From positions 1,192,501 through 1,256,500 of the forward strand of contig NZ_JABXYT010000001.1 in the NCBI RefSeq assembly GCF_013394775.1: a stretch of DNA of 64,000 bases, read 5' to 3'. Shown one piece after another: positions 1 to 64,000 of the stretch. Source of the DNA: Oribacterium sp. oral taxon 102 (GTDB taxonomy: Bacteria > Bacillota > Clostridia > Lachnospirales > Lachnospiraceae). The notes under the pieces were generated by a model. That model made no database searches, was not told where the DNA came from, and saw nothing but the letters and a program-made list of their open reading frames with translations. Position numbers and translations under genes: made by a program. Numbering within the stretch: the stretch's first letter is position 1; every line of letters begins with the position of its first letter.

Positions 1-1
1 C

Positions 2-346
2 GAGGTGGCGATCAATCGGATGCACTATGTGCCGGACGGGATCAACGACGACGGGGATCGGTATTACAGATCAACGATATTTGGTTACCAGACAGAAGAG
101 AGCGTTGCTTTTGTGAAGGCGGCGTTCGAGGACATCGCGAGAAAATACAATTTCAGCGCGAAGCAGTTCCTGAGCTGGGCGGATAAGAAAGGGATTCTGG
201 ATCATAATCCGGGAAGGAATGATAAAAGAATGACAATACCTACACTTGATAAAAGACAATACTGTTATGTTATTTTGGTGAATAATGACGATTTTATCGA
301 AGAAAATCCGTTCAATATGACCGAAAAAGAACCTACGTTCGACTGA
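2..346 (+). CDS. C-terminal end of a phage replication (primase/helicase-type) protein, 5' partial
   Basis: The reading frame is open to the left edge, so this is taken as the end of a longer gene rather than a 113-residue protein. The tail around 'FLSWADKKGILDHNPGR' followed by a basic and aromatic end resembles the extreme C-terminus of DUF927-type phage/ICE helicase-primase proteins, where a short winged-helix-like tail is common. That match is from memory of the family and is weak. Its position at the start of a left-to-right replication-to-lysis gene order, directly before an AT-rich repeat region, fits a replication role. Identity is uncertain because the catalytic part is outside the window. 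Confidence 0.45.
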   Translation, partial: EVAINRMHYVPDGINDDGDRYYRSTIFGYQTEESVAFVKAAFEDIARKYNFSAKQFLSWADKKGILDHNPGRNDKRMTIPTLDKRQYCYVILVNNDDFIEENPFNMTEKEPTFD

Positions 347-648
347 GTGTGTCTCAGAGTCTCAACTGTCTCGACGAAAAAAGTGAAATATATATTAGCG
401 AAAAAAATGTGTGTGTAGTTGATAAATAATTAACACATACATACATAAAATTTTCTATATATAGAAAACGCTTTTTTCATTGAGACATTGAGACACAAGG
501 GTTCAAATACCTTAAAAATGACGATTTTAAGCCATTTCTAAGCGTACCAAAACGTCTCAAGGCTTTGAGACATGATTGATACAGTGGTAAAAAAATGAGA
601 CAAACGCAGAAATAGCATAACAATAAGTTATGTATAGAAAGAGGATAT
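347..648. other. AT-rich non-coding stretch with eight GTCTCA/TGAGAC sites; candidate phage origin
   Basis: No credible gene. The hexamer GTCTCA or its complement TGAGAC occurs at 351, 359, 368 (GTCTCG variant), 481, 489, 554, 566 and 596. Two of them form a hairpin, GTCTCAA-GGCT-TTGAGAC, at 554-571. Between the two clusters (about 375-480) the sequence is almost pure A/T, as in a DNA-unwinding element. Iteron-like sites flanking an AT-rich block just after a replication gene suggest an origin. The sites could instead be operators for an unknown regulator. Confidence 0.45.
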
Positions 649-915
649 ATGAATTTAAGTCCTATCAATAACAAGACAGCACAGGAAATACAGTCAGAAG
701 TATGGAATAGCTTCTGGAAAAAGTACAGATACACGAATAATGCAGCGTCAGATAAAAAGAATCACTTCTCGGATGCGATCTGGAATCAGATCATCCATGA
801 TGCAGACGCCATTTACGATAAATACCCGTATGAATTTACGTCCAATCTTGTACAGGTCTTTATCAAAGAACTGCATGCAAGGGATGTGGGAGGATATCGG
901 GATGCTGCACAGTGA
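649..915 (+). CDS. hypothetical phage protein (88 aa)
   Basis: Small soluble protein with no recognised domain. An AGAGG ribosome-binding site lies just before the ATG, and the gene sits 15 nt before the helicase-methyltransferase gene in the same direction, so the two are probably co-transcribed. Content is mixed helical with many Asp/Asn/Tyr residues. A reading in another frame over the same bases is rejected as a shadow. Confidence 0.6.
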   Translation: MNLSPINNKTAQEIQSEVWNSFWKKYRYTNNAASDKKNHFSDAIWNQIIHDADAIYDKYPYEFTSNLVQVFIKELHARDVGGYRDAAQ

Positions 916-930
916 AAGCAGGTAAAGAGG

Positions 931-3513
931 ATGGACTATAAAGAATTTCTGGAAAGCAAGATCGAGCTTGCAGAGGACAGCGGATTCACGCTTGACCCGC
1001 AGCGGATCAATAAAGCATTGAAGCCGCATCAGCGAGATGCTGTAGTGTGGGCACTGAAGGGCGGCAGACGGGCGTTGTTTGAGAGCTTCGGGCTTGGGAA
1101 AACCGTTCAGGAGATCGAGTTTATCTATCAGGTACTCCGGCGGTATGGCGGCGCGGGACTGATTGTCCTTCCGCTTGGCGTAAAGCAGGAGTTTACCAGA
1201 GACACGAGGGAATTGCTGGGATATCAGATCCCGGAATATATCCGAAACATGGGGGAACTGTATGCTTCCGCTGCGAAGATGCTGGGATACGGAACGCCGG
1301 AAGAGTATCAGGACATGGCGCTTGATGGAAGGATTTATATCACAAACTATGAAAGGGTGCGGGACGGGGATGTAGATCCTAAAAAGTTCACAGCTACCTC
1401 ATTGGATGAAGCTTCTGTGCTGAGGAGCTTCGGGAGCAAAACGTATCAGACTTTCCTGGACAAGTTCAAGGGAGTTCCTTATAAGCTGGTCGCGACGGCG
1501 ACGCCGTCCCCGAACAAATACAAGGAACTGATCCATTATGCCGGATATCTTGAAGTGATGGATACGGGGCAGGCGCTTACGAGATTCTTTCAGCGTGACA
1601 GTACAAAGGCAAATAATCTGACGCTTTATCCATCGCAGGAGGATGAATTCTGGCTGTGGCTGTCATCGTGGGCGCTCTTTATTACGAAACCGTCCGATGT
1701 CAATCCGGAATACTCGGATGCAGGCTATGATCTTCCGGATATGGAGGTGCGGTGGCATAAAATCCCAATCAAATATGGAGATGCGATGGATCGAGATGGG
1801 CAATATAAGCTGTTCGATGATGCTGCGGCAAGTCTTTCCGACGAGGCGAAAATCAAAAGAGAGTCTATCGATCAAAGAGTTGAGAAAATGCTGCAGATCA
1901 TCAGGGAGAGTCCGGATGATAATTTCATCCTGTGGCATGATCTGGAGGCGGAAAGGCAGGCAATCAAAAAAGCAGTGCCGGATGCAGTAGATATCTTCGG
2001 GAGCATGGATCTTGAGGAAAGAGAAAGGCGGGTAATTGACTTTTCGGAGGGAAGAGTCAAATACTTCGCCACGAAGAAAAGCCTTTCCGGATCCGGATGT
2101 AATTTTCAGAAGCATTGTCACAGGGAGATCTTTCTGGGAATCGATTATGAATTCAATGACTTTATCCAGGCAATTCACCGCTGTTATCGTTTCCTGCAGC
2201 GTGAGAAAGTGACCATTGACATCATTTATATGGAAAATGAGAGTCGGATCAGGGAGGCATTGGAGGAAAAATGGAAGAATCACAATCATATGGTTGCAAG
2301 GATGATTGAGATCATCAAGACTTATGGGCTATCGGACAGTCGCAAGCCGGAAAGACTGCAAAGGAAGATGGGGGTAGAAGAAGTGAAGATAGAGGGAAAG
2401 CACTACACATCAGTCAATGATGACTGTGTACACTGGACGCGGCAGATGCCAGACAACAGCGTGGATTTGATTCATACTTCGATTCCGTTCGGAAATCACT
2501 ATGAGTACAGCAGCAACTATGCAGACTTCGGGCATAATGAGGATGACGAGAGGTTTTTCGAGCAGATGGATTATCTCACGCCGGAGCTGCTCCGGGTGCT
2601 TCGCCCCGGGAGGGTGGCTGCAATTCATGTCAAGGATCGAGTGCTGTTTGGGAACGCAACCGGCACAGGGATGCCTACGATTGAGCCGTTTCATGCGGAT
2701 TGTATCAGCCATTATATCAAACATGGATTTCAGTATTTCGGGATGATTACAGTTGTAACGGATGTAGTCCGGGAGAATAACCAGACTTACCGCCTCGGCT
2801 GGACGGAGCAGTGCAAGGACGGCTCAAAGATGGGCGTAGGCTGCCCCGAGTATATCCTTCTGTTCCGGAAGCTTCCAACAGACAGATCCACTGCGTATGC
2901 GGATGTCCCTGTAGCGAAGAGCAAGGAAGAATATACCCGAGCGCAGTGGCAGATAGATGCGCATGGATACTGGAGATCTTCCGGGGATAGGCTTTTGAAG
3001 AAAGAGGAGATCGCGGAGATATCGGTAGACAGCCTGCAGAAGGTTTATCGAAAGTTCAGCCGGGAAAGTGTTTACAATTACGAGGAGCATGTGGCGCTTG
3101 CGAAGAAGCTGGACGAGAAGGGAAAGCTTCCGGCTGTCTTTATGGTAGTGGCCCCGGGATCTTGGAATCAGATGGAGGTCTGGGATGATATCAACCGGAT
3201 GCGGACATTAAATACGGATCAGTCCCGGCGGCGGAAGCAGATGCATGTCTGTCCTCTCCAGCTGGACATAGTAGAGAGAATCATCAACCGCTATTCCAAT
3301 AAAGGAGATATCGTACTAGATCCTTTTTCCGGCATTGGGACGGTACCTATGACTGCGATTAAGATGGGGAGGTATGGGTACGGAATAGAGCTGAGTTCGG
3401 ATTACTACAGAGATGGATTAGGGTACATGCAGGCAGCAGAAAATGAAGTAGATTCGCCAACGCTTTTTGATTTTTTGGAGGTGCAGAATGAAGAAAACAA
3501 AGAAAATAAATAA
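931..3513 (+). CDS. SNF2/DEAD-type helicase fused to DNA methyltransferase
   Basis: 860-residue two-domain phage protein. The N-terminal half (about 30-470) is a superfamily 2 helicase: Walker A 'ESFGLGKTVQ' near residue 52, a motif II-like 'DEAS' near 158, TATPSPNKYKE as motif III, and a QAIHRCYRF motif VI near 415. The C-terminal half (about 490-840) is a class-beta-like DNA amino-methyltransferase: the catalytic loop reads 'TSIPFGNHYEYS' (DPPY-like position) and the SAM site 'LDPFSGIGTV' lies near 805, giving the permuted motif IV-before-I order. The fusion suggests a translocating modification enzyme that protects phage DNA from host restriction. No nuclease domain is seen. A GGAGGTG site at its end serves the next small gene. 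Confidence 0.85.
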   Translation: MDYKEFLESKIELAEDSGFTLDPQRINKALKPHQRDAVVWALKGGRRALFESFGLGKTVQEIEFIYQVLRRYGGAGLIVLPLGVKQEFTRDTRELLGYQIPEYIRNMGELYASAAKMLGYGTPEEYQDMALDGRIYITNYERVRDGDVDPKKFTATSLDEASVLRSFGSKTYQTFLDKFKGVPYKLVATATPSPNKYKELIHYAGYLEVMDTGQALTRFFQRDSTKANNLTLYPSQEDEFWLWLSSWALFITKPSDVNPEYSDAGYDLPDMEVRWHKIPIKYGDAMDRDGQYKLFDDAAASLSDEAKIKRESIDQRVEKMLQIIRESPDDNFILWHDLEAERQAIKKAVPDAVDIFGSMDLEERERRVIDFSEGRVKYFATKKSLSGSGCNFQKHCHREIFLGIDYEFNDFIQAIHRCYRFLQREKVTIDIIYMENESRIREALEEKWKNHNHMVARMIEIIKTYGLSDSRKPERLQRKMGVEEVKIEGKHYTSVNDDCVHWTRQMPDNSVDLIHTSIPFGNHYEYSSNYADFGHNEDDERFFEQMDYLTPELLRVLRPGRVAAIHVKDRVLFGNATGTGMPTIEPFHADCISHYIKHGFQYFGMITVVTDVVRENNQTYRLGWTEQCKDGSKMGVGCPEYILLFRKLPTDRSTAYADVPVAKSKEEYTRAQWQIDAHGYWRSSGDRLLKKEEIAEISVDSLQKVYRKFSRESVYNYEEHVALAKKLDEKGKLPAVFMVVAPGSWNQMEVWDDINRMRTLNTDQSRRRKQMHVCPLQLDIVERIINRYSNKGDIVLDPFSGIGTVPMTAIKMGRYGYGIELSSDYYRDGLGYMQAAENEVDSPTLFDFLEVQNEENKENK

Positions 3514-3637
3514 AAGCAGAATGAATCGTTATGCGTCCATGCTTGGGATTTCTGTGATCTCCGGACAGAAGTTCGGGAAGTTCAGAAAGAAAAGGCCCAC
3601 AGATCTAAAGATCCCGATCAGAGGATTGGATGGATGA
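3488..3637 (+). CDS. small basic phage protein (49 aa)
   Basis: Begins inside the last codons of the methyltransferase gene in another frame, behind GGAGGTG at 3477-3483, and ends TGA at 3635-3637 overlapping the ATG of the next gene (ATGA). Such a double overlap is typical of translationally coupled phage genes and is the main support. The peptide is strongly basic (Lys/Arg-rich N-terminus 'MKKTKKINKSR'). No family is recognised. Confidence 0.55.
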   Translation: MKKTKKINKSRMNRYASMLGISVISGQKFGKFRKKRPTDLKIPIRGLDG

Positions 3638-3840
3638 GAGAGTGGATAGACTGTAAAGCGGCGATGCCGGAAGAGAGGCACGAGGGCATGGGTACGGTGA
3701 GCGATATGGTAGAAGTCTTGCTCGACACCGGAAAAGAAGATGAGGATTGGCTGATAAATCACAGTTGGGTCATGCACTGCAAGCTTGATTCCGGAGGATA
3801 TCCGGTGAAATGGAGGTTAAAAGATGGAGAGCATACTTGA
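3634..3840 (+). CDS. DUF551-like small phage protein (68 aa)
   Basis: Starts 'EWIDCKAAMPEE', close to the 'WI(S/D)...LPEE' opening of DUF551-type phage proteins, and keeps the following 'DMVEVLLDTG' strand. Function of that family is unknown. Start overlaps the preceding stop (ATGA) and the end overlaps the next gene by 17 nt, so it belongs to the same early operon. Confidence 0.6.
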   Translation: MREWIDCKAAMPEERHEGMGTVSDMVEVLLDTGKEDEDWLINHSWVMHCKLDSGGYPVKWRLKDGEHT

Positions 3841-4924
3841 TCGGATGAAACGTGAGGGGGCAGAAGAGAAGATAAAGAGCTTTATCGAAAAACAGAAATA
3901 TCCCTATGAAGTAAAAGTAAAGTATGTGGAAAAGAAGTGCAGGGAGTTCGTCGAGGGATGCAAAGAGAGAGGGCTCAACTGCCATGTGTCAGTAGGGGGA
4001 CTGGATAGTATCACGCTGCTGTGCTTTTTACGAAGCATCGGAATCGACATCCCCGCAACATCATGCTCAAGTCTGGAGGATGTTAGTATCCGAAGGATCC
4101 ATAAGCAGCTTGGAGTGATAGGGCTTCAACCTGCGATGCGCTCTGAAGACGAGAGATGGTCAAAGGCAAGGATTTTACAGGAATTTGGCTTCCCCGTGTT
4201 GTCGAAAGAGATTGCGGCAAAGATCGATCTATTGCAGCATCCGTCAGAGAAGAACAAAACCGTGCGTCATGCAATCATCACTGGAGAGACAGGAGCTTAC
4301 GGCGGATGGCAGAAAAACAGCCGGATGAAGTTGCCAAAGAAGTGGCTGAATCTTTTTGCCGGCTACGAAAACGAAAATGAGGGCACAAATTATCAGATTG
4401 CCCCCTTTTTGGTATCAAGCAAGTGCTGCTACTACTTGAAAGAGAAGCCATCGGACGACTGGGCGAAAGAGCATAACAGCGCTCCTTTTGTGGGATTGAT
4501 GGCATCGGAGGGAGGACGCAGAGAAAAAGCGTTGAAGATGCACGGGTGCAACTACTTCGGGAAGACAACGACCAGATCAGCTCCCTTTGCGATCTTTAAC
4601 CGTCAAGATATCCTGCAGCTTGCTCTTGATCTGAAAGTTCCCGTGCCGGAGATATACGGAAGCATAGAAAGGAAAGAGAGCGGAGAGCTGTACACGACAC
4701 TTGCACAGAGGACAGGATGCAGCATGTGCGGCTTCGGGATTCATCTGGAGACACGTCCACATCGTTTCGACTTGTTGTATGACAGGAATCCGAAAGAATG
4801 GGATTTTTGGATGAACCATTGCGGTAAAGATGCAGAGGGGAATGACTTTGGTTGGGGGATGGTGCTTGACTATATCGGAGTACCGTGGAAACCGTATAAG
4901 CAGTACGAGCTCAACCTGAAATGA
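3824..4924 (+). CDS. PAPS reductase / adenine nucleotide alpha-hydrolase family protein
   Basis: 366 residues. The PP-loop 'SVGGLDSIT' near residue 62 is the ATP-pyrophosphatase signature of phosphoadenosine-phosphosulfate reductase-like proteins, a family that also contains DndC. Cysteines in 'CSMCGFG' near 300 could bind a metal or Fe-S cluster. Phages often carry such proteins beside methyltransferases; a role in DNA modification or anti-restriction is inference, and sulfur assimilation is unlikely in this context. Overlaps the preceding gene by 17 nt. Confidence 0.75.
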   Translation: MESILDRMKREGAEEKIKSFIEKQKYPYEVKVKYVEKKCREFVEGCKERGLNCHVSVGGLDSITLLCFLRSIGIDIPATSCSSLEDVSIRRIHKQLGVIGLQPAMRSEDERWSKARILQEFGFPVLSKEIAAKIDLLQHPSEKNKTVRHAIITGETGAYGGWQKNSRMKLPKKWLNLFAGYENENEGTNYQIAPFLVSSKCCYYLKEKPSDDWAKEHNSAPFVGLMASEGGRREKALKMHGCNYFGKTTTRSAPFAIFNRQDILQLALDLKVPVPEIYGSIERKESGELYTTLAQRTGCSMCGFGIHLETRPHRFDLLYDRNPKEWDFWMNHCGKDAEGNDFGWGMVLDYIGVPWKPYKQYELNLK

Positions 4925-4964
4925 TGAGCATAGCGTGCTGTAGTGGAGCAATGGGGAGGAAAAC

Positions 4965-5171
4965 ATGAACGGAGAAAGATATCCTGATCCAACAGCAGAT
5001 GCAGCGGTAGGGATGGCGACAAGACGAGAAAAATCGATAGTCCGGCACGAGACGCCGCCGAACGTGATGCAGGTCGTGAACATGATGCGATCGATCGCAA
5101 GCATCGCAGGCTTTGAGGTGGCAGGCAGGATTCACCTGAAGGATAAGGTAACGGGGCGGGAATGGCGATAG
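4965..5171 (+). CDS. hypothetical phage protein (68 aa)
   Basis: A GGGGAGG site lies just before the ATG. The sequence 'PNVMQVVNMMRSIASIAGFE' followed by 'RIHLKDKVTGREWR' is of a type seen repeatedly in Clostridia prophages between replication and late-regulation genes, but no function is known to me. It lies between the PAPS-reductase-like gene and the putative late regulator. Confidence 0.55.
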   Translation: MNGERYPDPTADAAVGMATRREKSIVRHETPPNVMQVVNMMRSIASIAGFEVAGRIHLKDKVTGREWR

Positions 5172-5292
5172 GCTGTAGAATACGCTACAAGACGATTTAA
5201 GGCGGGTTTGATGATTTGCGCTATTTTTTTCGCCGAGAGAGTTAGAACGCGAAATGGGCGACAAATTTTGCATCAGGGAGGGTTTTAAGAGG

Positions 5293-5733
5293 ATGCGGAT
5301 AGACAGGCTGAAGGAGTACGGAGCTATGCTGGATGAAAGAGAGGATCTCAGGCGTCGGATAGCGCGGGATGAGAGGAAGCTGATTGAGCTGGAGGGTTCT
5401 ATCGTTTCCGACAGCGTGAAAGGGACACGTAGCGACGGCACCTATGGCTCCATCCGAGTTTCGGGGCTTCCGGATCGGGATATCGAGATTGTGCGAGAAA
5501 GGCTTCGGGCGAGGAAGAAGAAATATACGGAGCTGCTGGAAAAGCTTGACGAGGGCATCGACGAGGTGGAGGAGTTCATTTCCGGTTTGGACTCGTCCAT
5601 GATACGGATGATCCTACGGATGCGGTATGTGGATCGGGAGACGTGGGAGAAGATTAGCCGTAGGTTTGGAAAGTCCCCTGATTGGAGCAAGGTGAAAATT
5701 TATAGATTTTTCAAAGAAAAGACTTGCATGTAA
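5293..5733 (+). CDS. phage late-gene regulator-like protein (DUF1492/RinA-ArpU type)
   Basis: 146 residues from the chosen start. ATG at 5293 has GGGAGG 10 nt upstream; an earlier ATG at 5254 in frame lacks a site. The N-terminal 100 residues form a charged coiled coil ('RRRIARDERKLIELEG'), and the C-terminus 'MIRMILRMRYVDRETWEKIS' plus a following helix looks like the sigma-region-4-type helix-turn-helix of DUF1492/RinA/ArpU proteins. In staphylococcal phages RinA activates packaging and structural genes, and this gene also precedes the terminase block, although hicAB and small genes lie between. Confidence 0.6.
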   Translation: MRIDRLKEYGAMLDEREDLRRRIARDERKLIELEGSIVSDSVKGTRSDGTYGSIRVSGLPDRDIEIVRERLRARKKKYTELLEKLDEGIDEVEEFISGLDSSMIRMILRMRYVDRETWEKISRRFGKSPDWSKVKIYRFFKEKTCM

Positions 5734-5912
5734 CGTTTGTAACGGTAGAATGAATAATAGGAGTTTCTAGGAGCTCCTGAGCCGGACAGCTGACAAGCCG
5801 GGATACAAGTACAGCGGAGGAGTCGAAGGGCTCCTCCTCATCCGCAGGGTCATAGACATCCTCCTTTTCTGAGGCAGCTGAGAAATCGGCTGTCTCTTTG
5901 ATTGAAAAGCTA

Positions 5913-5941
5913 TTTACAATACGTGTAATACGTGCTATTCT
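5913..5941 (+). promoter_or_regulatory. hicAB promoter with repeated operator motif
   Basis: TTTACA at 5913-5918 and TATTCT at 5936-5941 with a 17-nt spacer. The spacer contains ATACGTG twice (5919 and 5928), and TTACA-N5-TGTAA forms an inverted repeat at 5914-5928. HicB proteins bind their own promoters, so this is the probable HicB site. The core ACAATACGT recurs in the promoter at 6662. Confidence 0.7.
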
Positions 5942-5962
5942 ATATTCGTAAGGAGGACGGAC

Positions 5963-6145
5963 ATGAGATTCAGAGAAGTGGATAAGATGCTTCAAAAAGA
6001 TGGATGGTACGAGATAGCAAAAGTTGGTTCGCACCATCAGTACAAGCATCCGACAAAGCCTGGAAAGGTGACTGTTCCGGAACATGCTGGAAGGGACATA
6101 CGTCCGGAAACCGTAAGAAGCATTAAAAGGCAGGCGGGGCTGTGA
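5963..6145 (+). CDS. hicA: HicA toxin (mRNA interferase)
   Basis: 60 residues, the usual HicA size. The double-stranded-RNA-binding-like fold is marked by 'GWYEIAKVGSHHQYKHP', which holds the catalytic histidine region (G-S-H-H), then 'VTVPEHAGRDIRPETVRSI'. HicA cleaves mRNA and blocks translation until neutralised by HicB. It is first in the operon, the usual hicA-hicB order, with GGAGG before the ATG. In a prophage it may stabilise the element or act in abortive infection of rival phages. Confidence 0.9.
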   Translation: MRFREVDKMLQKDGWYEIAKVGSHHQYKHPTKPGKVTVPEHAGRDIRPETVRSIKRQAGL

Positions 6146-6192
6146 TAAGCCCCCGCCGTAGCTCTGAATCTCATTTTGCAAAGGAGGTCTAT

Positions 6193-6591
6193 ATGAAATT
6201 GGCATACCCTGCGACTTTTACGCCGTTTGATGATAGGGAAGATGGCTATGTAGTGGAGTTTCCAGATCTTCCGGGATGCGTCACGGAAGGATATGGAATT
6301 GCGGATGCATTGTTTATGGCAGAAGATGCAGCAAGCGGCTGGATTCTGACGGAGCTTGAGGACGGGAGAACGCCGCCAAGTGCATCTAATCCACAAGCTG
6401 TACAAGCGCCCACTGGCGGATTTGTGAGTATGATCCGGCTTGATATGGACGCTTATGCAGAGAAGTATGGACAGAAGGCGGTGAAAAAGACGCTTACCAT
6501 TCCCGCATGGATGAATACTTATGTGGAGGAACATAAAATCAGCTGTTCTAAGGTACTGCAGGATGCGGTGAATGAACTGATTGAGGCATAA
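6193..6591 (+). CDS. hicB: HicB antitoxin with C-terminal ribbon-helix-helix domain
   Basis: 132 residues from the ATG at 6193, which follows AAGGAGG at 6181-6187; an in-frame start at 6142 overlaps hicA but lacks a good site. The N-terminal partial RNase-H-like fold is marked by 'GYVVEFPDLPGCVTEG' and 'ALFMAEDAASGWIL'. The C-terminal 45 residues ('KKTLTIPAWMNTYVEEHKIS') form the RHH DNA-binding domain. Neutralises HicA and represses the operon. The shared motif upstream of 6714 suggests it also controls a neighbouring small gene. Confidence 0.9.
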   Translation: MKLAYPATFTPFDDREDGYVVEFPDLPGCVTEGYGIADALFMAEDAASGWILTELEDGRTPPSASNPQAVQAPTGGFVSMIRLDMDAYAEKYGQKAVKKTLTIPAWMNTYVEEHKISCSKVLQDAVNELIEA

Positions 6592-6661
6592 GCAATATAC
6601 TTGGCAGAAGTGAAAGAGAAAAAGAAATTGTAGCAGGGTTGGAGAAACCTCCGGAAAACTA

Positions 6662-6689
6662 TTGACAATACGTAAACGTATGATAGAAT
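6662..6689 (+). promoter_or_regulatory. promoter with perfect palindrome, probable second HicB operator
   Basis: TTGACA at 6662-6667 and TAGAAT at 6684-6689, spacer 16 nt. Within the spacer ATACGT-AA-ACGTAT (6668-6681) is a perfect inverted repeat. ACAATACGT is identical to the core of the hicAB promoter. Confidence 0.7.
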
Positions 6690-6713
6690 AGTATTCAGAA
6701 AGGAGGTAAGAAG

Positions 6714-6833
6714 ATGGGCAAGAAAAATAAAAAGAGCTCGCATGAGACAGCAAGATTAGTCATTCAAGGTATGATAGCACTGGGAACGCTATTAACCGGC
6801 TTAGCTAGTATCATACAAGCTCTAAAGCGTTAG
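6714..6833 (+). CDS. small membrane peptide (39 aa), possible toxin-like or phage leader peptide
   Basis: Strong GGAGG at 6702-6706 before the ATG, own sigma-A promoter at 6662, and a lysine-rich N-terminus ('MGKKNKKSS') followed by one hydrophobic helix ('VIQGMIALGTLLTGLASII'). Size and shape recall small holin-like or type I toxin peptides, but no specific family is recognised. A GC-rich hairpin (AAGGGGC with GCCCCTT, 6838-6860) follows the stop. Confidence 0.6.
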   Translation: MGKKNKKSSHETARLVIQGMIALGTLLTGLASIIQALKR

Positions 6834-6887
6834 AGGAAAGGGGCGAAAGCCCCGCCCCTTAGATTATTATAGCCTATCTGAAATAAT

Positions 6888-7040
6888 ATGAAAAGCGATA
6901 AAATGTTCATGTGGTTATTTCTTGTATTCGCATGGTGCATCCACTTCGCGACAAAGGCAAGCATGCTCTCGGGGATACTCATGGTTCTTGCCGGGGGATA
7001 TGCCTTGACGGAATTGTTAAGGGGGTATCATGGAAGATAA
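6888..7040 (+). CDS. small membrane protein (50 aa)
   Basis: Two hydrophobic stretches ('MFMWLFLVFAWCIHF' and 'MLSGILMVLAGGYAL') predict two short membrane helices. The end overlaps the start of the next gene at 7030 in another frame. No recognisable family and no strong ribosome-binding site, so moderate confidence only. Confidence 0.45.
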   Translation: MKSDKMFMWLFLVFAWCIHFATKASMLSGILMVLAGGYALTELLRGYHGR

Positions 7041-7212
7041 GAAAATCAGACCGCAAGACAGATGGGATGCCAAGGCAGGAATGTCTGCTAAGACCTACAA
7101 GGTCAAAACAGAAGTGGCAGACAGATTCAAAGCTCTTTGCAACGAAAGGGGAATTGCGATAGGCATCAAGCTTACAGAGTTGATGCAACAATTCATTAAC
7201 GAAAACGAATAG
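7030..7212 (+). CDS. small RHH-like phage protein (60 aa)
   Basis: AGGGGG precedes the ATG. 'KVKTEVADRFKALCNERGI' then 'IKLTELMQQFINENE' has the strand-helix-helix pattern of Arc/CopG-like proteins. Followed directly by an intrinsic terminator, so it closes the transcript upstream of the packaging genes. May regulate the packaging operon; target unknown. Confidence 0.6.
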   Translation: MEDKKIRPQDRWDAKAGMSAKTYKVKTEVADRFKALCNERGIAIGIKLTELMQQFINENE

Positions 7213-7218
7213 TGATAG

Positions 7219-7247
7219 GAGCAGTCAGCAAATGGCTGCTCTTTTTT
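7219..7247 (+). terminator. intrinsic terminator before the packaging genes
   Basis: Stem GAGCAGTCA / TGGCTGCTC (9 bp with one G-U), loop GCAAA, followed by six T. It covers the ATG at 7232 and so argues for the downstream GTG as the terminase small subunit start. Confidence 0.8.
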
Positions 7248-7270
7248 GTATGCAGGAGGGAGGTGAGACC

Positions 7271-7720
7271 GTGGGAAGACCGAAAAAGTTTAAGAGTCCG
7301 AAGGATTTAGCTGATGCATGGGAGAATTATAAAGAGTACTGTGACAATCGTATGGTTTTAGTTCACGACTTCAGCTCCAAGAATTCCGAATTTGTTAGCG
7401 CTGAGCTTCGAAAAAGTGTTACTTACACGATTGAAGGATTCTGTGCAAAGGTAGGGATATCAAGGTCTGCGTTTTATCAGACATACGAACAGGATAAGAG
7501 ATATTCGGACATCGTCACGCGCATGCGAGAGGAGTGTGAGGTTGATGCCCGTGAAAAGTTCGAACTTCAGGTGATTCCTTCGCAACTTGCAGGACTCTGG
7601 ATGAGTAAGTATGGGTATACGACTAAGCAGGAGAATTCCATTGATGAGAGGTTATCCCTTGAACAGAGCAGGTTGTATGATCTGATCGGGCAGATGAGAG
7701 GAGGTGGTGATTCTTCATGA
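7271..7720 (+). CDS. phage terminase small subunit
   Basis: 149 residues from GTG 7271, which has GGAGGGAGGTGA just upstream. The opening 'GRPKKFKSPKDLADAWENY' and the helix-turn-helix 'IEGFCAKVGISRSAFYQTY' are typical of Firmicutes phage small terminases that recognise the packaging site. The stop overlaps the large subunit start (ATGA). Confidence 0.85.
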   Translation: MGRPKKFKSPKDLADAWENYKEYCDNRMVLVHDFSSKNSEFVSAELRKSVTYTIEGFCAKVGISRSAFYQTYEQDKRYSDIVTRMREECEVDAREKFELQVIPSQLAGLWMSKYGYTTKQENSIDERLSLEQSRLYDLIGQMRGGGDSS

Positions 7721-9086
7721 GCTCAGAAAGATTGATATTGTCTGAAAAATACAAGGCATTTCTACGGTGCAATGCGCCGGTTGAGTTTCTTGAAGGTACT
7801 TAACTACCGCCGCGGGCAAAACGACGGTCGGGCTCTTCAAGTTCATCCTTAAGTGTGCGGAGAGCTCCAAGAAGCTGCACATCATAGCTGCAAAGGATAC
7901 AGGGACCGCGGAGAAGAACATCATCAACAAGGATTTGGGCATTCTGGATGATTTTGGCGTACTGACGGAGTACAACGGGAACGGCAGCAAAGATGATAAG
8001 ATTCCGCATATCGTGCTGCATGCTAAGGGTGGAGATAAAACCATCTATGTGCTTGGCTACGGAGATAAAAAGAAGTGGCAGAAAGCCCTCGGAGGTCAGT
8101 ACGGCTGCCTGTACATTGACGAGATCAACACGGCGGATATTGACTTCGTCCGTGAGGCAGCAATGCGCTGCGATTACCTCATGGCAACGCTGAACCCGGA
8201 TGATCCGTCGCTTCCCATCTATAAGGAGTACATCAACTGTTCCCGCCCGCTGCCGGAGTGGGAGAGTGAGACGCCGCAGGAGATCAAAGAGGAGCTGCAG
8301 GAGGAACCAAAGCCCGGCTGGGTGCATTGGTTCTTTTCTTTTGCCCACAATATAGCGCTGCCGAAGGAAAAGCTTGAGCAGATCATGCAGAATACACCGC
8401 GGGGCACGAAGATTTGGAAGAACAAGATCGAGGGGCTGCGGGGCAGGGCGACAGGGCTTGTGTTCCCGAACTTTGACCGGAAAAAGCATGTCGTAAGTGC
8501 AGAGTGGATACGGAAGGAGCTTCGGGCAGGAAGGACCAAATTCCGGAGGTTCACTGCGGGGCTTGATACGGCATACTCCAGCAAGTCGCCGGATACAATC
8601 GCCATGATGTTTCTCGGTATTACAACGGATCGGCGGCTCTTGGTGTTGTCTGAGAAGGTGTATAACAATGCGGATCTGTCGGAACCGATCGCGCCGAGCG
8701 ATACGGCTGTCAAATTTGTGAACTTTCTGGAGCAGTGCAGGAGTGACTGGGGATTCGCGAAGGATGTCTTCATAGACTGTGCCGATCAGGCGACGATCAC
8801 GGAGCTCCGGAAGTATAAGCGCCTGCATGGATGCTTGTATAGTTTCTATGACAGCTACAAAAAGGTAGCGATACTGGATCGGATCAAGCTGCAGCTTGGG
8901 TGGATCCAGCAGGGCTGCTATCTGGTGTCTGAGGGCTGTCCGGAGCATATCCGGGAGCTTGAAAGTTACAGCTGGCAGGAGGATAAGGACCTGCCGGAGG
9001 ACGGGCACGATCACACCGTAAACAGCTCACAGTACGGTTGGATACCATATAGGAGCATGATCGGATTTGAGGAGGAAAAGAGATGA
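7717..9086 (+). pseudogene. terminase large subunit, reading frame interrupted at 7801
   Basis: Packaging ATPase/nuclease. Translation from ATG 7717 gives 28 residues ending 'VEFLEGT' and meets TAA at 7801. From ACT at 7803 a different frame continues to 9086 with 'TTAAGKTTVG' (Walker A), 'LYIDEINTAD' (Walker B) and a C-terminal RNase-H-like nuclease with 'GLDTAYSSKSPD' and 'DCADQ'. Joining the two segments across the second ACT restores FLEGT-TAAGKTT, the usual P-loop of this family. The local sequence is ACT-TA-ACT. This is either a 5-nt insertion that kills the gene, an assembly error, or a site where the ribosome skips 5 nt. Everything else in the gene is intact. Confidence 0.85.
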
Positions 9087-9154
9087 CTGTATGGAAGCTT
9101 ACTTTACTGATGCTTTTGGCATTTATATATGCTGACAGGATCGGCAGGAGATAA
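9083..9154 (+). CDS. mini-ORF (23 aa), hydrophobic
   Basis: Starts ATGA over the terminase stop behind GAGGAGG, and ends 2 nt before the portal start. Sequence is one hydrophobic helix ('LTLLMLLAFIYA') with a basic end. The exact fit between two genes suggests translation coupling; the peptide itself may have no function. Confidence 0.4.
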   Translation: MTVWKLTLLMLLAFIYADRIGRR

Positions 9155-9156
9155 AC

Positions 9157-10764
9157 ATGGGATGGTTCAATGACATGGGAGAGAAGATAAAGCGAGGGCT
9201 TCGCAGCTGGCTGCAGATCATGCCGTCAAGCCCTTACAACATTCAGATTCAGGAACTTGCGGACTTTGAGCTTTCTGCGATTCGAAATCGAATCTGGTAT
9301 CGGGGAGACGGAAACGAACTGGAGCAGATGTATCGGCAGTGTCAGGAGTATGCAGACAAATACAAGTTCTGGGCGAGCCGCTGCACGCCTGGAATGGAGA
9401 TGCGTAAGATTCATACCGGTCTTCCTGCGCTGATGATAAAGACGCTGGCATCGATTACGTTGGCGGACATGAATGATTTTGACTTCGACAGAGAGGTACA
9501 AAGGCAGACATGGCAGGAGATCGAAGAGGAAAACCATTTCCGGAAGATGATGGATGAAGCGCTCCGGGATGTCCTTGTGGTCGGAGACGGTGTTTTCCGC
9601 ATTATCATGGACACGGAGGAGAGCGAGCATCCGATCATTGAGTGGATTCCGGGGGAACGCGTAGAGTATGTATATCGCTACGGCAGGCTGAAAGAAATCG
9701 TTATCAAGACGCCGTACCGCGACGGGCATGTGCTTTATGCGCATTACGGAAAAGGCTATATCCGCCATGAACTTTTCAAGGGAGACCAGCTTTCGGATAT
9801 CAAAACCTTTCCGGAGACGCAGGGGATCAGCGATTGGAGCTTCGACAAGGAGTTGATGCTGGCGACGCCGATTAAGATCTACGAGAACAGCAAATATCCC
9901 GGGCGGGGCGGCAGTATTTTTGATGGTAAGATCGATTCATTTGATGCACTGGACGAGGCGTGGTCGCAGTGGATGGACGCGCTTCGGGCGGGGAGAGCAA
10001 AGACCTATATTCCGGAGGCTTTCATGCCAAAGGATCCGGAGAATGGTTTGACATTGACGCCGAATACATTTGACAACCGTTTCATTGCGGGAGATGCCGA
10101 CATGGGAGAGAATGCCCGTAATGAAATCACCGTAGCACAGCCTGCCATCCCGCATGACAGCTATCTTGCGTCCTATGTTACGGCGCTGGATCTCTGCCTG
10201 CAGGGAATCATCAGCCCTTCGACACTCGGCATCGACGTAAAGAAGCTGGATAATGCGGAGGCGCAGCGGGAAAAGGAGAAGACCACACTCTATACGAGAG
10301 CGGCGATTGTAGAAGCATTGCAGGAGCAACTGCCCTTGCTGATTGAAGCCTGCATCAACGCAGAGCATGTCCTGCGAAGAGAGGCTCTGGAGGAAGTTAA
10401 GGTTACGATTCCGTTCGGAGAATATGCCAATCCGTCATTTGAAAGTCAAATCGAAACGCTTGCGAAAGCACGTCCCGGCGTCGCAATGATGAGCATCGAG
10501 GCGCAGGTAGAGGAGCTCTACGGAGACAGCAAGGACGAAGAATGGAAGCAAGAAGAGATTGGTCGCTTAAAGGCAGAGCAGGGCGTTATGGAAATGGATG
10601 ATCCGTCAATGGGAGCTGCGGCTATGGATCTGGCAGGAGGATTGCAGAATGAAGGTCAGGGTGATAAACCACCTGTACGGGATGAACCGGCAGGAATATC
10701 AGAGGCTGCTAAAGATAGCGGCGGAGCAGGTGCCATTCGGGATCTACGCTCTGGAAAAGAATGA
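9157..10764 (+). CDS. phage portal protein
   Basis: 535 residues, directly after the terminase. Typical portal features: an N-terminal 'IRNRIWYRGDGNELEQMY', a central crown/clip region, 'GDGVFRIIMD', and the C-terminal 'SPSTLGIDVKKLDNAEAQREKEK' helix seen in SPP1-type portals of Firmicutes phages. Forms the dodecameric DNA entry channel. An Asp/Gly-rich tail follows after about residue 480. Confidence 0.9.
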   Translation: MGWFNDMGEKIKRGLRSWLQIMPSSPYNIQIQELADFELSAIRNRIWYRGDGNELEQMYRQCQEYADKYKFWASRCTPGMEMRKIHTGLPALMIKTLASITLADMNDFDFDREVQRQTWQEIEEENHFRKMMDEALRDVLVVGDGVFRIIMDTEESEHPIIEWIPGERVEYVYRYGRLKEIVIKTPYRDGHVLYAHYGKGYIRHELFKGDQLSDIKTFPETQGISDWSFDKELMLATPIKIYENSKYPGRGGSIFDGKIDSFDALDEAWSQWMDALRAGRAKTYIPEAFMPKDPENGLTLTPNTFDNRFIAGDADMGENARNEITVAQPAIPHDSYLASYVTALDLCLQGIISPSTLGIDVKKLDNAEAQREKEKTTLYTRAAIVEALQEQLPLLIEACINAEHVLRREALEEVKVTIPFGEYANPSFESQIETLAKARPGVAMMSIEAQVEELYGDSKDEEWKQEEIGRLKAEQGVMEMDDPSMGAAAMDLAGGLQNEGQGDKPPVRDEPAGISEAAKDSGGAGAIRDLRSGKE

Positions 10765-10870
10765 GTATGCAGAGCTTCGTTGTGACCAGTGCAAGAGTAT
10801 GACAGAGCTGAAACGGCTCTCCAGAGGATTCCGGGCGCAGGGGTTTAAGGTGCATGCTAATGGCAAATGA
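10649..10870 (+). CDS. small phage protein overlapping the portal gene (73 aa)
   Basis: Starts at ATG 10649 behind AGGAGGA in a different frame from the portal gene, overlapping its last 116 nt. Contains a CxxC pair ('RCDQCKSM') that may bind zinc. Its end overlaps the minor capsid start. No family recognised. Confidence 0.55.
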   Translation: MKVRVINHLYGMNRQEYQRLLKIAAEQVPFGIYALEKNEYAELRCDQCKSMTELKRLSRGFRAQGFKVHANGK

Positions 10871-12359
10871 GTATGATCTGACAACAGCATTTGAGGAAAT
10901 TGAAAATGAGCTGATCGCTTCCATGATGCGAAATATGGCGCGGCATCGGGCGGAGGAGACCGAAGAGGGAATCCAGTGGAGTATGTGGCAGGCGGAGCAG
11001 CTGAGAGCGCTGGAGAAGTACCGCAGGAATAACCAGGAGCACTATGGCGCTGAATTTACCCGACTGAACAAGCAAATAGAAGAGCTGATCCGGCAATCGC
11101 GGAAGACAGGAGGGATGAAGCAGGAAATCAGGATTCTTCAGGCAATCCGAAAAGGCTTTAAGATACAGGGGCAAAATCAAACGCCTGCACATCGGGCGAT
11201 GTCCGCAGCTTTCTTCCGGCTGAATGAGCGCAAGCTAAACGCTCTGGTAGAAGCCACGACGCACGATATGCAGAAGGCGGAGACAGCAGTTCTGCGGATG
11301 GCAAACGACAAGTATCGAAAGATCATCTATAACGCTCAAGTCTACGCGAATACGGGAGCCGGAACGTATGAGAAAGCAGTGGACATGGCGACGAAGGACT
11401 TCCTCTCTGCCGGACTGAACTGCATAGAGTATGCAAATGGTGCAAGGCATCGGATATCGGACTATGCAGAAATGGCGATTCGGACGGCATCAAAGCGGGC
11501 ATACCTGCAAGGAGAAGGCGAGAAGCGGCAGGAGTGGGGCATATCCACGGTGATCATCAACAAGCGGAGCGGCGCCTGCCCGCTATGCGCTCCGTTCGTC
11601 GGTAAGGTGATGATTGATGATGTATGGTCGGGAGGAGGTAAAAATGATGGTAAATATCCGTTGCTGTCCAGTGCGATAGCTGCGGGTCTTTACCATCCAT
11701 AGCCGCGCTGTAAAGATAGCCATACGACATACTTTCCCGGAATTTCCACAGCGGATGACACCTGGACGAAAGAGGAGCTGCGGCAAGTCGGTGCAGACTA
11801 CCTGATCGAACAGAAGCAGGCGAACGCAAAGCGGCAGGCGGAGCGCTTCGGGAGGCTTGCCCAGTATTCTCTGGATCCGGAGAATAAGCGGATGTATGGG
11901 GCGAGAGCGGAGCAGTGGAAAAAGATTGCAGGAGAGGATAAAAACGGTATAATCGGGGAGAAAAATATCAGTGGGGTACCCGAAGTGCACACGATTGGGA
12001 GGATTGATAAAGCAATATACAGCTGTATCACGGAGGATATCGTTACGGATGAGGTGATTATTACAGATAATCAGATTCAGCACATTAAGGAAAGACACCC
12101 TCAAGATTATCAAAACATTCTTGACAAAGTGAAAGATGTTATATCGAGCCCAGAATACATTATATATGATAGCCATCCTAATACAGGGCTTGTAATTGGT
12201 AATGTTTTTGAAAATGGGGAGGCAGCACAAGTTGTTTTAAGGATAGTGACATCAGCGGATGAACAAGGGTATAAAAATTCAATTATTTCATGCTGGAAAA
12301 TTAGTGCCAAAAGACTTCAAAATTACTTGAGGAATAAGCTGGTTCTTTACAAAAAGTAA
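10860..12359 (+). pseudogene. minor capsid protein with C-terminal PBECR2 nuclease domain; in-frame TAG at 11700
   Basis: Start at ATG 10860 (AAGGTG upstream) or 10854. One frame of about 500 codons is open except for TAG at 11700-11702. The first 280 residues are a minor capsid (phage_min_cap2) protein ending '...IAAGLYHP', and translation after the stop resumes 'PRCKDSHTTYFPGISTADD', the conserved continuation. The last 110 residues ('VIITDNQIQHIKERHP', 'YKNSIISCWKISAKRL', 'YLRNKLVLYKK') match the PBECR2 domain, a BECR-fold nuclease often fused to phage head proteins and thought to be delivered with DNA. The local sequence CCA-TAG-CCG would give the expected HP-R if one Pro codon is skipped to the next. 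Could be mutation, assembly error, readthrough or a short ribosomal hop. Confidence 0.8.
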
Positions 12360-12398
12360 TAGTCGATGTATATTAAAGGTGCAATAATACAACTATCC

Positions 12399-12811
12399 GA
12401 GGTGGTAAATTTCGTTGCAACCACACACCCTATGGGTCAAAAGAGATGCAGGAGCGGCGACGCCTGCCGGATAGCTGTATTTTGTGTTTATGAGTGAGAA
12501 GTATTTGGCAATGGGCAAAAATGCAAAGGAAAAAGCCTTTTGAGGTGAAAAATGCGTCTTCATGCGCCGCATGCTTCGGCAATGGGCAAAAGAGATGCTG
12601 GGAGTGACGCTCCAGCCAGAGGCTTTTCCCGATGCTTGCAGAGGGGGGGGGAAGAAGCTGTTTGAGGTGGTAAATTTCGTAGCGACCACACGCCGACGGT
12701 ATTGACAGGGGAAACCCGAGAGATGCAGGAGAATGCTACGCCTGCCAAATAACTCTTTCTCTTACGAATGACAGTATCTACACCACCAGTTATTTGTCTG
12801 GTGGTATTTTT
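12399..12811 (+). ncRNA. candidate structured RNA with three related hairpin units and a terminator
   Basis: A 475-nt gap between genes. The sequence GAGGTGGTAAATTTCGT occurs at 12399 and 12664, each able to fold GTGGT with ACCAC. Three hairpins follow a common AGAGAT: GCAGG...CCTGC at 12448-12467, GCTGG...CCAGC at 12597-12616, GCAGG...CCTGC at 12725-12745. The A/T swap is matched on both arms (compensatory change), which supports an RNA structure. GGCAATGGGCAAAA recurs at 12507 and 12578. Ends in a strong intrinsic terminator. No known class recognised. No convincing promoter located, so it may be a 3' UTR product of the capsid operon. Confidence 0.55.
12782..12811 (+). terminator. intrinsic terminator of the candidate RNA
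   Basis: Stem ACCACCAG / CTGGTGGT with loop TTATTTGT, followed by ATTTTT. Lies 11 nt before the ribosome-binding site of the next gene. Confidence 0.85.
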
Positions 12812-12834
12812 ATACCCATTTGGAGGTGAACGCA

Positions 12835-13152
12835 TTGGAAGAGTTCAAGGTGATTTACAGGATTTTACGCATCCTTCAGAAGGCGATGGATGTGGATGAA
12901 TTCGATCAGGGGATGATAAGTCCTACAGCGCTGGGATTGTCACAGCAAAAGTGGAGCCGGATTATGCGAATGCTGCTCCGGAATGATTACATTACCGGGG
13001 CGGATACATGGGAATCATTTGACTGTCCGTATCCGAAGGTCAAGCTGACAAGACCGGAAATTACTTTGAAGGGGCTGGAATATCTGGAAGATAACAGCCT
13101 GATGAAAAAGGCTGCAGGAATAGCTAAGGGCGTTATTGATATCGTCACATGA
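12835..13152 (+). CDS. YjcQ-family phage protein
   Basis: 105 residues from TTG 12835 behind GGAGGTG at 12822-12828. 'FKVIYRILRILQKAMDVDEF', 'ALGLSQQKWSRIMRMLLRNDYI' and 'PEITLKGLEYLEDNSLMKKA' are the three blocks of the YjcQ family, a small winged-helix-like protein common in Firmicutes prophages; function unknown. Confidence 0.75.
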   Translation: MEEFKVIYRILRILQKAMDVDEFDQGMISPTALGLSQQKWSRIMRMLLRNDYITGADTWESFDCPYPKVKLTRPEITLKGLEYLEDNSLMKKAAGIAKGVIDIVT

Positions 13153-13162
13153 GGAGGCGCGC

Positions 13163-13324
13163 ATGAAGATCAGGGCATTGATGGACTTCTATGACCGTGA
13201 AGCCGGCCTTGTACTTAGAGAGACTGACGATGAGTTTATGGTCAGCGAAGCAAGAGGCATGGAGCTGATTGAAAAGAGGTTCGCAGAGGAGATTTTAGAG
13301 CCTAAGTCTCAGAAGCGGAGATAG
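13163..13324 (+). CDS. small phage head-region protein (53 aa)
   Basis: ATG 13163 follows GAGGAGG. 'MKIRALMDFYDREAGLVLRE' and 'FMVSEARGMELIEK' resemble the short KOW/SH3-like proteins often found near head genes in Firmicutes phages. Function unknown. Confidence 0.55.
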   Translation: MKIRALMDFYDREAGLVLRETDDEFMVSEARGMELIEKRFAEEILEPKSQKRR

Positions 13325-13377
13325 GGAGGCAGAGTGTGGACAATCGAATCGAAGGAGATACACAATCTATGAATGTA

Positions 13378-13409
13378 AAGCATCGTCCATTAGGATGGTG
13401 CTTTTATTA
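13378..13409 (+). terminator. intrinsic terminator before the scaffold gene
   Basis: Stem AAGCATCGTCC / GGATGGTGCTT (11 bp with G-U pairs), loop ATTA, then TTATTAT. The following 90 nt hold a second hairpin (CCCGG...CCGGG, 13430-13444) in the leader of the scaffold gene. Confidence 0.65.
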
Positions 13410-13498
13410 TGCCCGAAGGCGTAAAACTACCCGGAGACACCGGGCTACCAACTGGGAAACCAATCATGTGAGACACACGTAAAACGGGAGGTAAAGAA

Positions 13499-14092
13499 AT
13501 GGCAGAAAGCACACAGAATCAGCAGACACAGCAGCAGAGCACAGAGGGACAGCAGCAGGGAGCTGCGACCGGCTCACAGGCTCAGCAGAGCTTCAGCTTT
13601 GACTATGAGAAGCTTGCGCAGATCATCAACGGCAGAACTTCTACAGCAGAGGACTCGGCGCTGAAAGGGTATTTCAAGCAGCAGGGGCTTTCTCAGCAGG
13701 AGGTAGAGCAGGCGATCGCGTCATTTAAGCAGCAGAAGGCGGCAAGCACACCGGATGTCTCGGCGATGCAGGCGCAGCTGACGGAGGCACAGGAGCAGAC
13801 AAAGAGGGCGCAGATCGAAAGTGCGGCAACGGTGCAGGCGGTAGGGCTCGGCATTGACGCAAAGACGATCCCTTATGTCCTGAAGATGGCAGATCTCAGT
13901 CAGGCGGTCGGCACTGATGGGAAGATCAATGCAGAGGCTGTGAAGAATGCGATTACGAAGGTGCTGGAGGACGTGCCGGCGCTGAAGCCCTCCAATGCGC
14001 AGAGCAGCGGCTTTGTGCAGGTAGGGGCCGCAGGAGCCGGAGAGCAGCAGAAGGCAAACGAGGATGCCCTGAAAAAGGCATTCGGACTGTAA
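13499..14092 (+). CDS. phage capsid scaffolding protein
   Basis: 197 residues directly before the major capsid gene, with GGGAGG before the ATG. Gln/Thr-rich start, central helical part ('MQAQLTEAQEQTKRAQIE', coiled coil), and a C-terminal basic helix 'NEDALKKAFGL' of the type that binds capsid in scaffolds. Belongs with DUF4355/GP20-like scaffolds by position and shape. It would assemble inside the procapsid and be removed. Confidence 0.75.
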   Translation: MAESTQNQQTQQQSTEGQQQGAATGSQAQQSFSFDYEKLAQIINGRTSTAEDSALKGYFKQQGLSQQEVEQAIASFKQQKAASTPDVSAMQAQLTEAQEQTKRAQIESAATVQAVGLGIDAKTIPYVLKMADLSQAVGTDGKINAEAVKNAITKVLEDVPALKPSNAQSSGFVQVGAAGAGEQQKANEDALKKAFGL

Positions 14093-14109
14093 GAAAGAGG
14101 TAAAAAAGT

Positions 14110-14997
14110 ATGGCAGTTTATAATTATGCAGAAGCATTTACGAATCTGCTCGATCAGAAGTATGCGAAGGAGCTCTGCTCCGATGCGCTGACGAAGAGTA
14201 ATCTTGGCGTGACGTTCCTGAATGCGCAGACGATCAAGCTTCCGAAGATGACGGTATCCGGTTACAAGGATCACGCGAGAACGCCGGGCTTTAACGCCGG
14301 AACACTCACCAATGACTGGGAGCCGAAGAAGCTCACGCACGATCGTGACATTGAGTTCTTCGTGGACCCGATGGATATCGATGAGACGAATCTCACGCTC
14401 TCTGTGGCGAATATCCAGAACACCTTCGAGACGGAGCAGGCGATCCCGGAGAAGGATTCTTACCGCTTCTCGAAGCTGCACGCAGAGCTTACGACATTTA
14501 ACGGGCGGATCGATACGACGGCACTTACCGCGCAGACCTTCCTCGCAGCATTTGACGAGGAGATGGCACGGATGGACGAGGCGGCAGTCCCGGAGGAGGG
14601 AAGGGTGCTTTACGTCACGCCGAGCATGAACAAGATCGTCAAGCAGGCGGAGGGGATTCAGCGGCAGATCATGGTATCCGGCGGAGCCGCGACAATTAAC
14701 AGGACAGTCCACAGCATCGATAATGTCGCAATCAAGATGGTGCCGGCCGCCCGGATGAAGACGAAGTACAACTTCACGGATGGCTGCGTTGCAGATCCTG
14801 CAGCGAAGCAGATCAACTTCATTCTGCTGCATCCGTCCTGCGTAGTTTGCCGTGATAAGTACAGCTATATCAAGCTGTTCACGCCGGGGACGGATTCCCG
14901 GACGGCGGACGGATACCTGTACCAGAATCGGAACTATGGGGATCTGTTCCTGCTGGAGAAGAAGGTTGCGGGCTGCGCGATGAATGTGGAGGCATAA
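14110..14997 (+). CDS. phage major capsid protein
   Basis: 295 residues, directly after the scaffold. 'VYNYAEAFTNLLDQKYAKEL' start, 'KLPKMTVSGYKDHARTPGF', and the C-terminal 'DGYLYQNRNYGDLFLLEKKV' strand match HK97-fold capsid proteins of Clostridia siphophages. Forms the icosahedral shell. Confidence 0.85.
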   Translation: MAVYNYAEAFTNLLDQKYAKELCSDALTKSNLGVTFLNAQTIKLPKMTVSGYKDHARTPGFNAGTLTNDWEPKKLTHDRDIEFFVDPMDIDETNLTLSVANIQNTFETEQAIPEKDSYRFSKLHAELTTFNGRIDTTALTAQTFLAAFDEEMARMDEAAVPEEGRVLYVTPSMNKIVKQAEGIQRQIMVSGGAATINRTVHSIDNVAIKMVPAARMKTKYNFTDGCVADPAAKQINFILLHPSCVVCRDKYSYIKLFTPGTDSRTADGYLYQNRNYGDLFLLEKKVAGCAMNVEA

Positions 14998-14999
14998 AT

Positions 15000-15254
15000 A
15001 TGAGAGCGGTAAAAGGAAATAAGGTATATACCATTGACGAGAGTCAGAAGTCACACTATCAGGATGCGGGCTTCGATATCGTGGGTGACGATGGGGAAAT
15101 TGTTGCCTACGGAAAAGGGAAGACCGTACCCTACGATGAGTACGAAGCTCTGAAGGCAGAGAATGAAGCCCTGAAGGAACAGCTTGCAAAGGCGGAGGAT
15201 GTGCCGAAGCCGGAGAAAAGCGGGAAGGGCACCGACAAGAAAGCGGAGGCTTAA
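15000..15254 (+). CDS. small head protein with coiled coil (84 aa)
   Basis: Starts 2 nt after the capsid stop. N-terminal beta-rich part ('VKGNKVYTIDESQKSHYQDA'), then heptads 'EALKAENEALKEQLAKAE' and a Lys/Glu-rich tail. Probably a capsid decoration or connector helper; not assigned to a family. Confidence 0.6.
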   Translation: MRAVKGNKVYTIDESQKSHYQDAGFDIVGDDGEIVAYGKGKTVPYDEYEALKAENEALKEQLAKAEDVPKPEKSGKGTDKKAEA

Positions 15255-15255
15255 G

Positions 15256-15639
15256 ATGGGATATGCGCCATATATCACGAAAGAGCGTTTTCTGGGACTG
15301 TATGGCGGCGTGATTCCGGAAGAGGATGTGGAGAATGCACTGCGGAAGGCGAGCAGGCATATCGATTCCCTGACTTACAACAGGATTGTGGGTCAGGGAT
15401 TTTTCCATCTGTCGGAATTTCAGCGGGATGTCATTCAGGAGGTCACGGCAGAGCTTGCGATCTTTGAGCATGAGAATGCTGATCTGATTGAATCTATGCT
15501 GAGCGGATACAGTCTGAACGGCGCTTCCGTGCAGTTTGGGCAGAGCTGGAACGTATTTGCAGATAAGGGGATCGCGATGCCCAGATCTTTGTATGCTCTG
15601 CTCTGTCAGACGGGACTCTGCTGCCGGCTTGCGAGGTGA
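15256..15639 (+). CDS. head-tail connector (gp6/gp15-like adaptor)
   Basis: 127 residues from ATG 15256. The all-helical sequence 'ALRKASRHIDSLTYNRI', then 'FQRDVIQEVTAELAIFEHE', resembles the SPP1 gp15/HK97 gp6 adaptor fold that sits under the portal. Position after the capsid gene agrees. Confidence 0.65.
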   Translation: MGYAPYITKERFLGLYGGVIPEEDVENALRKASRHIDSLTYNRIVGQGFFHLSEFQRDVIQEVTAELAIFEHENADLIESMLSGYSLNGASVQFGQSWNVFADKGIAMPRSLYALLCQTGLCCRLAR

Positions 15640-15643
15640 TGCC

Positions 15644-15982
15644 ATGAAATATCCATGCTTAGTGCCAAAACAGCTCTGCAAGGTGCCGATCAAGGTGTAT
15701 CTGGAATCTGAGGAGCTCACCAATCTCGGGGAACCGAAGTACAGCCTCAATCTGGAGCTGCTCTGCAACTGGCAGGATAGCGCGAAAACGATCCTCACGG
15801 CAGAGAAGAAGCTGGTGGAGATCACCGGGACTGCAATGTTCCCGGGGGATATCGCGCCGGATGTCCCGACGCTCTCCGGGGGATCCGTCACGGTCTTCGG
15901 GGAGATCCGCCGGATTGCCGCCGGGATGAAAGCACGAAACCCGGACGGCACAGTGAATTTCTGCAAGCTGGAGGTGGTGTGA
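15644..15982 (+). CDS. head completion (stopper-like) protein
   Basis: 112 residues from ATG 15644, whose upstream TGATGCC overlaps the connector end. Beta-rich, with 'TAEKKLVEITGTAMFPGDIAP' and 'GSVTVFGEIRRIAAGMKARNP', as in SPP1 gp16-like stoppers. Position second after the capsid supports this. Confidence 0.6.
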   Translation: MKYPCLVPKQLCKVPIKVYLESEELTNLGEPKYSLNLELLCNWQDSAKTILTAEKKLVEITGTAMFPGDIAPDVPTLSGGSVTVFGEIRRIAAGMKARNPDGTVNFCKLEVV

Positions 15983-16362
15983 TGCGGGTGAACTCCACGG
16001 TGAAGATGGACTGGGGCAGGATCAGAGAGCTTACGGGAGCTGCGGTGGCTGCGCTGGAGCATACGGGAGAAGTGCTGCACGACGAAGTAGCAAATTCACA
16101 AAAAGTTCCGATGGAAACGGGAGCACTTAACGGAGAACAGTTTTTTGTTGACACATCGGCATCGGAAACGGGGACCGTAACTTTAGTCCATGATACCCCT
16201 TATGCCCGGCGGCTCTATTATCACCCGGAATACCATTTCAATAAAGAATTCCATGCTGATGCGCAGGGCGAATGGTACAAGGACTGGCTCCCCGGTGGCA
16301 GCAAGGCAGACTTTGCGCAGAAGACTTTCAAGAAATCTTACAAGCAGAACGGAGGACTGTGA
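15982..16362 (+). CDS. minor capsid / HK97 gp10-like protein
   Basis: 126 residues from ATG 15982 after GAGGTGG. 'VPMETGALNGEQFFVDTSAS' and 'TPYARRLYYHPEYHF' are hallmarks of Minor_capsid_2 / HK97 gp10-like proteins at the head-tail joint. The stop overlaps the next start. Confidence 0.7.
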   Translation: MRVNSTVKMDWGRIRELTGAAVAALEHTGEVLHDEVANSQKVPMETGALNGEQFFVDTSASETGTVTLVHDTPYARRLYYHPEYHFNKEFHADAQGEWYKDWLPGGSKADFAQKTFKKSYKQNGGL

Positions 16363-16763
16363 TGCTGGGAATCGGAGAGATCAGGAAGTATATCGCAGGG
16401 CTGGGCGTTGCGGAGGACAGCCATGTATATATCGGAAAGCTCGACAACAAGCAGGAGAAGTCCATCGGGGTGTATAACCGGAAACAGGACGGGGCGGCGC
16501 AGATTCCTCTCGGAGGGATGCAGAACAAGAGCTATGATGTGAAGCCGGTGTCTCTTCTGGTTCACTGGAATCGGAGAGTATCGGAATCGGAAAAGGCAGC
16601 ACAGGAGCTGTACGAGAAGATGCTAAACGTGCAGAACCTGACAATCGGGGAGACGGGGATACGTTTCCTTGCGTTGCAGACTCCCGCCCCGGTGGATGTG
16701 GGAACGGATGATAACGGCGTGTACGAGTTCGTTATCTGGATTGATTTTGTTTATGAAAGGTAG
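16362..16763 (+). CDS. minor capsid / tail terminator-like protein
   Basis: 133 residues from ATG 16362 overlapping the previous stop. Mixed alpha/beta, with 'ESEKAAQELYEKMLNVQN' and 'PVDVGTDDNGVYEFVIWIDF', as in Minor_capsid_3/tail terminator proteins, which cap the tail tube. Confidence 0.65.
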   Translation: MLGIGEIRKYIAGLGVAEDSHVYIGKLDNKQEKSIGVYNRKQDGAAQIPLGGMQNKSYDVKPVSLLVHWNRRVSESEKAAQELYEKMLNVQNLTIGETGIRFLALQTPAPVDVGTDDNGVYEFVIWIDFVYER

Positions 16764-16770
16764 GTAGAAA

Positions 16771-17223
16771 ATGCCTGAGGCAGGAAAAGGAAAGGTATAC
16801 CCGGTACACAATAACATTTTCAAGTTTGGAACGAAGGGGATTGAGAGTACAGCTGAACAGATGGCGACACCGGCGGATCTGGAGAATTTTGCGCCGTCGA
16901 TTGACGGAACGGTCGAGGAATGGTTCGCAATGGATGCTGCAGGCTGGGCGAAGGCATCCATGACCGGAAAGAAGCTGAGCTTCTCTTTCAAGGGAAAGCG
17001 TTCTGTCGGCGATCCCGGGAACGACTATATCGCCGGGCTTGCATGGAAGTTCGGGCAGGATGTCATGACGAAGTTTGAGTGGACGATGGTGTCCGGCGCG
17101 AAGCTTGCGTGTGATGTGGTGGTAAATGTAACGACACCGGGCGGAGGTGATTCCACGAATATCGATTCGCTGGAGTTTGAGGTCACCGGATACGGCAAGC
17201 CGACATTTACACCGGCGGTATAA
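16771..17223 (+). CDS. phage major tail tube protein
   Basis: 150 residues. 'FAPSIDGTVEEWFAMDAAGW', 'KKLSFSFKGKRSVGDPGNDY' and 'SLEFEVTGYGKPTFTPA' match Firmicutes siphophage tail tube proteins. Directly precedes the tail chaperone genes, as usual. Confidence 0.8.
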   Translation: MPEAGKGKVYPVHNNIFKFGTKGIESTAEQMATPADLENFAPSIDGTVEEWFAMDAAGWAKASMTGKKLSFSFKGKRSVGDPGNDYIAGLAWKFGQDVMTKFEWTMVSGAKLACDVVVNVTTPGGGDSTNIDSLEFEVTGYGKPTFTPAV

Positions 17224-17235
17224 GGAGGGGAAGAT

Positions 17236-17529
17236 ATGGCGAAGGTAATCGACATTACAGACAGGCTTAGCTTTGAGGGGAGTCCGAAGCTGGTAATCAA
17301 GGGACAGGAGATCGGGGTTAACACGGATGCACCGACCATGCTCAAGGTCATGGGGCTGATGGGAGACGGCACGCCGGGCGTGCAGGAGGTCGTCGGCGCA
17401 TATGAGCTTATTTTCTCGAAGGAAGACAGAGAGCTCCTGGATTCGCTGCATCTTAGCTTCAATGATCTGGTAACGGTCATTAAGTCGGGAATTGAGCTGA
17501 TCGTCGGGGAGATCGAAGAAAAAGAGTAG
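17236..17529 (+). CDS. tail assembly chaperone (gpG-like)
   Basis: 97 residues, GGAGGGG before the ATG. Ends 'IVGEIEEKE' at TAG 17527. Lies between tube and tape-measure genes, where lambda-type phages encode G and the frameshift product GT. Its last codons GAA AAA GAG TAG contain a run of five A that allows a shift into the next frame. Confidence 0.75.
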   Translation: MAKVIDITDRLSFEGSPKLVIKGQEIGVNTDAPTMLKVMGLMGDGTPGVQEVVGAYELIFSKEDRELLDSLHLSFNDLVTVIKSGIELIVGEIEEKE

Positions 17530-17860
17530 TGAGCCGTACTATGATCTGTTTGAAGACTGGGATCTGATCGTGTCCAGTTTTCTGTCACAGTACGGCATCC
17601 GGATCAGTACAAGAGAGTTTATGACGGTGAGCTGGGACGAGTTTCGATCCCTGCTTGCCGGCATAGCTCCGGAAACGGCGCTCGGAAGGGTGGTGGCTAT
17701 TCGGGCGGAAACAGACAAGAATGTCATTGCCCGCTTTTCCGAGGATCAGAAGCGTATATACGATGCATGGAACCAAAAGGCGGCGCAGAAAATGAGCGTG
17801 GAAAAGTACGAAGCGGAGATGCAAGATCTTGAGAGCATGTTCGCGATGCTCTGTGGGTAA
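17519..17860 (+). CDS. tail assembly chaperone extension (gpT/Gp15-like), probably made by -2 frameshift
   Basis: The downstream frame starts in the last codons of the preceding gene without any start codon until GTG 17570, and its TGA in the same frame lies a short way upstream, so entry must come from a frameshift. If tRNA-Lys on AAA (17521-17523) slips back two bases to AAA at 17519, reading goes on AAG AGT AGT GAG CCG, giving 'SSEPYYDLFEDWDLIVSSF', the usual start of Gp15-type proteins. The extension includes 'FMTVSWDEFRSLLAGI' and ends 'EMQDLESMFAMLCG'. Starting at GTG 17570 would lose the conserved YYDLFEDW segment. Confidence 0.75.
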   Translation, partial: KKSSEPYYDLFEDWDLIVSSFLSQYGIRISTREFMTVSWDEFRSLLAGIAPETALGRVVAIRAETDKNVIARFSEDQKRIYDAWNQKAAQKMSVEKYEAEMQDLESMFAMLCG

Positions 17861-17884
17861 TCAAAATAAAGGGGAGCGGAAACA

Positions 17885-20851
17885 ATGGCGGCTGACAGCG
17901 TTGGACAGATCGGGCTGGATCTGGTCGTAAATAAGGGCGAATTTGAATCACAGATGAAGGGGTTGCAGGGGCTTGCCGCAAAAGCTGGTAAAACTCTTGC
18001 GGCTGCTTTTGCAGTAAAGAAGCTGGTTGACTTCGGAAAGAGCTGTATCGCGCTGGGGTCCGATCTCGCAGAGGTGCAGAACGTTGTGGACGTGACGTTT
18101 CCCTCCATGAGTAAGCAGATAGATAAGTTTGCGCAGAATGCGGCGAAATCCTTCGGTCTGTCCGAAACGATGGCGAAGAAGTTCTCCGGCACCTTCGGGG
18201 CGATGTCGAAGGCGTTTGGCTTCGGTGAGAGGCAGGCGTATGAGATGGCGACTGCGCTGACGGGACTTGCCGGGGATGTAGCGTCTTTTTATAACCTGTC
18301 GCAGGACGAAGCATATACAAAGCTGAAATCCGTATTCACCGGCGAGACAGAGTCGCTGAAGGAGCTCGGCGTGGTTATGACACAGACCGCACTTGATCAG
18401 TATGCGCTGGCAAACGGCTTCGGAAAAACTACTTCCGCCATGTCTGAGATGGAGAAAGTGGCGCTCCGGTATCGCTTCGTTCAGGATCAGCTTTCGCTTG
18501 CGGCCGGAGACTTCATTCGGACGTCAGATGGCTGGGCGAACCAAGTCAGGATCCTCCAGCTCCAGTTTGACAGCCTGCGGGCGACGATCGGGCAGGGGCT
18601 GATCGCTGCGCTGTCTCCGGTTATCAGGACGTTGAATATCCTGATTGGCAGGATTCTCACAGCGGCGAATGCGCTGAAAGCGTTCTTTTCCCTGCTTGGC
18701 GGAGGCGGCAGTAAGGCGCAGGGAATGACAGCCGGAACGGATGCCATAGCAAAAAGTGCAGATAAAGCGACCGGGGCATTGGGAGGTACAGGAGGAGCCG
18801 CAAAAAAGGCAGCGAAAGACATTAAAAGTGCAACAAGCGGGATTGACGAGCTGAATATCATTCAGGCTCCGGATGTGTCTTCCGGCGGTTCTGGTGGTGC
18901 CGGAGAGGCTGCAGGGGGAGGCTATGCGGCGGAAGACTTCGATATGGGGAATCTTCCGGAAGAGTCGTCCGCAGTGGATTCTCGAATGGCTGCTATTGTC
19001 TCCCGTTTTCAGGAGCTTAAGGAGCTGTTTTCTGCCGGCTTCTGGGATGCGTTCGGGGATACTTCTGTATTTGATTCGATCAGGGGAAATATCGATTCCA
19101 TACGTCAGAGCCTGCAGGAAATTTTCACTGCTCCGGAGGTGCAGACTGCTGCGAACGATTTCGCAAACACAGTGGCATATTCCATGGGGCAGATATCCGG
19201 TTCCATGTTCGGAATCGGCACATCGATCGCAGACAGCCTGACAGGAGCAATTGCGCAGTATTTGGAGCAGAATACCGAACGAATAAAGAACTATATTCTT
19301 TCGATGTTTGATATCGGGAGCCGAAAAGCGGAAATCAGCGGGAGCTTTGTAACATCAGTCGCTCAAATATTCGAAGTATTCAGAAGTGATTCGGCGAAGC
19401 AGATCGGTGCAGACTTGATAGGAATTTTCACGGACTCCTTCATGGGCGTCACCGAGCTTTCTGCTAAAGCGAGCGTGGATATTCTTGATGTATTTACAAG
19501 GCCATTTATAGAAAACCAGGATGGCATAAAAACAGCTCTCGAAGGCATTCTAAGTGTATTTGAGACGGTGACAAGTTCAATAAAAGACACTGTCGATGAC
19601 TTCGTTGATAAAGCGAATGAAGTATATGATGAAAGCTTTGGACCACTATTTGAGTCCATTGCTTCAGGATTGTCTGATACCGGAGCGAAGTTTTTAGATT
19701 TTTGGAATAAAAAAGTTCAGCCGGTATTGGATCAGCTAGGGGATAAATTTGGCTGGGTAATGAAAGAGCATGTTCAGCCACTGCTGGATAAGTTCCTGGA
19801 ATTTGCGGGCGCTGTAGGTGAGGCGATCACGGCTTTATGGGAAGGAGTACTAAAACCTTTTATTGATTGGGTCATAGCGAATATATTACCCGCTGTTCTA
19901 CCTGTAATACAGACTGTAGGAAATGTTGTTGCCGATGTGTTTGCATTTATAAGCGATCTGATTGGCGGGCTGATACAGACAATTACAGGTATTATTGAGT
20001 TCATGGTGGGTGTATTCACCGGAGACTGGGATAAAGCTTGGCATGGAGTTGAGCAGATTGTTAAAGGCGTTTTAAATATTATCTCGGCATTCATAAAGAC
20101 GATTTTATCCGTAATTTTAGGGACTGTCACAGCTATCCTACAGAGTATCTACGCAATATTTGCTTCAATATTTAAGGCTTTAAAGGCATTGGTTATTACT
20201 ATATTTAATGCCATAAAAACGGCCATTGTTACGATTATTACGGGAGTAAAAGACAATATCTCTACCATGCTTAATTCCATTAAGACAATATGGGATAAGG
20301 TATGGAATGATTTAAAAACTACTGTAATCAATATATTTACTTCGATGTGGAGTGGGATTAAAGGTGTGATCAATTCTATTCTAAGCGGCGTCGAAACGAT
20401 GGCTAACGGGGTTATCAATGCGATAAACGGCATGATCGAAGCACTGAACGGTCTGAGCTTTGATATCCCCGACTGGGTTCCGGGGATTGGCGGAGAGTCC
20501 TTCGGGCTGAACATTCCGACGATACCGACGGTATCCATCCCGCGGCTTGCGCAAGGCGGCTTTGTGCGCGCCAATACGCCGCAGCTTGCCATGATCGGAG
20601 ACAACCGGCATTACGGAGAGATCGTGGCACCGGAGGATAAAATGCAGGATATGGTCAACCGGGCTGTTGCGCTAGCTTCACAGGGGGCCAGCCTGTCTGA
20701 GCAGTATCTGAGCATTATGATCGATCTTTTGAAGAGGATCATCGATCTGATCGGAGCGATGGACTTGACCGTAAATATCGATATCCGGGAGATCAAGAAG
20801 AGACTGGCAGAGCTTGACAGCCGATCCGGCTATAGCCTGAGAGCAACGTAA
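17885..20851 (+). CDS. phage tail tape measure protein
   Basis: 988 residues; length sets tail length. N-terminal TP901-type core ('DLAEVQNVVDVTFPSMSKQI', 'FYNLSQDEAYTKLKSVFTGE'), a Gly/Ala/Lys-rich linker near residue 290-350, then long hydrophobic helices between about 650 and 860, and a C-terminal 'GFVRANTPQLAMIGDNRHYG' block. Bases 19,850-20,380 are more AT-rich than the flanks, which may mark recombination within the gene. Confidence 0.9.
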   Translation: MAADSVGQIGLDLVVNKGEFESQMKGLQGLAAKAGKTLAAAFAVKKLVDFGKSCIALGSDLAEVQNVVDVTFPSMSKQIDKFAQNAAKSFGLSETMAKKFSGTFGAMSKAFGFGERQAYEMATALTGLAGDVASFYNLSQDEAYTKLKSVFTGETESLKELGVVMTQTALDQYALANGFGKTTSAMSEMEKVALRYRFVQDQLSLAAGDFIRTSDGWANQVRILQLQFDSLRATIGQGLIAALSPVIRTLNILIGRILTAANALKAFFSLLGGGGSKAQGMTAGTDAIAKSADKATGALGGTGGAAKKAAKDIKSATSGIDELNIIQAPDVSSGGSGGAGEAAGGGYAAEDFDMGNLPEESSAVDSRMAAIVSRFQELKELFSAGFWDAFGDTSVFDSIRGNIDSIRQSLQEIFTAPEVQTAANDFANTVAYSMGQISGSMFGIGTSIADSLTGAIAQYLEQNTERIKNYILSMFDIGSRKAEISGSFVTSVAQIFEVFRSDSAKQIGADLIGIFTDSFMGVTELSAKASVDILDVFTRPFIENQDGIKTALEGILSVFETVTSSIKDTVDDFVDKANEVYDESFGPLFESIASGLSDTGAKFLDFWNKKVQPVLDQLGDKFGWVMKEHVQPLLDKFLEFAGAVGEAITALWEGVLKPFIDWVIANILPAVLPVIQTVGNVVADVFAFISDLIGGLIQTITGIIEFMVGVFTGDWDKAWHGVEQIVKGVLNIISAFIKTILSVILGTVTAILQSIYAIFASIFKALKALVITIFNAIKTAIVTIITGVKDNISTMLNSIKTIWDKVWNDLKTTVINIFTSMWSGIKGVINSILSGVETMANGVINAINGMIEALNGLSFDIPDWVPGIGGESFGLNIPTIPTVSIPRLAQGGFVRANTPQLAMIGDNRHYGEIVAPEDKMQDMVNRAVALASQGASLSEQYLSIMIDLLKRIIDLIGAMDLTVNIDIREIKKRLAELDSRSGYSLRAT

Positions 20852-20863
20852 GGAGGCGGGAAT

Positions 20864-21238
20864 ATGGCAACGATTACAATCAACGGGCGGGAGTTTCCCG
20901 CCCCTGATATCGGCGGGAATCTGGTGGTTTCGACCAATGTGAGTGCCGGGAAGAATGCCAAAGGTGAATTCATCGGTCAGAAGGTCGGACGGGATCAGTA
21001 CAAAGTAGACGCTTTGCAATGGAAATTTTTGGATGCGAAAACGTGGGCGGATATGCTTCGGGAATTTGACAAGTTCGTAGTCACGGCGAAGATTCCGGAC
21101 ATGGTGAATAACCGATTCCTTACAATTCAGATGTATCCCGGAAACCGCACCGCAACGCCGGTGGAGTTTGATATTTCCGGGATGCCGACAAGGTACCGGG
21201 ACTGTAAGGTAAATATCGTAGACTGCGGGGTGAACTGA
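20864..21238 (+). CDS. DUF6711-like tail protein
   Basis: 124 residues. 'ATITINGREFPAPD' start and a 'YKVDALQWKFLDAKTWADML' core fit DUF6711-type proteins located after the tape measure gene in Clostridia siphophages; probably part of the tail tip. The stop overlaps the next start by one base. Confidence 0.65.
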   Translation: MATITINGREFPAPDIGGNLVVSTNVSAGKNAKGEFIGQKVGRDQYKVDALQWKFLDAKTWADMLREFDKFVVTAKIPDMVNNRFLTIQMYPGNRTATPVEFDISGMPTRYRDCKVNIVDCGVN

Positions 21239-23481
21239 TGTACGCCGGAAGTGAAGCATATAAAAAAGAAATGCGGAAGCTGCCTCTTCGGGATCACAGT
21301 TATATCAGGGTGACGATCGGCGTAATCAATCAGGAGGCACAAGCGGATGCCGCTTTTTATGGGAAATACACCTATTTTTCGAATCTGAAAAAGCCGCTGG
21401 ATAACTATGCTGTGGAGACTCTGTATGCGACCTGCGAGCAAAACTATACATCTGTGGATGAGACGATGTATTTCCTTCCCCGCGAAAAAATGGATGCGGT
21501 TCTGAATCAGGGCGCCATATCGGAGAAACTGCTGGGAGAAGTAGAGATTCGATTTCCGATTCCCTATAACCTGAGAGGCTTGACGATAGAGTTCGGCAAA
21601 GCCTTCCCCGTGGATTTCAAGATTGTTTCCGATCAGAGAGAGCTTTCGGTAGAGGGAAATGCTACGGGGCACTTTGTGACGGAGGAGATCTTCCAAAGCG
21701 TTACGTTCCTTCGCTTTGTCCCCGAGAAAATGATAAATGGGGCGGCGCGGCTCCGGATACATCAAATCACGATGGGGGTTGGGATCTATTTCAATGAGCG
21801 GGATGTCCTGTCCTGCATGAAAAAAGAGTACGTAAGCCCGATTGCTGAGGAGCTGCCATCGATTGATTTTACGCTGACGATCGATAACAAAAAGAGAGCC
21901 TATGACATTGAGAACGAGAAAAGCACAGTAAACTTTCTGGAACTCAGGCAGAACGTCGAGGTGATCTATGGACAGGAGCTGGAGGATGGAAAGACGGAGT
22001 GGCTGCCGGGCACTACGGTCGCGCTGAAGGAATGGTCTGCAGATGACGAAGTGATGAGCTTTACGGCTACAGACCGCTTCGATAATATGTCAGGTACCTA
22101 CTACGGCGGGACATATAGTGCAGAGGGAACAAGCCTCTATGAGCTTGCAAAAAATGTACTGGTGGATGCGGGGGCTGATCCCCGTTCATACTGGATAGAT
22201 GAATACTTAAAAACGGTCAAGATTCATAATCCGGTTCCCGCGGTGCCGCATAAGGAAGCCCTGCAGCTCATTGCAAATGCCGGAAGGTGCGTACTGATGC
22301 AGGGGAGAGACGGTAAAATCCTGCTGAGATCTTCGTTTGTCCCGGAGATGACGGCCGGCTCCGACAATGAGACCTACTTTTCCCACGCATCGGAGATTTT
22401 GGGGAAACCGGAGGAGGCAGAATATGCGCTGGCTACGGAAAACCATGGGGAACCGGGCGCTGAGCAGCTCTTCCTTCCTCGTAAAGGAGAAGGGAAAGCC
22501 TACCACGGCACGGCATATATCTCGGAGGCAGTGGCGGACGAAAATGGAACATTTTCCATAAATCCAACGGTCAAGATTATGCTGGAATCAACCTATAAAT
22601 GCTTCGGTATCACTTTCAGATTTGGGAGGAATCCGCCAAAGGAGCTTCTGCTTAGAACATATCATAGAGATGCGGGGGCTTCTACTGCTGTCGAGGAGGT
22701 GCGCGTCCAGAACAACGGCCGGGAGCTGGTGGTGTCGCGAGAGTTTTTGGAGTTCAACGAGCTTGTAATTGAATTTACGAAAGGCACAGCGCATAACAGA
22801 GTAACGCTGAATTCTGTGCGCTTTGGGGATGTGACAGACTATGAGCTGGCTTATGGTCCTGAGCTGACAAAAACGCCGAAGGGAACACAGCTCAGCAGGG
22901 TGGGGCAGCTTAATGTAGTACGAACTGTGTATACCCTCAGCACAGAGGAGAGGAAAGAACTTGCCCGGGAGACAGTTGCGGTTGTGGCTGGGACGCAGGT
23001 CAGATTTTACCTTTCGAGGCCATCTTACGATTATGCAGTGCAGATTGAGGAGCCGCAGTCGGGACAGAGTGCCAGTATTATTGATAGCAGCGCATACTAT
23101 GCGGTTGTTGCGATAACCGGAGCGTCCGGCAACATAACACTTTCCATTCAGGGAAAAGAGTATGTACAGAGAGAACTCACGGAAAGCGTGCAGCTAAGCC
23201 CGTCCGGTAGTGTGGAGAAGTGGAAGAATCCGCTGGTTTCTGAGAGAGGTCACGCCGAGGATTTGCTGAAATGGATCGGGGCGTACTTGAAATCAGATCG
23301 AGATTACGAGCTATCGTACCGGGGTGAGCCCAGAATCGACGGGAATGATATTGTTTTTTTGGAGAATAAGTACGTCCCCGGAATGCTGATACGTGTATAT
23401 GAGCACACGCTGAAATTTGACGGCGCTCTTTTCGGCAGTATCAAGGCAAGGAGGGATATGAGCCATGTGGACGAAACCTAA
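21238..23481 (+). CDS. phage tail tip / baseplate protein
   Basis: 747 residues. Long beta-rich protein after the tape-measure gene, the place of Tal/baseplate hub proteins. 'FTATDRFDNMSGTYYGGTYS', 'VPHKEALQLIANAGRCVLMQ' and 'KWIGAYLKSDRDYELSYRGE' are hub-like blocks around a central domain (about 100-180 and 410-500) that looks like a discoidin-type carbohydrate-binding jelly roll. Overlaps the next gene by 17 nt. Confidence 0.65.
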   Translation: MYAGSEAYKKEMRKLPLRDHSYIRVTIGVINQEAQADAAFYGKYTYFSNLKKPLDNYAVETLYATCEQNYTSVDETMYFLPREKMDAVLNQGAISEKLLGEVEIRFPIPYNLRGLTIEFGKAFPVDFKIVSDQRELSVEGNATGHFVTEEIFQSVTFLRFVPEKMINGAARLRIHQITMGVGIYFNERDVLSCMKKEYVSPIAEELPSIDFTLTIDNKKRAYDIENEKSTVNFLELRQNVEVIYGQELEDGKTEWLPGTTVALKEWSADDEVMSFTATDRFDNMSGTYYGGTYSAEGTSLYELAKNVLVDAGADPRSYWIDEYLKTVKIHNPVPAVPHKEALQLIANAGRCVLMQGRDGKILLRSSFVPEMTAGSDNETYFSHASEILGKPEEAEYALATENHGEPGAEQLFLPRKGEGKAYHGTAYISEAVADENGTFSINPTVKIMLESTYKCFGITFRFGRNPPKELLLRTYHRDAGASTAVEEVRVQNNGRELVVSREFLEFNELVIEFTKGTAHNRVTLNSVRFGDVTDYELAYGPELTKTPKGTQLSRVGQLNVVRTVYTLSTEERKELARETVAVVAGTQVRFYLSRPSYDYAVQIEEPQSGQSASIIDSSAYYAVVAITGASGNITLSIQGKEYVQRELTESVQLSPSGSVEKWKNPLVSERGHAEDLLKWIGAYLKSDRDYELSYRGEPRIDGNDIVFLENKYVPGMLIRVYEHTLKFDGALFGSIKARRDMSHVDET

Positions 23482-23863
23482 GACAGACTGGAAAGCAGGG
23501 GATTTCTTTAACGTGCAGGATTATAACCGGATCAAGGGCAATCTGAATGCGATCCGGGAAGCGGCATTGATGCTTTGGCAGGCGTTCCCCTTTGAAGAAA
23601 TGGGAAAGGATAAGAGCTATGAGGACTATGGATTTTATGCCGATGAGATCAACTGCTTTGAAGCCAACATAGATCATATCTGCGCTGCAGTTTTTCCTTT
23701 TGCAGTAGGAGAAAGACAGACCTTTTATGAGAATCAGCCTTTTATCGGCTGGGGGGAATTGAATCGAATTGAAGAAGCATGTCGTCTGATCTACAGCAAT
23801 GTGCAGAGCCGCATCACTGGAAGAAAGCGACTGGCTTTTACACTGAACGGAGGCGAGTTTTAA
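23465..23863 (+). CDS. tail-tip associated protein (132 aa)
   Basis: 'WTKPKTDWKAGDFFNVQDYN' followed by 'RIKGNLNAIREAALMLW' is a recurrent opening in Clostridia phage tail-fibre region proteins. Helical. Function unknown, probably structural. Start lies within the end of the previous gene, stop overlaps the next ATG by one base. Confidence 0.6.
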   Translation: MWTKPKTDWKAGDFFNVQDYNRIKGNLNAIREAALMLWQAFPFEEMGKDKSYEDYGFYADEINCFEANIDHICAAVFPFAVGERQTFYENQPFIGWGELNRIEEACRLIYSNVQSRITGRKRLAFTLNGGEF

Positions 23864-24309
23864 TGAGCTTGAAAACAGATTATAAGGATGCGATGTACGA
23901 CGGGCAGCGGCGGTACCGTATGGGGCAAAACACCGACGGCACGGTGAGCTTCACGGACACAACGAGCTATACGCAGGCGGGCGATCAGTTCGGCGCAAAG
24001 GATATCAACGCTACGAACACTGCTGTCAACCGCCTGAACCACGTGACAGAACTTACGCTGACCGCGGCAGGGTGGGAAGGGGGCGGCCCGTTCGTGCAGA
24101 TGGTTTCTGTTCCGGGCGCTGCCGCAGATATGGAACCGCTGCTGGTGAGCGCTCTTCCGGACGATGCAGATGCCGCAGCACAGAAGACATATACAAAGGC
24201 GTTCGGGATCATCTCCTGCGGGACAGCAACGGTAGGAAATGGAACGGTGATTTTTAAGGCGTATAAGAAGCCCGCGACAGACTGCAAGGTCGGGCTGAAA
24301 GGAGTGTAA
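23863..24309 (+). CDS. tail fibre/baseplate accessory protein (148 aa)
   Basis: ATG 23863 overlaps the previous TAA and follows GGAGGCG. 'GTVSFTDTTSYTQAGDQFGA' and 'DINATNTAVNRLNHVTELTL' resemble short trimeric baseplate/fibre adaptor proteins. The stop is adjacent to the start of the receptor-binding candidate. Confidence 0.6.
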   Translation: MSLKTDYKDAMYDGQRRYRMGQNTDGTVSFTDTTSYTQAGDQFGAKDINATNTAVNRLNHVTELTLTAAGWEGGGPFVQMVSVPGAAADMEPLLVSALPDDADAAAQKTYTKAFGIISCGTATVGNGTVIFKAYKKPATDCKVGLKGV

Positions 24310-25329
24310 ATGGGAAGAGTATGGATGCCGGGCGGCGGTGGCGGTGCCGATCTGGACGTCATCACGGCAGGTGCGGGGGATGTGCTTGCCGGTAGGGTGA
24401 CGGTAGATCGGGAGGGCGAGCCGGTGACGGGGACGATGCCGGACAGAGGAGTCAGAGTGCACGGCACTGACAATGGGGTGAACGAAGACGGAATCTGGAC
24501 GCGAATCCCTTACGGGTACTATAGGGACGGAAACCGAGAGGACTCTTGGGTATATCGTAGTCTCGATGAAATGAGAGATGCGTTTAAAAACGCCTATGGC
24601 GTAGGGAGTGTCTCGGGTTTTAATGTGTCCTCAAGCGATGACCCGTCCGCTTGGGGACGTGCTACAGTATCTCTGACGGGTCTTGCTACCGGAAATTCGA
24701 AGCCGTGGCGTGGTTGTAGTGTATATGTAGACGACGGATGGAAAGGAAACATTGAAGGGAACGCTAATGGTTCTTTGACAATAAATGGCCTCAGTGAGGG
24801 AAATCATAAATTCAACGTGCTCAACTACTATACATGTAATAGTAATCTTGATGGGAGTGGTCATGTAAACGGGAACTGGGCAGGGGATAAATATTGTCAA
24901 GTATGGCGAAGAAAGAATTTATCATATTCTCCGTTGGCTCAACATTATGTACCATCAAGTGAAAATCACCACAACGGGTCTTACTATTATTACGATACAA
25001 ATCTTCCAGCTATCGCCGTGGGCAGAACATTAAATGTTGAAGTCCATGGGACGTTTAACAGACCTGCAAATATATCAAACGCAATAAAAATAGATGATGT
25101 TTATGCCCTTGTAAGAGTATCCTCTTCTTCGCTAAAAGGCGTGAATATTCTAAATAAAACCGATTACGTGTGGTTTAACGGAAATTCCGGAACGGTTACG
25201 TTAAGCGCCCCGTTAAAAAGTGTGGATAATGCCGAGTATGTTTCGATTTCATTTAGGGGGATGTCTGATGGAGAGTCAGAAGGATTATACTTCACTTGGG
25301 CAGAGCTAAGAAGCGCTTGGGTGACGTAA
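24310..25329 (+). CDS. tail fibre, probable receptor-binding protein
   Basis: 339 residues. Gly-rich attachment start 'WMPGGGGGADLDVITAGAGD', then the fibre repeat-like 'VLAGRVTVDREGEPVTGTMP'. From about residue 110 onward base composition turns clearly AT-rich (24,700-25,320), and the protein is Ser/Asn/Tyr-rich and beta-like. Shared N-terminus plus exchanged C-terminus is the usual signature of a host-range fibre. Confidence 0.65.
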   Translation: MGRVWMPGGGGGADLDVITAGAGDVLAGRVTVDREGEPVTGTMPDRGVRVHGTDNGVNEDGIWTRIPYGYYRDGNREDSWVYRSLDEMRDAFKNAYGVGSVSGFNVSSSDDPSAWGRATVSLTGLATGNSKPWRGCSVYVDDGWKGNIEGNANGSLTINGLSEGNHKFNVLNYYTCNSNLDGSGHVNGNWAGDKYCQVWRRKNLSYSPLAQHYVPSSENHHNGSYYYYDTNLPAIAVGRTLNVEVHGTFNRPANISNAIKIDDVYALVRVSSSSLKGVNILNKTDYVWFNGNSGTVTLSAPLKSVDNAEYVSISFRGMSDGESEGLYFTWAELRSAWVT

Positions 25330-25357
25330 CCCACATTATTTCAGAGAGGAGGTTATC

Positions 25358-25444
25358 TTGTATTCGCTATTACTGAATTTTTATTTTATACTTACGAAAT
25401 TTTGGCAGAGATTCTCGGGAATGAGTGAGAGGAGGGCAAGATGA
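25358..25444 (+). CDS. mini-ORF (28 aa) coupled to holin
   Basis: TTG start behind GAGGAGG (25346-25352), one hydrophobic helix ('LLLNFYFILTKFW') with a basic end, stop overlapping the holin ATG (ATGA). Similar short ORFs precede holin genes in other phages. Moderate support from the overlap and strong SD. Confidence 0.45.
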   Translation: MYSLLLNFYFILTKFWQRFSGMSERRAR

Positions 25445-25860
25445 ACAGAGGCGTATTATGTGCAGCAGTAGGCATTGTCGGGAGCGGTGTGGCTTCCCTT
25501 TTTGGCGGATGGGGTGCAGCGTTGAGTGGACTTGTGTTGTTTATGGCGATTGATTTTGCAATGGGGCTTACCGTAGCCGGAGTATTCAAGCGGTCAAAGA
25601 AGACGGACGGCGGCGCGCTGGAGAGCCGTGCGGGCTGGAAAGGGCTGTGCAGAAAGGTGTATACGCTCGCACTCGTGCTCGTTGCGCATTGGCTCGATAT
25701 TATTACCGGAACGAGCTACATCCGGGACGCGGTATGCATCGGCTTTATCGCTAATGAAGCAATATCCATCCTTGAAAATGCGGGGCTGATGGGAATCCCT
25801 ATCCCCTCCGTGATGTCTAAGGCTATCGAGGTGCTGAGGGATAAGGATGTAAAGAAGTAA
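25441..25860 (+). CDS. phage holin (Holin_4 / toxin-secretion type)
   Basis: 139 residues, three hydrophobic stretches ('VASLFGGWGAALSGLVLFMA', 'VYTLALVLVAHWLDI', 'DAVCIGFIANEAISI'), with the family signature 'ESRAGWKGLCRKV' between and 'ILENAGLMGIPIPSVM' after. Forms membrane lesions to release the endolysin encoded 2.7 kb downstream, the regulatory block lying between. Confidence 0.85.
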   Translation: MNRGVLCAAVGIVGSGVASLFGGWGAALSGLVLFMAIDFAMGLTVAGVFKRSKKTDGGALESRAGWKGLCRKVYTLALVLVAHWLDIITGTSYIRDAVCIGFIANEAISILENAGLMGIPIPSVMSKAIEVLRDKDVKK

Positions 25861-25920
25861 GTACCGGCAATTCCGCCGCTACGATATAGTGCCCCGACAA
25901 TCGGGGAGAAAGGAACATTT

Positions 25921-26073
25921 ATGAAGGAACATGCAGAGAGACCGGGAAAGTATTATGATGGGATCGAGAGGGATTCCGACACCACGAAGTTCCACGGTCC
26001 GGACGACACTGCCGATGCAAACCATGACGGGAAGCTCGACAGCAAGCCGGGGCTCGGCAAGGACAAGGAGTAA
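25921..26073 (+). CDS. small acidic phage protein (50 aa)
   Basis: AAAGGA precedes the ATG. Hydrophilic 'DDTADANHDGKLDSKPGLGK' has an EF-hand-like Asp pattern, but this may be chance. No family recognised. Followed by a terminator. Confidence 0.45.
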   Translation: MKEHAERPGKYYDGIERDSDTTKFHGPDDTADANHDGKLDSKPGLGKDKE

Positions 26074-26086
26074 TACTGTCGGGAGG

Positions 26087-26114
26087 GGAGCTGCGAATGC
26101 GGCTCCTCTTTTTT
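26087..26114 (+). terminator. intrinsic terminator of the late operon
   Basis: Stem GGAGCTGC / GCGGCTCC with loop GAAT, then TCTTTTTT. Separates late genes from the repressor/antirepressor block. Confidence 0.8.
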
Positions 26115-26138
26115 GCACGAAAAAGTGTAAATTATCTC

Positions 26139-26167
26139 TTGACTTTTGTCATGACATAATATATAAT
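26139..26167 (+). promoter_or_regulatory. promoter with TGTCATGACA operator (cassette A)
   Basis: TTGACT at 26139-26144 and TATAAT at 26162-26167, 17-nt spacer. The perfect palindrome TGTCATGACA (26147-26156) fills the spacer, a natural place for an RHH repressor. Drives the 39-aa peptide and the first RHH gene. Confidence 0.75.
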
Positions 26168-26227
26168 AAAGTCACAGTTAAGAAAGACTTAACGAGTCAG
26201 GCAGGCAAGAGCCAGAAAGGAGAGAAG

Positions 26228-26347
26228 ATGGACGAGGAAATGACCAGCAAGGAGCTTGAAATAGTCCTTAAAATGATTATCCAGATTATTAAGGATAGTA
26301 AGGACAAGGACGAGGCAATCAAAAAAATAGAAGCCCTGCTGAAATAA
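26228..26347 (+). CDS. small helical peptide (39 aa) of cassette A
   Basis: AAAGGAG lies 8 nt before the ATG. The peptide is one charged amphipathic helix ('EIVLKMIIQIIKDSKDKDEA'). It is followed by a strong hairpin (ACAGGCGGT / ACCGCCTGT, 26369-26393) in the gap before the first RHH gene. Role unknown; not present in cassettes B and C. Confidence 0.5.
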   Translation: MDEEMTSKELEIVLKMIIQIIKDSKDKDEAIKKIEALLK

Positions 26348-26445
26348 CAGAGCTTCTACAACCTACAAACAGGCGGTACTTGCCACCGCCTGTACTCAAT
26401 ATGAGTTTATCATGCTGGGGGGATTCAGGCAAGAGTCAAGAGGTG

Positions 26446-26635
26446 ATGAAAAGTAGAAAAGAAAAAGTTAGGTAGACCTACAGACAGCCCTAAAAGTTAC
26501 CGAGAAAGTTTCCGATTATCCGAAGAAGATATGGAGAAGGTCAGATTCTGCATAGAAAAGTCGGGACTAAGCAAAACAGAGGTTATCAGGGCAGGGATTG
26601 ATAGGCTGTACCAAGAGATGAAACTTAATAAATAA
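26446..26635 (+). pseudogene. RHH repressor A, frame broken at an A5 run
   Basis: The frame ending at 26635 encodes 'LGRPTDSPKSYRESFRLSEE' and 'SGLSKTEVIRAGIDRLYQEM', plainly a sister of RHH genes B and C (GRPTDNPK, GRPKSDNPK). It has no start codon in frame. The ATG at 26446 opens the neighbouring frame and reaches TAG after GAA AAA GTT AGG. A -2 slip (or +1) on the AAAAA run would join the two, the same GAAAAAG string as in the tail chaperone. A one-base insertion giving a dead gene is the simpler view. Confidence 0.65.
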
Positions 26636-26693
26636 GAACAGCCGCTCCACCGACCAAAGCTTAGCGACTGTTCAAGACAGAAGTTTCCTTCCA
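26625..26693 (-). ncRNA. predicted antisense RNA A (sar-like)
   Basis: Minus-strand promoter: TTGAAA (complement of 26723-26728), 17-nt spacer, TAGTAT (26700-26705), the weakest of the three. Start expected near 26693. Stem 1 (GAACAG / CTGTTC, 26636-26673) followed on the minus strand by TTATTTATT would terminate it near 26625, giving about 69 nt. Confidence 0.45.
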
Positions 26694-26777
26694 TGAAATA
26701 TACTATCATGGAGAGAGACTTCTTTCAAGAACCCTAAAGGTTAGAAAGGAAGTCTTTTTATTATGGGAAAAATCTAA
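26636..26777 (+). promoter_or_regulatory. RNA module A: two hairpins, SD switch and truncated start 'MGKI'
   Basis: Stem 1 26636-26673. Stem 2 26679-26723 (AGAAGT...TCCATG with CATGGA...ACTTCT), loop AAATATACTAT. The segment GACTTCTTTC (26717-26726) can pair instead with GAAAGGAAGTC (26744-26754), which holds the SD of the ATG at 26763. That ATG opens a 4-codon frame ending TAA at 26775-26777, right before promoter B. Confidence 0.6.
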
Positions 26778-26785
26778 AATTCTTC

Positions 26786-26827
26786 TTGACTTTTGGAAGA
26801 CATAAGTTATAATAATTTTGGAAGACA
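26786..26827 (+). promoter_or_regulatory. promoter with TTTTGGAAGACA direct repeats (cassette B)
   Basis: TTGACT 26786-26791, TATAAT 26808-26813, 16-nt spacer. TTTTGGAAGACA occurs at 26791-26802 and 26816-26827, one in the spacer and one just downstream of -10, 25 nt apart. Probable operator for RHH-B. Confidence 0.7.
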
Positions 26828-26846
26828 AAAGAGAGGAGGGAAGAGA

Positions 26847-27020
26847 ATGTCTCCAAAAACAGGGAGACCAACAGACAATCCTAAGAATTATAAAATCACA
26901 GTGCGCTTAGATGATGATTCTGCGAGAATTATGAATGCTTATTGTAAGCAGGAGAGTATAGATCGGGCAGAAGCTGTTAGAAGAGGGTTGAAAAAGTTGG
27001 AATCCGAACTAAAAGAATAA
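26847..27020 (+). CDS. Arc/Mnt-like RHH repressor B
   Basis: 57 residues, ATG 26847 behind GAGGAGGG. 'GRPTDNPKNYKITVRLDDDS' gives the N-terminal basic arm and beta strand, 'SARIMNAYCKQESIDRAEAV' the first helix and turn, 'VRRGLKKLESEL' the second helix: a complete MetJ/Arc RHH fold. Own promoter and repeated operator directly upstream imply autoregulation. Ends 2 nt before stem 1 of its RNA module. Confidence 0.8.
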   Translation: MSPKTGRPTDNPKNYKITVRLDDDSARIMNAYCKQESIDRAEAVRRGLKKLESELKE

Positions 27021-27076
27021 AAGGAACGTCCGCTACACGACCAAGCACAACGAACGTTCCGCACCCAAACAGGTAC
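27012..27076 (-). ncRNA. predicted antisense RNA B (sar-like)
   Basis: Best of the three minus-strand promoters: TTGCCA (complement of 27106-27111), exactly 17 nt, TATAAT (complement of 27083-27088). Start near 27076. Stem 1 (GGAACGT / ACGTTCC, 27023-27060) followed on the minus strand by TTTTATTCTTTT is a clear intrinsic terminator. Product about 65 nt, covering stem 1 and the 5' arm of stem 2. Confidence 0.6.
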
Positions 27077-27165
27077 GTAAATATTATACTATGCGTACCT
27101 TTGTTTGGCAAACCAAAAAACCAAATGGAGGTACTTTTCTTATGGGCAGAATAAAAACCTCTTGA
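27023..27165 (+). promoter_or_regulatory. RNA module B: two hairpins, SD switch and truncated start 'MGRIKTS'
   Basis: Stem 1 27023-27060 (38 nt, same length as in module A). Stem 2 27066-27107: CAAACA-GGTACG with CGTACC-TGTTTG, loop AAATATTATACTAT. GTACC of the 3' arm can pair with GGTAC of the SD region (GGAGG at 27127-27131). ATG 27142 opens seven codons then TGA at 27163-27165, inside the -35 of promoter C. Confidence 0.6.
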
Positions 27166-27204
27166 CATTATGTGCGCACAGTGATTAAATAAATGTACGG
27201 ACAT
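27162..27204 (+). promoter_or_regulatory. promoter with TGTGCGCACA palindrome (cassette C)
   Basis: TTGACA 27162-27167, TTAAAT 27185-27190, 17-nt spacer holding the perfect palindrome TGTGCGCACA (27171-27180). A second near-palindrome ATGTACGGACAT lies at 27193-27204, 23 nt away. Probable operator pair for RHH-C. Confidence 0.7.
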
Positions 27205-27222
27205 AAAGAAAGGAGGGAAAAT

Positions 27223-27390
27223 GTGAGTCCACGAACAGGCAGACCTAAGTCTGATAATCCAAAAACTGAAAGGCTTTACATAAGGATATCGCCTGATGAA
27301 AAGAAGGAAATCCAAGATTTTACAAGTAAATCAGGCCACAGTCTTTTGGACCTTATCAGAATAGGAATATCTGCGTTAAAGAAAAAATAA
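27223..27390 (+). CDS. Arc/Mnt-like RHH repressor C
   Basis: 55 residues from GTG 27223 behind AAAGGAGGG. 'SPRTGRPKSDNPKTERLYIR' arm and strand, 'PDEKKEIQDFTSKSGHSLLD' first helix and turn, 'LIRIGISALKKK' second helix. Same domain plan as RHH-B but only loosely similar in sequence, so DNA specificity probably differs, as the different operators suggest. Confidence 0.8.
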   Translation: MSPRTGRPKSDNPKTERLYIRISPDEKKEIQDFTSKSGHSLLDLIRIGISALKKK

Positions 27391-27453
27391 GAGTAACCGG
27401 CTACTTTGGCGAGAGACGGTCACTCTTGTTGGGAAACTCCGTTAGGAGCCTCT
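27381..27453 (-). ncRNA. predicted antisense RNA C (sar-like)
   Basis: Minus-strand promoter TTGCCG (complement of 27483-27488), 17-nt spacer, TATTCT (complement of 27460-27465). Start near 27453. Stem 1 (GAGTAACCG / CGGTCACTC, 27391-27425) followed on the minus strand by TTATTTTTTC terminates it. About 73 nt. Confidence 0.55.
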
Positions 27454-27513
27454 GTAAATAGAATACTACAGAGGGCTTCTTTCGGCAACCATGAAAGGAG
27501 TCTTTTTCTTATG
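27391..27513 (+). promoter_or_regulatory. RNA module C: leader of the gene before the antirepressor, with SD switch
   Basis: Stem 1 27391-27425. Stem 2 27444-27480 (AGGAG-CCTCTGT with ACAGAGG-CTTCT), loop AAATAGAATACT. GGCTTCTTTC (27474-27483) can pair over ten bases with GAAAGGAGTC (27493-27502), masking the SD of ATG 27511. Here the following reading frame is complete. Confidence 0.6.
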
Positions 27514-27705
27514 GGCAGAATTAAGAGTGTTCACAAAGTAATCGAAAATCTTGAGGTGAAAGAAGCTTATGCACCATGCGTGAGCCATTTTGAGGAAATC
27601 AAGCAGAACGGTCACGGTATATGGGACATGATGTGGGATAGCTTCAAGTTCGGATATTTGCAGGGTATGAAAGCCGCTAAGGCAGAAAGGAGAAGAGCAG
27701 TATGA
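27511..27705 (+). CDS. small protein translated ahead of the antirepressor (64 aa)
   Basis: ATG 27511 with AAAGGAG ten bases upstream; a longer in-frame start at 27406 would run through the RNA module and is rejected. 'MGRIKSVHKVIENLEVKEAY' and 'WDMMWDSFKFGYLQGMKAAK' show no known domain. The stop overlaps the antirepressor ATG (ATGA), so its translation, controlled by module C, should set antirepressor translation. Confidence 0.65.
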   Translation: MGRIKSVHKVIENLEVKEAYAPCVSHFEEIKQNGHGIWDMMWDSFKFGYLQGMKAAKAERRRAV

Positions 27706-28490
27706 ACGAGATGAAGATTTTCACCAATGAGGAGTTTGGAGAAGTAAGAACGGTGGAGATTGAGAGCGAGCCTTATTTTGTGGGGAAGGATGTCGCCGAT
27801 ATTCTCGGGTACCAAAACGGTAGTCGAGATATCAACCGCCATGTTGAAGAGGAAGATCGTGAGAAGATTATGTTCTTTGATGGTAATCAGGACAAGGAAA
27901 CTATTGTAATCAACGAGTCCGGTCTTTACAGCCTGATCCTCTCCAGCAAGCTCCCGAATGCAAAGCGTTTCAAGCGCTGGGTGACTTCGGAGGTACTGCC
28001 CAGCATCCGCCGACATGGTATGTACGCCATGGATGAGTTGATCGAGAACCCCGATCTTGCTATCAACGCCCTCACCGCACTGAAAGAGGAGCGGGCGAAG
28101 CGCAAGGCATTGGAACTTGAGAATCAGGTCAAGGATCAGCAGATCGCAGAGCTTCAGCCGAAGGCAAGCTACTATGACCTTGTCCTCCAGTGCAAGGATC
28201 TTCTCTCTATGACGGAGATTGCCAAGGACTACGGCATGAGCGCTAAGAAGATGAATAAGCTCCTCCATGAGCTGGGAGTGCAGTTCAACCAGTCTGGTGT
28301 CTGGTTCCTGTATGCGAAGTACCAGGATAAGGGCTATACGCAGACCAAGACGCAGAACTACAACAAGCCGGATGGTACACAGGGCGCTAAAACGCATATG
28401 TACTGGACACAGAAGGGGCGGCTGTTCCTCTACGAGCTTCTTAAACAGAACGGGATTCTCCCGATGATTGAGAGAGATGACGCGGCATAA
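27702..28490 (+). CDS. phage antirepressor (BRO-N + KilAC/ANT domains)
   Basis: 262 residues. N-terminal BRO domain: 'RTVEIESEPYFVGKDVADIL', 'DKETIVINESGLYSLILSSK', 'AKRFKRWVTSEVLPSIRRHG'. Linker 'ERAKRKALELENQVKDQQIA' is coiled-coil-like. C-terminal ANT/KilAC: 'LLSMTEIAKDYGMSAKKMNK', 'QDKGYTQTKTQNYN', 'TQKGRLFLYELLKQNGILP'. Antirepressors bind and inactivate phage repressors, allowing induction or prophage cross-talk. It lies between holin and endolysin rather than near an early repressor, downstream of three RHH-RNA cassettes. Confidence 0.9.
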   Translation: MNEMKIFTNEEFGEVRTVEIESEPYFVGKDVADILGYQNGSRDINRHVEEEDREKIMFFDGNQDKETIVINESGLYSLILSSKLPNAKRFKRWVTSEVLPSIRRHGMYAMDELIENPDLAINALTALKEERAKRKALELENQVKDQQIAELQPKASYYDLVLQCKDLLSMTEIAKDYGMSAKKMNKLLHELGVQFNQSGVWFLYAKYQDKGYTQTKTQNYNKPDGTQGAKTHMYWTQKGRLFLYELLKQNGILPMIERDDAA

Positions 28491-28500
28491 TGTATATTTC

Positions 28501-28523
28501 GCCGCCCTTCGGGGCGGCTCTTT
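28501..28523 (+). terminator. terminator after the antirepressor
   Basis: GCCGCCC-TTCG-GGGCGGC followed by TCTTT. Very stable UUCG hairpin 11 nt after the stop. Confidence 0.8.
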
Positions 28524-28546
28524 AAGTTGGAGGAAAGGAAAAGAAA

Positions 28547-29314
28547 ATGGCAATCAAGGAGAAAGATATCACGATCTGCGGGCACGGCTCCGGAAGACCG
28601 TCGCTGAAGAATCTTGAGGTATATCTCGGCTATCGCTACGGACAGCAAGCAACGAACGGGAAGCGCAAGGGGCTTGTCAAGGTGATGCGCCTCCGGACGA
28701 TGGACGAGGCCGGACGACAGCGCTTCCGGGAAGCTTATAAGAGGATCCTCGGCAGGAACGTTTACAGTCAGCCGCTTCGTGCGTATGTCTACGACAAGTA
28801 CAAGGACGGGAAGTATTACTCTGATTGTTCCTCTTCCGGCATGGCGGCGATGCAGCAGGCAGGCTATCCGGTGACGCTCCTGAATACGGCGGGGATTTAT
28901 CGAAGCAAGTTTTTCGAGGAAGTACCGGTGCAGATCAGCGCCGGACATATCCTGAATCCGGAGGTGCTGCGGGTGGGGGATGCGCTGCTTTTCGTGGGGA
29001 GCGACCCGTCAAGACCGTTGCAGATCGGGCACGTCGAGTATGTCTATGAGATGCTGGAGGCTAAGAAGAAGTATGTCCCGGGATGGCATCTGGATGATCG
29101 CGGATGGTGGTTCGCGGACACGGAGCAGAGCTGTCTCAAGAGCTGCTGGCGGCTCATCAATCATCATTGGTACTACTTCGGGGCAGACGGATACATTCTC
29201 ACCGGTGTGCAGAAGATGGATGGGAAGCTTTACTATTTGACGGAAGCAGGGAAGCTCATGGGCGCGCTTTGCCGGACGGACGAGAGTGGTGCGCTGGCAC
29301 CATGGGATGTATAG
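28547..29314 (+). CDS. endolysin, NlpC/P60-like with choline-binding-type repeats
   Basis: 255 residues. N-terminal cysteine peptidase/amidase: catalytic Cys in 'SDCSSSGMAAMQQAG' near residue 94 and His in 'QIGHVEYVY' near 163. The C-terminal 70 residues carry aromatic cell-wall repeats ('GWHLDDRGWWFAD', 'HHWYYFGADGYILTGVQKM', 'GKLYYLTEAG'). Degrades host peptidoglycan at lysis. Last gene of the prophage. Confidence 0.85.
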   Translation: MAIKEKDITICGHGSGRPSLKNLEVYLGYRYGQQATNGKRKGLVKVMRLRTMDEAGRQRFREAYKRILGRNVYSQPLRAYVYDKYKDGKYYSDCSSSGMAAMQQAGYPVTLLNTAGIYRSKFFEEVPVQISAGHILNPEVLRVGDALLFVGSDPSRPLQIGHVEYVYEMLEAKKKYVPGWHLDDRGWWFADTEQSCLKSCWRLINHHWYYFGADGYILTGVQKMDGKLYYLTEAGKLMGALCRTDESGALAPWDV

Positions 29315-29319
29315 GATTC

Positions 29320-29359
29320 CGTGACAAATTTCGTGACAAAATTTTTGTTTTCGTGACAA
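29320..29359 (+). repeat. three CGTGACAA direct repeats near the prophage end
   Basis: CGTGACAA at 29320, 29332 and 29352, each followed by A/T-rich bases. Repeats next to the right prophage end resemble integrase arm-type or excisionase sites of attP. Confidence 0.5.
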
Positions 29360-29409
29360 GATTTGCCGTTTTTGGGAACAAATTCCAGCAGTGAAAAAAC
29401 ATCAAAAAA

Positions 29410-29452
29410 GCTCGGAACTACGCCATTTCCGGCATAATTCCGAGCCTTTTTT
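29410..29452. terminator. bidirectional intrinsic terminator at the prophage end
   Basis: Stem GCTCGGAA / TTCCGAGC, with AAAAAA before and TTTTTT after, so it can work in both directions: for the endolysin transcript and for the minus-strand tRNA. Confidence 0.8.
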
Positions 29453-29457
29453 ATCGA

Positions 29458-29529
29458 GCTGATGACGGGAATCGGACCCGTGACCTCCGCACTACCAATG
29501 CGACGCACTACCGACTGTGCTACATCAGC
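29458..29529 (-). tRNA. tRNA-Thr(GGT), probable prophage attachment site
   Basis: Minus strand. Acceptor stem GCTGATG / CATCAGC, D arm GCAC...GTGC, anticodon stem TCGCA / TGCGG with loop TTGGTAG (anticodon GGT, threonine), T arm ACGGG-TCCGATTC-CCGT. No CCA encoded. Its 3' end faces the prophage, the usual arrangement when a phage integrates into a tRNA 3' end and rebuilds the gene. Confidence 0.9.
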
Positions 29530-29654
29530 ATTCCGCCCGCAAAGCACTTGCGAACTCATATAAACTATCATGCCGGGATTCTTTTGTCAACCGCTTTTCG
29601 AAATAATTCCGTGTGCTATAATGATGGGCATTACCGTTAAGAGGAGGAAGTGCT

Positions 29655-30554
29655 ATGAAGCGGCAGAGGATAAAATATGGGGAGGAACGGACGCTCCGTC
29701 TTCATTCCTTTCAAAATGAAGATGGCTCGGAGCTTCTGCTGCTCAGAAGCCCGGCGCTGGTTGCATTCCCCGCACTGCAGCATGGCTTTTCCACCCGCTT
29801 CGGGGGCGTCAGCGAGGGCTGCTTCGAGAGTATGAATCTGAGCTTTTCGAGAGGCGACAGTGAGACGTGCGTGCGGGAGAACTTCCGGAGGATCGCCGCC
29901 TGCTTCGGACAGCGGGAGGATCGCTTCGTGCTGAGCTTCCAGACCCATACGGCGAATGTGCGCGCCGTCACAGAGGCGGATCTCGGAAAGGGGGTCACGA
30001 GACTGCGGGACTATACGGATGTGGATGCACTGATTACGGATAGGCCCGGCATCATTCTCGGCGTATTCTGGGCGGACTGCGTCCCGATTCTGTTCTATGA
30101 TCCGGTGCGGCAGGCGATCGGTGCAGCGCATTCCGGCTGGAGAGGGACGGCGGGAAAGATCGGGCGGGAAACCGTTCGCAGGATGACGGAGTGCTATGGC
30201 AGTGTGCCGGAGGACATCCGTGCCGTGATTGGGCCGAGTATCTGCCGGAACTGCTATGAGATTTCCGAGGATGTCGCGCTATGCTTCCGAGAAGCCTTTC
30301 CGGGGCAGGAGGAACGGATACTTCGGGAGAAGCATCCCGAGGGGGTACGGCAGGGAACTGCCGATCGGAAGTATCTCCTCGACCTTTGGGAGGCAAATCG
30401 CCTCGTGCTCAGAGAGGCGGGGCTGCCTGATCGAAATATCGAGACGGGCGGTCTCTGTACCTGCTGTAATCCTGCGTGGATGTTTTCACACCGGGGACAG
30501 GGTGAGGAGAGGGGAAACAACGGCGCTTTTCTGATGCTTGCGGATAAAGAGTAA
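29655..30554 (+). CDS. pgeF: YfiH/PgeF-like purine nucleoside phosphorylase/laccase-domain protein
   Basis: 299 residues. Family motifs: 'FQTHTANVRAVTEADLGKGV', 'GVFWADCVPILFYDP', 'AAHSGWRGTAGKI' and 'GLCTCCNPAWMFSHRG', holding the zinc-binding His/Cys residues. Members act on adenosine/inosine as nucleoside phosphorylase-deaminase and proofread peptidoglycan synthesis in E. coli. First chromosomal gene after the prophage, GGAGGAAG before the ATG. Confidence 0.85.
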   Translation: MKRQRIKYGEERTLRLHSFQNEDGSELLLLRSPALVAFPALQHGFSTRFGGVSEGCFESMNLSFSRGDSETCVRENFRRIAACFGQREDRFVLSFQTHTANVRAVTEADLGKGVTRLRDYTDVDALITDRPGIILGVFWADCVPILFYDPVRQAIGAAHSGWRGTAGKIGRETVRRMTECYGSVPEDIRAVIGPSICRNCYEISEDVALCFREAFPGQEERILREKHPEGVRQGTADRKYLLDLWEANRLVLREAGLPDRNIETGGLCTCCNPAWMFSHRGQGEERGNNGAFLMLADKE

Positions 30555-30713
30555 CGGCAAGAGCACAGTGCGCCTATGCCGAAAGCGCCGTCACTGTACA
30601 GGAGCTCATACAGAAATATCTTGCGCAGAGCGGCTGTGATGCCTATAATTTAAGGACAGTTTTCGCAGGCGGACCCCGCGGGGATGAAAAATTTCTGAAA
30701 ATGGAGGCAGACA

Positions 30714-31721
30714 ATGGCACTGATACTACCGAAGAATTATGATCCGAGGCTTTCTGTCCGGGAAACGCAGGAGGCGATCAAGTACATCAGAGACACCTTT
30801 CAGAAGGAATTCGGAAAAGAGATGAATCTTTCCCGAATTTCCGCGCCGCTTTTCGTAGAGCGGAGCTCGGGACTGAATGACAATCTGAATGGCTATGAGC
30901 GTCCTGTCAGCTTCGATGTGCCATGGAATCCGGGAGAGACGATAGAGGTCGTACACTCTCTGGCGAAGTGGAAACGGATGGCGCTGAAGCGGTATGGCTT
31001 CCGCCCGGGCGAGGGGCTCTACACCAATATGAACGCGATCCGCCGGGATGAGGAGCTGGATAACCTGCATAGCTGCTATGTGGATCAGTGGGATTGGGAA
31101 ATGGTGATCCGGAAGGAGGAGCGGAATGAGACGACGCTGGAGGGCAGCGTCCGCATGATCTTCCGCATCATTAAGCACATGGAGCATGAGGTCTGGTACA
31201 AGTACCCGAATGCGGTGAAGAAGCTGCCGGAGGATATCTTCTTCATTGATTCCGAGACGCTGCTTCAGAGGTATCCGGACAAGAGCGCGAAGGAGAGAGA
31301 GAACCTGATTACGAAAGAGCATGGCTGCGTCTTCATCAAGCGGATCGGCGACAAGCTCTCAAACGGAGAACCGCATGATGGCAGAGCGCCGGACTATGAC
31401 GACTGGCAGCTGAACGGCGACATCCTTTTCTGGTTCGACAGACTGGACTGCGCGCTTGAGATTTCCTCCATGGGAATCCGGGTTGACGAGGACTCCCTCC
31501 TGTCCCAGCTCAGAAAGGCGGGCTGCGAGGAGAGGGCGGCACTTTCCTATCACAGGATGCTGCTCAACCGGGAGCTGCCGTATACCATCGGCGGCGGCAT
31601 CGGGCAGAGCCGTCTCTGCATGCTGCTGCTGGACAGAGCGCACGTCGGAGAGGTGCAGGCTTCAATCTGGCCGGCAGAGATGATAGAAAGCTGTGAAAGG
31701 AATGGCATCACGCTGCTGTAG
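30714..31721 (+). CDS. asnA: aspartate-ammonia ligase (asparagine synthetase A)
   Basis: 335 residues, full length. Class II tRNA-synthetase-like fold: '[20 protein letters not shown]', '[20 protein letters not shown]', '[20 protein letters not shown]', '[18 protein letters not shown]', '[20 protein letters not shown]'. Makes asparagine from aspartate, ammonia and ATP. GGAGG before the ATG. Followed by terminators. Confidence 0.97.
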
Positions 31722-31734
31722 AGAGATCAGAGGG

Positions 31735-31773
31735 GGAGAGAGGGCGATTTCATGTCCTCTCCTTCGTTTTTCC
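31735..31773 (+). terminator. terminator after asnA
   Basis: GGAGAGAGG pairs with TCCTCTCC, then TTCGTTTTT. Confidence 0.6.
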
Positions 31774-31784
31774 CTGTAAATAGG

Positions 31785-31812
31785 AAAACCGGAGGCAGTC
31801 TCTCCGGTTTTT
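31785..31812. terminator. bidirectional hairpin between converging genes
   Basis: AAACCGGAG / CTCCGGTTT with flanking A and T runs; serves asnA from the left and perhaps the guanylate-kinase-like gene from the right. Confidence 0.65.
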
Positions 31813-31905
31813 GACAGCAGTTTCCCTGCGAAGCGCTTATGATTTGCATTCCTATTTCCTGCTTCGCCGAAGCGCGGAGGATTTCCCTGCGCTGCAGCGC
31901 TTCTG

Positions 31906-32583
31906 CTACAGCTGGTTCAGAATGTCCGCGACATCGGAGTGGATCTCACTCTCGATATAGCTCTCGACGAATGCCTTCATGCTGTTTCTGCTGTAGCGAT
32001 TCCCATGGATGATCTCACCCAGCCGCCGTACGGTCTTTTCAACACAGTCATTGATAAGGATGTAATCGAACTGCCCTGCGCAGAGGATCTGTTCCTGTGC
32101 ATGGAGAATGTGGGCGTTCAGCGCCTCGGGATCCTGCCCGTGGCGGGCACGGATCCGTTCCTCGAGCTCATCCCAGGTCGGCGACATCAGAAAGATCAGC
32201 GTGCAGTCCGGGATACGGGAGCGGACGCGCATTGCATCCTCCACATCCTCGAGCAGCAGGACATTGTGCCCGGCGGCTCTGGCATCCAGAATCGGCTTGA
32301 TCGGCGTATCGTAGCCGTTCCGCTTATAGTAATGATAGTCAATCAGCTGATGTGTGCGGATCATCTGGTCGAATTCCTTGTGAGAAATGAAGAAATGCTC
32401 CCGTCCATCCACTTCATTTTCACGGGGCTCCCGGGTGGTGACGGTAGTACACTGCGTTGCATTGGGATGCTGCGCCAGATATTGCCGGAGTACGGTTCTC
32501 CGCCCTACCGCGTCCGGCCCTGCGAGGATAACCAACTGACCATATTCTGCGACCTTCTTGAAATACTCCTTCTCGTGATTCAT
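31906..32583 (-). CDS. guanylate kinase-like protein with altered P-loop
   Basis: 225 residues. The GMP-binding region is typical ('TTVTTREPRENEVDGREHFF', 'HQLIDYHYYKRNGYDTPIKP', 'NVLLLEDVEDAMRVR'), as is 'TLIFLMSPTWDELEERIRAR'. The P-loop reads 'GPDAVGRRT' where guanylate kinases have GxSGxGK(S/T): the ATP-binding lysine is arginine and the Ser-Gly is Asp-Ala. The C-terminus is about 25 residues longer than usual. It may be a weak kinase or a nucleotide sensor rather than the housekeeping Gmk. Confidence 0.8.
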   Translation of the reverse strand: MNHEKEYFKKVAEYGQLVILAGPDAVGRRTVLRQYLAQHPNATQCTTVTTREPRENEVDGREHFFISHKEFDQMIRTHQLIDYHYYKRNGYDTPIKPILDARAAGHNVLLLEDVEDAMRVRSRIPDCTLIFLMSPTWDELEERIRARHGQDPEALNAHILHAQEQILCAGQFDYILINDCVEKTVRRLGEIIHGNRYSRNSMKAFVESYIESEIHSDVADILNQL

Positions 32584-32835
32584 AAACCGCCTCCTGAAAA
32601 ATGATGAACAGCCGCTTTAAAAACCCGTTTGCATCAGGTATGTTGATTACTTAAAGGATACACGAAAAGGAAATAAATTTCAATTGTCAATACTTTGCAA
32701 AATGAGTTTCTTCTTAAAAAAAAGGGGGGATCTCGGCGCATCCGCATGGGAACGGACGGGACGATCCGGAGCTGATCGCTCCGACTGTGCCGCAGGGAGG
32801 AGCAGCTCCTATGCGAAGAGTGTGCCGGAGAGACA

Positions 32836-33363
32836 TCAGTCCGCCCAGAATACTCTGCCCTCTCTTCGTGCTGCTGCTTCCGGCAGCGCGCAGTCCATAT
32901 ATCCGACAGCACAGTGACCGATGCCTTCCCATTCTCCCTCGACGCCGAGCTCCCTCAGCCACTGCTGATATTCCGGAAGCTCGAAGGTTTCCCGCGCTCT
33001 GTGGATCCAGATGCTGCCGAGATGAAGCGAATGCGCCGCGAGCAGCATATTTCCCATGACGAGGCTTCCGTCATACACTCGGTTTGCCCAGCTCTTATCG
33101 GCGAGAACAATCAATATGACCGGCGCGCCGAAGAAGGGGTCGAAATCCTCCTGCCAGCCGCCGATCCTGCAGTTTGTGCGGGACAGCCTGTTCCGCATCG
33201 CCCTGTCTGTGACGGCGACGGTGATCGTCGACTGCTTTCCCTTGGCGCTTGGTGCATACAGTCCGGCTTCTATGATCTGCTCCAGCGTTTCTCTGGGCGG
33301 CATATCGGGCTTGAATCTGCGGATGCTGCGCCGTTCCTCCATTGCTCTGATGATCTCATTCAT
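32836..33363 (-). CDS. nitroreductase family protein
   Basis: 175 residues. FMN-binding 'MEERRSIRRFKPDMPP', 'AGLYAPSAKGKQ', 'SLVMGNMLLAAHSLHLGSIW', and the C-terminal 'GHCAVGYMD'. NAD(P)H-dependent flavoenzyme of unknown substrate. GAGGAAT before the ATG. Nothing notable in the 250 bases separating it from the kinase-like gene. Confidence 0.85.
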   Translation of the reverse strand: MNEIIRAMEERRSIRRFKPDMPPRETLEQIIEAGLYAPSAKGKQSTITVAVTDRAMRNRLSRTNCRIGGWQEDFDPFFGAPVILIVLADKSWANRVYDGSLVMGNMLLAAHSLHLGSIWIHRARETFELPEYQQWLRELGVEGEWEGIGHCAVGYMDCALPEAAARREGRVFWAD

Positions 33364-33590
33364 GGCGGATTCCTCCTTATCCGAAACCTTGTCCTCAATA
33401 ATCTGAGATATATTGTAGCATTGGTAGAATCGTACAACAAGCGCGGGCGCACATTCTCGGGCTTGTATTTTTACTTACATAAATCTTTATGCCTGATATT
33501 CCCCTTGAGAGCAAGCTTTTCATTATCGTATCAGTCATAAAATTCTGCCTGCCTGAACTGTTGCGAATTGTCACTTATTTCCTAAAAAAA

Positions 33591-33633
33591 TTAGCACTCT
33601 AGTATTGACTCTGCTAACAGAAGGGGATATAAT
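33591..33633 (+). promoter_or_regulatory. groESL promoter with near-CIRCE operator
   Basis: TTAGCACTC (33591-33599), 9 bases, CTCTGCTAA (33609-33617): a CIRCE inverted repeat with two mismatches in the right arm (consensus GAGTGCTAA). It overlaps TTGACT (33605-33610); TATAAT lies at 33628-33633 with a 17-nt spacer. HrcA repression of heat-shock expression is expected, perhaps weakened. Confidence 0.85.
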
Positions 33634-33705
33634 ACAGAAAGTTCCAAGAGGGACGGAGATTTGGAGTATAAGCTCAGATATAAAAGCAGACATAGGAGGT
33701 TCAGA

Positions 33706-35636
<1,931 letters not shown>

Positions 35637-35774
35637 GACTTGCGTTTCCATAAAGAAAACGTAAGTCTGTGCCCGGCAGCAGGCGAAGCCTCTTGTTTCG
35701 CGGAGCGAAATCGTGTGATGTCTTCCGGATAGAACACGACCCGGGCAAGCTCGGAGCGCACATGACATATAGGA

Positions 35775-35803
35775 GCGGGTGGACAGTCCCCCGCTTCTTT
35801 TGT
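35775..35803 (+). terminator. terminator after groEL
   Basis: GCGGG / CCCGC with loop TGGACAGTCC, then TTCTTTTG. The extended -10 TGTTATAAT (35801-35809) for the next gene follows at once. Confidence 0.6.
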
Positions 35804-35851
35804 TATAATTAAAGGACAGGACATTACCATACGGACAGCACAGGAGGAAAA

Positions 35852-36346
35852 ATGGATAATTATGTTGAGCATCTCGTGAAGCGGAAGGATCCCGGCTATT
35901 TCATGATACTGAAGCTTCTCTGCATTGTACTGGATATTTTCGGCATTCTGGCGGCGTTTCGCTTCGTTCCCGGGCTGCTCCTGCTGCTCCTCGCAGGGAT
36001 ACTGAGCTACTTTGTCTGGCTGTATGCGAGCGTGGAATACGAATACCTCTATATGGCGGGAAACTTTACCGTGGATATGGTGCTGAACAGGTCGCGGCGC
36101 AGAAAGAAGCTCGAAACAAATGCCGAAGAGCTCATCCTCATAGCGCCAAAGAGCTCCAGTACGGCAAGGGATGCGCTTCGAAGTCCATGCAGGGTCATGG
36201 ATCTCTCCGGGAATGGACCGGAGAATTTGAAATATGCCTATATTTTTTCCCGCGGCGGGGAGAAGCAGTGCTGCTACATAGAAATGACGGATAAGCTGCT
36301 GCGCGAGCTGCGTTTCCACAGTCCGTCCAAGGTGAAGATGCAGTGA
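35852..36346 (+). CDS. DUF6106-like membrane protein
   Basis: 164 residues, GGAGG before the ATG. Two adjacent membrane helices near residues 18-58 ('ILKLLCIVLDIFGILAAF', 'GLLLLLLAGILSYFVWLYA'), then a soluble alpha/beta tail with 'VEYEYLYMAGNFTVDMVLNR' and 'ELILIAPKSS', the DUF6106 pattern known from Lachnospiraceae. Function unknown. Confidence 0.75.
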   Translation: MDNYVEHLVKRKDPGYFMILKLLCIVLDIFGILAAFRFVPGLLLLLLAGILSYFVWLYASVEYEYLYMAGNFTVDMVLNRSRRRKKLETNAEELILIAPKSSSTARDALRSPCRVMDLSGNGPENLKYAYIFSRGGEKQCCYIEMTDKLLRELRFHSPSKVKMQ

Positions 36347-36353
36347 TATCCTG

Positions 36354-36382
36354 TTGATTTTGAAAAAAACGTGTGTTATAGT
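36354..36382 (+). promoter_or_regulatory. guaB promoter
   Basis: TTGATT 36354-36359, 17-nt spacer, TATAGT 36377-36382. No purine riboswitch recognised in the 75-nt leader. Confidence 0.65.
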
Positions 36383-36456
36383 ATCTGAAAATTTCAGGAG
36401 GCCGCGTCAGAGACTTCTAAATATACTTCACATTGAATGCGTCGAAAGGGGAAAAG

Positions 36457-37920
36457 ATGGCAAGAATGATCGGGGATGGGATTACTTTTGATGACGTGCT
36501 GCTGGTTCCGCAGTATTCAGATGTGGTTCCGAATGCGGTGGATATCAGTACGCGGCTTACAAACAGCATCCGCTTGAATATCCCGTTCCTCTCTGCGGGA
36601 ATGGATACGGTTACTGAGCATCAGATGGCGATTGCGATGGCGCGCTGCGGCGGGATCGGCATTGTCCATAAGAATATGACGATCGAGCAGCAGGCGGAAG
36701 AGGTGGATATGGTGAAGCGCTCTGAAAACGGCGTCATCACTGATCCGTTCTTCCTGAGTCCGGATCATACACTCCGGGATGCCAATGAGCTGATGGCGAA
36801 GTTCCGAATTTCCGGCGTTCCGATCACGGAGGGCAAGAAGCTTGTCGGCATCATCACGAACCGCGACCTCGTATTCGAGGAGGACTATACGAAGAAGATT
36901 CGGGAATGTATGACCTCGGAGCATCTCGTGACGGCGCGGGAGGGTACGACGCTCGACGAGGCGAAGGCAATTCTTGCCCGCGCCAAGGTCGAAAAGCTTC
37001 CGATCGTGGATGCGGAGGGCAATCTGAAGGGGCTTATCACCATCAAGGATATCGAGAAGCAGATGAAGTACCCGGACGCAGCGAAGGATCATCAGGGAAG
37101 ACTGCTCTGCGGCGCGGCGCTCGGTATCACGCAGGATGTGGTGGAGCGTGCGGCAGAGCTCATCAAGGCGCATGTCGATGTCGTTGTTCTGGATTCCGCG
37201 CATGGGCATTCCGGCAATGTCATTCGCTGCATCCGGATGCTGAAGGAGAAGTTCCCCGACCTTCAGCTCATTGCCGGCAATGTAGCGACCGGAGAGGCGA
37301 CAGAGGCGCTGATCAAGGCAGGTGCGGACTGCGTGAAGGTCGGGATCGGTCCCGGCTCGATCTGTACGACCCGCGTCGTGGCGGGGATCGGCGTACCGCA
37401 GATTTCTGCGGTGATGAATGCCTTCGAGGTGGCAGACAAATATGACATTCCGATTATTGCGGACGGCGGTATCCAGTATTCGGGCGATGTCGTGAAGGCG
37501 ATCGCGGCAGGCGGCTCCACAGTGATGATGGGCTCGGTTTTTGCGGGCTGCGACGAGGCGCCGGGAGAGTTTGAGCTCTATCAGGGAAGAAAGTACAAGG
37601 TCTATCGCGGCATGGGCTCTATGGGTGCGATGCGGCAGAAGAACGGCTCCTCGGACAGGTATTTTCAGGCGGGCGCGAAGAAGCTCGTCCCGGAGGGCGT
37701 AGAGGGACGCGTAGCATATAAGGGCAAGGTGGAGGACACGATCTTCCAGTTTATCGGCGGTCTCCGTGCAGGCATGGGCTACTGTGGCGCGGCAAATATC
37801 ACGCTCCTGCAGAAGAATTCCCAGTTCGTGAGGATTTCGGCGGCATCTCTCAAGGAGTCCCACCCGCACGATATCCAGATCACGAAGGAGGCACCAAACT
37901 ATTCCTCAGACAGCATTTAA
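36457..37920 (+). CDS. guaB: IMP dehydrogenase
   Basis: 487 residues from ATG 36457 after AAAGGGG. Two CBS domains at about 95-205 ('[20 protein letters not shown]', '[20 protein letters not shown]') inserted in the TIM barrel; the catalytic loop '[13 protein letters not shown]' carries the active Cys; '[16 protein letters not shown]' and 'GMGSMGAM' bind phosphate. Converts IMP to XMP for guanine nucleotide synthesis. Confidence 0.98.
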
Positions 37921-37976
37921 TGCCGGATGCCTGCGGCTTGTGCGGAGCCTTGCGCTTCGAGCCTTGAGAAATTTCG

Positions 37977-38010
37977 AAAAAAGATCAGACTTTTCGGCCT
38001 GATCTTTTTT
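37977..38010 (+). terminator. terminator after guaB
   Basis: AAAAAGATCAG pairs with CTGATCTTTTTT. Symmetric A/T flanks. Confidence 0.85.
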
Positions 38011-38027
38011 GGCTTATTAAGATGTGG

Positions 38028-38160
38028 TATAATATAACTACAGTGTCGAAAGTTTGATCCCATGGGATGCTTGCATCCAGGTGGGAGGAAGACTTTACGA
38101 CACGCCCCATATGAAGCACGAAGCGGCGCGGCAGCGGCACGAAAGTGCGGAATAGGGGGG
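38028..38160. repeat. two-hairpin intergenic repeat, copy 1, with promoter-like start
   Basis: Extended -10 TGGTATAAT ends at 38033. Hairpin 1 (38043-38103) pairs GTGTCG/CGACAC, AAAGT/ACTTT, TCCCA/TGGGA and GGATG/CATCC around a CTTG loop. Hairpin 2 (38105-38160) has GCAC-GAAA-GTGC and CCCC/GGGG ends. 'ATGAAGCACGAAGCG' in hairpin 2 recurs as ATGAGCACGAAGCG at 51487 and ATGAACACAAGGCG at 47264. Forms the leader of nadE here. Confidence 0.6.
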
Positions 38161-38222
38161 GATTACGGGAATCGCGAAGCAGTGGAGCAATCCGAATTAT
38201 AAAATGAGAAGAGGACGAAAGA

Positions 38223-40217
38223 ATGCTGGAGGGCTTTGTCCGCGTAGCGGCAGCGACACCGAGTCTGCGGGTCGCTGATACGGAATACAACAGTGAGGAG
38301 ATCCTCCGCAGTATGCGGGAGGCGAGCGAGGCGGGCGCCGGCGTGATCGTATTCCCGGAGCTTGCTGTGAGCGGTTATACCTGTGCCGATCTGTTCTGGC
38401 AGACGGCGCTTCGAGACGGCGCGGAGGAGGCGCTCTCCCGGATTCTGGAGGGGAGTCGGGAGCTTCCTCTGCTTTGCTTCTTAGGCTATCCGCTCTATAC
38501 CGGAGGAAAGCTCTACAATACTGCGGCGGTGCTGTGCCGCGGCAGAGTACTGGGCTTCGTGCCGAAGAAGAACCTCCCGAATTATGGAGAGTTCTATGAG
38601 CTCCGCTGGTTCACGGCAGGGGCGGAGGAGCCGCGGGAAATCGATTTCCTTGATCGGAGAAGCGGAGAACGCTATTCGGTGCCGTTTGGGATGCGGCTTT
38701 TGTTCCGGGAGGAGAATATGCCGGAGCTCTGCCTCGCGGCGGAGCTCTGTGAGGATGTCTGGGTGGCGGATACACCCTCCACTGCGCATGCGGCTGCAGG
38801 AGCGGTGATTCTTGCGAACTGCTCCGCCTCGGACGAGCTGGTCGGCAAGCAGCAGTATCGCCGTGAGCTGCTCCGCGCGACGAGCGCGCGTCTTCTGGCG
38901 GCATATATCTACGCCAGCGCAGGAGAGGGGGAATCGACGCAGGATCTGGTATTCGGCGGACAGAGCATGATCTGCGGGAATGGAGCCGTGCTCTCCGAGA
39001 ATCCGCTCTATACGGCTGCGGTGCAGTATGCGGACATCGATCTCCAGCGGATCTGTCACGAGCGGCTTCGCAGAAACAGCTGCCCGCCGTCTGCCGCAGA
39101 CAATTACCGTGAGATCCGCTTCTCTCTGCGGGGGCTGCGGGATGTTTCTCTCCGGCGCTTCGTTGACCCGCATCCCTTCGTGCCTGGCGACGAACGCCTT
39201 CGTGCCGAGAGATGTGAAGAGATCCTGAATATTCAGGCGAGAGGTCTCAAGAAGCGGCTGATGCATATTCATGCGGAAAAGGTAGTGATCGGGATCAGCG
39301 GAGGGCTGGATTCCACGTTGGCGCTGCTTGTCGCAGCGCGCTGCTTCGACCTTCTGGGGCTTCCCAGAGAGAACATTCTCTCCATCACCATGCCGGCCTT
39401 CGGAACGACGGATCGCACCTATCATAATGCCGTGCTGCTGACGGATCGGCTTCATGCGTCACTTCGGGAGATCCCCATCCGGCAGGCGGTGCTGGAGCAT
39501 TTCGCGGAGATCGGGCACGATCCCTCGAAGCATGATGTGGTTTATGAAAATGCACAGGCGCGGGAGCGCACACAGGTTCTGATGGACATTGCGAATGCGG
39601 AAAGGGCGATCGTGATCGGAACCGGAGATCTCAGCGAGCTTGCGCTGGGCTGGGCGACCTATAACGGGGATCATATCTCGATGTATGCGGTCAATGTCGG
39701 TGTGCCGAAGACGCTGGTTCGTCACCTGGTGAAATACTGTGCGGACAGCTGCGAGGACAGAGCGCTCGCGGATACCCTTCGGGATATTCTGGATACGCCG
39801 GTTAGCCCGGAGCTGCTGCCGCCGGAGGAGGGGAAAATCAGTCAAAGGACGGAGGATCTGGTCGGACCGTATGAGCTCCATGATTTCTTTCTCTATCAGA
39901 TTCTGCGCTGGGGATTCTCGCCGCGGAAGGTCTGCGCATTGGCATGCTATGCCTTCAGTACGGCGAATCTGGAGCTCCGCGGGCTTCCGGAGAGACAGGA
40001 ACAGGACGACTCCCTGAACTACCATAGCTATGACAGAGAAACCATTCTGAAATGGCTGCGGGTATTCTATCAAAGATTCTTTTCCCAGCAGTTCAAGCGG
40101 AGCTGCCTGCCGGATGGCCCGAAGGTGGGATCTGTGGCAGTGTCCCCGAGAGGAGATCTCCGTATGCCGAGCGACGCTGTTTCATCCCGCTGGCTTATGG
40201 AACTGGAAATGCTCTAA
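38223..40217 (+). CDS. nadE: glutamine-dependent NAD+ synthetase
   Basis: 664 residues. N-terminal nitrilase/glutaminase domain: Glu in '[20 protein letters not shown]', Lys in '[20 protein letters not shown]', Cys in '[13 protein letters not shown]'. C-terminal synthetase: '[20 protein letters not shown]' P-loop, '[19 protein letters not shown]'. Amidates nicotinic acid adenine dinucleotide with ammonia channelled from glutamine. ATG preceded by AAGAGGACG. Confidence 0.97.
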
Positions 40218-40415
40218 AAGTATAAATATTTATTTTGTTGCATATATTTGGATAATATGCCGGTATACAGCTAAGAAAGCCCTGATTAAAGTTGGGAGGA
40301 GTTTCTGCCAATAGGCGTGATACCCTGAATGAAAGCGTCTTTTTGATGGCCTAAGGAACGGGTATATGCGTCATGAATAAATCAGTGCTTCCATAAATCG
40401 CTTGAAAGGAAAAGC

Positions 40416-41195
40416 TTGAAGGTAATTACATCTATATCGAATAAATATGTAAGAGAGGCGCGCGACCTCCTGAGGAAACCGAGGCTTCGGAGAGAGCGCA
40501 GACTTTTCGTGGCGGAGGGAGAGCGGCTTTGCGAGGAGATTCCGGCGGAACGGATCGAGCGTATTTTCCTGACAGAGGACTACGCGGGACGTCTGCCGCA
40601 GGGCTTTTCGCAGATAGAGTCTGCCGGAAGGGTCTACAGGCTTTCGAGGATACTGATGGAGCAGATTTCCGACACGAAGACAAGTCAGGGCATTCTCTGC
40701 ATCGTTCGCATGAAGGAGGCGGAGAAGCTGCGCGGTGATTTCTTCCTCCTGCTGGAGACGATACAGGATCCGGGAAATCTGGGGACAATGTTCCGAACCG
40801 CGGAGGCGGCAGGCGTGACGGGGATCGTGATGGATCAAGGCTGTGCCGATGTCTATTCGCCCAAGGTGGTACGCGCTACAATGGGGGCGCTCTACCGTAT
40901 GCCGTTTCGGATCGTGGAGGATCTTCCTGCCGCGGTGGAGCAGCTCAAGGCAAGGGGCGTGAGGGTTTACGCGGCGCATCTCAGGGCGGAACGGAGCTGT
41001 TATTCCTACAGCTTTCGAACGCCAACCGCGTTTCTGATCGGGAATGAGGGCAGCGGGCTGAGCACAGCGCTCGCAGAGAGGGCGACGGACTACCTCCGGA
41101 TTCCGATGGAGGGAGACGCGGAATCCCTGAACGCGGCGGCAGCGGCGGCAGTGCTGCTGTACGAGACGCTGCGGCAGCGGCAGGCAGGAAAATAG
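40416..41195 (+). CDS. TrmH/SpoU-family rRNA 2'-O-methyltransferase
   Basis: 259 residues from TTG 40416 behind GAAAGGA. N-terminal substrate-binding part ('ISNKYVREARDLLRK', 'RLFVAEGERLCEE'), then the SPOUT trefoil knot motifs 'ETIQDPGNLGTMFRTAEAAG', 'FLIGNEGSGLS' and 'IPMEGDAESLNAAAAAAVLL'. RlmB/TsnR-like; exact rRNA site unknown. The 198 nt before it show no gene. Confidence 0.9.
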   Translation: MKVITSISNKYVREARDLLRKPRLRRERRLFVAEGERLCEEIPAERIERIFLTEDYAGRLPQGFSQIESAGRVYRLSRILMEQISDTKTSQGILCIVRMKEAEKLRGDFFLLLETIQDPGNLGTMFRTAEAAGVTGIVMDQGCADVYSPKVVRATMGALYRMPFRIVEDLPAAVEQLKARGVRVYAAHLRAERSCYSYSFRTPTAFLIGNEGSGLSTALAERATDYLRIPMEGDAESLNAAAAAAVLLYETLRQRQAGK

Positions 41196-41288
41196 TTCGG
41201 GAGGCGAGCGCTTCGGAGCAGCGGAGCAGCGCGCAGGACTGATTGGCACCGAGGCTTTCGGCATGGGCTTACAATGTGAGGAGGGAAT

Positions 41289-42314
41289 ATGGCAGAGCTG
41301 AAGGGCAGGGACTTTTTGAAGCTTCTGGATTTCACGCCGGAGGAGATCCGATATCTTCTGGATCTGTCGCACAGGCTGAAGGCAGAGAAGAAGGCGGGGA
41401 TAGCCGCAGGGAAGCAGCATCTGCATGAATGCAGCTTTCCCGGGAAAAATATCGCCCTGATCTTCGAGAAGAGCTCGACTAGGACACGCTGCGCCTTCGA
41501 GGTGGCGGCTTCTGATCTCGGGATGGGCTCTACCTATCTCGGCCCCAGCGGGACGCAGATCGGCGGGAAGGAAACAATCGCGGATACCGCGCGGGTGCTC
41601 AGCGGGATGTACGACGGCATTGAGTATCGCGGCTTCGGACAGGAAATCGTGGAGGAGCTCGCAGCATATGCTTCGGTTCCGGTGTGGAACGGGCTGACGA
41701 ACGAGTTTCATCCGACGCAGATGCTGGCGGATCTTATGACGATAGAGGAGCAGCTCGGCACGCTCCGGGGCAGGAAGCTCTGCTATATGGGAGACGCCCG
41801 GTACAATATGGGAAATTCTTATATGGTCGCCTGTGCGAAGATGGGGCTGCACTACACCGCCTGCTGTCCGAGGGAGTATTTCCCGTCGGAGGAGCTGCGC
41901 CGTAAATGTGAGGAAATCGCCGCAGAATCCGGCGCGGAAATCACATTGACAGAGGATATCCGGGAGGGCTGCGGGGCTGCGGATGTAATCTGCACGGATG
42001 TCTGGGTTTCCATGGGAGAGCCGGATGAGGTCTGGGAAAAGCGGATTCGGGATCTTTCCCCGTATCAGGTCAATCGGACGGCGATGGAGCTTGCCGGAGA
42101 GCACTGTATTTTTCTGCACTGTCTCCCCGCCTTTCACAATGCGGGAACCGGCATTGGCAAAGAGATAGAGAAAAAATTCGGCATCAGCGAAATGGAGGTG
42201 ACGGACGAGGTGTTTGAGTCTGCGCAGTCGCATGTCTTCCGGCAGGCGGAGAACCGGATGCACACCATCAAGGCGGTAATATATGCGACGCTCGGGGGGA
42301 AAAGTGCGGAATGA
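41289..42314 (+). CDS. argF: ornithine carbamoyltransferase
   Basis: 341 residues. Carbamoyl phosphate site '[20 protein letters not shown]', '[20 protein letters not shown]', ornithine site 'DVWVSMGE', and 'HCLPAF' with the catalytic Cys. Transfers carbamoyl to ornithine to give citrulline; could act in arginine synthesis or in the deiminase pathway (arcB). No other arg/arc gene is adjacent, so the direction is not settled. Confidence 0.93.
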
Positions 42315-42607
42315 GGGTGAAAAATGGATCCAGAGGGGATTCCTTCACGCTGCTGCTGGTCAACATTGTACTGGGAGTGGTTCTCGTGGTGATGGCAGTG
42401 ATGGCGTTTCTGAATCCGGAGGAAAACATGGTACTGTTTCCGCTGATCTTTTTTGTGGCGGCGGCGATGCGTTTCAGCAATGCGGTTTACAGCTTTCTGA
42501 ATGTCGAGCATGAGAAAAAATGGAAGTCCGGAGGGCTGCGGGATCTGATTCTGGGAATCGTAATATTCGTGCTGGGCATCATAGCGGCGGTCGGCGTGTG
42601 GAGCTAG
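42311..42607 (+). CDS. small membrane protein (98 aa)
   Basis: Start overlaps the preceding stop (ATGA). Three hydrophobic segments: '[20 protein letters not shown]', '[20 protein letters not shown]', '[19 protein letters not shown]'. Similar in shape to DUF308-type proteins, but no firm family. Confidence 0.75.
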
Positions 42608-42639
42608 GAGATATCGCTTTTGATAGAAGGAGGTCTGGA

Positions 42640-43788
42640 TTGGATAGGGGAGAGCTGCTCAGGAGAATCGAAGGACTGTGTGGGAAAGCAAAAAAAAACA
42701 AGAATTCTATTGATGCCAATGAGATCGCGGAGACATTTCGGGATGCGGGTCTCAACGAGGAGCAGCTGTCGGAGCTGGAGCGGCTCTTCGAGCGTAGAGG
42801 GATCGATGTCAATCCGGTCGTAGACGAAACGGAGATCCGGAAAATGGAGAGCGGGAAGACAGAGGAGGAGCTGGAACCGCCGGACGAGAATATCTTTTTG
42901 GAGGAGGACAAGGAAGCGTCCGAGATCGATTTCGATGCGGTGGAGCTGCTGGAGGGCGTCAGCACCGAGGATCCGGTTCGGATGTATCTGAAGGAGATCG
43001 GGACGGTGCCGCTGCTCACTGCTGAAAAGGAATATGAGCTTGCGATACGGAAGGAGCAGGGGGACGAGTATGCGAAGCAGCGGCTGATCGAGGCGAATCT
43101 TCGGCTGGTGGTCTCCATCGCGAAGCGATATACCGGACGCGGCATGAGCTTTCTGGATCTCGTGCAGGAGGGGAATCTCGGATTGATCAAGGGGGTTGAG
43201 AAGTTCAATCCGGAGAAGGGCTTCAAGCTTTCGACCTATGCGACCTGGTGGATACGGCAGTCCGTCACGCGGGCGCTGGCGGATCAGGCACGGACGATCC
43301 GGGTTCCGGTACACATGGTCGAGACGATCAACAAGCTGTCCAAAATGCAGCGTAGGCTGACGCTGGAGCTTGGCTATGAGCCTTCTACGAAGGAGCTTGC
43401 AGAAGCGCTGGAGATGAGTGAGGAAAAGGTGCAGGAAATCATGCAGATTGCCCGGGAGCCTGCTTCTCTGGAAACACCGATCGGGGAGGAGGACGACTCT
43501 AATCTCGGGGATTTCGTCGCGGATTCCAATGTACTGACACCGGAGGGCAATGTGGAGAGCGTCATGCTGCGGGAGCATATCGATCTCCTGCTGCGGGATC
43601 TGAAGGAACGGGAGCGGCAGGTGCTGATCCTGCGTTTCGGGCTGGCGGACGGACATCCGCGGACACTCGAGGAGGTCGGGAGGGAATTCAAGGTGACGAG
43701 AGAACGGATCCGGCAGATCGAAGCGAAGGCGCTCCGAAAGCTTCGGAATCCGATGCGTTCGAAGCGAATTCGTGATTTCCTGAATTGA
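42640..43788 (+). CDS. rpoD: RNA polymerase primary sigma factor RpoD (SigA)
   Basis: 382 residues from TTG 42640, which follows AAGGAGG (42627-42633). Region 1.1-like start ('[20 protein letters not shown]'), region 1.2 '[20 protein letters not shown]', region 2 '[20 protein letters not shown]' with the -10 recognition helix, region 3, and region 4 '[20 protein letters not shown]'. Directs vegetative transcription. It sits away from dnaG, its common neighbour in Firmicutes. Confidence 0.96.
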
Positions 43789-43870
43789 GAAAGCGATGAT
43801 TTTTCTTCGCGTGAGGGCATGGATTTCAGTGACAGAGTGAGCAGGGAGAGAAGGAAGAGAAGGAAGAGGA

Positions 43871-44569
43871 ATGAAGGAAGGAGAGAAGCAGGGAGGGAGA
43901 GCGGCGGAAAAGCCGAAGCAGAGGCAGAACTATGCGCTGCTTCTCGAGAGGCTGATTCAGGAGCAGGTCGGCAGGAGACCGCGGCTTTTGCTTCATGCCT
44001 GCTGTGCGCCCTGCTCCAGCGCCGTGCTGGAACAAATCGCGAGGTATTTCCGCATCACGATCTACTATTATAATCCGAATATTATGACGGAGGAGGAATT
44101 TCGCTACCGTGCCGCGGAGCTCAGGAGACTGCTTTCGGAAATGGGACTTTCGGGGATCGAGCTGCTGGTTCCGGCGTATCGTCATCAGGAATTCTTGGAG
44201 ATTGCGAGGGGACTGGAGAGGGAGCCGGAGAGAGGGAAGCGCTGCCTCAGGTGCTATGAGCAGCGGCTTCGGAGAACCGCGGAGGCGCTCCGAGAGCATA
44301 ACCGATGTGCGGATATGGATGCACAGTTTGATTACTTCTGTACGACGCTGACGATTTCCCCGATGAAGGATGCACAGATCCTGAATGAGATCGGTATGCG
44401 GATCGCGGAGGAGCTGGGGCTTCATTTTCTCCCTTCGGACTTCAAGAAAAAGGGCGGCTATCTCCGTTCCACGGAGCTGTCTCGGGAGTATGCGCTCTAC
44501 CGGCAGGATTACTGCGGCTGCGAGTTTTCGAAGGCGGAGACGCAGCGGAAGCGGCGGGCGCTTTCTTGA
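43871..44569 (+). CDS. queH: epoxyqueuosine reductase QueH
   Basis: 232 residues. 'RLLLHACCAPCSSAVLEQIA' (Cys-Cys-x-x-Cys), 'YYYNPNIMTEEEFRYRAAEL', 'GKRCLRCYEQRL', 'DYFCTTLTISPMKDAQILNE', 'LYRQDYCGCEFS' define QueH (former DUF208), the cobalamin-independent last step of queuosine synthesis in tRNA. The start at 43871 may include a short basic extension. Confidence 0.92.
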   Translation: MKEGEKQGGRAAEKPKQRQNYALLLERLIQEQVGRRPRLLLHACCAPCSSAVLEQIARYFRITIYYYNPNIMTEEEFRYRAAELRRLLSEMGLSGIELLVPAYRHQEFLEIARGLEREPERGKRCLRCYEQRLRRTAEALREHNRCADMDAQFDYFCTTLTISPMKDAQILNEIGMRIAEELGLHFLPSDFKKKGGYLRSTELSREYALYRQDYCGCEFSKAETQRKRRALS

Positions 44570-44696
44570 CAAATATACAGGCTGTGGTGTAGTTTATTGT
44601 ATGAGCTTCTGTGCAGCGCAAGCTTATACGATAATATAATGGGATTTATCACATGTGAGTTTATCATATGGTTTCGGGACGGGAGGAGAATGATAT

Positions 44697-44990
44697 ATGA
44701 TCAGCAAAGCAGTAAAGGTAATCAATGAATCGGGACTGCATCTCAGACCGGCGGGTGTCCTGACGCAGACCTGCATCAAGTTTAAGAGCAATATCATTCT
44801 TCACTACGGGGAGCGGGACATCGTCGGAAAGTCGGTTCTGAACGTTATGGCGGCGGGGGTGAAGAAGGGGGCGACAGTCATCGTGGAGTGCAGCGGCCCG
44901 GACGAGGAGGAGGCGCTTGCGGCGGTGGTCGCGGCGATCGAATCCGGTCTCGGAGAGGGGACGGACGCCTCTTATTTTGACAGGATATGA
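44697..44990 (+). CDS. HPr-family phosphocarrier with Ser46 retained
   Basis: 97 residues. Active-site His in 'ESGLHLRPAG', and the regulatory serine in 'VGKSVLNVMAAGVKKG' aligned with HPr Ser46. Either the general HPr or a regulatory Crh-like partner for CcpA; keeping both His15 and Ser46 supports HPr. It stands alone with its own terminator, far from ptsI. Confidence 0.88.
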   Translation: MISKAVKVINESGLHLRPAGVLTQTCIKFKSNIILHYGERDIVGKSVLNVMAAGVKKGATVIVECSGPDEEEALAAVVAAIESGLGEGTDASYFDRI

Positions 44991-44999
44991 TTGGAGAAA

Positions 45000-45045
45000 G
45001 GGAGCTCCGGAGAAGTGGTTTTATTTCTCCGGAGCCCCCTTTTTG
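45000..45045 (+). terminator. terminator after the HPr gene
   Basis: CTCCGGAGAA / TTCTCCGGAG extended by GGG/CCC, followed by TTTTT. Confidence 0.85.
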
Positions 45046-45181
45046 CGGTTCTGCATGTGACATGCTTTATCACATGCAGGTTTATTCATGCTTTGTGCGC
45101 CATGGGGTGTCCCCGGAGACGCTTTTGTAAGACCCGGCAGCCTGTGTTCTGTCCGGCGGATATCGTGCAAATTCGCTGCAA

Positions 45182-46027
45182 TCAGAGCGACTCGACCGCC
45201 CTGATCGCTTTCTGCATCGGAGTGAGGTCGATGGACTCGACTGCGCCGCAGTCCATGTACTGCGCATTTTTCGGGTCGAGCGGCAGCTTCGCCAGAACCT
45301 TGAGCCCATGCTCTGCGGCGATCTCGTCGATATGGCTTTCGCCGAAGACATTGATCCGCTCGTTACAGTGCGGGCATTGCATATAGGAATAATTTTCGAT
45401 CAGCCCGAGGATCGGGACATTCATCTTCTGCGCCATGTTTACTGCCTTCGCTACGATCATGGAAACCAGCTCCTGCGGCGAGGTCACGACCACGATCCCG
45501 TCAACCGGAAGGGACTGGAAGACGGTGAGCGGGACATCGCCGGTTCCCGGCGGCATATCCACGAAGAGGAAGTCGATGTCCTTCCACTGCACCTCCTCCC
45601 AGAATTGCTTGACGGCGCTGGCGACCAGGGAGCCGCGCCAGATGATCGGATCCGTCTCATTCTCGAGCAGCAGATTGGTGGAGATGATCTCTACACCGTT
45701 GGCGCTTTTATCCGGGATCATCAGCTTACCGTCCTCTGTCACGGCGATACCGTCATGGGCAAGACCGAAGGCCTTCGGAATAGAGGGGCCGGTGATATCC
45801 GCATCGATAATGCCGGTGCGGAAGCCGTCACGGCAGGCGCCGGAGGCGAGGAGCGAGGTGACGGTGGATTTGCCGACACCGCCTTTGCCCGAAACGATGC
45901 CGATGACCTTCTTTACGCTGCAGCCGTCCGCGAGCTTCGACTTCTGCATCGCCCTGCGGGAAGCGCAGTCGCTGCTGCAGGAGCTGCAGTTGCTGTTGCA
46001 GCTGTCCGGGTTCTGATTTTCTGCCAT
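45182..46027 (-). CDS. mrp: Mrp/NBP35-type Fe-S carrier ATPase
   Basis: 281 residues. Cys-rich N-terminus ('CNSNCSSCSSDC'), deviant Walker A 'SGKGGVGKSTVTSLLASG', 'DMPPGTGDVPLTVFQSLPVD', and the CxxC 'YMQCPHCNERI' that holds a bridging Fe-S cluster. Carries and transfers Fe-S clusters. No DUF59 domain in front. Confidence 0.93.
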   Translation of the reverse strand: MAENQNPDSCNSNCSSCSSDCASRRAMQKSKLADGCSVKKVIGIVSGKGGVGKSTVTSLLASGACRDGFRTGIIDADITGPSIPKAFGLAHDGIAVTEDGKLMIPDKSANGVEIISTNLLLENETDPIIWRGSLVASAVKQFWEEVQWKDIDFLFVDMPPGTGDVPLTVFQSLPVDGIVVVTSPQELVSMIVAKAVNMAQKMNVPILGLIENYSYMQCPHCNERINVFGESHIDEIAAEHGLKVLAKLPLDPKNAQYMDCGAVESIDLTPMQKAIRAVESL

Positions 46028-46080
46028 ATATAAACTCCTTTCAACCTAAGTGAAGCTCCATTCTAGCATAGCTTAAGAGG

Positions 46081-46108
46081 AAAAAAAAGAGCGGCACAGG
46101 GCCGCTCT
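46081..46108 (-). terminator. terminator of the LysR gene
   Basis: On the minus strand AGAGCGGC-CCTGT-GCCGCTCT followed by eight T. Confidence 0.88.
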
Positions 46109-46144
46109 CGGAAAAATACAGAATTTCGTGTCCGAACCGGCTGC

Positions 46145-47035
46145 TTATTCTGTATCCAGCGTCTCGAGGAAGCAGTTCAGAGACTTCGAGGTGTTGGAGG
46201 GATTGAAGATGAAGCCGATGTTCCTCGGCGGAATCGGAGCAGGAAGCGGAAGCTCGACGAGTGTACCCTTAGTAAGCTCCTCCTGCACGAATTCCCGGAT
46301 GACACAGGAGACGCCGATGCCGACCTTGGCAAACTCGATCAGCAGATCCATCGTGCTGACCTCGAGGATCTGGATCGGCTCGATGCCGGTTTCCTTGAAG
46401 TATTCGTCGATATAGCGGCGGGACATATTGTTCTGATCCAGCAGCATCAGATTGGCTTCCTCGAAGATCTGGAAGTCCGGGCCGCAGATGGAGCGGAGAT
46501 TCTCGAGGTACTGTGGAGTTGCGACGAAAATATCATGGATCTGCATCGGCTTCCGGATGTGGAGCTCGGCGTGTACGGATTTCGGCTCCGCAGCGAGTCC
46601 GAGGTCGAGCTTGCGGCTGTCCAGCAGTGCGAGTGTCTGCGCGGAGCCCTGCGTCACGATCGAGACGCGGATGTTCGGATACTGCTCCATGAACCTCTGC
46701 AGATAGGGCATCAGGATATAGCGGCAGAGCGTCGTGCTGGCCCCGATCTGGATATGTCCGATATTGAACTCTTTTATCCGGCGCAGCTCTGTCTCTGCGG
46801 TATTGATGGATTCGAAGGCCTCTTTAATATATTCGTAGAGCATCGCGCCCTCGTCCGTGAGCGTCACGCCTCTGGAATTCCGCTTGAAGAGCTTCGTTTC
46901 CAATCCGTCCTCCAGCTTTACGATGGACTTCGAGATCGCAGGCTGCGAGATATAGAGCTTCTTCGCTGCTTTGGAGATATTGCCGCAGCTGGCAACCTCA
47001 TAGAAAATCTTATAACCGGAAAGATTCTGTTCCAT
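46145..47035 (-). CDS. LysR-family transcription regulator
   Basis: 296 residues from the ATG at 47035, behind GGAGGAAATT; an earlier in-frame start lacks a site. Helix-turn-helix 'GNISKAAKKLYISQPAISKS', then the periplasmic-binding-like effector domain. Divergent from leuC with a 390-nt gap, so it may respond to a branched-chain precursor, as is common for LysR genes beside their targets; inference only. Confidence 0.9.
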   Translation of the reverse strand: MEQNLSGYKIFYEVASCGNISKAAKKLYISQPAISKSIVKLEDGLETKLFKRNSRGVTLTDEGAMLYEYIKEAFESINTAETELRRIKEFNIGHIQIGASTTLCRYILMPYLQRFMEQYPNIRVSIVTQGSAQTLALLDSRKLDLGLAAEPKSVHAELHIRKPMQIHDIFVATPQYLENLRSICGPDFQIFEEANLMLLDQNNMSRRYIDEYFKETGIEPIQILEVSTMDLLIEFAKVGIGVSCVIREFVQEELTKGTLVELPLPAPIPPRNIGFIFNPSNTSKSLNCFLETLDTE

Positions 47036-47188
47036 AATTTCCTCCTGTCTTCCGCCGTAGACTGCCATGAAAATGCCATTTGATACATTACTTGAGCTTA
47101 TGGTATTTATCAAAAACATATATTTGAATTATAGCAGACCGTCCATTAAGATGTAAATACTAATTTTTTAAGAAAGCACTGATTTATA

Positions 47189-47330
47189 TACAAGTCTCTG
47201 TCAGCCGACATGGGAAGCCATGTTTGCATGAGCGGATATTCTGTCATCTGACAGGATAACAGGTATGAACACAAGGCGATGCGAAGGCTCCGGAGAAGCG
47301 AAGCATCGAGCAGAACTCCTGCAATTTGCG
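47189..47330. repeat. two-hairpin intergenic repeat, copy 2
   Basis: Hairpin 1 CTGTCAG / CTGACAG (47198-47254) with CATG-TTTG-CATG inside, then AACAGGTATGAACACAAGG as in the 51.4-kb copy, and CGATGC...GCATCG in the second half. Lies in the leuC leader, between the divergent LysR and leuC genes. Confidence 0.55.
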
Positions 47331-47423
47331 GCAGCGGACTTTCGGCATGGGAGACGCAGTGCTTTCCTGAAATTGAGACGGAATCCATGTAAAGAAGCGG
47401 GACACAGACTCTCGGGAGAGAAT

Positions 47424-48689
47424 ATGGGAATGACGATGAGCCAGAAGATTCTGGCGAAACATGCAGGACTTTGCGAGGTAACAGCAGGGCAGCTGATCGA
47501 AGCGAGACTCGATCTGGTTCACGGCAATGATATCACGACACCGGTGGCGATCCGGGAAATGAAGAAGCTGGGGCGGAAAGAGGTCTTCGACAGGGAGAAG
47601 GTCGTCTTCGTCATGGATCATTTCGTGCCGAATAAGGACATTACCAGTGCGAAGTGTACGCAGCTCTGTCGTAATTTTGCAAGGGAGCAGGGACTTACGA
47701 ACTATTTCGACGTCGGCAGGATGGGCATAGAGCACGCGCTGATTCCGGAGCAGGGTCTGATCGTAGCGGGAGAGCTTTCCGTCGGAGCGGATTCCCATAC
47801 CTGCACCTACGGCGCGCTCGGTGCCTTCTCTACCGGCGTGGGATCAACAGATATGGCGGCGGCGATGGCGACCGGCAGGCTCTGGTTCAAGGTACCGGGG
47901 GCGATCCGCGTGAATCTGGTCGGGAGGTTCAGACCATGGGTGAGCGGAAAGGATCTGATCCTTCATCTGATCGGAGAGATCGGCGTAGACGGTGCGCGCT
48001 ATCAGTCGCTCGAATTTACAGGGCCGGGTATCGCGGCACTGAGCATGGACGACCGCTTCACCGTATGCAATATGGCGATCGAGGCGGGCGCGAAGAACGG
48101 CATCTTCCCGGTAGATCAGAAGACGATCACGTATATCGAAGCGCATTCGAAGAAGCCCTATGAAAGCTTCATTGCGGATGCGGATGCGGTATACGAGAGG
48201 GAGCTGACGATTGACCTCTCCGCGCTGCGCCCGACGGTTTCCTTTCCGCATCTTCCGGAGAATACCCATATTGTGGGAGAATTCGGTGAGATTCCCATCG
48301 ATCAGGCAGTGATCGGCTCCTGCACGAACGGACGTCTGCAGGATATGGAGGAGGCGGCGAGAGTGCTCGCGGGGCGGAGAATCGCGGAGAATGTACGGTG
48401 CATCATCATTCCGGCGACGCAGGAGATCTATATCACAGCGCTGAAAAGGGGCTGGATACAGAGCTTCGTGGAGGCAGGAGCGGTGGTGTCGACGCCAACC
48501 TGCGGTCCCTGTCTCGGGGGGTATATGGGGATACTGGCGCCGGGGGAGCGCTGCATTTCGACGACCAACCGCAATTTTGTCGGCAGGATGGGAGATGCCA
48601 GCTCCGAGGTCTATCTGGCATCTCCGGCGGTTGCAGCAGCCTCCGCAGTGACCGGCAGGATCTCAGAGCCGGCAGAGCTGGGACTGTGA
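47424..48689 (+). CDS. leuC: 3-isopropylmalate dehydratase large subunit
   Basis: 421 residues from ATG 47424 (GGGAGAG upstream); the frame is open further up but that part is repeat sequence. Aconitase family: '[20 protein letters not shown]', Fe-S cysteines in '[19 protein letters not shown]' and '[13 protein letters not shown]'. The 420-residue length is the LeuC2/homoaconitase-like form. Isomerises isopropylmalate in leucine synthesis together with leuD. Confidence 0.92.
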
Positions 48690-48734
48690 AGCGGCGGAGA
48701 GAGTACGGGAGACGCAGAGAAGAGAGGGGGAGGC

Positions 48735-49244
48735 ATGAGGGCAGCAGAGGGGAAGTGCTTGAAATACGGCGATAACGTGGATACGGATGTCATCATTCCG
48801 GCGCGGTATCTCGCGATTCAGGATAAGGAAGAGCTGGCGGTGCATGCGATGGAGGATATCGACAGAGACTTTCGCCGGAAGCTAAAAGCAGGGGATATCG
48901 TAGTCGGCGGCAGGAATTTCGGCTGCGGCTCCTCCAGAGAGCATGCGCCGCAGGTGCTCCAGACCTCGGGCGTGGGCTGCGTCATCGCGGAGAGCTTCGC
49001 GCGCATTTTTTACCGGAATGCACTGAATATCGGGCTTCCGATCGTGGAGTCGCCGGAGGCGGCGAGAGAAATACAGCAGGGGGATCAGGTGCGGGTGGAT
49101 TTCGATGCGGGGCTGATCCGCGACCTGACAAGCGGCAGGGAGTACAGAACGGAACCGTTTCCGCCGTTTTTGCAGAGGATGATCGAGCAGGGCGGTCTGA
49201 TGGCGTCCATTCGGGCGCAGGAGGACAAGGCAGCGAACAGTTGA
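48735..49244 (+). CDS. leuD: 3-isopropylmalate dehydratase small subunit
   Basis: 169 residues. 'YGDNVDTDVIIPARYLAIQD', the swivel-domain 'GGRNFGCGSSREHAPQVLQT', 'ARIFYRNALNIGLPIVE'. Forms the active heterodimer with LeuC, 45 nt downstream in the same operon. No other leu gene in the window. Confidence 0.94.
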   Translation: MRAAEGKCLKYGDNVDTDVIIPARYLAIQDKEELAVHAMEDIDRDFRRKLKAGDIVVGGRNFGCGSSREHAPQVLQTSGVGCVIAESFARIFYRNALNIGLPIVESPEAAREIQQGDQVRVDFDAGLIRDLTSGREYRTEPFPPFLQRMIEQGGLMASIRAQEDKAANS

Positions 49245-49249
49245 AAATG

Positions 49250-49285
49250 CGGCAGACAGGAAACGCTCCTGTCTGCCGTTCTTTT
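49250..49285 (+). terminator. terminator after leuD
   Basis: CGGCAGACAGGA / TCCTGTCTGCCG, loop of five, then TTCTTTT. Confidence 0.9.
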
Positions 49286-49413
49286 CAAAGCTTTTCGAAT
49301 ATTTTCAGAATTTTAAGATTTGAAGCAGGGATTTCTTTCACATTTTTCTGCTAAGATAAAGTGAAAACAAGGTTTGCTTTACACAGGTGTACCGTGCGGG
49401 GAGCGGATAAGGA

Positions 49414-50004
49414 ATGATTGGCGGGAACGGTGCAAAACGACGGAGGCTGACGCGGCTTGTCTCCATCCTTTCCATAATGTATATCGTAGTGTTCTTCGGC
49501 ATCTGCCTGAGGGGCTTCTTTGACGGCGCGTTTCGTTCCGTAGAGAGCTTTCAGGAATATATCAGAGGCTTCGGCATGTTTGCGCCGCTTTTCCTGCTGT
49601 CCTTTCAGGCGATGCAGGTCGTTATCCCGGTATTGCCGGGCTTCGTGGGCTGTGCGGCGGGCGCGATTATGTTCGGACCGATGCTGGGCTTCTGGTGCAA
49701 TTACATCGGGATCAGCGCCGGCTCCATCATTGCGTTCTTCCTCGCCAGAAGATTCGGCACGCCGCTCCTGCAGGAGGTTTTCCCGCGGGAGAAATATAGG
49801 AAGTGGGCGGCATGGTCCTCGAAAAGCAGATGCTATACGCTGCTGCTTTTCCTTGCGGTGCTGCTGCCGCTCTGTCCGGACGACTATCTCTGCTATCTGA
49901 GCGGCGTCACGAAGATGACCTCCAGAAAGTTTATAGGGATTATCCTGCTGGGAAAGCCATGGTGCATCCTCGCATACAGTCTGGGCTTCTCGCTGATCCG
50001 CTAA
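49414..50004 (+). CDS. TVP38/TMEM64 (DedA-like) membrane protein
   Basis: 196 residues with about five membrane helices. 'MQVVIPVLPGFVGCAAGAIM' and 'GFWCNYIGISAGSIIAFFLA' carry the re-entrant-loop signature of the VTT/DedA superfamily, thought to scramble or transport lipids; a basic cytoplasmic start precedes. Converges with the ClC gene. Confidence 0.85.
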   Translation: MIGGNGAKRRRLTRLVSILSIMYIVVFFGICLRGFFDGAFRSVESFQEYIRGFGMFAPLFLLSFQAMQVVIPVLPGFVGCAAGAIMFGPMLGFWCNYIGISAGSIIAFFLARRFGTPLLQEVFPREKYRKWAAWSSKSRCYTLLLFLAVLLPLCPDDYLCYLSGVTKMTSRKFIGIILLGKPWCILAYSLGFSLIR

Positions 50005-50087
50005 GCCCTTCCCTGAAAAGCATTGCTTTCTTTATTCATGAATCACACCCGCTGGTATATGCTTCACTCGATTTCATCCCTGTCCTC

Positions 50088-51350
50088 TTAATGCGTGAAG
50101 CGATCTACACGGCTGTGTTCCAGCTTCGAATACAGGATCTTCTGCGAGGCGTAGAGTCCGTAGTTGCCGGAGAAGAGGTATGTAATGGCGACCGCGATCA
50201 GGAAGAAGGAGGAGGCGCCGAAGCCGAAGAGCTCAAAGCTGATCAGCAGCGTCGCCATCGGGCAGTTGGTGACGCCGCAGAATACGGCGCACATTCCGAG
50301 CGCGGAAAGAAACGCCGGATCAAGTCCTGAAAAGGCGGCGACGGCATTGCCGAATGTTGCGCCGATGAAGAGTGAGGGGACGATTTCTCCGCCCTGGAAG
50401 CCGCCGGAAAGCGTCACCGCCGTGAACAGGATCTTCAGGAGGAAGGCATACCATACGATGCGGAAGCCCGGTTCCGTCATACACTGCTCCAGAATATGCG
50501 CGCCGGTTCCGTTATAGGTCTGATCCCCGACGAGCAGGGTGAGGACGATCACGACGGCGGAGGCGACGAGAACACGGAGATAGGAATTCGGGAATCGATG
50601 CTGCATCAGCCGCTTCATGCGGTGCATCACGGTGCAGAAGAGCACGCTGACGACAGCACAGCCGACGGAGAAGAGAATCGTGATGAGCGCGGTTCGCGCC
50701 CCAAAGACGGGAAGGTTCGGAATCGGGAATGCTTCTCCGGTGACGCCGAGCCTCTGGGCGATCAGATGCGCGGTGAGCGCTGAAATGACGGCGGGCACGA
50801 GCGAGGAGTAATACATGATTCCGACGGTGCTGATCTCCATGGACAGAATCGCTGCCGCCAGCGGCGTGCCGAAAAGTGCGGAGAAGGAGGCGCTCATTCC
50901 GCAGATAATGACGGTGCGCCGATCCTTCTGCGGGATCCGCACGAGCCGTCCGAGGGCATCGCCCATAGAGCCGCCGACCTGAAGTGCAGCCCCCTCCCGT
51001 CCCGCAGAGCCGCCGAAGAGGTGGGTCAGGATCGTGGAGAGGATAATCAGCGGAGCCATCCGCCCCGGCACGGCTTCTCCCTCCCGGATGGAGCTGAGCA
51101 CCAGATTGGTGCCCTTCGGCTGCTTCACGCCGAGCAGGCGGTAATAGGCGATGATGAACAGCCCGGCGAGCGGAAGAAGATAGAGGATCTGCGGATGCGC
51201 CGTCCGGAACTTCGTCACGAGGACGATGCCGTTCGCGAATTTCGCGGAGACACCGCCCACGAGGATGCCGCAGAGGATGCCGAAGCCGATCCATTTCAGT
51301 CCGATCAGGAGTGCTTCCAGCAGATGGCGGCCGTAATCTTTGTAATTCAT
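50088..51350 (-). CDS. ClC-family chloride channel / H+-Cl- antiporter
   Basis: 420 residues, about ten membrane helices. Selectivity segments 'FGGSAGREGAALQVGG' (gating Glu) and 'SGGFQGGEIVPSLFIGATFG', 'LGMCAVFCGVTNCPMATLL'. No CBS domains. Whether channel, antiporter or fluoride exporter cannot be told: the usual GREGP is GREGA here. Confidence 0.9.
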   Translation of the reverse strand: MNYKDYGRHLLEALLIGLKWIGFGILCGILVGGVSAKFANGIVLVTKFRTAHPQILYLLPLAGLFIIAYYRLLGVKQPKGTNLVLSSIREGEAVPGRMAPLIILSTILTHLFGGSAGREGAALQVGGSMGDALGRLVRIPQKDRRTVIICGMSASFSALFGTPLAAAILSMEISTVGIMYYSSLVPAVISALTAHLIAQRLGVTGEAFPIPNLPVFGARTALITILFSVGCAVVSVLFCTVMHRMKRLMQHRFPNSYLRVLVASAVVIVLTLLVGDQTYNGTGAHILEQCMTEPGFRIVWYAFLLKILFTAVTLSGGFQGGEIVPSLFIGATFGNAVAAFSGLDPAFLSALGMCAVFCGVTNCPMATLLISFELFGFGASSFFLIAVAITYLFSGNYGLYASQKILYSKLEHSRVDRFTH

Positions 51351-51404
51351 GAATTCTCCTTAGAAACAGACAGGGGCAGCTGCCCCTGTCCGTTTTGGTA
51401 TTAT

Positions 51405-51575
51405 ACGGTATAAGTCCCTGTCAAGCGGACGAAGGCGGGGCAAGCTTGCTTTTCCAAGCGTTCGGACATTTGACAGGACAACAGGTATGAGCACGAAGCG
51501 ATGTGCGAACATCGCGAAAGTGCGAATACCTGTTAGCGGCATGGGGATTTACGGTATAAGTCCCTGTCAAGCGGA
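51405..51575. repeat. two-hairpin intergenic repeat, copy 3, plus a truncated copy
   Basis: Hairpin 1 CCTGTCAA / TTGACAGG (51417-51477); hairpin 2 AACAGGTAT / ATACCTGTT (51480-51534) with GCAC/GTGC and CGATG/CATCG inside. The first 25 nt (ACGGTATAAGTCCCTGTCAA and five more) recur exactly at 51551-51575, running over the 3' end of the ROK gene. A separate palindrome, ACAGGGGCAGCTGCCCCTGT, lies at 51370-51389. Confidence 0.7.
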
Positions 51576-52445
51576 AAGCGCCGCGGCGTCGATCGCCAGC
51601 TTGATGCAGCCCATGATGCCCTGATCGTCATGGAGACTCGCAGGGACGATATAATGGTCGATATCCCGAAGCTCCTTCGTATCGAGGTAACCGTTCAGCT
51701 GCGTAAGGACAGAGGCACGGATCATGGGGAAGAGCTGCAGCTGGTGCATGACGCCGCCCCCCAGGATGATGCGTTCCGGGCTCAACGTAAGGATGAGGTT
51801 TTTCAGAGCCTGCGCGATATAGTACGCCTCCAGCTCCCAGACCTCAGGGAGATCGGCGAGCTCTGCGCCCTTTCTGCCCCAGCGTTCCTCAATCGCGGGA
51901 CCTGCCGCCATGCCCTCGAAACAGATTCCATGATAGGGGCAGTGTCCGCGGTAGGAGTCGCTCGGGTGCGGAAGCATCGTGATATGCCCGAGCTCCGGAT
52001 GCAGCATGCCGTGGAGGAGTCTGCCGTTCGCCATGACACCACCGCCGACGCCGGTGCCGATGGTCAGGTAGAGCACATTCTCGAGCCCCTTCGCCGCTCC
52101 GTAGCACACCTCGCCGAGGAGAGAGCCGTTTACATCGGTATCGAAGCCGATCGGGATATGCAGTGCCTCCTTCATTGTTCTGACGATGTTGAAATTTGCC
52201 CATTTCAGTTTCGGCGTGGTCGTGATAAAGCCGTAGGTCGCGGAGTTCGGGTTCAGGTCGATCGGCCCGAAGCAGGCGATGCCGAGTCCAGTGATCTCCT
52301 TGTCCCTGAAATATTCGATGATCCGCGGCATGGTCACGGATGGCTCGATTGTCGGGAGCGAGATCTGCTCCAGTATTCTTCCGTTCTCGTCGCCGAGCGC
52401 ACAGATCATCTTCGTGCCGCCGGCTTCCAGTGCTCCATATAACAT
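51567..52445 (-). CDS. scrK: ROK-family fructokinase
   Basis: 292 residues. ATP site 'ALEAGGTKMICALGDENGRI', 'GIACFGPIDLNPNSATYGFI', 'DTDVNGSLLGEVCYGAAKGL', the ROK 'TIGTGVGGGVMANGRLLHG', and the zinc site with 'HCPYHGICFEGMAAGPA'. Close to bacterial Mak/ScrK fructokinases; divergent from the sucrose genes, so it should phosphorylate fructose released from sucrose. Its last bases lie in a truncated repeat copy. Confidence 0.88.
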   Translation of the reverse strand: MLYGALEAGGTKMICALGDENGRILEQISLPTIEPSVTMPRIIEYFRDKEITGLGIACFGPIDLNPNSATYGFITTTPKLKWANFNIVRTMKEALHIPIGFDTDVNGSLLGEVCYGAAKGLENVLYLTIGTGVGGGVMANGRLLHGMLHPELGHITMLPHPSDSYRGHCPYHGICFEGMAAGPAIEERWGRKGAELADLPEVWELEAYYIAQALKNLILTLSPERIILGGGVMHQLQLFPMIRASVLTQLNGYLDTKELRDIDHYIVPASLHDDQGIMGCIKLAIDAAALSA

Positions 52446-52598
52446 AGGCAGTCCCCCTCTGATGAAATAAATTCTTTATTTTAAGTGTAATGTAGCGCAT
52501 TTTAAAAATCAAGATAATTCCGCCGGAAGAAGCCTCCTCTCTATAACAGCCATATTCCGGAACAGGATGCCTGTTATATTGAAAACCACATCGTGAAC

Positions 52599-52627
52599 TT
52601 GCTAGAATACGGGAAGTCCTTTATAAT
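52599..52627 (+). promoter_or_regulatory. promoter of the amylosucrase operon
   Basis: TTGCTA 52599-52604, 17-nt spacer, TATAAT 52622-52627; GGAGGCG before the ATG at 52660. No clear CRE palindrome seen. Confidence 0.65.
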
Positions 52628-52659
52628 ATAAAATATCTACAAAAACAGGAGGCGTTTTC

Positions 52660-54723
52660 ATGGAGAAAAGAGCAGAACTAACGAAAGAGTTCTCGGAACG
52701 CTTGGAGAAGAATCTGGATGAGCTGAAGTGGCTCTATGCAGAGCTGTATCATAATGACGACAATGCCTTTCAGTATTTCCTTTCTATGCTCTCCCGGATG
52801 TACGAGACGCGTCCGGAGGAGCTTAGAGCACTGGATCGGGAGAGAGAGGCAGATCCGGGCTGGTATCGCGGCAACGATATGCTCGGGATGCTGATGTATA
52901 CGGGCTGCTTCGCAGGAAATCTCCGCGGTGTGCGGGAGCACCTTCCCTATATCAAGGAATCCGGTGTGAACTATGTTCATCTGATGCCTTTGCTCTCCAG
53001 TCCGAAGGGACGTTCGGACGGCGGCTATGCCGTTTCGGATTTCCGGCAGGTCGATCCGGAGCTTGGCACCATGGAGGAGCTCTCGGAGCTTGCGGCGGAC
53101 TGTCATAGGAACGGGATGAGTCTCTGTCTCGACTTCGTGATGAATCACACCTCGGAGGAGCACGAGTGGGCGAGACGGGCGCGCGGCGGGGAGAAGGAGT
53201 TTCAGGATCGATATTTCTTTTTCGATAACTGGAATATCCCGAACGCCTTCGAGGAGACTGTCCCGCAGGTATTCCCGCAGACCGCACCGGGGAATTTCAG
53301 CTGGTGCGAGGCGGTGCAGAAGGTAGTCATGACGACCTTCTATCCTTACCAATGGGATCTGAATTATAAAAACCCGACGGTATTCAACGATATGACGGAA
53401 AATATGCTTTTCCTCTGTAATCATGGAGTAGATATCATTCGTCTGGATGCCGTGCCCTATATATGGAAGACGCTTGGCACCAGCTGCCGGAACCTCCCGC
53501 AGGTGCATACGCTCGTCCGGATCATGCGGATGGCATCGGAGATCGTCTGTCCGGGAACACTGCTGCTCGGCGAGGTCGTGATGGAGCCCTCTAAGGTCGT
53601 TCCCTACTTCGGCACGGTGGAGAAGCCGGAGTGCCAGATGCTCTACAATGTCACGACGATGGCGACAACCTGGCATACGGTAGCGACGAGGGATGTGCGG
53701 CTGATGAAGCACCAGCTCGGACAGGTCTTCGCGCTTCCGAAGCAGTATACCTTCCTGAACTATTTGCGTTGTCATGATGATATCGGCTGGGGGCTGGATT
53801 ATGACTTCCTCCGGCAGTTTGGCATCGACGAGGTCGGGCACAAGCGTTTCCTGAATGACTTTTTCCGCGGCTACTTCTACGGCTCCGATGCGAGAGGGGA
53901 GCTGTACAATGATGACCCGCGCTTAGGGGATGCCCGTCTCTGCGGGACGACCGCCTCGCTCTGCGGCATCGAGGCGGCGGAGTACGAGGGGAATGCGTGG
54001 AAGCTGGATCGGGCGATCCGGCTCGACATCATGCTGCATGCCTTCCTGCTGACCCAGTCCGGTATTCCGGTGATCTATTCCGGAGATGAGATCGGACAGC
54101 TCAACGATTACGGCTATCATCACGATCCCTACAAGTGGGATGATTCGAGATACCTGCACAGGGGAAGCTTCTCCTGGGAGGCAGAACAGAGGCGGAAGGA
54201 GCCGGGAAGCAGAGAGGCGAGGATCTTTGACGCGCTCAGGAGGCTGGAAACCCTTCGGAGCACGCATCCGGTTTTCCTGTCCTCCGCGGATACCTGGGTG
54301 CTCGAAACCTACAATGACCATGTCCTAGGGATCGGCAGATATATTGAAGGGGAGAAGCTGGTAGCACTCTTCAACTTCGGAGAGCAGGATGAGACAGCAT
54401 GGGTCAACGAGCCGGAGGATTATATAGATCTCCTGACGGGTGCGCAGCGTCCGGCACGGGCGGTCGGTGTTCCTGCGTTTGACTTTGCATGGCTTCTGTG
54501 GAAGAGGGAGGAAGCGCCGGAGAAGCGGAAGCCCGCTGAGATGTCGGAAAGTAAGAAGTCCGGGCGGAAACAACGGAAAACAGAAATCCCCATAGAAGCG
54601 GAGAAAAGCGAAACAGAGAGACGGAAAGCAGAGAAACTGGCAGGATCGGAGGGCTCTGCACCTGTACGGCGGAGAACGAAGAAGACGGGACGCGCTGCTG
54701 GTTGTATCAAGGAGGAGGGCTGA
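52660..54723 (+). CDS. amylosucrase-like GH13 enzyme with charged C-terminal tail
   Basis: 687 residues. N-terminal helical domain then GH13 barrel: 'VNYVHLMPLLSSPKGRSDGG', 'LDFVMNHTSEEHEWA', nucleophile in 'GVDIIRLDAVPYIWKTLGTS', acid/base in 'LLLGEVVMEP', and 'YLRCHDDIGWGLDYDF'. Pattern and length to about residue 620 match amylosucrase (sucrose to glucan plus fructose) or sucrose hydrolase. The last 65 residues are a Lys/Arg/Glu-rich low-complexity tail absent from the family as I know it. The next gene starts 1 nt after its stop. Confidence 0.88.
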   Translation: MEKRAELTKEFSERLEKNLDELKWLYAELYHNDDNAFQYFLSMLSRMYETRPEELRALDREREADPGWYRGNDMLGMLMYTGCFAGNLRGVREHLPYIKESGVNYVHLMPLLSSPKGRSDGGYAVSDFRQVDPELGTMEELSELAADCHRNGMSLCLDFVMNHTSEEHEWARRARGGEKEFQDRYFFFDNWNIPNAFEETVPQVFPQTAPGNFSWCEAVQKVVMTTFYPYQWDLNYKNPTVFNDMTENMLFLCNHGVDIIRLDAVPYIWKTLGTSCRNLPQVHTLVRIMRMASEIVCPGTLLLGEVVMEPSKVVPYFGTVEKPECQMLYNVTTMATTWHTVATRDVRLMKHQLGQVFALPKQYTFLNYLRCHDDIGWGLDYDFLRQFGIDEVGHKRFLNDFFRGYFYGSDARGELYNDDPRLGDARLCGTTASLCGIEAAEYEGNAWKLDRAIRLDIMLHAFLLTQSGIPVIYSGDEIGQLNDYGYHHDPYKWDDSRYLHRGSFSWEAEQRRKEPGSREARIFDALRRLETLRSTHPVFLSSADTWVLETYNDHVLGIGRYIEGEKLVALFNFGEQDETAWVNEPEDYIDLLTGAQRPARAVGVPAFDFAWLLWKREEAPEKRKPAEMSESKKSGRKQRKTEIPIEAEKSETERRKAEKLAGSEGSAPVRRRTKKTGRAAGCIKEEG

Positions 54724-54724
54724 G

Positions 54725-55546
54725 ATGGGGAAGCTGATTTTTCTGGATATTGACGGGACGCTGACGGAAACGGGAACCAATACCCCTCCGGACTCTGCGG
54801 TGCGTGCAATGGCGCGGGCGCGGGAGAACGGACACCGGCTCTTCCTCTGCACCGGACGGAACCCGGACATGCTGCGCCCGCTGCTCCGTTATCCCTTCGA
54901 TGGGATGGTGGCGAGCTCCGGCGCTTATGTGAAGGTCGGAGAAACCGTGCTCTATGACCATCCGATCGCAGCGGAGACGCTGCGGCTTGCATTGGAAACC
55001 CTGCATCGGAACGGTGTATTCTGTACGATCGAGGGAACCGGCGGCGCCTTCGGTGATGCGGATCTGAAGGACTTCCTCAACGGCACGGAGGGAGGCAACT
55101 CCGAGATCGAGCGCTGGCGCAGGGTGCTTTCCGAGAACCTCGGCATCCGTCCGATGGCGGAGTATGCGGGACAGCCGATTCACAAGATTGTCATTATGGC
55201 ACGGGAGGCAGCGCAGCTCACGGAGTGCCGGCGTCTCTTGGAAAAGGACTTTCACTTCGTCCTGCAGGACGTCCCGGCGCACGGCTGTGTCAACGGGGAG
55301 ATCGTGAGCCGCGACTTCGACAAGGGGAAGGGCGTCCGACGGATCATAGAGTATCTGGATATGCCGCTTTCCGATACCATTGGCTTCGGGGACAGCATGA
55401 ACGACCTCGAAATGCTGGAAACAGTGGGCTATGCGGTCTGCATGGCGAACGGTTCTCCGGCGCTCAGGGAGCGTGCGGATTGGGTTTGTCCGGCGGTCAC
55501 GGAGGATGGCATTTATAAGGCATTCGAGAAGCTCGGGCTGCTGTAA
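54725..55546 (+). CDS. HAD-superfamily Cof-type phosphatase
   Basis: 273 residues. 'LIFLDIDGTLTETG' (DxDGT nucleophile), 'GHRLFLCTGRNPDM', cap domain, 'KGKGVRRIIEYLDMP' and 'IGFGDSMNDLEMLETVGYAV'. Dephosphorylates sugar phosphates or related substrates. Placed between amylosucrase and the PTS permease, where a sucrose-6-phosphate hydrolase would be expected. Confidence 0.88.
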   Translation: MGKLIFLDIDGTLTETGTNTPPDSAVRAMARARENGHRLFLCTGRNPDMLRPLLRYPFDGMVASSGAYVKVGETVLYDHPIAAETLRLALETLHRNGVFCTIEGTGGAFGDADLKDFLNGTEGGNSEIERWRRVLSENLGIRPMAEYAGQPIHKIVIMAREAAQLTECRRLLEKDFHFVLQDVPAHGCVNGEIVSRDFDKGKGVRRIIEYLDMPLSDTIGFGDSMNDLEMLETVGYAVCMANGSPALRERADWVCPAVTEDGIYKAFEKLGLL

Positions 55547-55649
55547 TGCCCGGGAGCGGCAGGAATGTTTGCTGCGTCATGCAGAAACAGATAAATGCAG
55601 GGAATCCCGGGGAGATGAGCCGGGAAATTCCTAAAAGGAGGGAAAGCTT

Positions 55650-57530
55650 ATGGCACTGGACTACAGGAAATGTGCGCAGGAGATCGTTGACCATATCGGC
55701 GGGCGGGACAATGTCGCACAGGCGGCACACTGCGCGACGAGGCTTAGGCTGGTTATCAAGGATAACAGCAAGGTGGACAAGACCTACCTGGACAATGTCG
55801 AGGGCGTGAAGGGAATGTTCGAGTCGAACGGGCAGCTGCAGCTCATCATCGGAACCGGAACCGTCAACAAGGTTTATGAGGAGTTTCTGGACATCACAGG
55901 GATGACGGCGGCGACGAAGGATGAGGTCAAGGCGGCGGCAGCCGCACGGCAGCCGCTCTGGAAAAGACTGCTGAAGCCGATCGGAGACGTGTTCGTACCG
56001 ATCCTGCCGGCGATCGTCGCCTCCGGACTGATGATGGGGCTGGTAGAGGCATTGGCGAAGATCCCGGGGCTGGGCTTCGCAGAATCGGACTGGTTCGCCT
56101 TCCTTGACATGGTGGCGAATACGGCGTTCGCCTATCTGCCGGTGATCGTGGCGGTTTCCGCCGCGCGTGTCTTCGGCGGCAATATCTTCCTCGGCGCGGT
56201 GATCGGGCTCCTGATGATCCATTCCGCTCTGACCAATGGCTGGAACGCGGCAAATGGCTATGATGTCTGGTATCTCTTCGGGAGGCTGCAGATCCTGCCG
56301 GATTATGCGCTTGGGCAGATCAATCAGCTCGGCTATCAGGGACATGTCATCCCTGTCATTCTCTCGGTCTTCTGCATGAGCAAGATCGAGAAGTGGTTCC
56401 ATGACCATGTTCCGGAGATGCTTGATCTCTTCATCACGCCGCTCTGTACGGTCATGCTCACGGCGCTGCTCACCTTTATGATTATCGGTCCGATCTTCTC
56501 CGGGCTCGAGACGGTGGTGCTGAATGCGGCGGAGCTGCTCGTACACAATCCGCTCGGCGCGATGGTAATGGGCGCGATCTATCCGGTGACCGTCGTGATG
56601 GGACTGCATCATATGTATAATGTGATCGAGGCCGGCATGCTCGCCTCCGTGGGGCTGAATACCTGGATGCCGATTGCCAGCGCGGCAAACTTCGCGCAGT
56701 TCGGCGCCTGCCTTGCGGTCGGCATCAAGACCAGAAACCAGAAGACCAGAAGCATCGCAGTGCCCTCCGCGCTGTCCGCCTCTCTCGGCATCACCGAGCC
56801 GGCGATCTTCGGTGTCAATATGCGCTTCTATAAGCCCTTTGTGGCGGGCATGGCGGGCGGTGCGCTCGGCGCACTCTTCGGCGCTTTCATGGGACTCGGC
56901 GCAACCGCCTACGGCGTAACCGGTATTCCAGGCTACCTCACGATCAACCGGCCGCTGCTGTACACGATCCTTCTCGCGATTTCCGGCGGGGCAGCCTTCG
57001 CGGCGGCATGGTTCCTCTTCCGTGAAGACGGCGCTGCGGCTTCGACTTCCGTTCCTGCGGCATCCGCTCCGGCAGAGACGCCGAAGGAGGAGCGTTTCAT
57101 CGGGGAAGCCGTGATCCGCTGTGAGGCGGGGACGGTAGCGGCGCCGGTGAAAGGGCAGCGCGTGAAGCAGGAGGATATCCCGGACGAGACCTTCGCGCAG
57201 GGCATCCTCGGCGCGGGACTCGGCATCCGGCCGGAGGAGGGTGTAGTTTACGCACCCTATGACGGCACGATCTCATCTGTTGCGGAGTCGAAGCACGCGA
57301 TCGGCATCAGCGGCAATGGAGATATGGAGCTGCTGATTCATGTCGGCATTGACACCGTGGCGATGAACGGGGACGGCTTCGAGCCGCTGGTTTCCGAGGG
57401 AGACAGCGTGAAGCTCGGGCAGCCGGTTCTCCGCTTCTCCAGGGAGAAGATCAGGGCGGCGGGGCACCCGGATCTGGTTGTCGTGCTGCTGACCAATTCG
57501 GATGATTATTCGAACGTAGAAGTCTGTTGA
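55650..57530 (+). CDS. PTS sucrose/beta-glucoside transporter EIIBCA
   Basis: 626 residues. EIIB at 1-90 with phospho-Cys in 'AAHCATRLRLVIKD'; EIIC about 110-460 with ten helices and 'SLGITEPAIFGVNMRFYKPF'; EIIA about 485-626 with 'MELLIHVGIDTVAMNGDGFE' (phospho-His). Imports and phosphorylates the sugar. Neighbouring fructokinase and amylosucrase favour sucrose. GGAGGG before the ATG. Confidence 0.9.
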   Translation: MALDYRKCAQEIVDHIGGRDNVAQAAHCATRLRLVIKDNSKVDKTYLDNVEGVKGMFESNGQLQLIIGTGTVNKVYEEFLDITGMTAATKDEVKAAAAARQPLWKRLLKPIGDVFVPILPAIVASGLMMGLVEALAKIPGLGFAESDWFAFLDMVANTAFAYLPVIVAVSAARVFGGNIFLGAVIGLLMIHSALTNGWNAANGYDVWYLFGRLQILPDYALGQINQLGYQGHVIPVILSVFCMSKIEKWFHDHVPEMLDLFITPLCTVMLTALLTFMIIGPIFSGLETVVLNAAELLVHNPLGAMVMGAIYPVTVVMGLHHMYNVIEAGMLASVGLNTWMPIASAANFAQFGACLAVGIKTRNQKTRSIAVPSALSASLGITEPAIFGVNMRFYKPFVAGMAGGALGALFGAFMGLGATAYGVTGIPGYLTINRPLLYTILLAISGGAAFAAAWFLFREDGAAASTSVPAASAPAETPKEERFIGEAVIRCEAGTVAAPVKGQRVKQEDIPDETFAQGILGAGLGIRPEEGVVYAPYDGTISSVAESKHAIGISGNGDMELLIHVGIDTVAMNGDGFEPLVSEGDSVKLGQPVLRFSREKIRAAGHPDLVVVLLTNSDDYSNVEVC

Positions 57531-57564
57531 TAAAAATAAAACAATAGAATAGAAGGAGAAAATC

Positions 57565-57822
57565 ATGAGAGAATTCAACTATACGATTACTGACCCGAAT
57601 GGCATTCACGCACGTCCGGCAGGCTTGCTCGTCAAGCAGCTCAAGACCTTCGCGAGCTCTGTGACAATCTTCAAGGGAGATAAGAATGTGGATATGAAGA
57701 AGCTGCTTGCGCTGATGGGACTCGGCGTGAAGCAGGGGGATACGGTCACGATTAAGGTAGAGGGGGAGGATGAAGAGGCCTGCGCGGCGGCGCTTGAGAA
57801 GTTCCTGAAGGAAACCTTCTGA
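57565..57822 (+). CDS. ptsH: HPr with Ser46 replaced by Lys
   Basis: 85 residues. 'DPNGIHARPAGLLVKQLKTF' contains the phospho-His15 motif. Aligning 'NVDMKKLLALMGLGVKQGD' with B. subtilis HPr puts Lys at position 46, so HPr kinase cannot phosphorylate it. Between the sugar permease and Enzyme I genes, so it is the transport-phosphorelay HPr of this operon. Confidence 0.92.
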   Translation: MREFNYTITDPNGIHARPAGLLVKQLKTFASSVTIFKGDKNVDMKKLLALMGLGVKQGDTVTIKVEGEDEEACAAALEKFLKETF

Positions 57823-57892
57823 ATCATTGCTTGGCGTCGCATCGCATAGCGGCGTGGCGCGGAACGTATCGTTCCGATTATAAGGAGGCAGT

Positions 57893-59545
57893 ATGCAGGT
57901 AGTTACCGGGAAAAGCGTTTTAAATGGAATTGCCATCGGGAAGATCAAGGTATACAAGGCGCCGAAGCTGGAGATCAGCGAGAGCCTGATCGAGGATACA
58001 GAGGGAGAGCTGAAACGCTTCGACAGCGCCAGAGAGAGGGCGATCGAGCAGCAGAATGCCCTCTATGAGAAGGCATTGATCGATGCCGGAGAGGACAGTG
58101 CAGAGGTCTTCTCCGTACACGCGATGATGCTGGAGGACGATGACCTGCTGGACGCGACGAATGAGATCATCAGGAGCCAGAGGCATACGGCGGAATATGC
58201 GGTCAAGGTCGCCTTCGATAATCAGGCGAAGGTCTTCGCGGAGATGGAAGATCCGTATATGAGGGAGAGGGCGGCGGATATCTATGACATCGAACAGGCG
58301 GTGCTCAGCAATCTATTCGGCATCAACACGGATGTTCTGCAGGGGACGGAGCCGTGCATCCTCGCAGCGCGGGATCTGACGCCCTCTGAGACGGTGCGTC
58401 TGGACAAGTCGCTGCTGCTCGGCATCATTACGAAGGAGGGCTCTCTCAACAGCCATACGGCGATCCTCGCACGCTCCATGGGTATCCCCGCGCTGGTGCA
58501 GTGCAGGGATGCCTGCGAGGACTGGGACGGAATGGATGCCATCATTGATGGCTACAATTCCTGTGTCTATATCGAGCCGACGGAGGATCTCGCGAAATCG
58601 CTTCGGAAGCGGAAGGACAAGGATACCAAGCAGAGGGCGCTCCTGCAGGAGCTGAAGGGCAAGTCCAATACGACGATCGACGGCAGGACGATACAGGTCT
58701 ATGCCAATATCGGCGGACCGTCCGATATCGGGCTTGTTCAGCAGAATGACGCCGGCGGTGTCGGACTGTTCCGCTCGGAGTTCGTGTATCTGAACGCGCG
58801 GGATTATCCGACGGAGGAGGAGCAGTTCAATGCCTATCGGCTCGCGGTGGAGACGCTGGCGCCGAAGCAGGTTATCATCCGTACCTGTGACATCGGCGCG
58901 GACAAGCAGGTAGAGTATATGAATATGGTGAAGGAGGAGAATCCGGCGCTGGGCGTCCGCGCGATCCGGATCTGTCTGAGTCGGAAGGACTTCTTCAAGA
59001 CGCAGCTTCGGGCGCTGCTCCGTGCCTCCGCCTACGGGAACCTCGGCATTATGTTTCCGATGATCATTTCCCGGAGAGAGCTTCGGGAGTGCAAGGAAAT
59101 CCTCGCGGAGTGTGCGGAGGAGCTGCAGAAGCAGGGTATGAAGATCGGAAGCTATGCGATCGGGGTCATGATTGAGACGCCTGCCGCGGTTATGATCGCG
59201 GACGAGCTGGCGGAGGAGTGTGATTTCTTCTCTATTGGCACCAACGACCTCACACAGTATACACTGGCGATCGACCGGCAGAACGCGGGATTGGATCCGT
59301 TCCTGGATACGCATCATCCGGCGGTGCTCCGAGAAATCAAGATGACAATCGATGCCGGACACCGCCATGGAATATGGGTGGGGATCTGCGGAGAGCTGGG
59401 CGCTGACCTTGCGCTCACGGAGACCTTCCTCCGGATGGGGATCGACGAGCTGTCCGTGAATCCGGTTTCCATCCTGCCGCTCCGGAAGATTATCCGGGGG
59501 ATTGATCTCAGCAAGGCTCCGGCGGAGCGGACGCCGGAGGAGTAA
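57893..59545 (+). CDS. ptsI: PTS Enzyme I
   Basis: 550 residues. Phospho-His in 'GSLNSHTAILARSMGIPALV', PEP site 'GVGLFRSEFVYLNARDYPTE', 'SIGTNDLTQYTLAIDRQNAG', catalytic Cys in 'WVGICGELGAD'. Takes phosphate from PEP and passes it to HPr. Short C-terminal 'APAERTPEE' tail. Confidence 0.96.
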   Translation: MQVVTGKSVLNGIAIGKIKVYKAPKLEISESLIEDTEGELKRFDSARERAIEQQNALYEKALIDAGEDSAEVFSVHAMMLEDDDLLDATNEIIRSQRHTAEYAVKVAFDNQAKVFAEMEDPYMRERAADIYDIEQAVLSNLFGINTDVLQGTEPCILAARDLTPSETVRLDKSLLLGIITKEGSLNSHTAILARSMGIPALVQCRDACEDWDGMDAIIDGYNSCVYIEPTEDLAKSLRKRKDKDTKQRALLQELKGKSNTTIDGRTIQVYANIGGPSDIGLVQQNDAGGVGLFRSEFVYLNARDYPTEEEQFNAYRLAVETLAPKQVIIRTCDIGADKQVEYMNMVKEENPALGVRAIRICLSRKDFFKTQLRALLRASAYGNLGIMFPMIISRRELRECKEILAECAEELQKQGMKIGSYAIGVMIETPAAVMIADELAEECDFFSIGTNDLTQYTLAIDRQNAGLDPFLDTHHPAVLREIKMTIDAGHRHGIWVGICGELGADLALTETFLRMGIDELSVNPVSILPLRKIIRGIDLSKAPAERTPEE

Positions 59546-59551
59546 GAGATG

Positions 59552-59584
59552 CCCGAAGCAGACGGCTGTCTGCTTCGGGTTTTC
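59552..59584 (+). terminator. terminator after ptsI
   Basis: CCCGAAGCAGAC-GGCT-GTCTGCTTCGGG then TTTTC; ends the sucrose/PTS operon. Confidence 0.88.
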
Positions 59585-59612
59585 TGAAGAAATGCGGAAA
59601 GCGAGGAAAAAA

Positions 59613-60806
59613 ATGGACTATAACAAAGCGGCGCTTTGGCTGCATGAGGAGAATCGGGGGAAGATTGCTGTCAAGGCGAAGGTCTCTGTGAGGACGAGAG
59701 AGGAGCTCTCTGTCGCGTACACGCCGGGCGTCGCGGAGCCATGCCGGCGTATCCGGGATGAGAGGGAGGAGGTCTACCGTTATACGGCGAAGGGCAATCT
59801 GGTGGCAGTGGTCACCGACGGGACGGCGGTGCTCGGGCTCGGGGACATCGGTCCGGAGGCGGCGATGCCGGTAATGGAGGGCAAGGCACTGCTTTTCAAG
59901 GAATTTGCGGATATCGATGCCTTTCCGATCTGTCTCGACACGAAGGACACGGAGGAGATCATCCGGACGGTAAAATATCTCGCGCCGACCTTCGGCGGCA
60001 TCAATCTGGAGGACATCTCCGCGCCGCGCTGCTTCGAGATCGAGCGGCGGCTCCGGGAGGAGCTGGATATTCCGGTATTTCATGATGACCAGCATGGCAC
60101 GGCAATCGTGGTCGCGGCAGGACTTCTGGGTGCGCTCCGGCTCGTGAGAAAGGAGCTTTCGGGCGTAAAGGCGGTCATCAACGGCGCCGGGAGCGCAGGG
60201 CTCTCCATTGCGAAGCTTCTGCTCCGTCTGGGGATCGGTGATGTGGTGCTGGTGGATCGGCAGGGCACGCTTGCGGTCGGTGAGGAATGGATGAATGCAG
60301 CGCAGGCAGAGATGGCGGCGCGTACCAATCGGGAGCAGCTTCGCGGCGGGCTTTCGGAGGCGATCTGCGGGAAAGATATCTTCATCGGGGTCTCTGCGCC
60401 GAATGTCCTCCGCGCAGAGATGGTAGCTTCGATGCATTCAGATGCGATTGTATTTGCGATGGCGAATCCGATGCCGGAGATCCTGCCGGAGGAGGCAAAG
60501 CGGGGCGGCGCACGGGTGGTCGCGACCGGAAGATCCGACTTCCCGAACCAGATCAATAACGTCCTGGTATTCCCGGGTATTTTCCGGGGAGCGCTGGATG
60601 CGCGGGCGCAGGATATCACAGAGGAGATGAAGATCGCTGCGGTCAATGCGATCGCCGGGATTATCCCCGAGGAGGAGCTGCGGGAGGACTACATCATCCC
60701 CGGAGTCTTCGATAAGCGGGTCGTTAAGGCGGTTTCGGAGGCAGTCGCGCGGGCGGCTGTCGAGGGGCAGTCGCACCCGCCTATGCAGGGCGGCTCTCGC
60801 CTTTGA
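59613..60806 (+). CDS. NAD(P)-dependent malic enzyme
   Basis: 397 residues from ATG 59613 (AGCGAGGAAA upstream); the open frame further up crosses the terminator and is rejected. '[18 protein letters not shown]', '[20 protein letters not shown]', Rossmann '[20 protein letters not shown]', '[20 protein letters not shown]', '[20 protein letters not shown]'. Converts malate to pyruvate and CO2; the short bacterial form. Confidence 0.94.
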
Positions 60807-60881
60807 ATTGCGCCCCGGCTGAAAATATGTTATAAAAAACAAATGCCATACAGGATGTTTACTGCGGTAAAGGAACGGGAA

Positions 60882-62558
60882 ATGAGAACGAAACGACTGG
60901 GAGATATGCTGGTTGAGCTGCATCTGATCACCGAGGAGCAGCTGCTCACGGCGCTGCAGCTGCAAAAGAAGGAGGGGGACCGCCTCGGCTCCACGCTGGT
61001 GAAGCACCATTATATCACCGAGGAGCAGCTGATCGATACGCTGCGCATCCAGCTCGGCATCGACTACATCGACCTGAGCAAGCTGGACATCGCGCCGGAG
61101 CTGTCCCGGCTGATCCCGAGGGCGCTGGCGACGCGGGAGAAGATCGTCCCGGTGCGGGTCGTCAAGGACACGCTCTACCTCGCCATGGCGGATCCGATGA
61201 ACTTCATGGCGCAGGAGGAGGCGGCGCGAACCTCGAAGAAGCGGATCATTCCGATGATCGGCTCGCTGGCGGCAGTGGAGCATTCCATCAGCGCGCTCTA
61301 CGGCAATGAGGGCGCGGCGGAGGCAATGGCGCAGATGCGCGCGGCGGCGGGCATCACGGAGGACGCGGTGACACCGGCGGAGACGGCGGGTGAGCAGGAG
61401 AATGCGCCGACGATCCGGCTGGTGAATTCCATCATTGAACGCGCTTATGCGGAGAATGCTTCCGACATTCACTTCGAGCCGAGCGAGACGGACATGGCGA
61501 TCAGGATGCGTATCGACGGCAGGCTGCATCGCATCCTGACGATTCCGAGAAACTTACAGGATTCTGTCATTTCCCGTCTGAAGATTATGTCCCGTCTGAA
61601 TATCGTCGAGCGGCGGGTTCCGCAGGACGGGCGTGCGCGCGCGCAGGTGAACGGGCGGCAGCTCGACCTGCGCGTTTCGACGCTGCCGGAGATTCATGGA
61701 GAGAAGATCGTGATCCGGCTCCTGCGGCGGGACGGCGCACAGCTCAATCGCCGCGGTGTCGGACTGCCTGCGGCAGAGGATGAGAAGCTCAATAAGCTGC
61801 TGAGCCTGCGCGCAGGGGTTATCCTGATCGTGGGACCGACCGGCTCCGGCAAGTCCAGCACGATGTATGCATTGGTGAATGAGCTCCTGTCTGAGAGTAC
61901 GAATCTGATCACGCTGGAGGATCCGGTCGAGTATCATATCAAGGGTGCAACGCAGGTGCAGATCAATGAAAAGGTGGGGCTCAGCTTCGCCTCCGGGCTC
62001 CGTGCCATCCTCCGGCAGGATCCGGACATCATCTGTGTCGGCGAGATTCGGGACGGAGAGACGGCGGAGATTGCGATGCGTGCGGCGATGACGGGGCATC
62101 TCGTTATTACGACGATCCATACAGAGGATGCCGTTTCGGCGATCGACCGGCTGAAGGACATGGGCGTCGCACCGTATCTGATTTCCGCGGGCGTGCGCGG
62201 CATCATTTCCCAGAGACTGCTCCGCAGGATCTGCCCGAACTGCAGGGAAGAGTATGTCCCGGAGGAGGAAGCGCTTCGCTATTCCGGTCTGCAGCTGCGG
62301 CGGGATCGGATCTATTACCATGGGAGAGGCTGTGACCATTGCTTCCATACCGGCTATCGCGGACGGATCGGAGACTTCGAGCTCCTCCTGATGAATGACG
62401 CGCTGTGCCGCTGCATCAGCTCCGGGGGGGATAAGCAGGAGTTCCGGCGGCTGGCGAGGGAGACGGGCTATGTTACGATGCTGGAAAATGCGGAGCGGCT
62501 TGTCACAGAGGGGATTACAACAGTAGAGGAAGTTGCGGGGACGCTTACGGAGGTCTGA
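60882..62558 (+). CDS. pilB: type IV pilus extension ATPase PilB/GspE
   Basis: 558 residues from ATG 60882 after AAAGGA; an earlier ATG lacks a site. N-terminal MshEN domain ('RLGDMLVELHLITEEQLLTA'), then 'IVGPTGSGKSSTMYALVNEL', 'LRQDPDIICVGEIRDGETAE' and the zinc tetracysteine 'CPNCREEY'...'GCDHC'. Powers pilus assembly. First gene of a pilB-pilT-pilC run. Confidence 0.93.
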   Translation: MRTKRLGDMLVELHLITEEQLLTALQLQKKEGDRLGSTLVKHHYITEEQLIDTLRIQLGIDYIDLSKLDIAPELSRLIPRALATREKIVPVRVVKDTLYLAMADPMNFMAQEEAARTSKKRIIPMIGSLAAVEHSISALYGNEGAAEAMAQMRAAAGITEDAVTPAETAGEQENAPTIRLVNSIIERAYAENASDIHFEPSETDMAIRMRIDGRLHRILTIPRNLQDSVISRLKIMSRLNIVERRVPQDGRARAQVNGRQLDLRVSTLPEIHGEKIVIRLLRRDGAQLNRRGVGLPAAEDEKLNKLLSLRAGVILIVGPTGSGKSSTMYALVNELLSESTNLITLEDPVEYHIKGATQVQINEKVGLSFASGLRAILRQDPDIICVGEIRDGETAEIAMRAAMTGHLVITTIHTEDAVSAIDRLKDMGVAPYLISAGVRGIISQRLLRRICPNCREEYVPEEEALRYSGLQLRRDRIYYHGRGCDHCFHTGYRGRIGDFELLLMNDALCRCISSGGDKQEFRRLARETGYVTMLENAERLVTEGITTVEEVAGTLTEV

Positions 62559-62567
62559 GGAGAGGGA

Positions 62568-63614
62568 ATGAGGATAGAGGAACTGGTACGGACAGCCGCG
62601 GGGCTTGGCGCGAGCGACATTCATATCGTAGCGGGGCTGCCGCCCAAGATGCGGCGCAACGGCCGCATACAGGCGATTTCGGCGCAGCCGCTCTCTCGAG
62701 AGGACTGCGCCGGACTCGCGAGGGAGCTTGCCGGAGAAGCGTTCGAAAGCGTAGCGGAGATCGGAGAGCTGGATCGCGGGGCAACGATCGCCGGCACGCG
62801 GGTTCGCGTCAATCTATTTCGTCAGCAGGGAAGCTTCTCTGCCGCGCTGCGCATTCTCTCGGAGAAGATTCCGCCGCTGGAGAGTCTGAGGCTGCCGCCT
62901 GCAGCGCTCCGCTTCCCGGAGTTCCGGCAGGGGATCGTGCTTGTGACGGGAGAGACCGGCTCCGGCAAGTCCACGACGCTTGCCGCGATTCTGCAAAGGA
63001 TCAATGAGAGCCGGCAGGAACATATCCTGACGCTGGAGGATCCCATAGAGTATGTTTATACGCCGGCGGAGAGCATCGTCAATCAGCGACAGATCGGGAC
63101 GGATACGAGAAGCTACGCGGACGGGCTTCGTGCTGCGCTCCGGGAGGATCCGGACGTGCTCCTGATCGGAGAGATGCGGGACTTTGAGACGATAGAGACA
63201 GCGTTGACGGCAGCGGAGACGGGGCATCTCGTATTCGCGACCCTGCATACGAATTCCGCAGTGGACGCAGTGGATCGTATCGTCGGGGTTTTCCCGGAGG
63301 CGAGACAGCCGCAGATCCGGCTCCAGCTCTCAACCACGCTCCGGGCGGTGCTGTCACAGCAGCTCCTGCCGGAGCTGAGGGGGCAGGGCAGGGTGCTGGC
63401 AGCGGAGCTTCTGATGATGAATCCGGCGCTTGCGAATCTGATCCGCGAGGGGAAAACACCGCAGATGTACTCTTTCCTGCTCTCCGGCGCAAAGGATGGC
63501 TCTGTCACGATGGACAATTGCCTTCTGGAGCTTTTGCGAAGCAGGAGGATTTCCTCGGATACCGCGCTTGCCGCATGCTTCGACAGGGAATCCCTTCGAA
63601 AGAGGATGCTGTAG
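62568..63614 (+). CDS. pilT: type IV pilus retraction ATPase PilT
   Basis: 348 residues, 9 nt after pilB. 'GASDIHIVAGLPPKMRRNGR', 'VTGETGSGKSTTLAAILQRI', 'DVLLIGEMRDFETIETALTA', 'GHLVFATLHTNSAVDAVDRI'. Retracts pili for twitching or DNA uptake. The C-terminal 'AKDGSVTMDNCLLELLRSRR' is as in PilT. Confidence 0.93.
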   Translation: MRIEELVRTAAGLGASDIHIVAGLPPKMRRNGRIQAISAQPLSREDCAGLARELAGEAFESVAEIGELDRGATIAGTRVRVNLFRQQGSFSAALRILSEKIPPLESLRLPPAALRFPEFRQGIVLVTGETGSGKSTTLAAILQRINESRQEHILTLEDPIEYVYTPAESIVNQRQIGTDTRSYADGLRAALREDPDVLLIGEMRDFETIETALTAAETGHLVFATLHTNSAVDAVDRIVGVFPEARQPQIRLQLSTTLRAVLSQQLLPELRGQGRVLAAELLMMNPALANLIREGKTPQMYSFLLSGAKDGSVTMDNCLLELLRSRRISSDTALAACFDRESLRKRML

Positions 63615-63693
63615 CCGGATCCGGTGCGCTGTAGCTGGGCGCCGGGAGCGGCAGGGAGCATTTGGGAATGTGAGATAAAGAGGGAGGCAGAGG

Positions 63694-64000
63694 GTGACGA
63701 CCTATTCCTACAGAGCGATATCGAGAGAGGGCGTGGAGATCCGCGGTGTCGTGCAGGCAGCGGACGAGTTCGCGGCAGCCGGCCAGATCAGGGAGCGATG
63801 CCCGATCATTACGAGCCTGAAACCTGTGCAGACGGGGAAACTGCCTGCCCTTCTCAGCATGGAGCTCGGGAGTCGTCGAGTGAAAATGAAGCCGCTGGCG
63901 CTGCTCTGCTCGCAGTTCGCGATTACGCTTCGCTCCGGGATGCCGGTAGGACGTGCCATGGAAATGATCGCACGACAGACAGAGGACAGGAAGCTCCGCA
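63694..64000 (+). CDS. pilC: type IV pilus inner-membrane platform protein PilC/GspF, 3' partial
   Basis: GTG 63694 behind GGGAGG. 'YSYRAISREGVEIRGVVQAA' is the standard GspF opening, and 'LALLCSQFAITLRSGMPVGR' plus 'AMEMIARQTEDRKLR' starts the first T2SSF domain. Runs off the right edge. Confidence 0.85.
   Translation, partial: MTTYSYRAISREGVEIRGVVQAADEFAAAGQIRERCPIITSLKPVQTGKLPALLSMELGSRRVKMKPLALLCSQFAITLRSGMPVGRAMEMIARQTEDRKLR

Follow-up and report, generated by a model that had tools for sequence, protein, structure and literature searches.

In some plasmids, an antisense RNA aborts the messenger and copy number is limited in this way; CopG, the repressor of plasmid pMV158, is a ribbon-helix-helix (RHH) protein. 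Arc, from the immI region of phage P22, is also an RHH protein, with Mnt serving as the second repressor and the antisense RNA sar measuring 68–69 nt. The c4 RNA of phage P1 and its target are transcribed from one and the same strand, and no RHH gene is known in P1 immI. According to excerpts of PMC4485353 and PMC5717011, pMV158 carries a small autorepressor gene first and the effector (Rep) gene next, and its RNAII is a short antisense RNA over the intergenic leader, composed of a 5′ tail, a terminator hairpin, and a U tail; both brakes act in trans, and relief from the repressor lets the element establish. In pT181, the antisense RNA sequesters the antiterminator, whereupon an intrinsic terminator forms (excerpt of PMC4878617), and for the pT181 family this RNA is portrayed as the sole control element (excerpt of PMC5717011). 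Among phages, P22 sar is described as inhibiting arc translation (excerpt of PMC12111858), and in P1 immI the trans-acting c4 RNA represses antirepressor synthesis, with a small gene, icd, in the operon (excerpt of PMC8546580). A cassette combining repressor, attenuator, and antirepressor was not found described in phages in the literature searched.

The window (the whole 64,000-nucleotide stretch analysed, from Oribacterium sp. oral taxon 102) carries three RHH units in tandem at the right end of a prophage (26139–28490), and the row closes with a 64-aa gene that overlaps the gene for a Bro-N/KilAC antirepressor. In all three units, the RHH gene is followed by an element of around 130 nt with a minus-strand promoter. 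This unit is probably a brake with two layers, constructed on the lines of a plasmid copy-control module, in which RHH autorepression and antisense attenuation together keep the antirepressor silent in the lysogen.

RHH A (26456–26635, plus strand) is an open frame with no in-frame start codon, the ATG behind its ribosome-binding site lying in another frame; RHH B (57 aa; 26847–27020, plus) and RHH C (55 aa, GTG start; 27223–27390, plus) are open throughout. All match PHROG 876, annotated as 'transcriptional repressor' (E values of 5.4e-15, 4.7e-15, and 1.1e-7 for A, B, and C), and on these profile matches they are assigned to the RHH (MetJ/Arc) superfamily. At its cut-off, Pfam matched none of the three; only A has an RHH_1 match, whose 19.3 bits fall short of the 20.5 required. 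A profile of 64 RHH rows searched against the PDB recovered 2kel (protein 56B; 2.6e-4), ParG (0.1), CopG (0.35), and designed proteins, with Arc and Mnt absent among the 12 matches listed at E ≤ 1. The small gene (27511–27705, plus) encodes a C-terminal GYxQGMKAAKAE motif and overlaps the next start codon (ATGA). It has no match at E ≤ 0.01 in Pfam, PHROG, or NCBIfam and none in a search against named phages; of 841 candidates in a protein search, 545 matched it at E ≤ 0.001. The antirepressor (262 aa; 27702–28490, plus) matches PHROG 130, anti-repressor Ant (1.5e-99), and the Pfam families Bro-N (4.3e-28) and ANT (KilAC; 1.9e-37).

The elements were scored with a covariance model, R1, built from 14 copies, of which viral contigs supplied 11, the window 2, and a MAG contig 1. 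Element A (26628–26765, plus; in the training set, 120 bits) contains, in order, the antisense-terminator hairpin h1, the antiterminator with h2, and a sense terminator overlapping the Shine–Dalgarno sequence, and its start codon at 26763 opens the vestige MGKI*. Element B (27016–27144, plus) lies outside the training set and scores 34.9 bits (E of 7e-5 in 297 kb), with a start codon at 27142 and the vestige MGRIKTS*; element C (27383–27513, plus; in the training set, 65 bits) adjoins the small gene, which begins MGRIKSV, so that every unit ends in the small-gene start or a vestige. Antisense RNAs are predicted from the minus strand at 26627–26693 (A, around 67 nt; promoter 26728–26700, TTGAAA-17-TAGTAT), 27016–27077 (B, around 62 nt; promoter 27111–27083, TTGCCA-17-TATAAT), and 27382–27453 (C, around 72 nt; promoter 27488–27460, TTGCCG-17-TATTCT), the promoter of C being the weakest at 8/12 and absent from the first promoter scan. 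Folding z scores are −4.1, −5.6, and −5.5 for these RNAs and −5.7, −2.4, and −4.2 for sense leaders A, B, and C; leader A folded as antiterminated in one run and as terminated when its flanks were longer. Across 25900–28600, the scans gave 7 promoter-like sites against 3.8 in shuffles and 9 terminator-like sites against 2.4.

Sense promoter A (TTGACT-17-TATAAT; 26139–26167, plus) scored 11/12 in the scan and has, by eye, a palindromic operator-like core; also by eye, it is of the same type as the promoters of loci L007 and L033. Promoter B (TTGACT-16-TATAAT; 26786–26813, plus), found by the scan, carries the direct repeat TTTTGGAAGACA. Promoter C (TTGACA-17-TTAAAT, with a weak −10; 27162–27190, plus) was read by eye, having been missed by the scan, and the automated RHH-promoter analysis chose another, worse candidate. 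A hairpin and an acidic 39-codon frame (26228–26347, plus; no family match in Pfam, PHROG, or NCBIfam) separate promoter A from RHH A. A similar frame precedes the RHH gene in locus L011 (L011:4777-5007). The earlier note had described three RHH genes of one subtype, of which only A is broken, and behind each of them a structured module with a predicted opposite-strand RNA, in a row ending in a small gene that overlaps a BRO/KilAC antirepressor, and the reading frames, PHROG matches, minus-strand promoters, and folding all agree with it. Its further claim of a promoter-operator near each RHH gene needs correcting for A, whose promoter is not adjacent, and it makes no mention of the small-gene start or vestige that closes each unit.

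The association recurs beyond the window, in support of the earlier note's reading of repressor, antisense RNA, and antirepressor as a single control locus whose cassettes have multiplied. R1 gave 108 matches, from which 7 were dropped (three echoes on the reverse strand and 4 rows from two loci fetched twice). The 101 elements that remain, in 90 loci, include the 14 training copies and 70 independent elements (66 loci), which lie outside the training set, in genomes of the host's phylum. The totals of 101 and 70 retain weak matches lacking both an RHH gene and phage-like cargo (L052, L119, L121, and L123, for example), which look like other RNAs or chance; a second, weaker element in L036 (25 bits) was left out. 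DNA searches also placed the element in streptococcal and Clostridioides phages. In a plasmid collection, one C. difficile record carries the L007 module, and six records matched the window in the antirepressor gene alone. An RHH gene of the window family lies directly upstream of 44 of the 70 independent elements, its stop codon at the element's 5′ edge, with none (0/70) in downstream control stretches and none (0/70) antisense; in the other 26, no GRP-type RHH gene was matched upstream by the profile. Among 70 RHH promoter regions—a different set from the independent 70, made up of elements, training copies among them, in which an RHH frame could be recognised and which have 80 nt or more of upstream sequence—57 hold a promoter of at least 9/12 (6.2 in shuffles) and 50 a promoter with a varied, operator-like repeat or palindrome of at least 9/10 (6.4 in shuffles).

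Within the elements, an antisense promoter of at least 9/12 occurs in 93 of 101 (30 on the plus strand, 19 in shuffles) and a sense terminator with a T-run in 76 of 101 (14.6 in shuffles), counts that are partly circular—the columns concerned lie within the model, for which 14 of these elements served as training copies—and are set against shuffles preserving base composition only. The −10 end of the antisense promoter falls 71–84 nt from the element start in 84 of the 93, and 18 listed promoters use TTGACA or TTGCCA as opposed to the TTGAAA of the model. An A-rich edge, corresponding to the U-run of the predicted antisense RNA, is present in 99 of 101 elements, a count without a control.

Compensatory changes were sought in MAFFT alignments of the 14 training copies (A3) and of 30 high scorers from the 70 independent elements (A8). 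In A3, both partners vary in 16 of the 24 base pairs, with 59 such cells (0/500 shuffles as high), and 88.8% of cells are paired against 43%–52% when the structure is slid; of five covariation measures, one (pair types) was no higher than in shuffles. In A4, an alignment fitted to the structure, the measure of pairs with change on both sides was likewise not above shuffles. RNAalifold picked h1, the antiterminator, and h2 unaided from A3, and returned no consensus structure from the MAFFT alignment of 30 independent elements. In those 30, the antiterminator is 81.5% paired with 18 both-side cells (0/500 shuffles), and the h1 region has z < −2 in 27. The sense terminator is in register, with 82.7% of cells paired; its covariation exceeds shuffles neither in the independent elements nor in A3, and the scope for change is limited there, since the left arm doubles as a strand of the antiterminator. 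Antiterminator and terminator are predicted to be mutually exclusive in the leader. The earlier note had asked whether the RNA modules are conserved apart from the genes, and these compensatory changes leave its reading standing.

Promoters, operators, and protein family suggest a first layer in which the RHH protein would repress its own promoter, which would also drive the genes that follow. The second layer is drawn from the anatomy of the leader: a minus-strand promoter within it would yield a short antisense RNA, comprising a 5′ segment and a terminator hairpin, that pairs with the nascent leader and masks an arm of the antiterminator. The sense terminator could then fold, stopping transcription and also hiding the ribosome-binding site within it. 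When phage DNA enters a naive cell, containing neither the RNA nor the RHH protein, the leader would antiterminate, giving a burst of the small gene product and of the translationally coupled antirepressor; once both brakes have accumulated, as in a lysogen, the antirepressor would fall silent. Plasmids pT181 and pMV158 provide precedents for the mechanism. Both brakes would be diffusible, and therefore a resident unit should also silence any incoming one that shares its specificity.

Alternatively, the antisense RNA could block translation only, as is the case for RNAII in the same gene order on pMV158, the sense 'terminator' being a hairpin that sequesters the Shine–Dalgarno sequence. A Shine–Dalgarno-like triplet does lie inside the 3′ arm in 69 of the 76 terminator-like elements, and the terminator shows no excess covariation; the T-run behind that arm, however, far outnumbers its shuffled count, and a separate antiterminator helix covaries, as a transcription switch requires, and we judge a purely translational block quite improbable. 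The cargo bears on a different proposal, that of a generic mobile control cassette (a moron promoter) spread through recombination or alongside HNH genes, with an incidental part in the control of lysogeny. Of 121 downstream frames, 108 were scanned; the independent cargo set comprises 80 proteins from 59 of the 66 loci, with nothing dropped. Antirepressor families account for at most 20 in these 59 loci (Bro-N 10, Rha 5, ORF6N 4, and AntA 1), and integrases (4), HNH_3 (1), ArdC (1), and many unnamed proteins follow the element too, with HNH families in 7 of the wider 108 (PHROG), all of which would suit such a cassette. Antirepressors are nonetheless the largest named cargo class in both the 80- and 108-protein sets, and a merely incidental role seems unlikely. 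A toxin–antitoxin reading was rejected, given that the gene behind the element varies and so is not a fixed toxin. The RNA motif finds phage decision genes by itself, and the unit may explain many unnamed 50–60-aa GRP-type RHH genes before antirepressors.

Tandem units occur in 9 of 90 loci. Unit C alone immediately precedes the antirepressor operon of the window, A and B being cargo-less, and these two may be relics, without a present job, of the insertion of newer units at the start of the cargo gene. RHH A is broken, element B has drifted (35 bits), and at 7 of 11 junctions the upstream unit ends in a stub of the array-closing gene, some stubs being 3 codons long, and hence no longer controls that gene. 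Yet RHH B has an open frame; antisense promoter, hairpins, and sense terminator persist in elements A and B; across the other eight arrays, an open RHH frame was read by eye in 8 of the 9 units that lie upstream (the exception is L146 unit 1); and the predicted RNA of unit A still fits the leaders of two independent phage loci. Taken together, the chance that A and B are relics is slightly short of even. Cargo-less units could instead make brakes of other specificities—an RNA from A, and an RNA plus repressor from B—and it is plausible, as the earlier note proposed, that such arrays serve as collected immunities. In its full form, which we advance tentatively and with more doubt than confidence, the idea is that phages of the host's phylum keep arrays of cargo-less units as heritable, stacked immunities: each new unit would be captured at the start codon of an antirepressor or other decision gene and the old one retained upstream, its repressor and RNA still silencing the decision genes of matching incoming phages. 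In its favour, RNAs within arrays are mostly without cross-match (12 array pairs from 8 multi-element loci, the ninth, L146, being excluded; 99 elements analysed, two of the 101 having no promoter), and unit A has its two phage matches; against it, searches of viral contigs gave no exact match to the hairpins of B and C. The arrays would offer naturally occurring collections of antisense attenuators whose energies argue against cross-talk, along with a hypothesis, open to direct test, on how a prophage might accumulate immunities. If true, this would be an incompatibility-type immunity to which every capture adds one unit, and recognition would follow two independent codes, operator/RHH and RNA/RNA.

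Among known RNAs, the element resembles a plasmid countertranscript. In 11 of 24 sources, Rfam RF00242 (ctRNA_pT181) matches the element on its antisense strand, over model positions 1–94 of 94 and nowhere else in those sources, with scores (45.7 bits at best, in L006; 43.0 in L084; 30.9 at window element A) that never reach the gathering cut-off of 56 and E values of 0.0026 to 6.1, some of which, taken singly, are at chance level (window A: 26622–26706, minus, E of 0.18); at gathering level, no element was matched in 13 loci. The element looks like a pT181-type countertranscript attenuator in the CopG/RNAII layout of pMV158, and the earlier note's choice of P22 sar as the RNA model gives way to it. 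A sar-like RNA alone was dropped as the main model, the antiterminator and T-run being present. Nor is its wording of a Clostridia version of immI in particular supported, the element also occurring in streptococcal and Clostridioides phages and before HNH, integrase, and many unnamed genes; P22 immI belongs to Salmonella phages. As in pMV158, a small RHH gene that shares the strand of the effector lies directly upstream, in the window as at the 44 independent elements above, and a short antisense RNA is predicted from the opposite strand over the leader. Unlike pMV158, whose effector is Rep, the phage units precede an antirepressor, HNH, integrase, or other gene (no Rep among 22 Pfam families in the 108 downstream proteins or 24 in the 80), their leader has an antiterminator/terminator switch, and they stand in tandem and in phages. 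With pT181 the units share the end-to-end, sub-threshold match on the antisense strand, but a repressor gene accompanies the RNA and the downstream gene differs. P1 immI resembles them in placing an RNA brake, predicted here, on antirepressor synthesis and in having a small gene in the operon. P22 immI has an RHH repressor, an antisense RNA (predicted here), and an antirepressor gene in this same order, whereas the attenuator switch of the phage units has no counterpart described for P22 in the excerpt of PMC12111858. Plasmid control logic of the CopG/RNAII kind would thus act on phage antirepressors by analogy with P22 immI, and the cassette would tie CopG/RNAII copy control, pT181 attenuation, and P22-type immI into one module.

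The locus lies close to a prophage's right-hand boundary. Upstream are structural and packaging genes (terminase, portal, major head and major tail proteins, tape measure), a holin gene (25441-25860) comes just before it, and a lysin-like gene (28547-29314; PHROG endolysin families) and a tRNA-Thr (29456-29529) follow. Frames, a promoter scan, and profile matches bear out the earlier note's placement of three tandem RHH units (A, B, and C), a small gene (27511-27705), and the Bro-N/KilAC antirepressor gene that it overlaps (27702-28490), together spanning 26139-28490. RHH A has no in-frame start codon, and open-frame relatives occur elsewhere; at E ≤ 0.1, the host genome has no match to RHH B other than RHH B itself, A, and C. 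A short acidic stretch starting MDEEM is situated between a promoter and an RHH gene in the window (26228-26347) and occurs within a frame that precedes an RHH gene at another locus (L011:4777-5007).

Each RHH gene is followed by an attenuator-like RNA leader (the element), which occupies ~130 nt from the RHH stop codon to the next start codon and has a recurring plan in every unit. It opens with a hairpin, h1, whose loop is frequently CCGACCAAAG and which on the opposite strand forms a terminator with a U-run. The antiterminator comes next, its arm AGAAGTTTCC pairing with GGAAACTTCT and enclosing a second hairpin, h2. In the alternative fold, ACTTCTTTCAA can pair with TTGAAAGGAGT, after which come TTTTTATT and the start codon; this is the sense terminator, and it contains the Shine-Dalgarno sequence. 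A minus-strand promoter has its -35 inside the sense terminator and its -10 inside the h2 loop, and thus the predicted antisense RNA would start at the antiterminator arm and stop past h1. Hairpins with the CCGACCAAAG loop were also seen without RHH or evident cargo at L082, L083, and L052 (part of L080), the L052 hairpin also having an antisense promoter; these are possibly orphan antisense RNAs or another family.

From 14 copies (MAFFT alignment), RNAalifold proposed h1, the antiterminator, and h2 unaided. Once two further pairs are added to this structure, 88.8% of cells are paired, against 43%-52% for slid structures. Changes on both sides of a pair fall in 59 cells of the 14-copy alignment, with 0/500 shuffles as high; the number of pair types alone is not above shuffles. 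Aligning all 108 matches to the covariance model built from these copies, a procedure biased toward structure, gave 782 cells changed on both sides (0/500 shuffles). Among 30 independent elements, i.e., ones absent from model training (MAFFT alignment), antiterminator covariation exceeds shuffles and the h1 region has a fold z < -2 in 27, and RNAalifold yielded no consensus structure; covariation of the sense terminator helix is not beyond shuffles in either the 14 copies or the 30 elements. In overlapping samples that each include the host's own genome, the model has matches, at E ≤ 0.01, in 25/397 genomes from the family to which the host belongs and, at E ≤ 0.001, in 24/392 of its order, 17/391 of its class, and 5/398 of its phylum. 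Of 101 elements (90 loci), 93 have a minus-strand promoter scoring 9/12 or better (plus strand 30, shuffles 19) and 76 a sense terminator with a T-run (shuffles 14.6); because the model covers the same columns, neither count is independent of it. The -10 ends 71-84 nt from the element start in 84 of the 93, and 18 of the minus-strand promoters listed have TTGACA or TTGCCA, as against TTGAAA in the model.

For 44 of the 70 elements found by RNA alone, the 5′ edge coincides with the end of a same-family RHH gene (profile of 11 seed proteins); repeating this test elsewhere gave 0 at 400 nt downstream, 0 on the antisense strand, and 5 at ~900 nt upstream. Several of the other 26 have, by eye, different RHH types (L089, L093, L102, L113, L124, L128, and L136). 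With training copies included, RHH promoters of at least 9/12 were found in 57/70 (shuffles 6.2) and repeats or palindromes scoring 9/10 or better at these promoters in 50/70 (shuffles 6.4); by eye, the repeated words vary between units.

Downstream cargo in 59 independent loci (80 proteins) comprises Bro-N (10), Rha (5), ORF6N (4), integrase (4), ANT (3), and one each of AntA, HNH_3, and the ArdC N-terminal domain, the remainder being mostly unnamed. A wider set of 108 proteins, which takes in loci fetched via the small gene, holds Bro-N (19), ANT (8), Rha (7), ORF6N (6), integrase (3), AntA (3), and HNH_3 (2), as well as seven proteins of PHROG HNH families. Cargo immediately follows the element in some loci (ORF6N-type in L020, L042, and L043; Rha in L022 and L044; Bro-N in L045), and elsewhere lies behind a small gene overlapping or abutting it, as in the window. 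The order RHH, element, small gene, 'putative antirepressor' recurs in Streptococcus phages Javan119, Javan190—which has two units—and phi30c. The element's anatomy, conservation, and gene company are matters of observation, and the control module is real and recurrent.

Elements or look-alikes also precede integrase genes: at L047:1501-1641 (Tn916-type by eye, behind a small upstream frame), at L049:1501-1631 (one small gene intervening), and at L109:1501-1588 (a weak match without RHH). The attenuator may additionally control integration in mobile elements. A weaker element stands before a gene whose product has an N-terminal domain of the anti-restriction ArdC type (L107:1501-2524), and in Streptococcus satellite phage Javan154 (L142) two consecutive RHH-like genes, one of them followed by a weak element match (E 0.02), precede a gene without antirepressor annotation. 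Two skipping-rope RNAs (RF02924) lie on opposite strands near a small-gene relative (L014:1892-1974 and L014:2743-2839), and a Bacilli-1 RNA (RF02931) is directly downstream of the phi30c antirepressor (L143:4490-4553).

Nine of the 90 loci hold two or more elements, with three in the window and three in genome G1301 (L136). A stub of the array-closing gene terminates the upstream unit at 7/11 junctions: MGKI and MGRIKTS in the window, each ending at a stop (versus MGRIKSV), VARIKDVLKK in L010 (versus VARIKDVLKK), and MNELKIF, then a stop, in L011 (versus the Bro-N gene at 6204); MNN in L087 and MLT, twice, in L136 are so short as to be doubtful alone. The stub is not present at junctions of L021, L141, L146, and L048. 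From the stubs we infer that new units would have been inserted at the cargo start codon, with older ones remaining upstream, cargo-less. The three units of G1301 (L136:1501-2414) have a cargo-adjacent unit whose RHH type is unlike the others.

The extra units may be relics, a reading we put at a little under an even chance, or retained immunities, which we consider somewhat less likely. By predicted duplex energy, an antisense RNA set against another leader of its array reaches 0.16-0.40 of cognate in 11/12 pairs, the exception being L136 units 2 and 3, whose RNAs are nearly alike (0.88). Across loci, just 29 of 9,676 ordered pairs have a value of 0.6 or more. The RNA of unit A attains 0.78 with the leader of L007, 0.74 with that of the L021 inner unit, and 0.63 with that of L004; the L010 upstream unit attains 0.62 with L022, and the first L136 unit 0.74 with L138 of the same genome. 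Three viral contigs, namely both of the L007 pair plus L021, contain the 32-nt hairpin of A (one ambiguous position); the hairpins of B and C are in no viral contig searched. Since shared descent of the units predicts the same matches, they indicate that the specificity is present elsewhere and do not demonstrate silencing.

Among the literature matches listed (titles and abstract openings; few subscription journals), none described a phage antirepressor gene under a unit of this kind. PMC2701414 treats phage repressors paired with antirepressors, along with a Bro-Xre complex, in a passage that mentions neither RHH nor RNA. A portion of PMC3649979 gives antisense start sites within C. difficile prophage-protein genes, and its main text does not contain the word antirepressor; in the main text of PMC2965389, on premature terminators, words beginning phage, antirepressor, antisense, or pT181 are absent.

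The element's layout agrees with the pT181 attenuation scheme as set out in part of PMC4878617. Rfam ctRNA_pT181 matches its antisense strand over model positions 1-94 of 94 in 11/24 sources, and nowhere else in them (scans at E limits 1, 10, and 5), with all matches under the gathering score of 56: L006 (45.7 bits, E 0.0026), L084 (43.0 bits, E 0.0074), window unit A (30.9 bits, E 0.18), and L110, L086, L085, L087, L113, L009, L007, and L140 (E 0.11 to 6.1). In 13 loci, no element matched any Rfam family at gathering level. The unit probably works by attenuation of the pT181 type, with a CopG-like repressor above it; antisense RNA transcription, attenuation, repression, and trans immunity are presumed. 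According to passages of PMC4485353 and PMC5717011, the promoter in pMV158 is set by the repressor and leakage is caught by antisense RNA; the latter also describes surplus Cop repressor in a recipient as hindering establishment of the cognate plasmid, with unrelated plasmids unaffected. By analogy, the RHH repressor would set the promoter and the antisense RNA would catch leak-through transcripts, so that a naive cell would see an antirepressor burst, which a lysogen of the same specificity would block. In the partial accounts consulted, P22 immI and P1 immI are functional analogues of this RHH/antisense-RNA/antirepressor unit.
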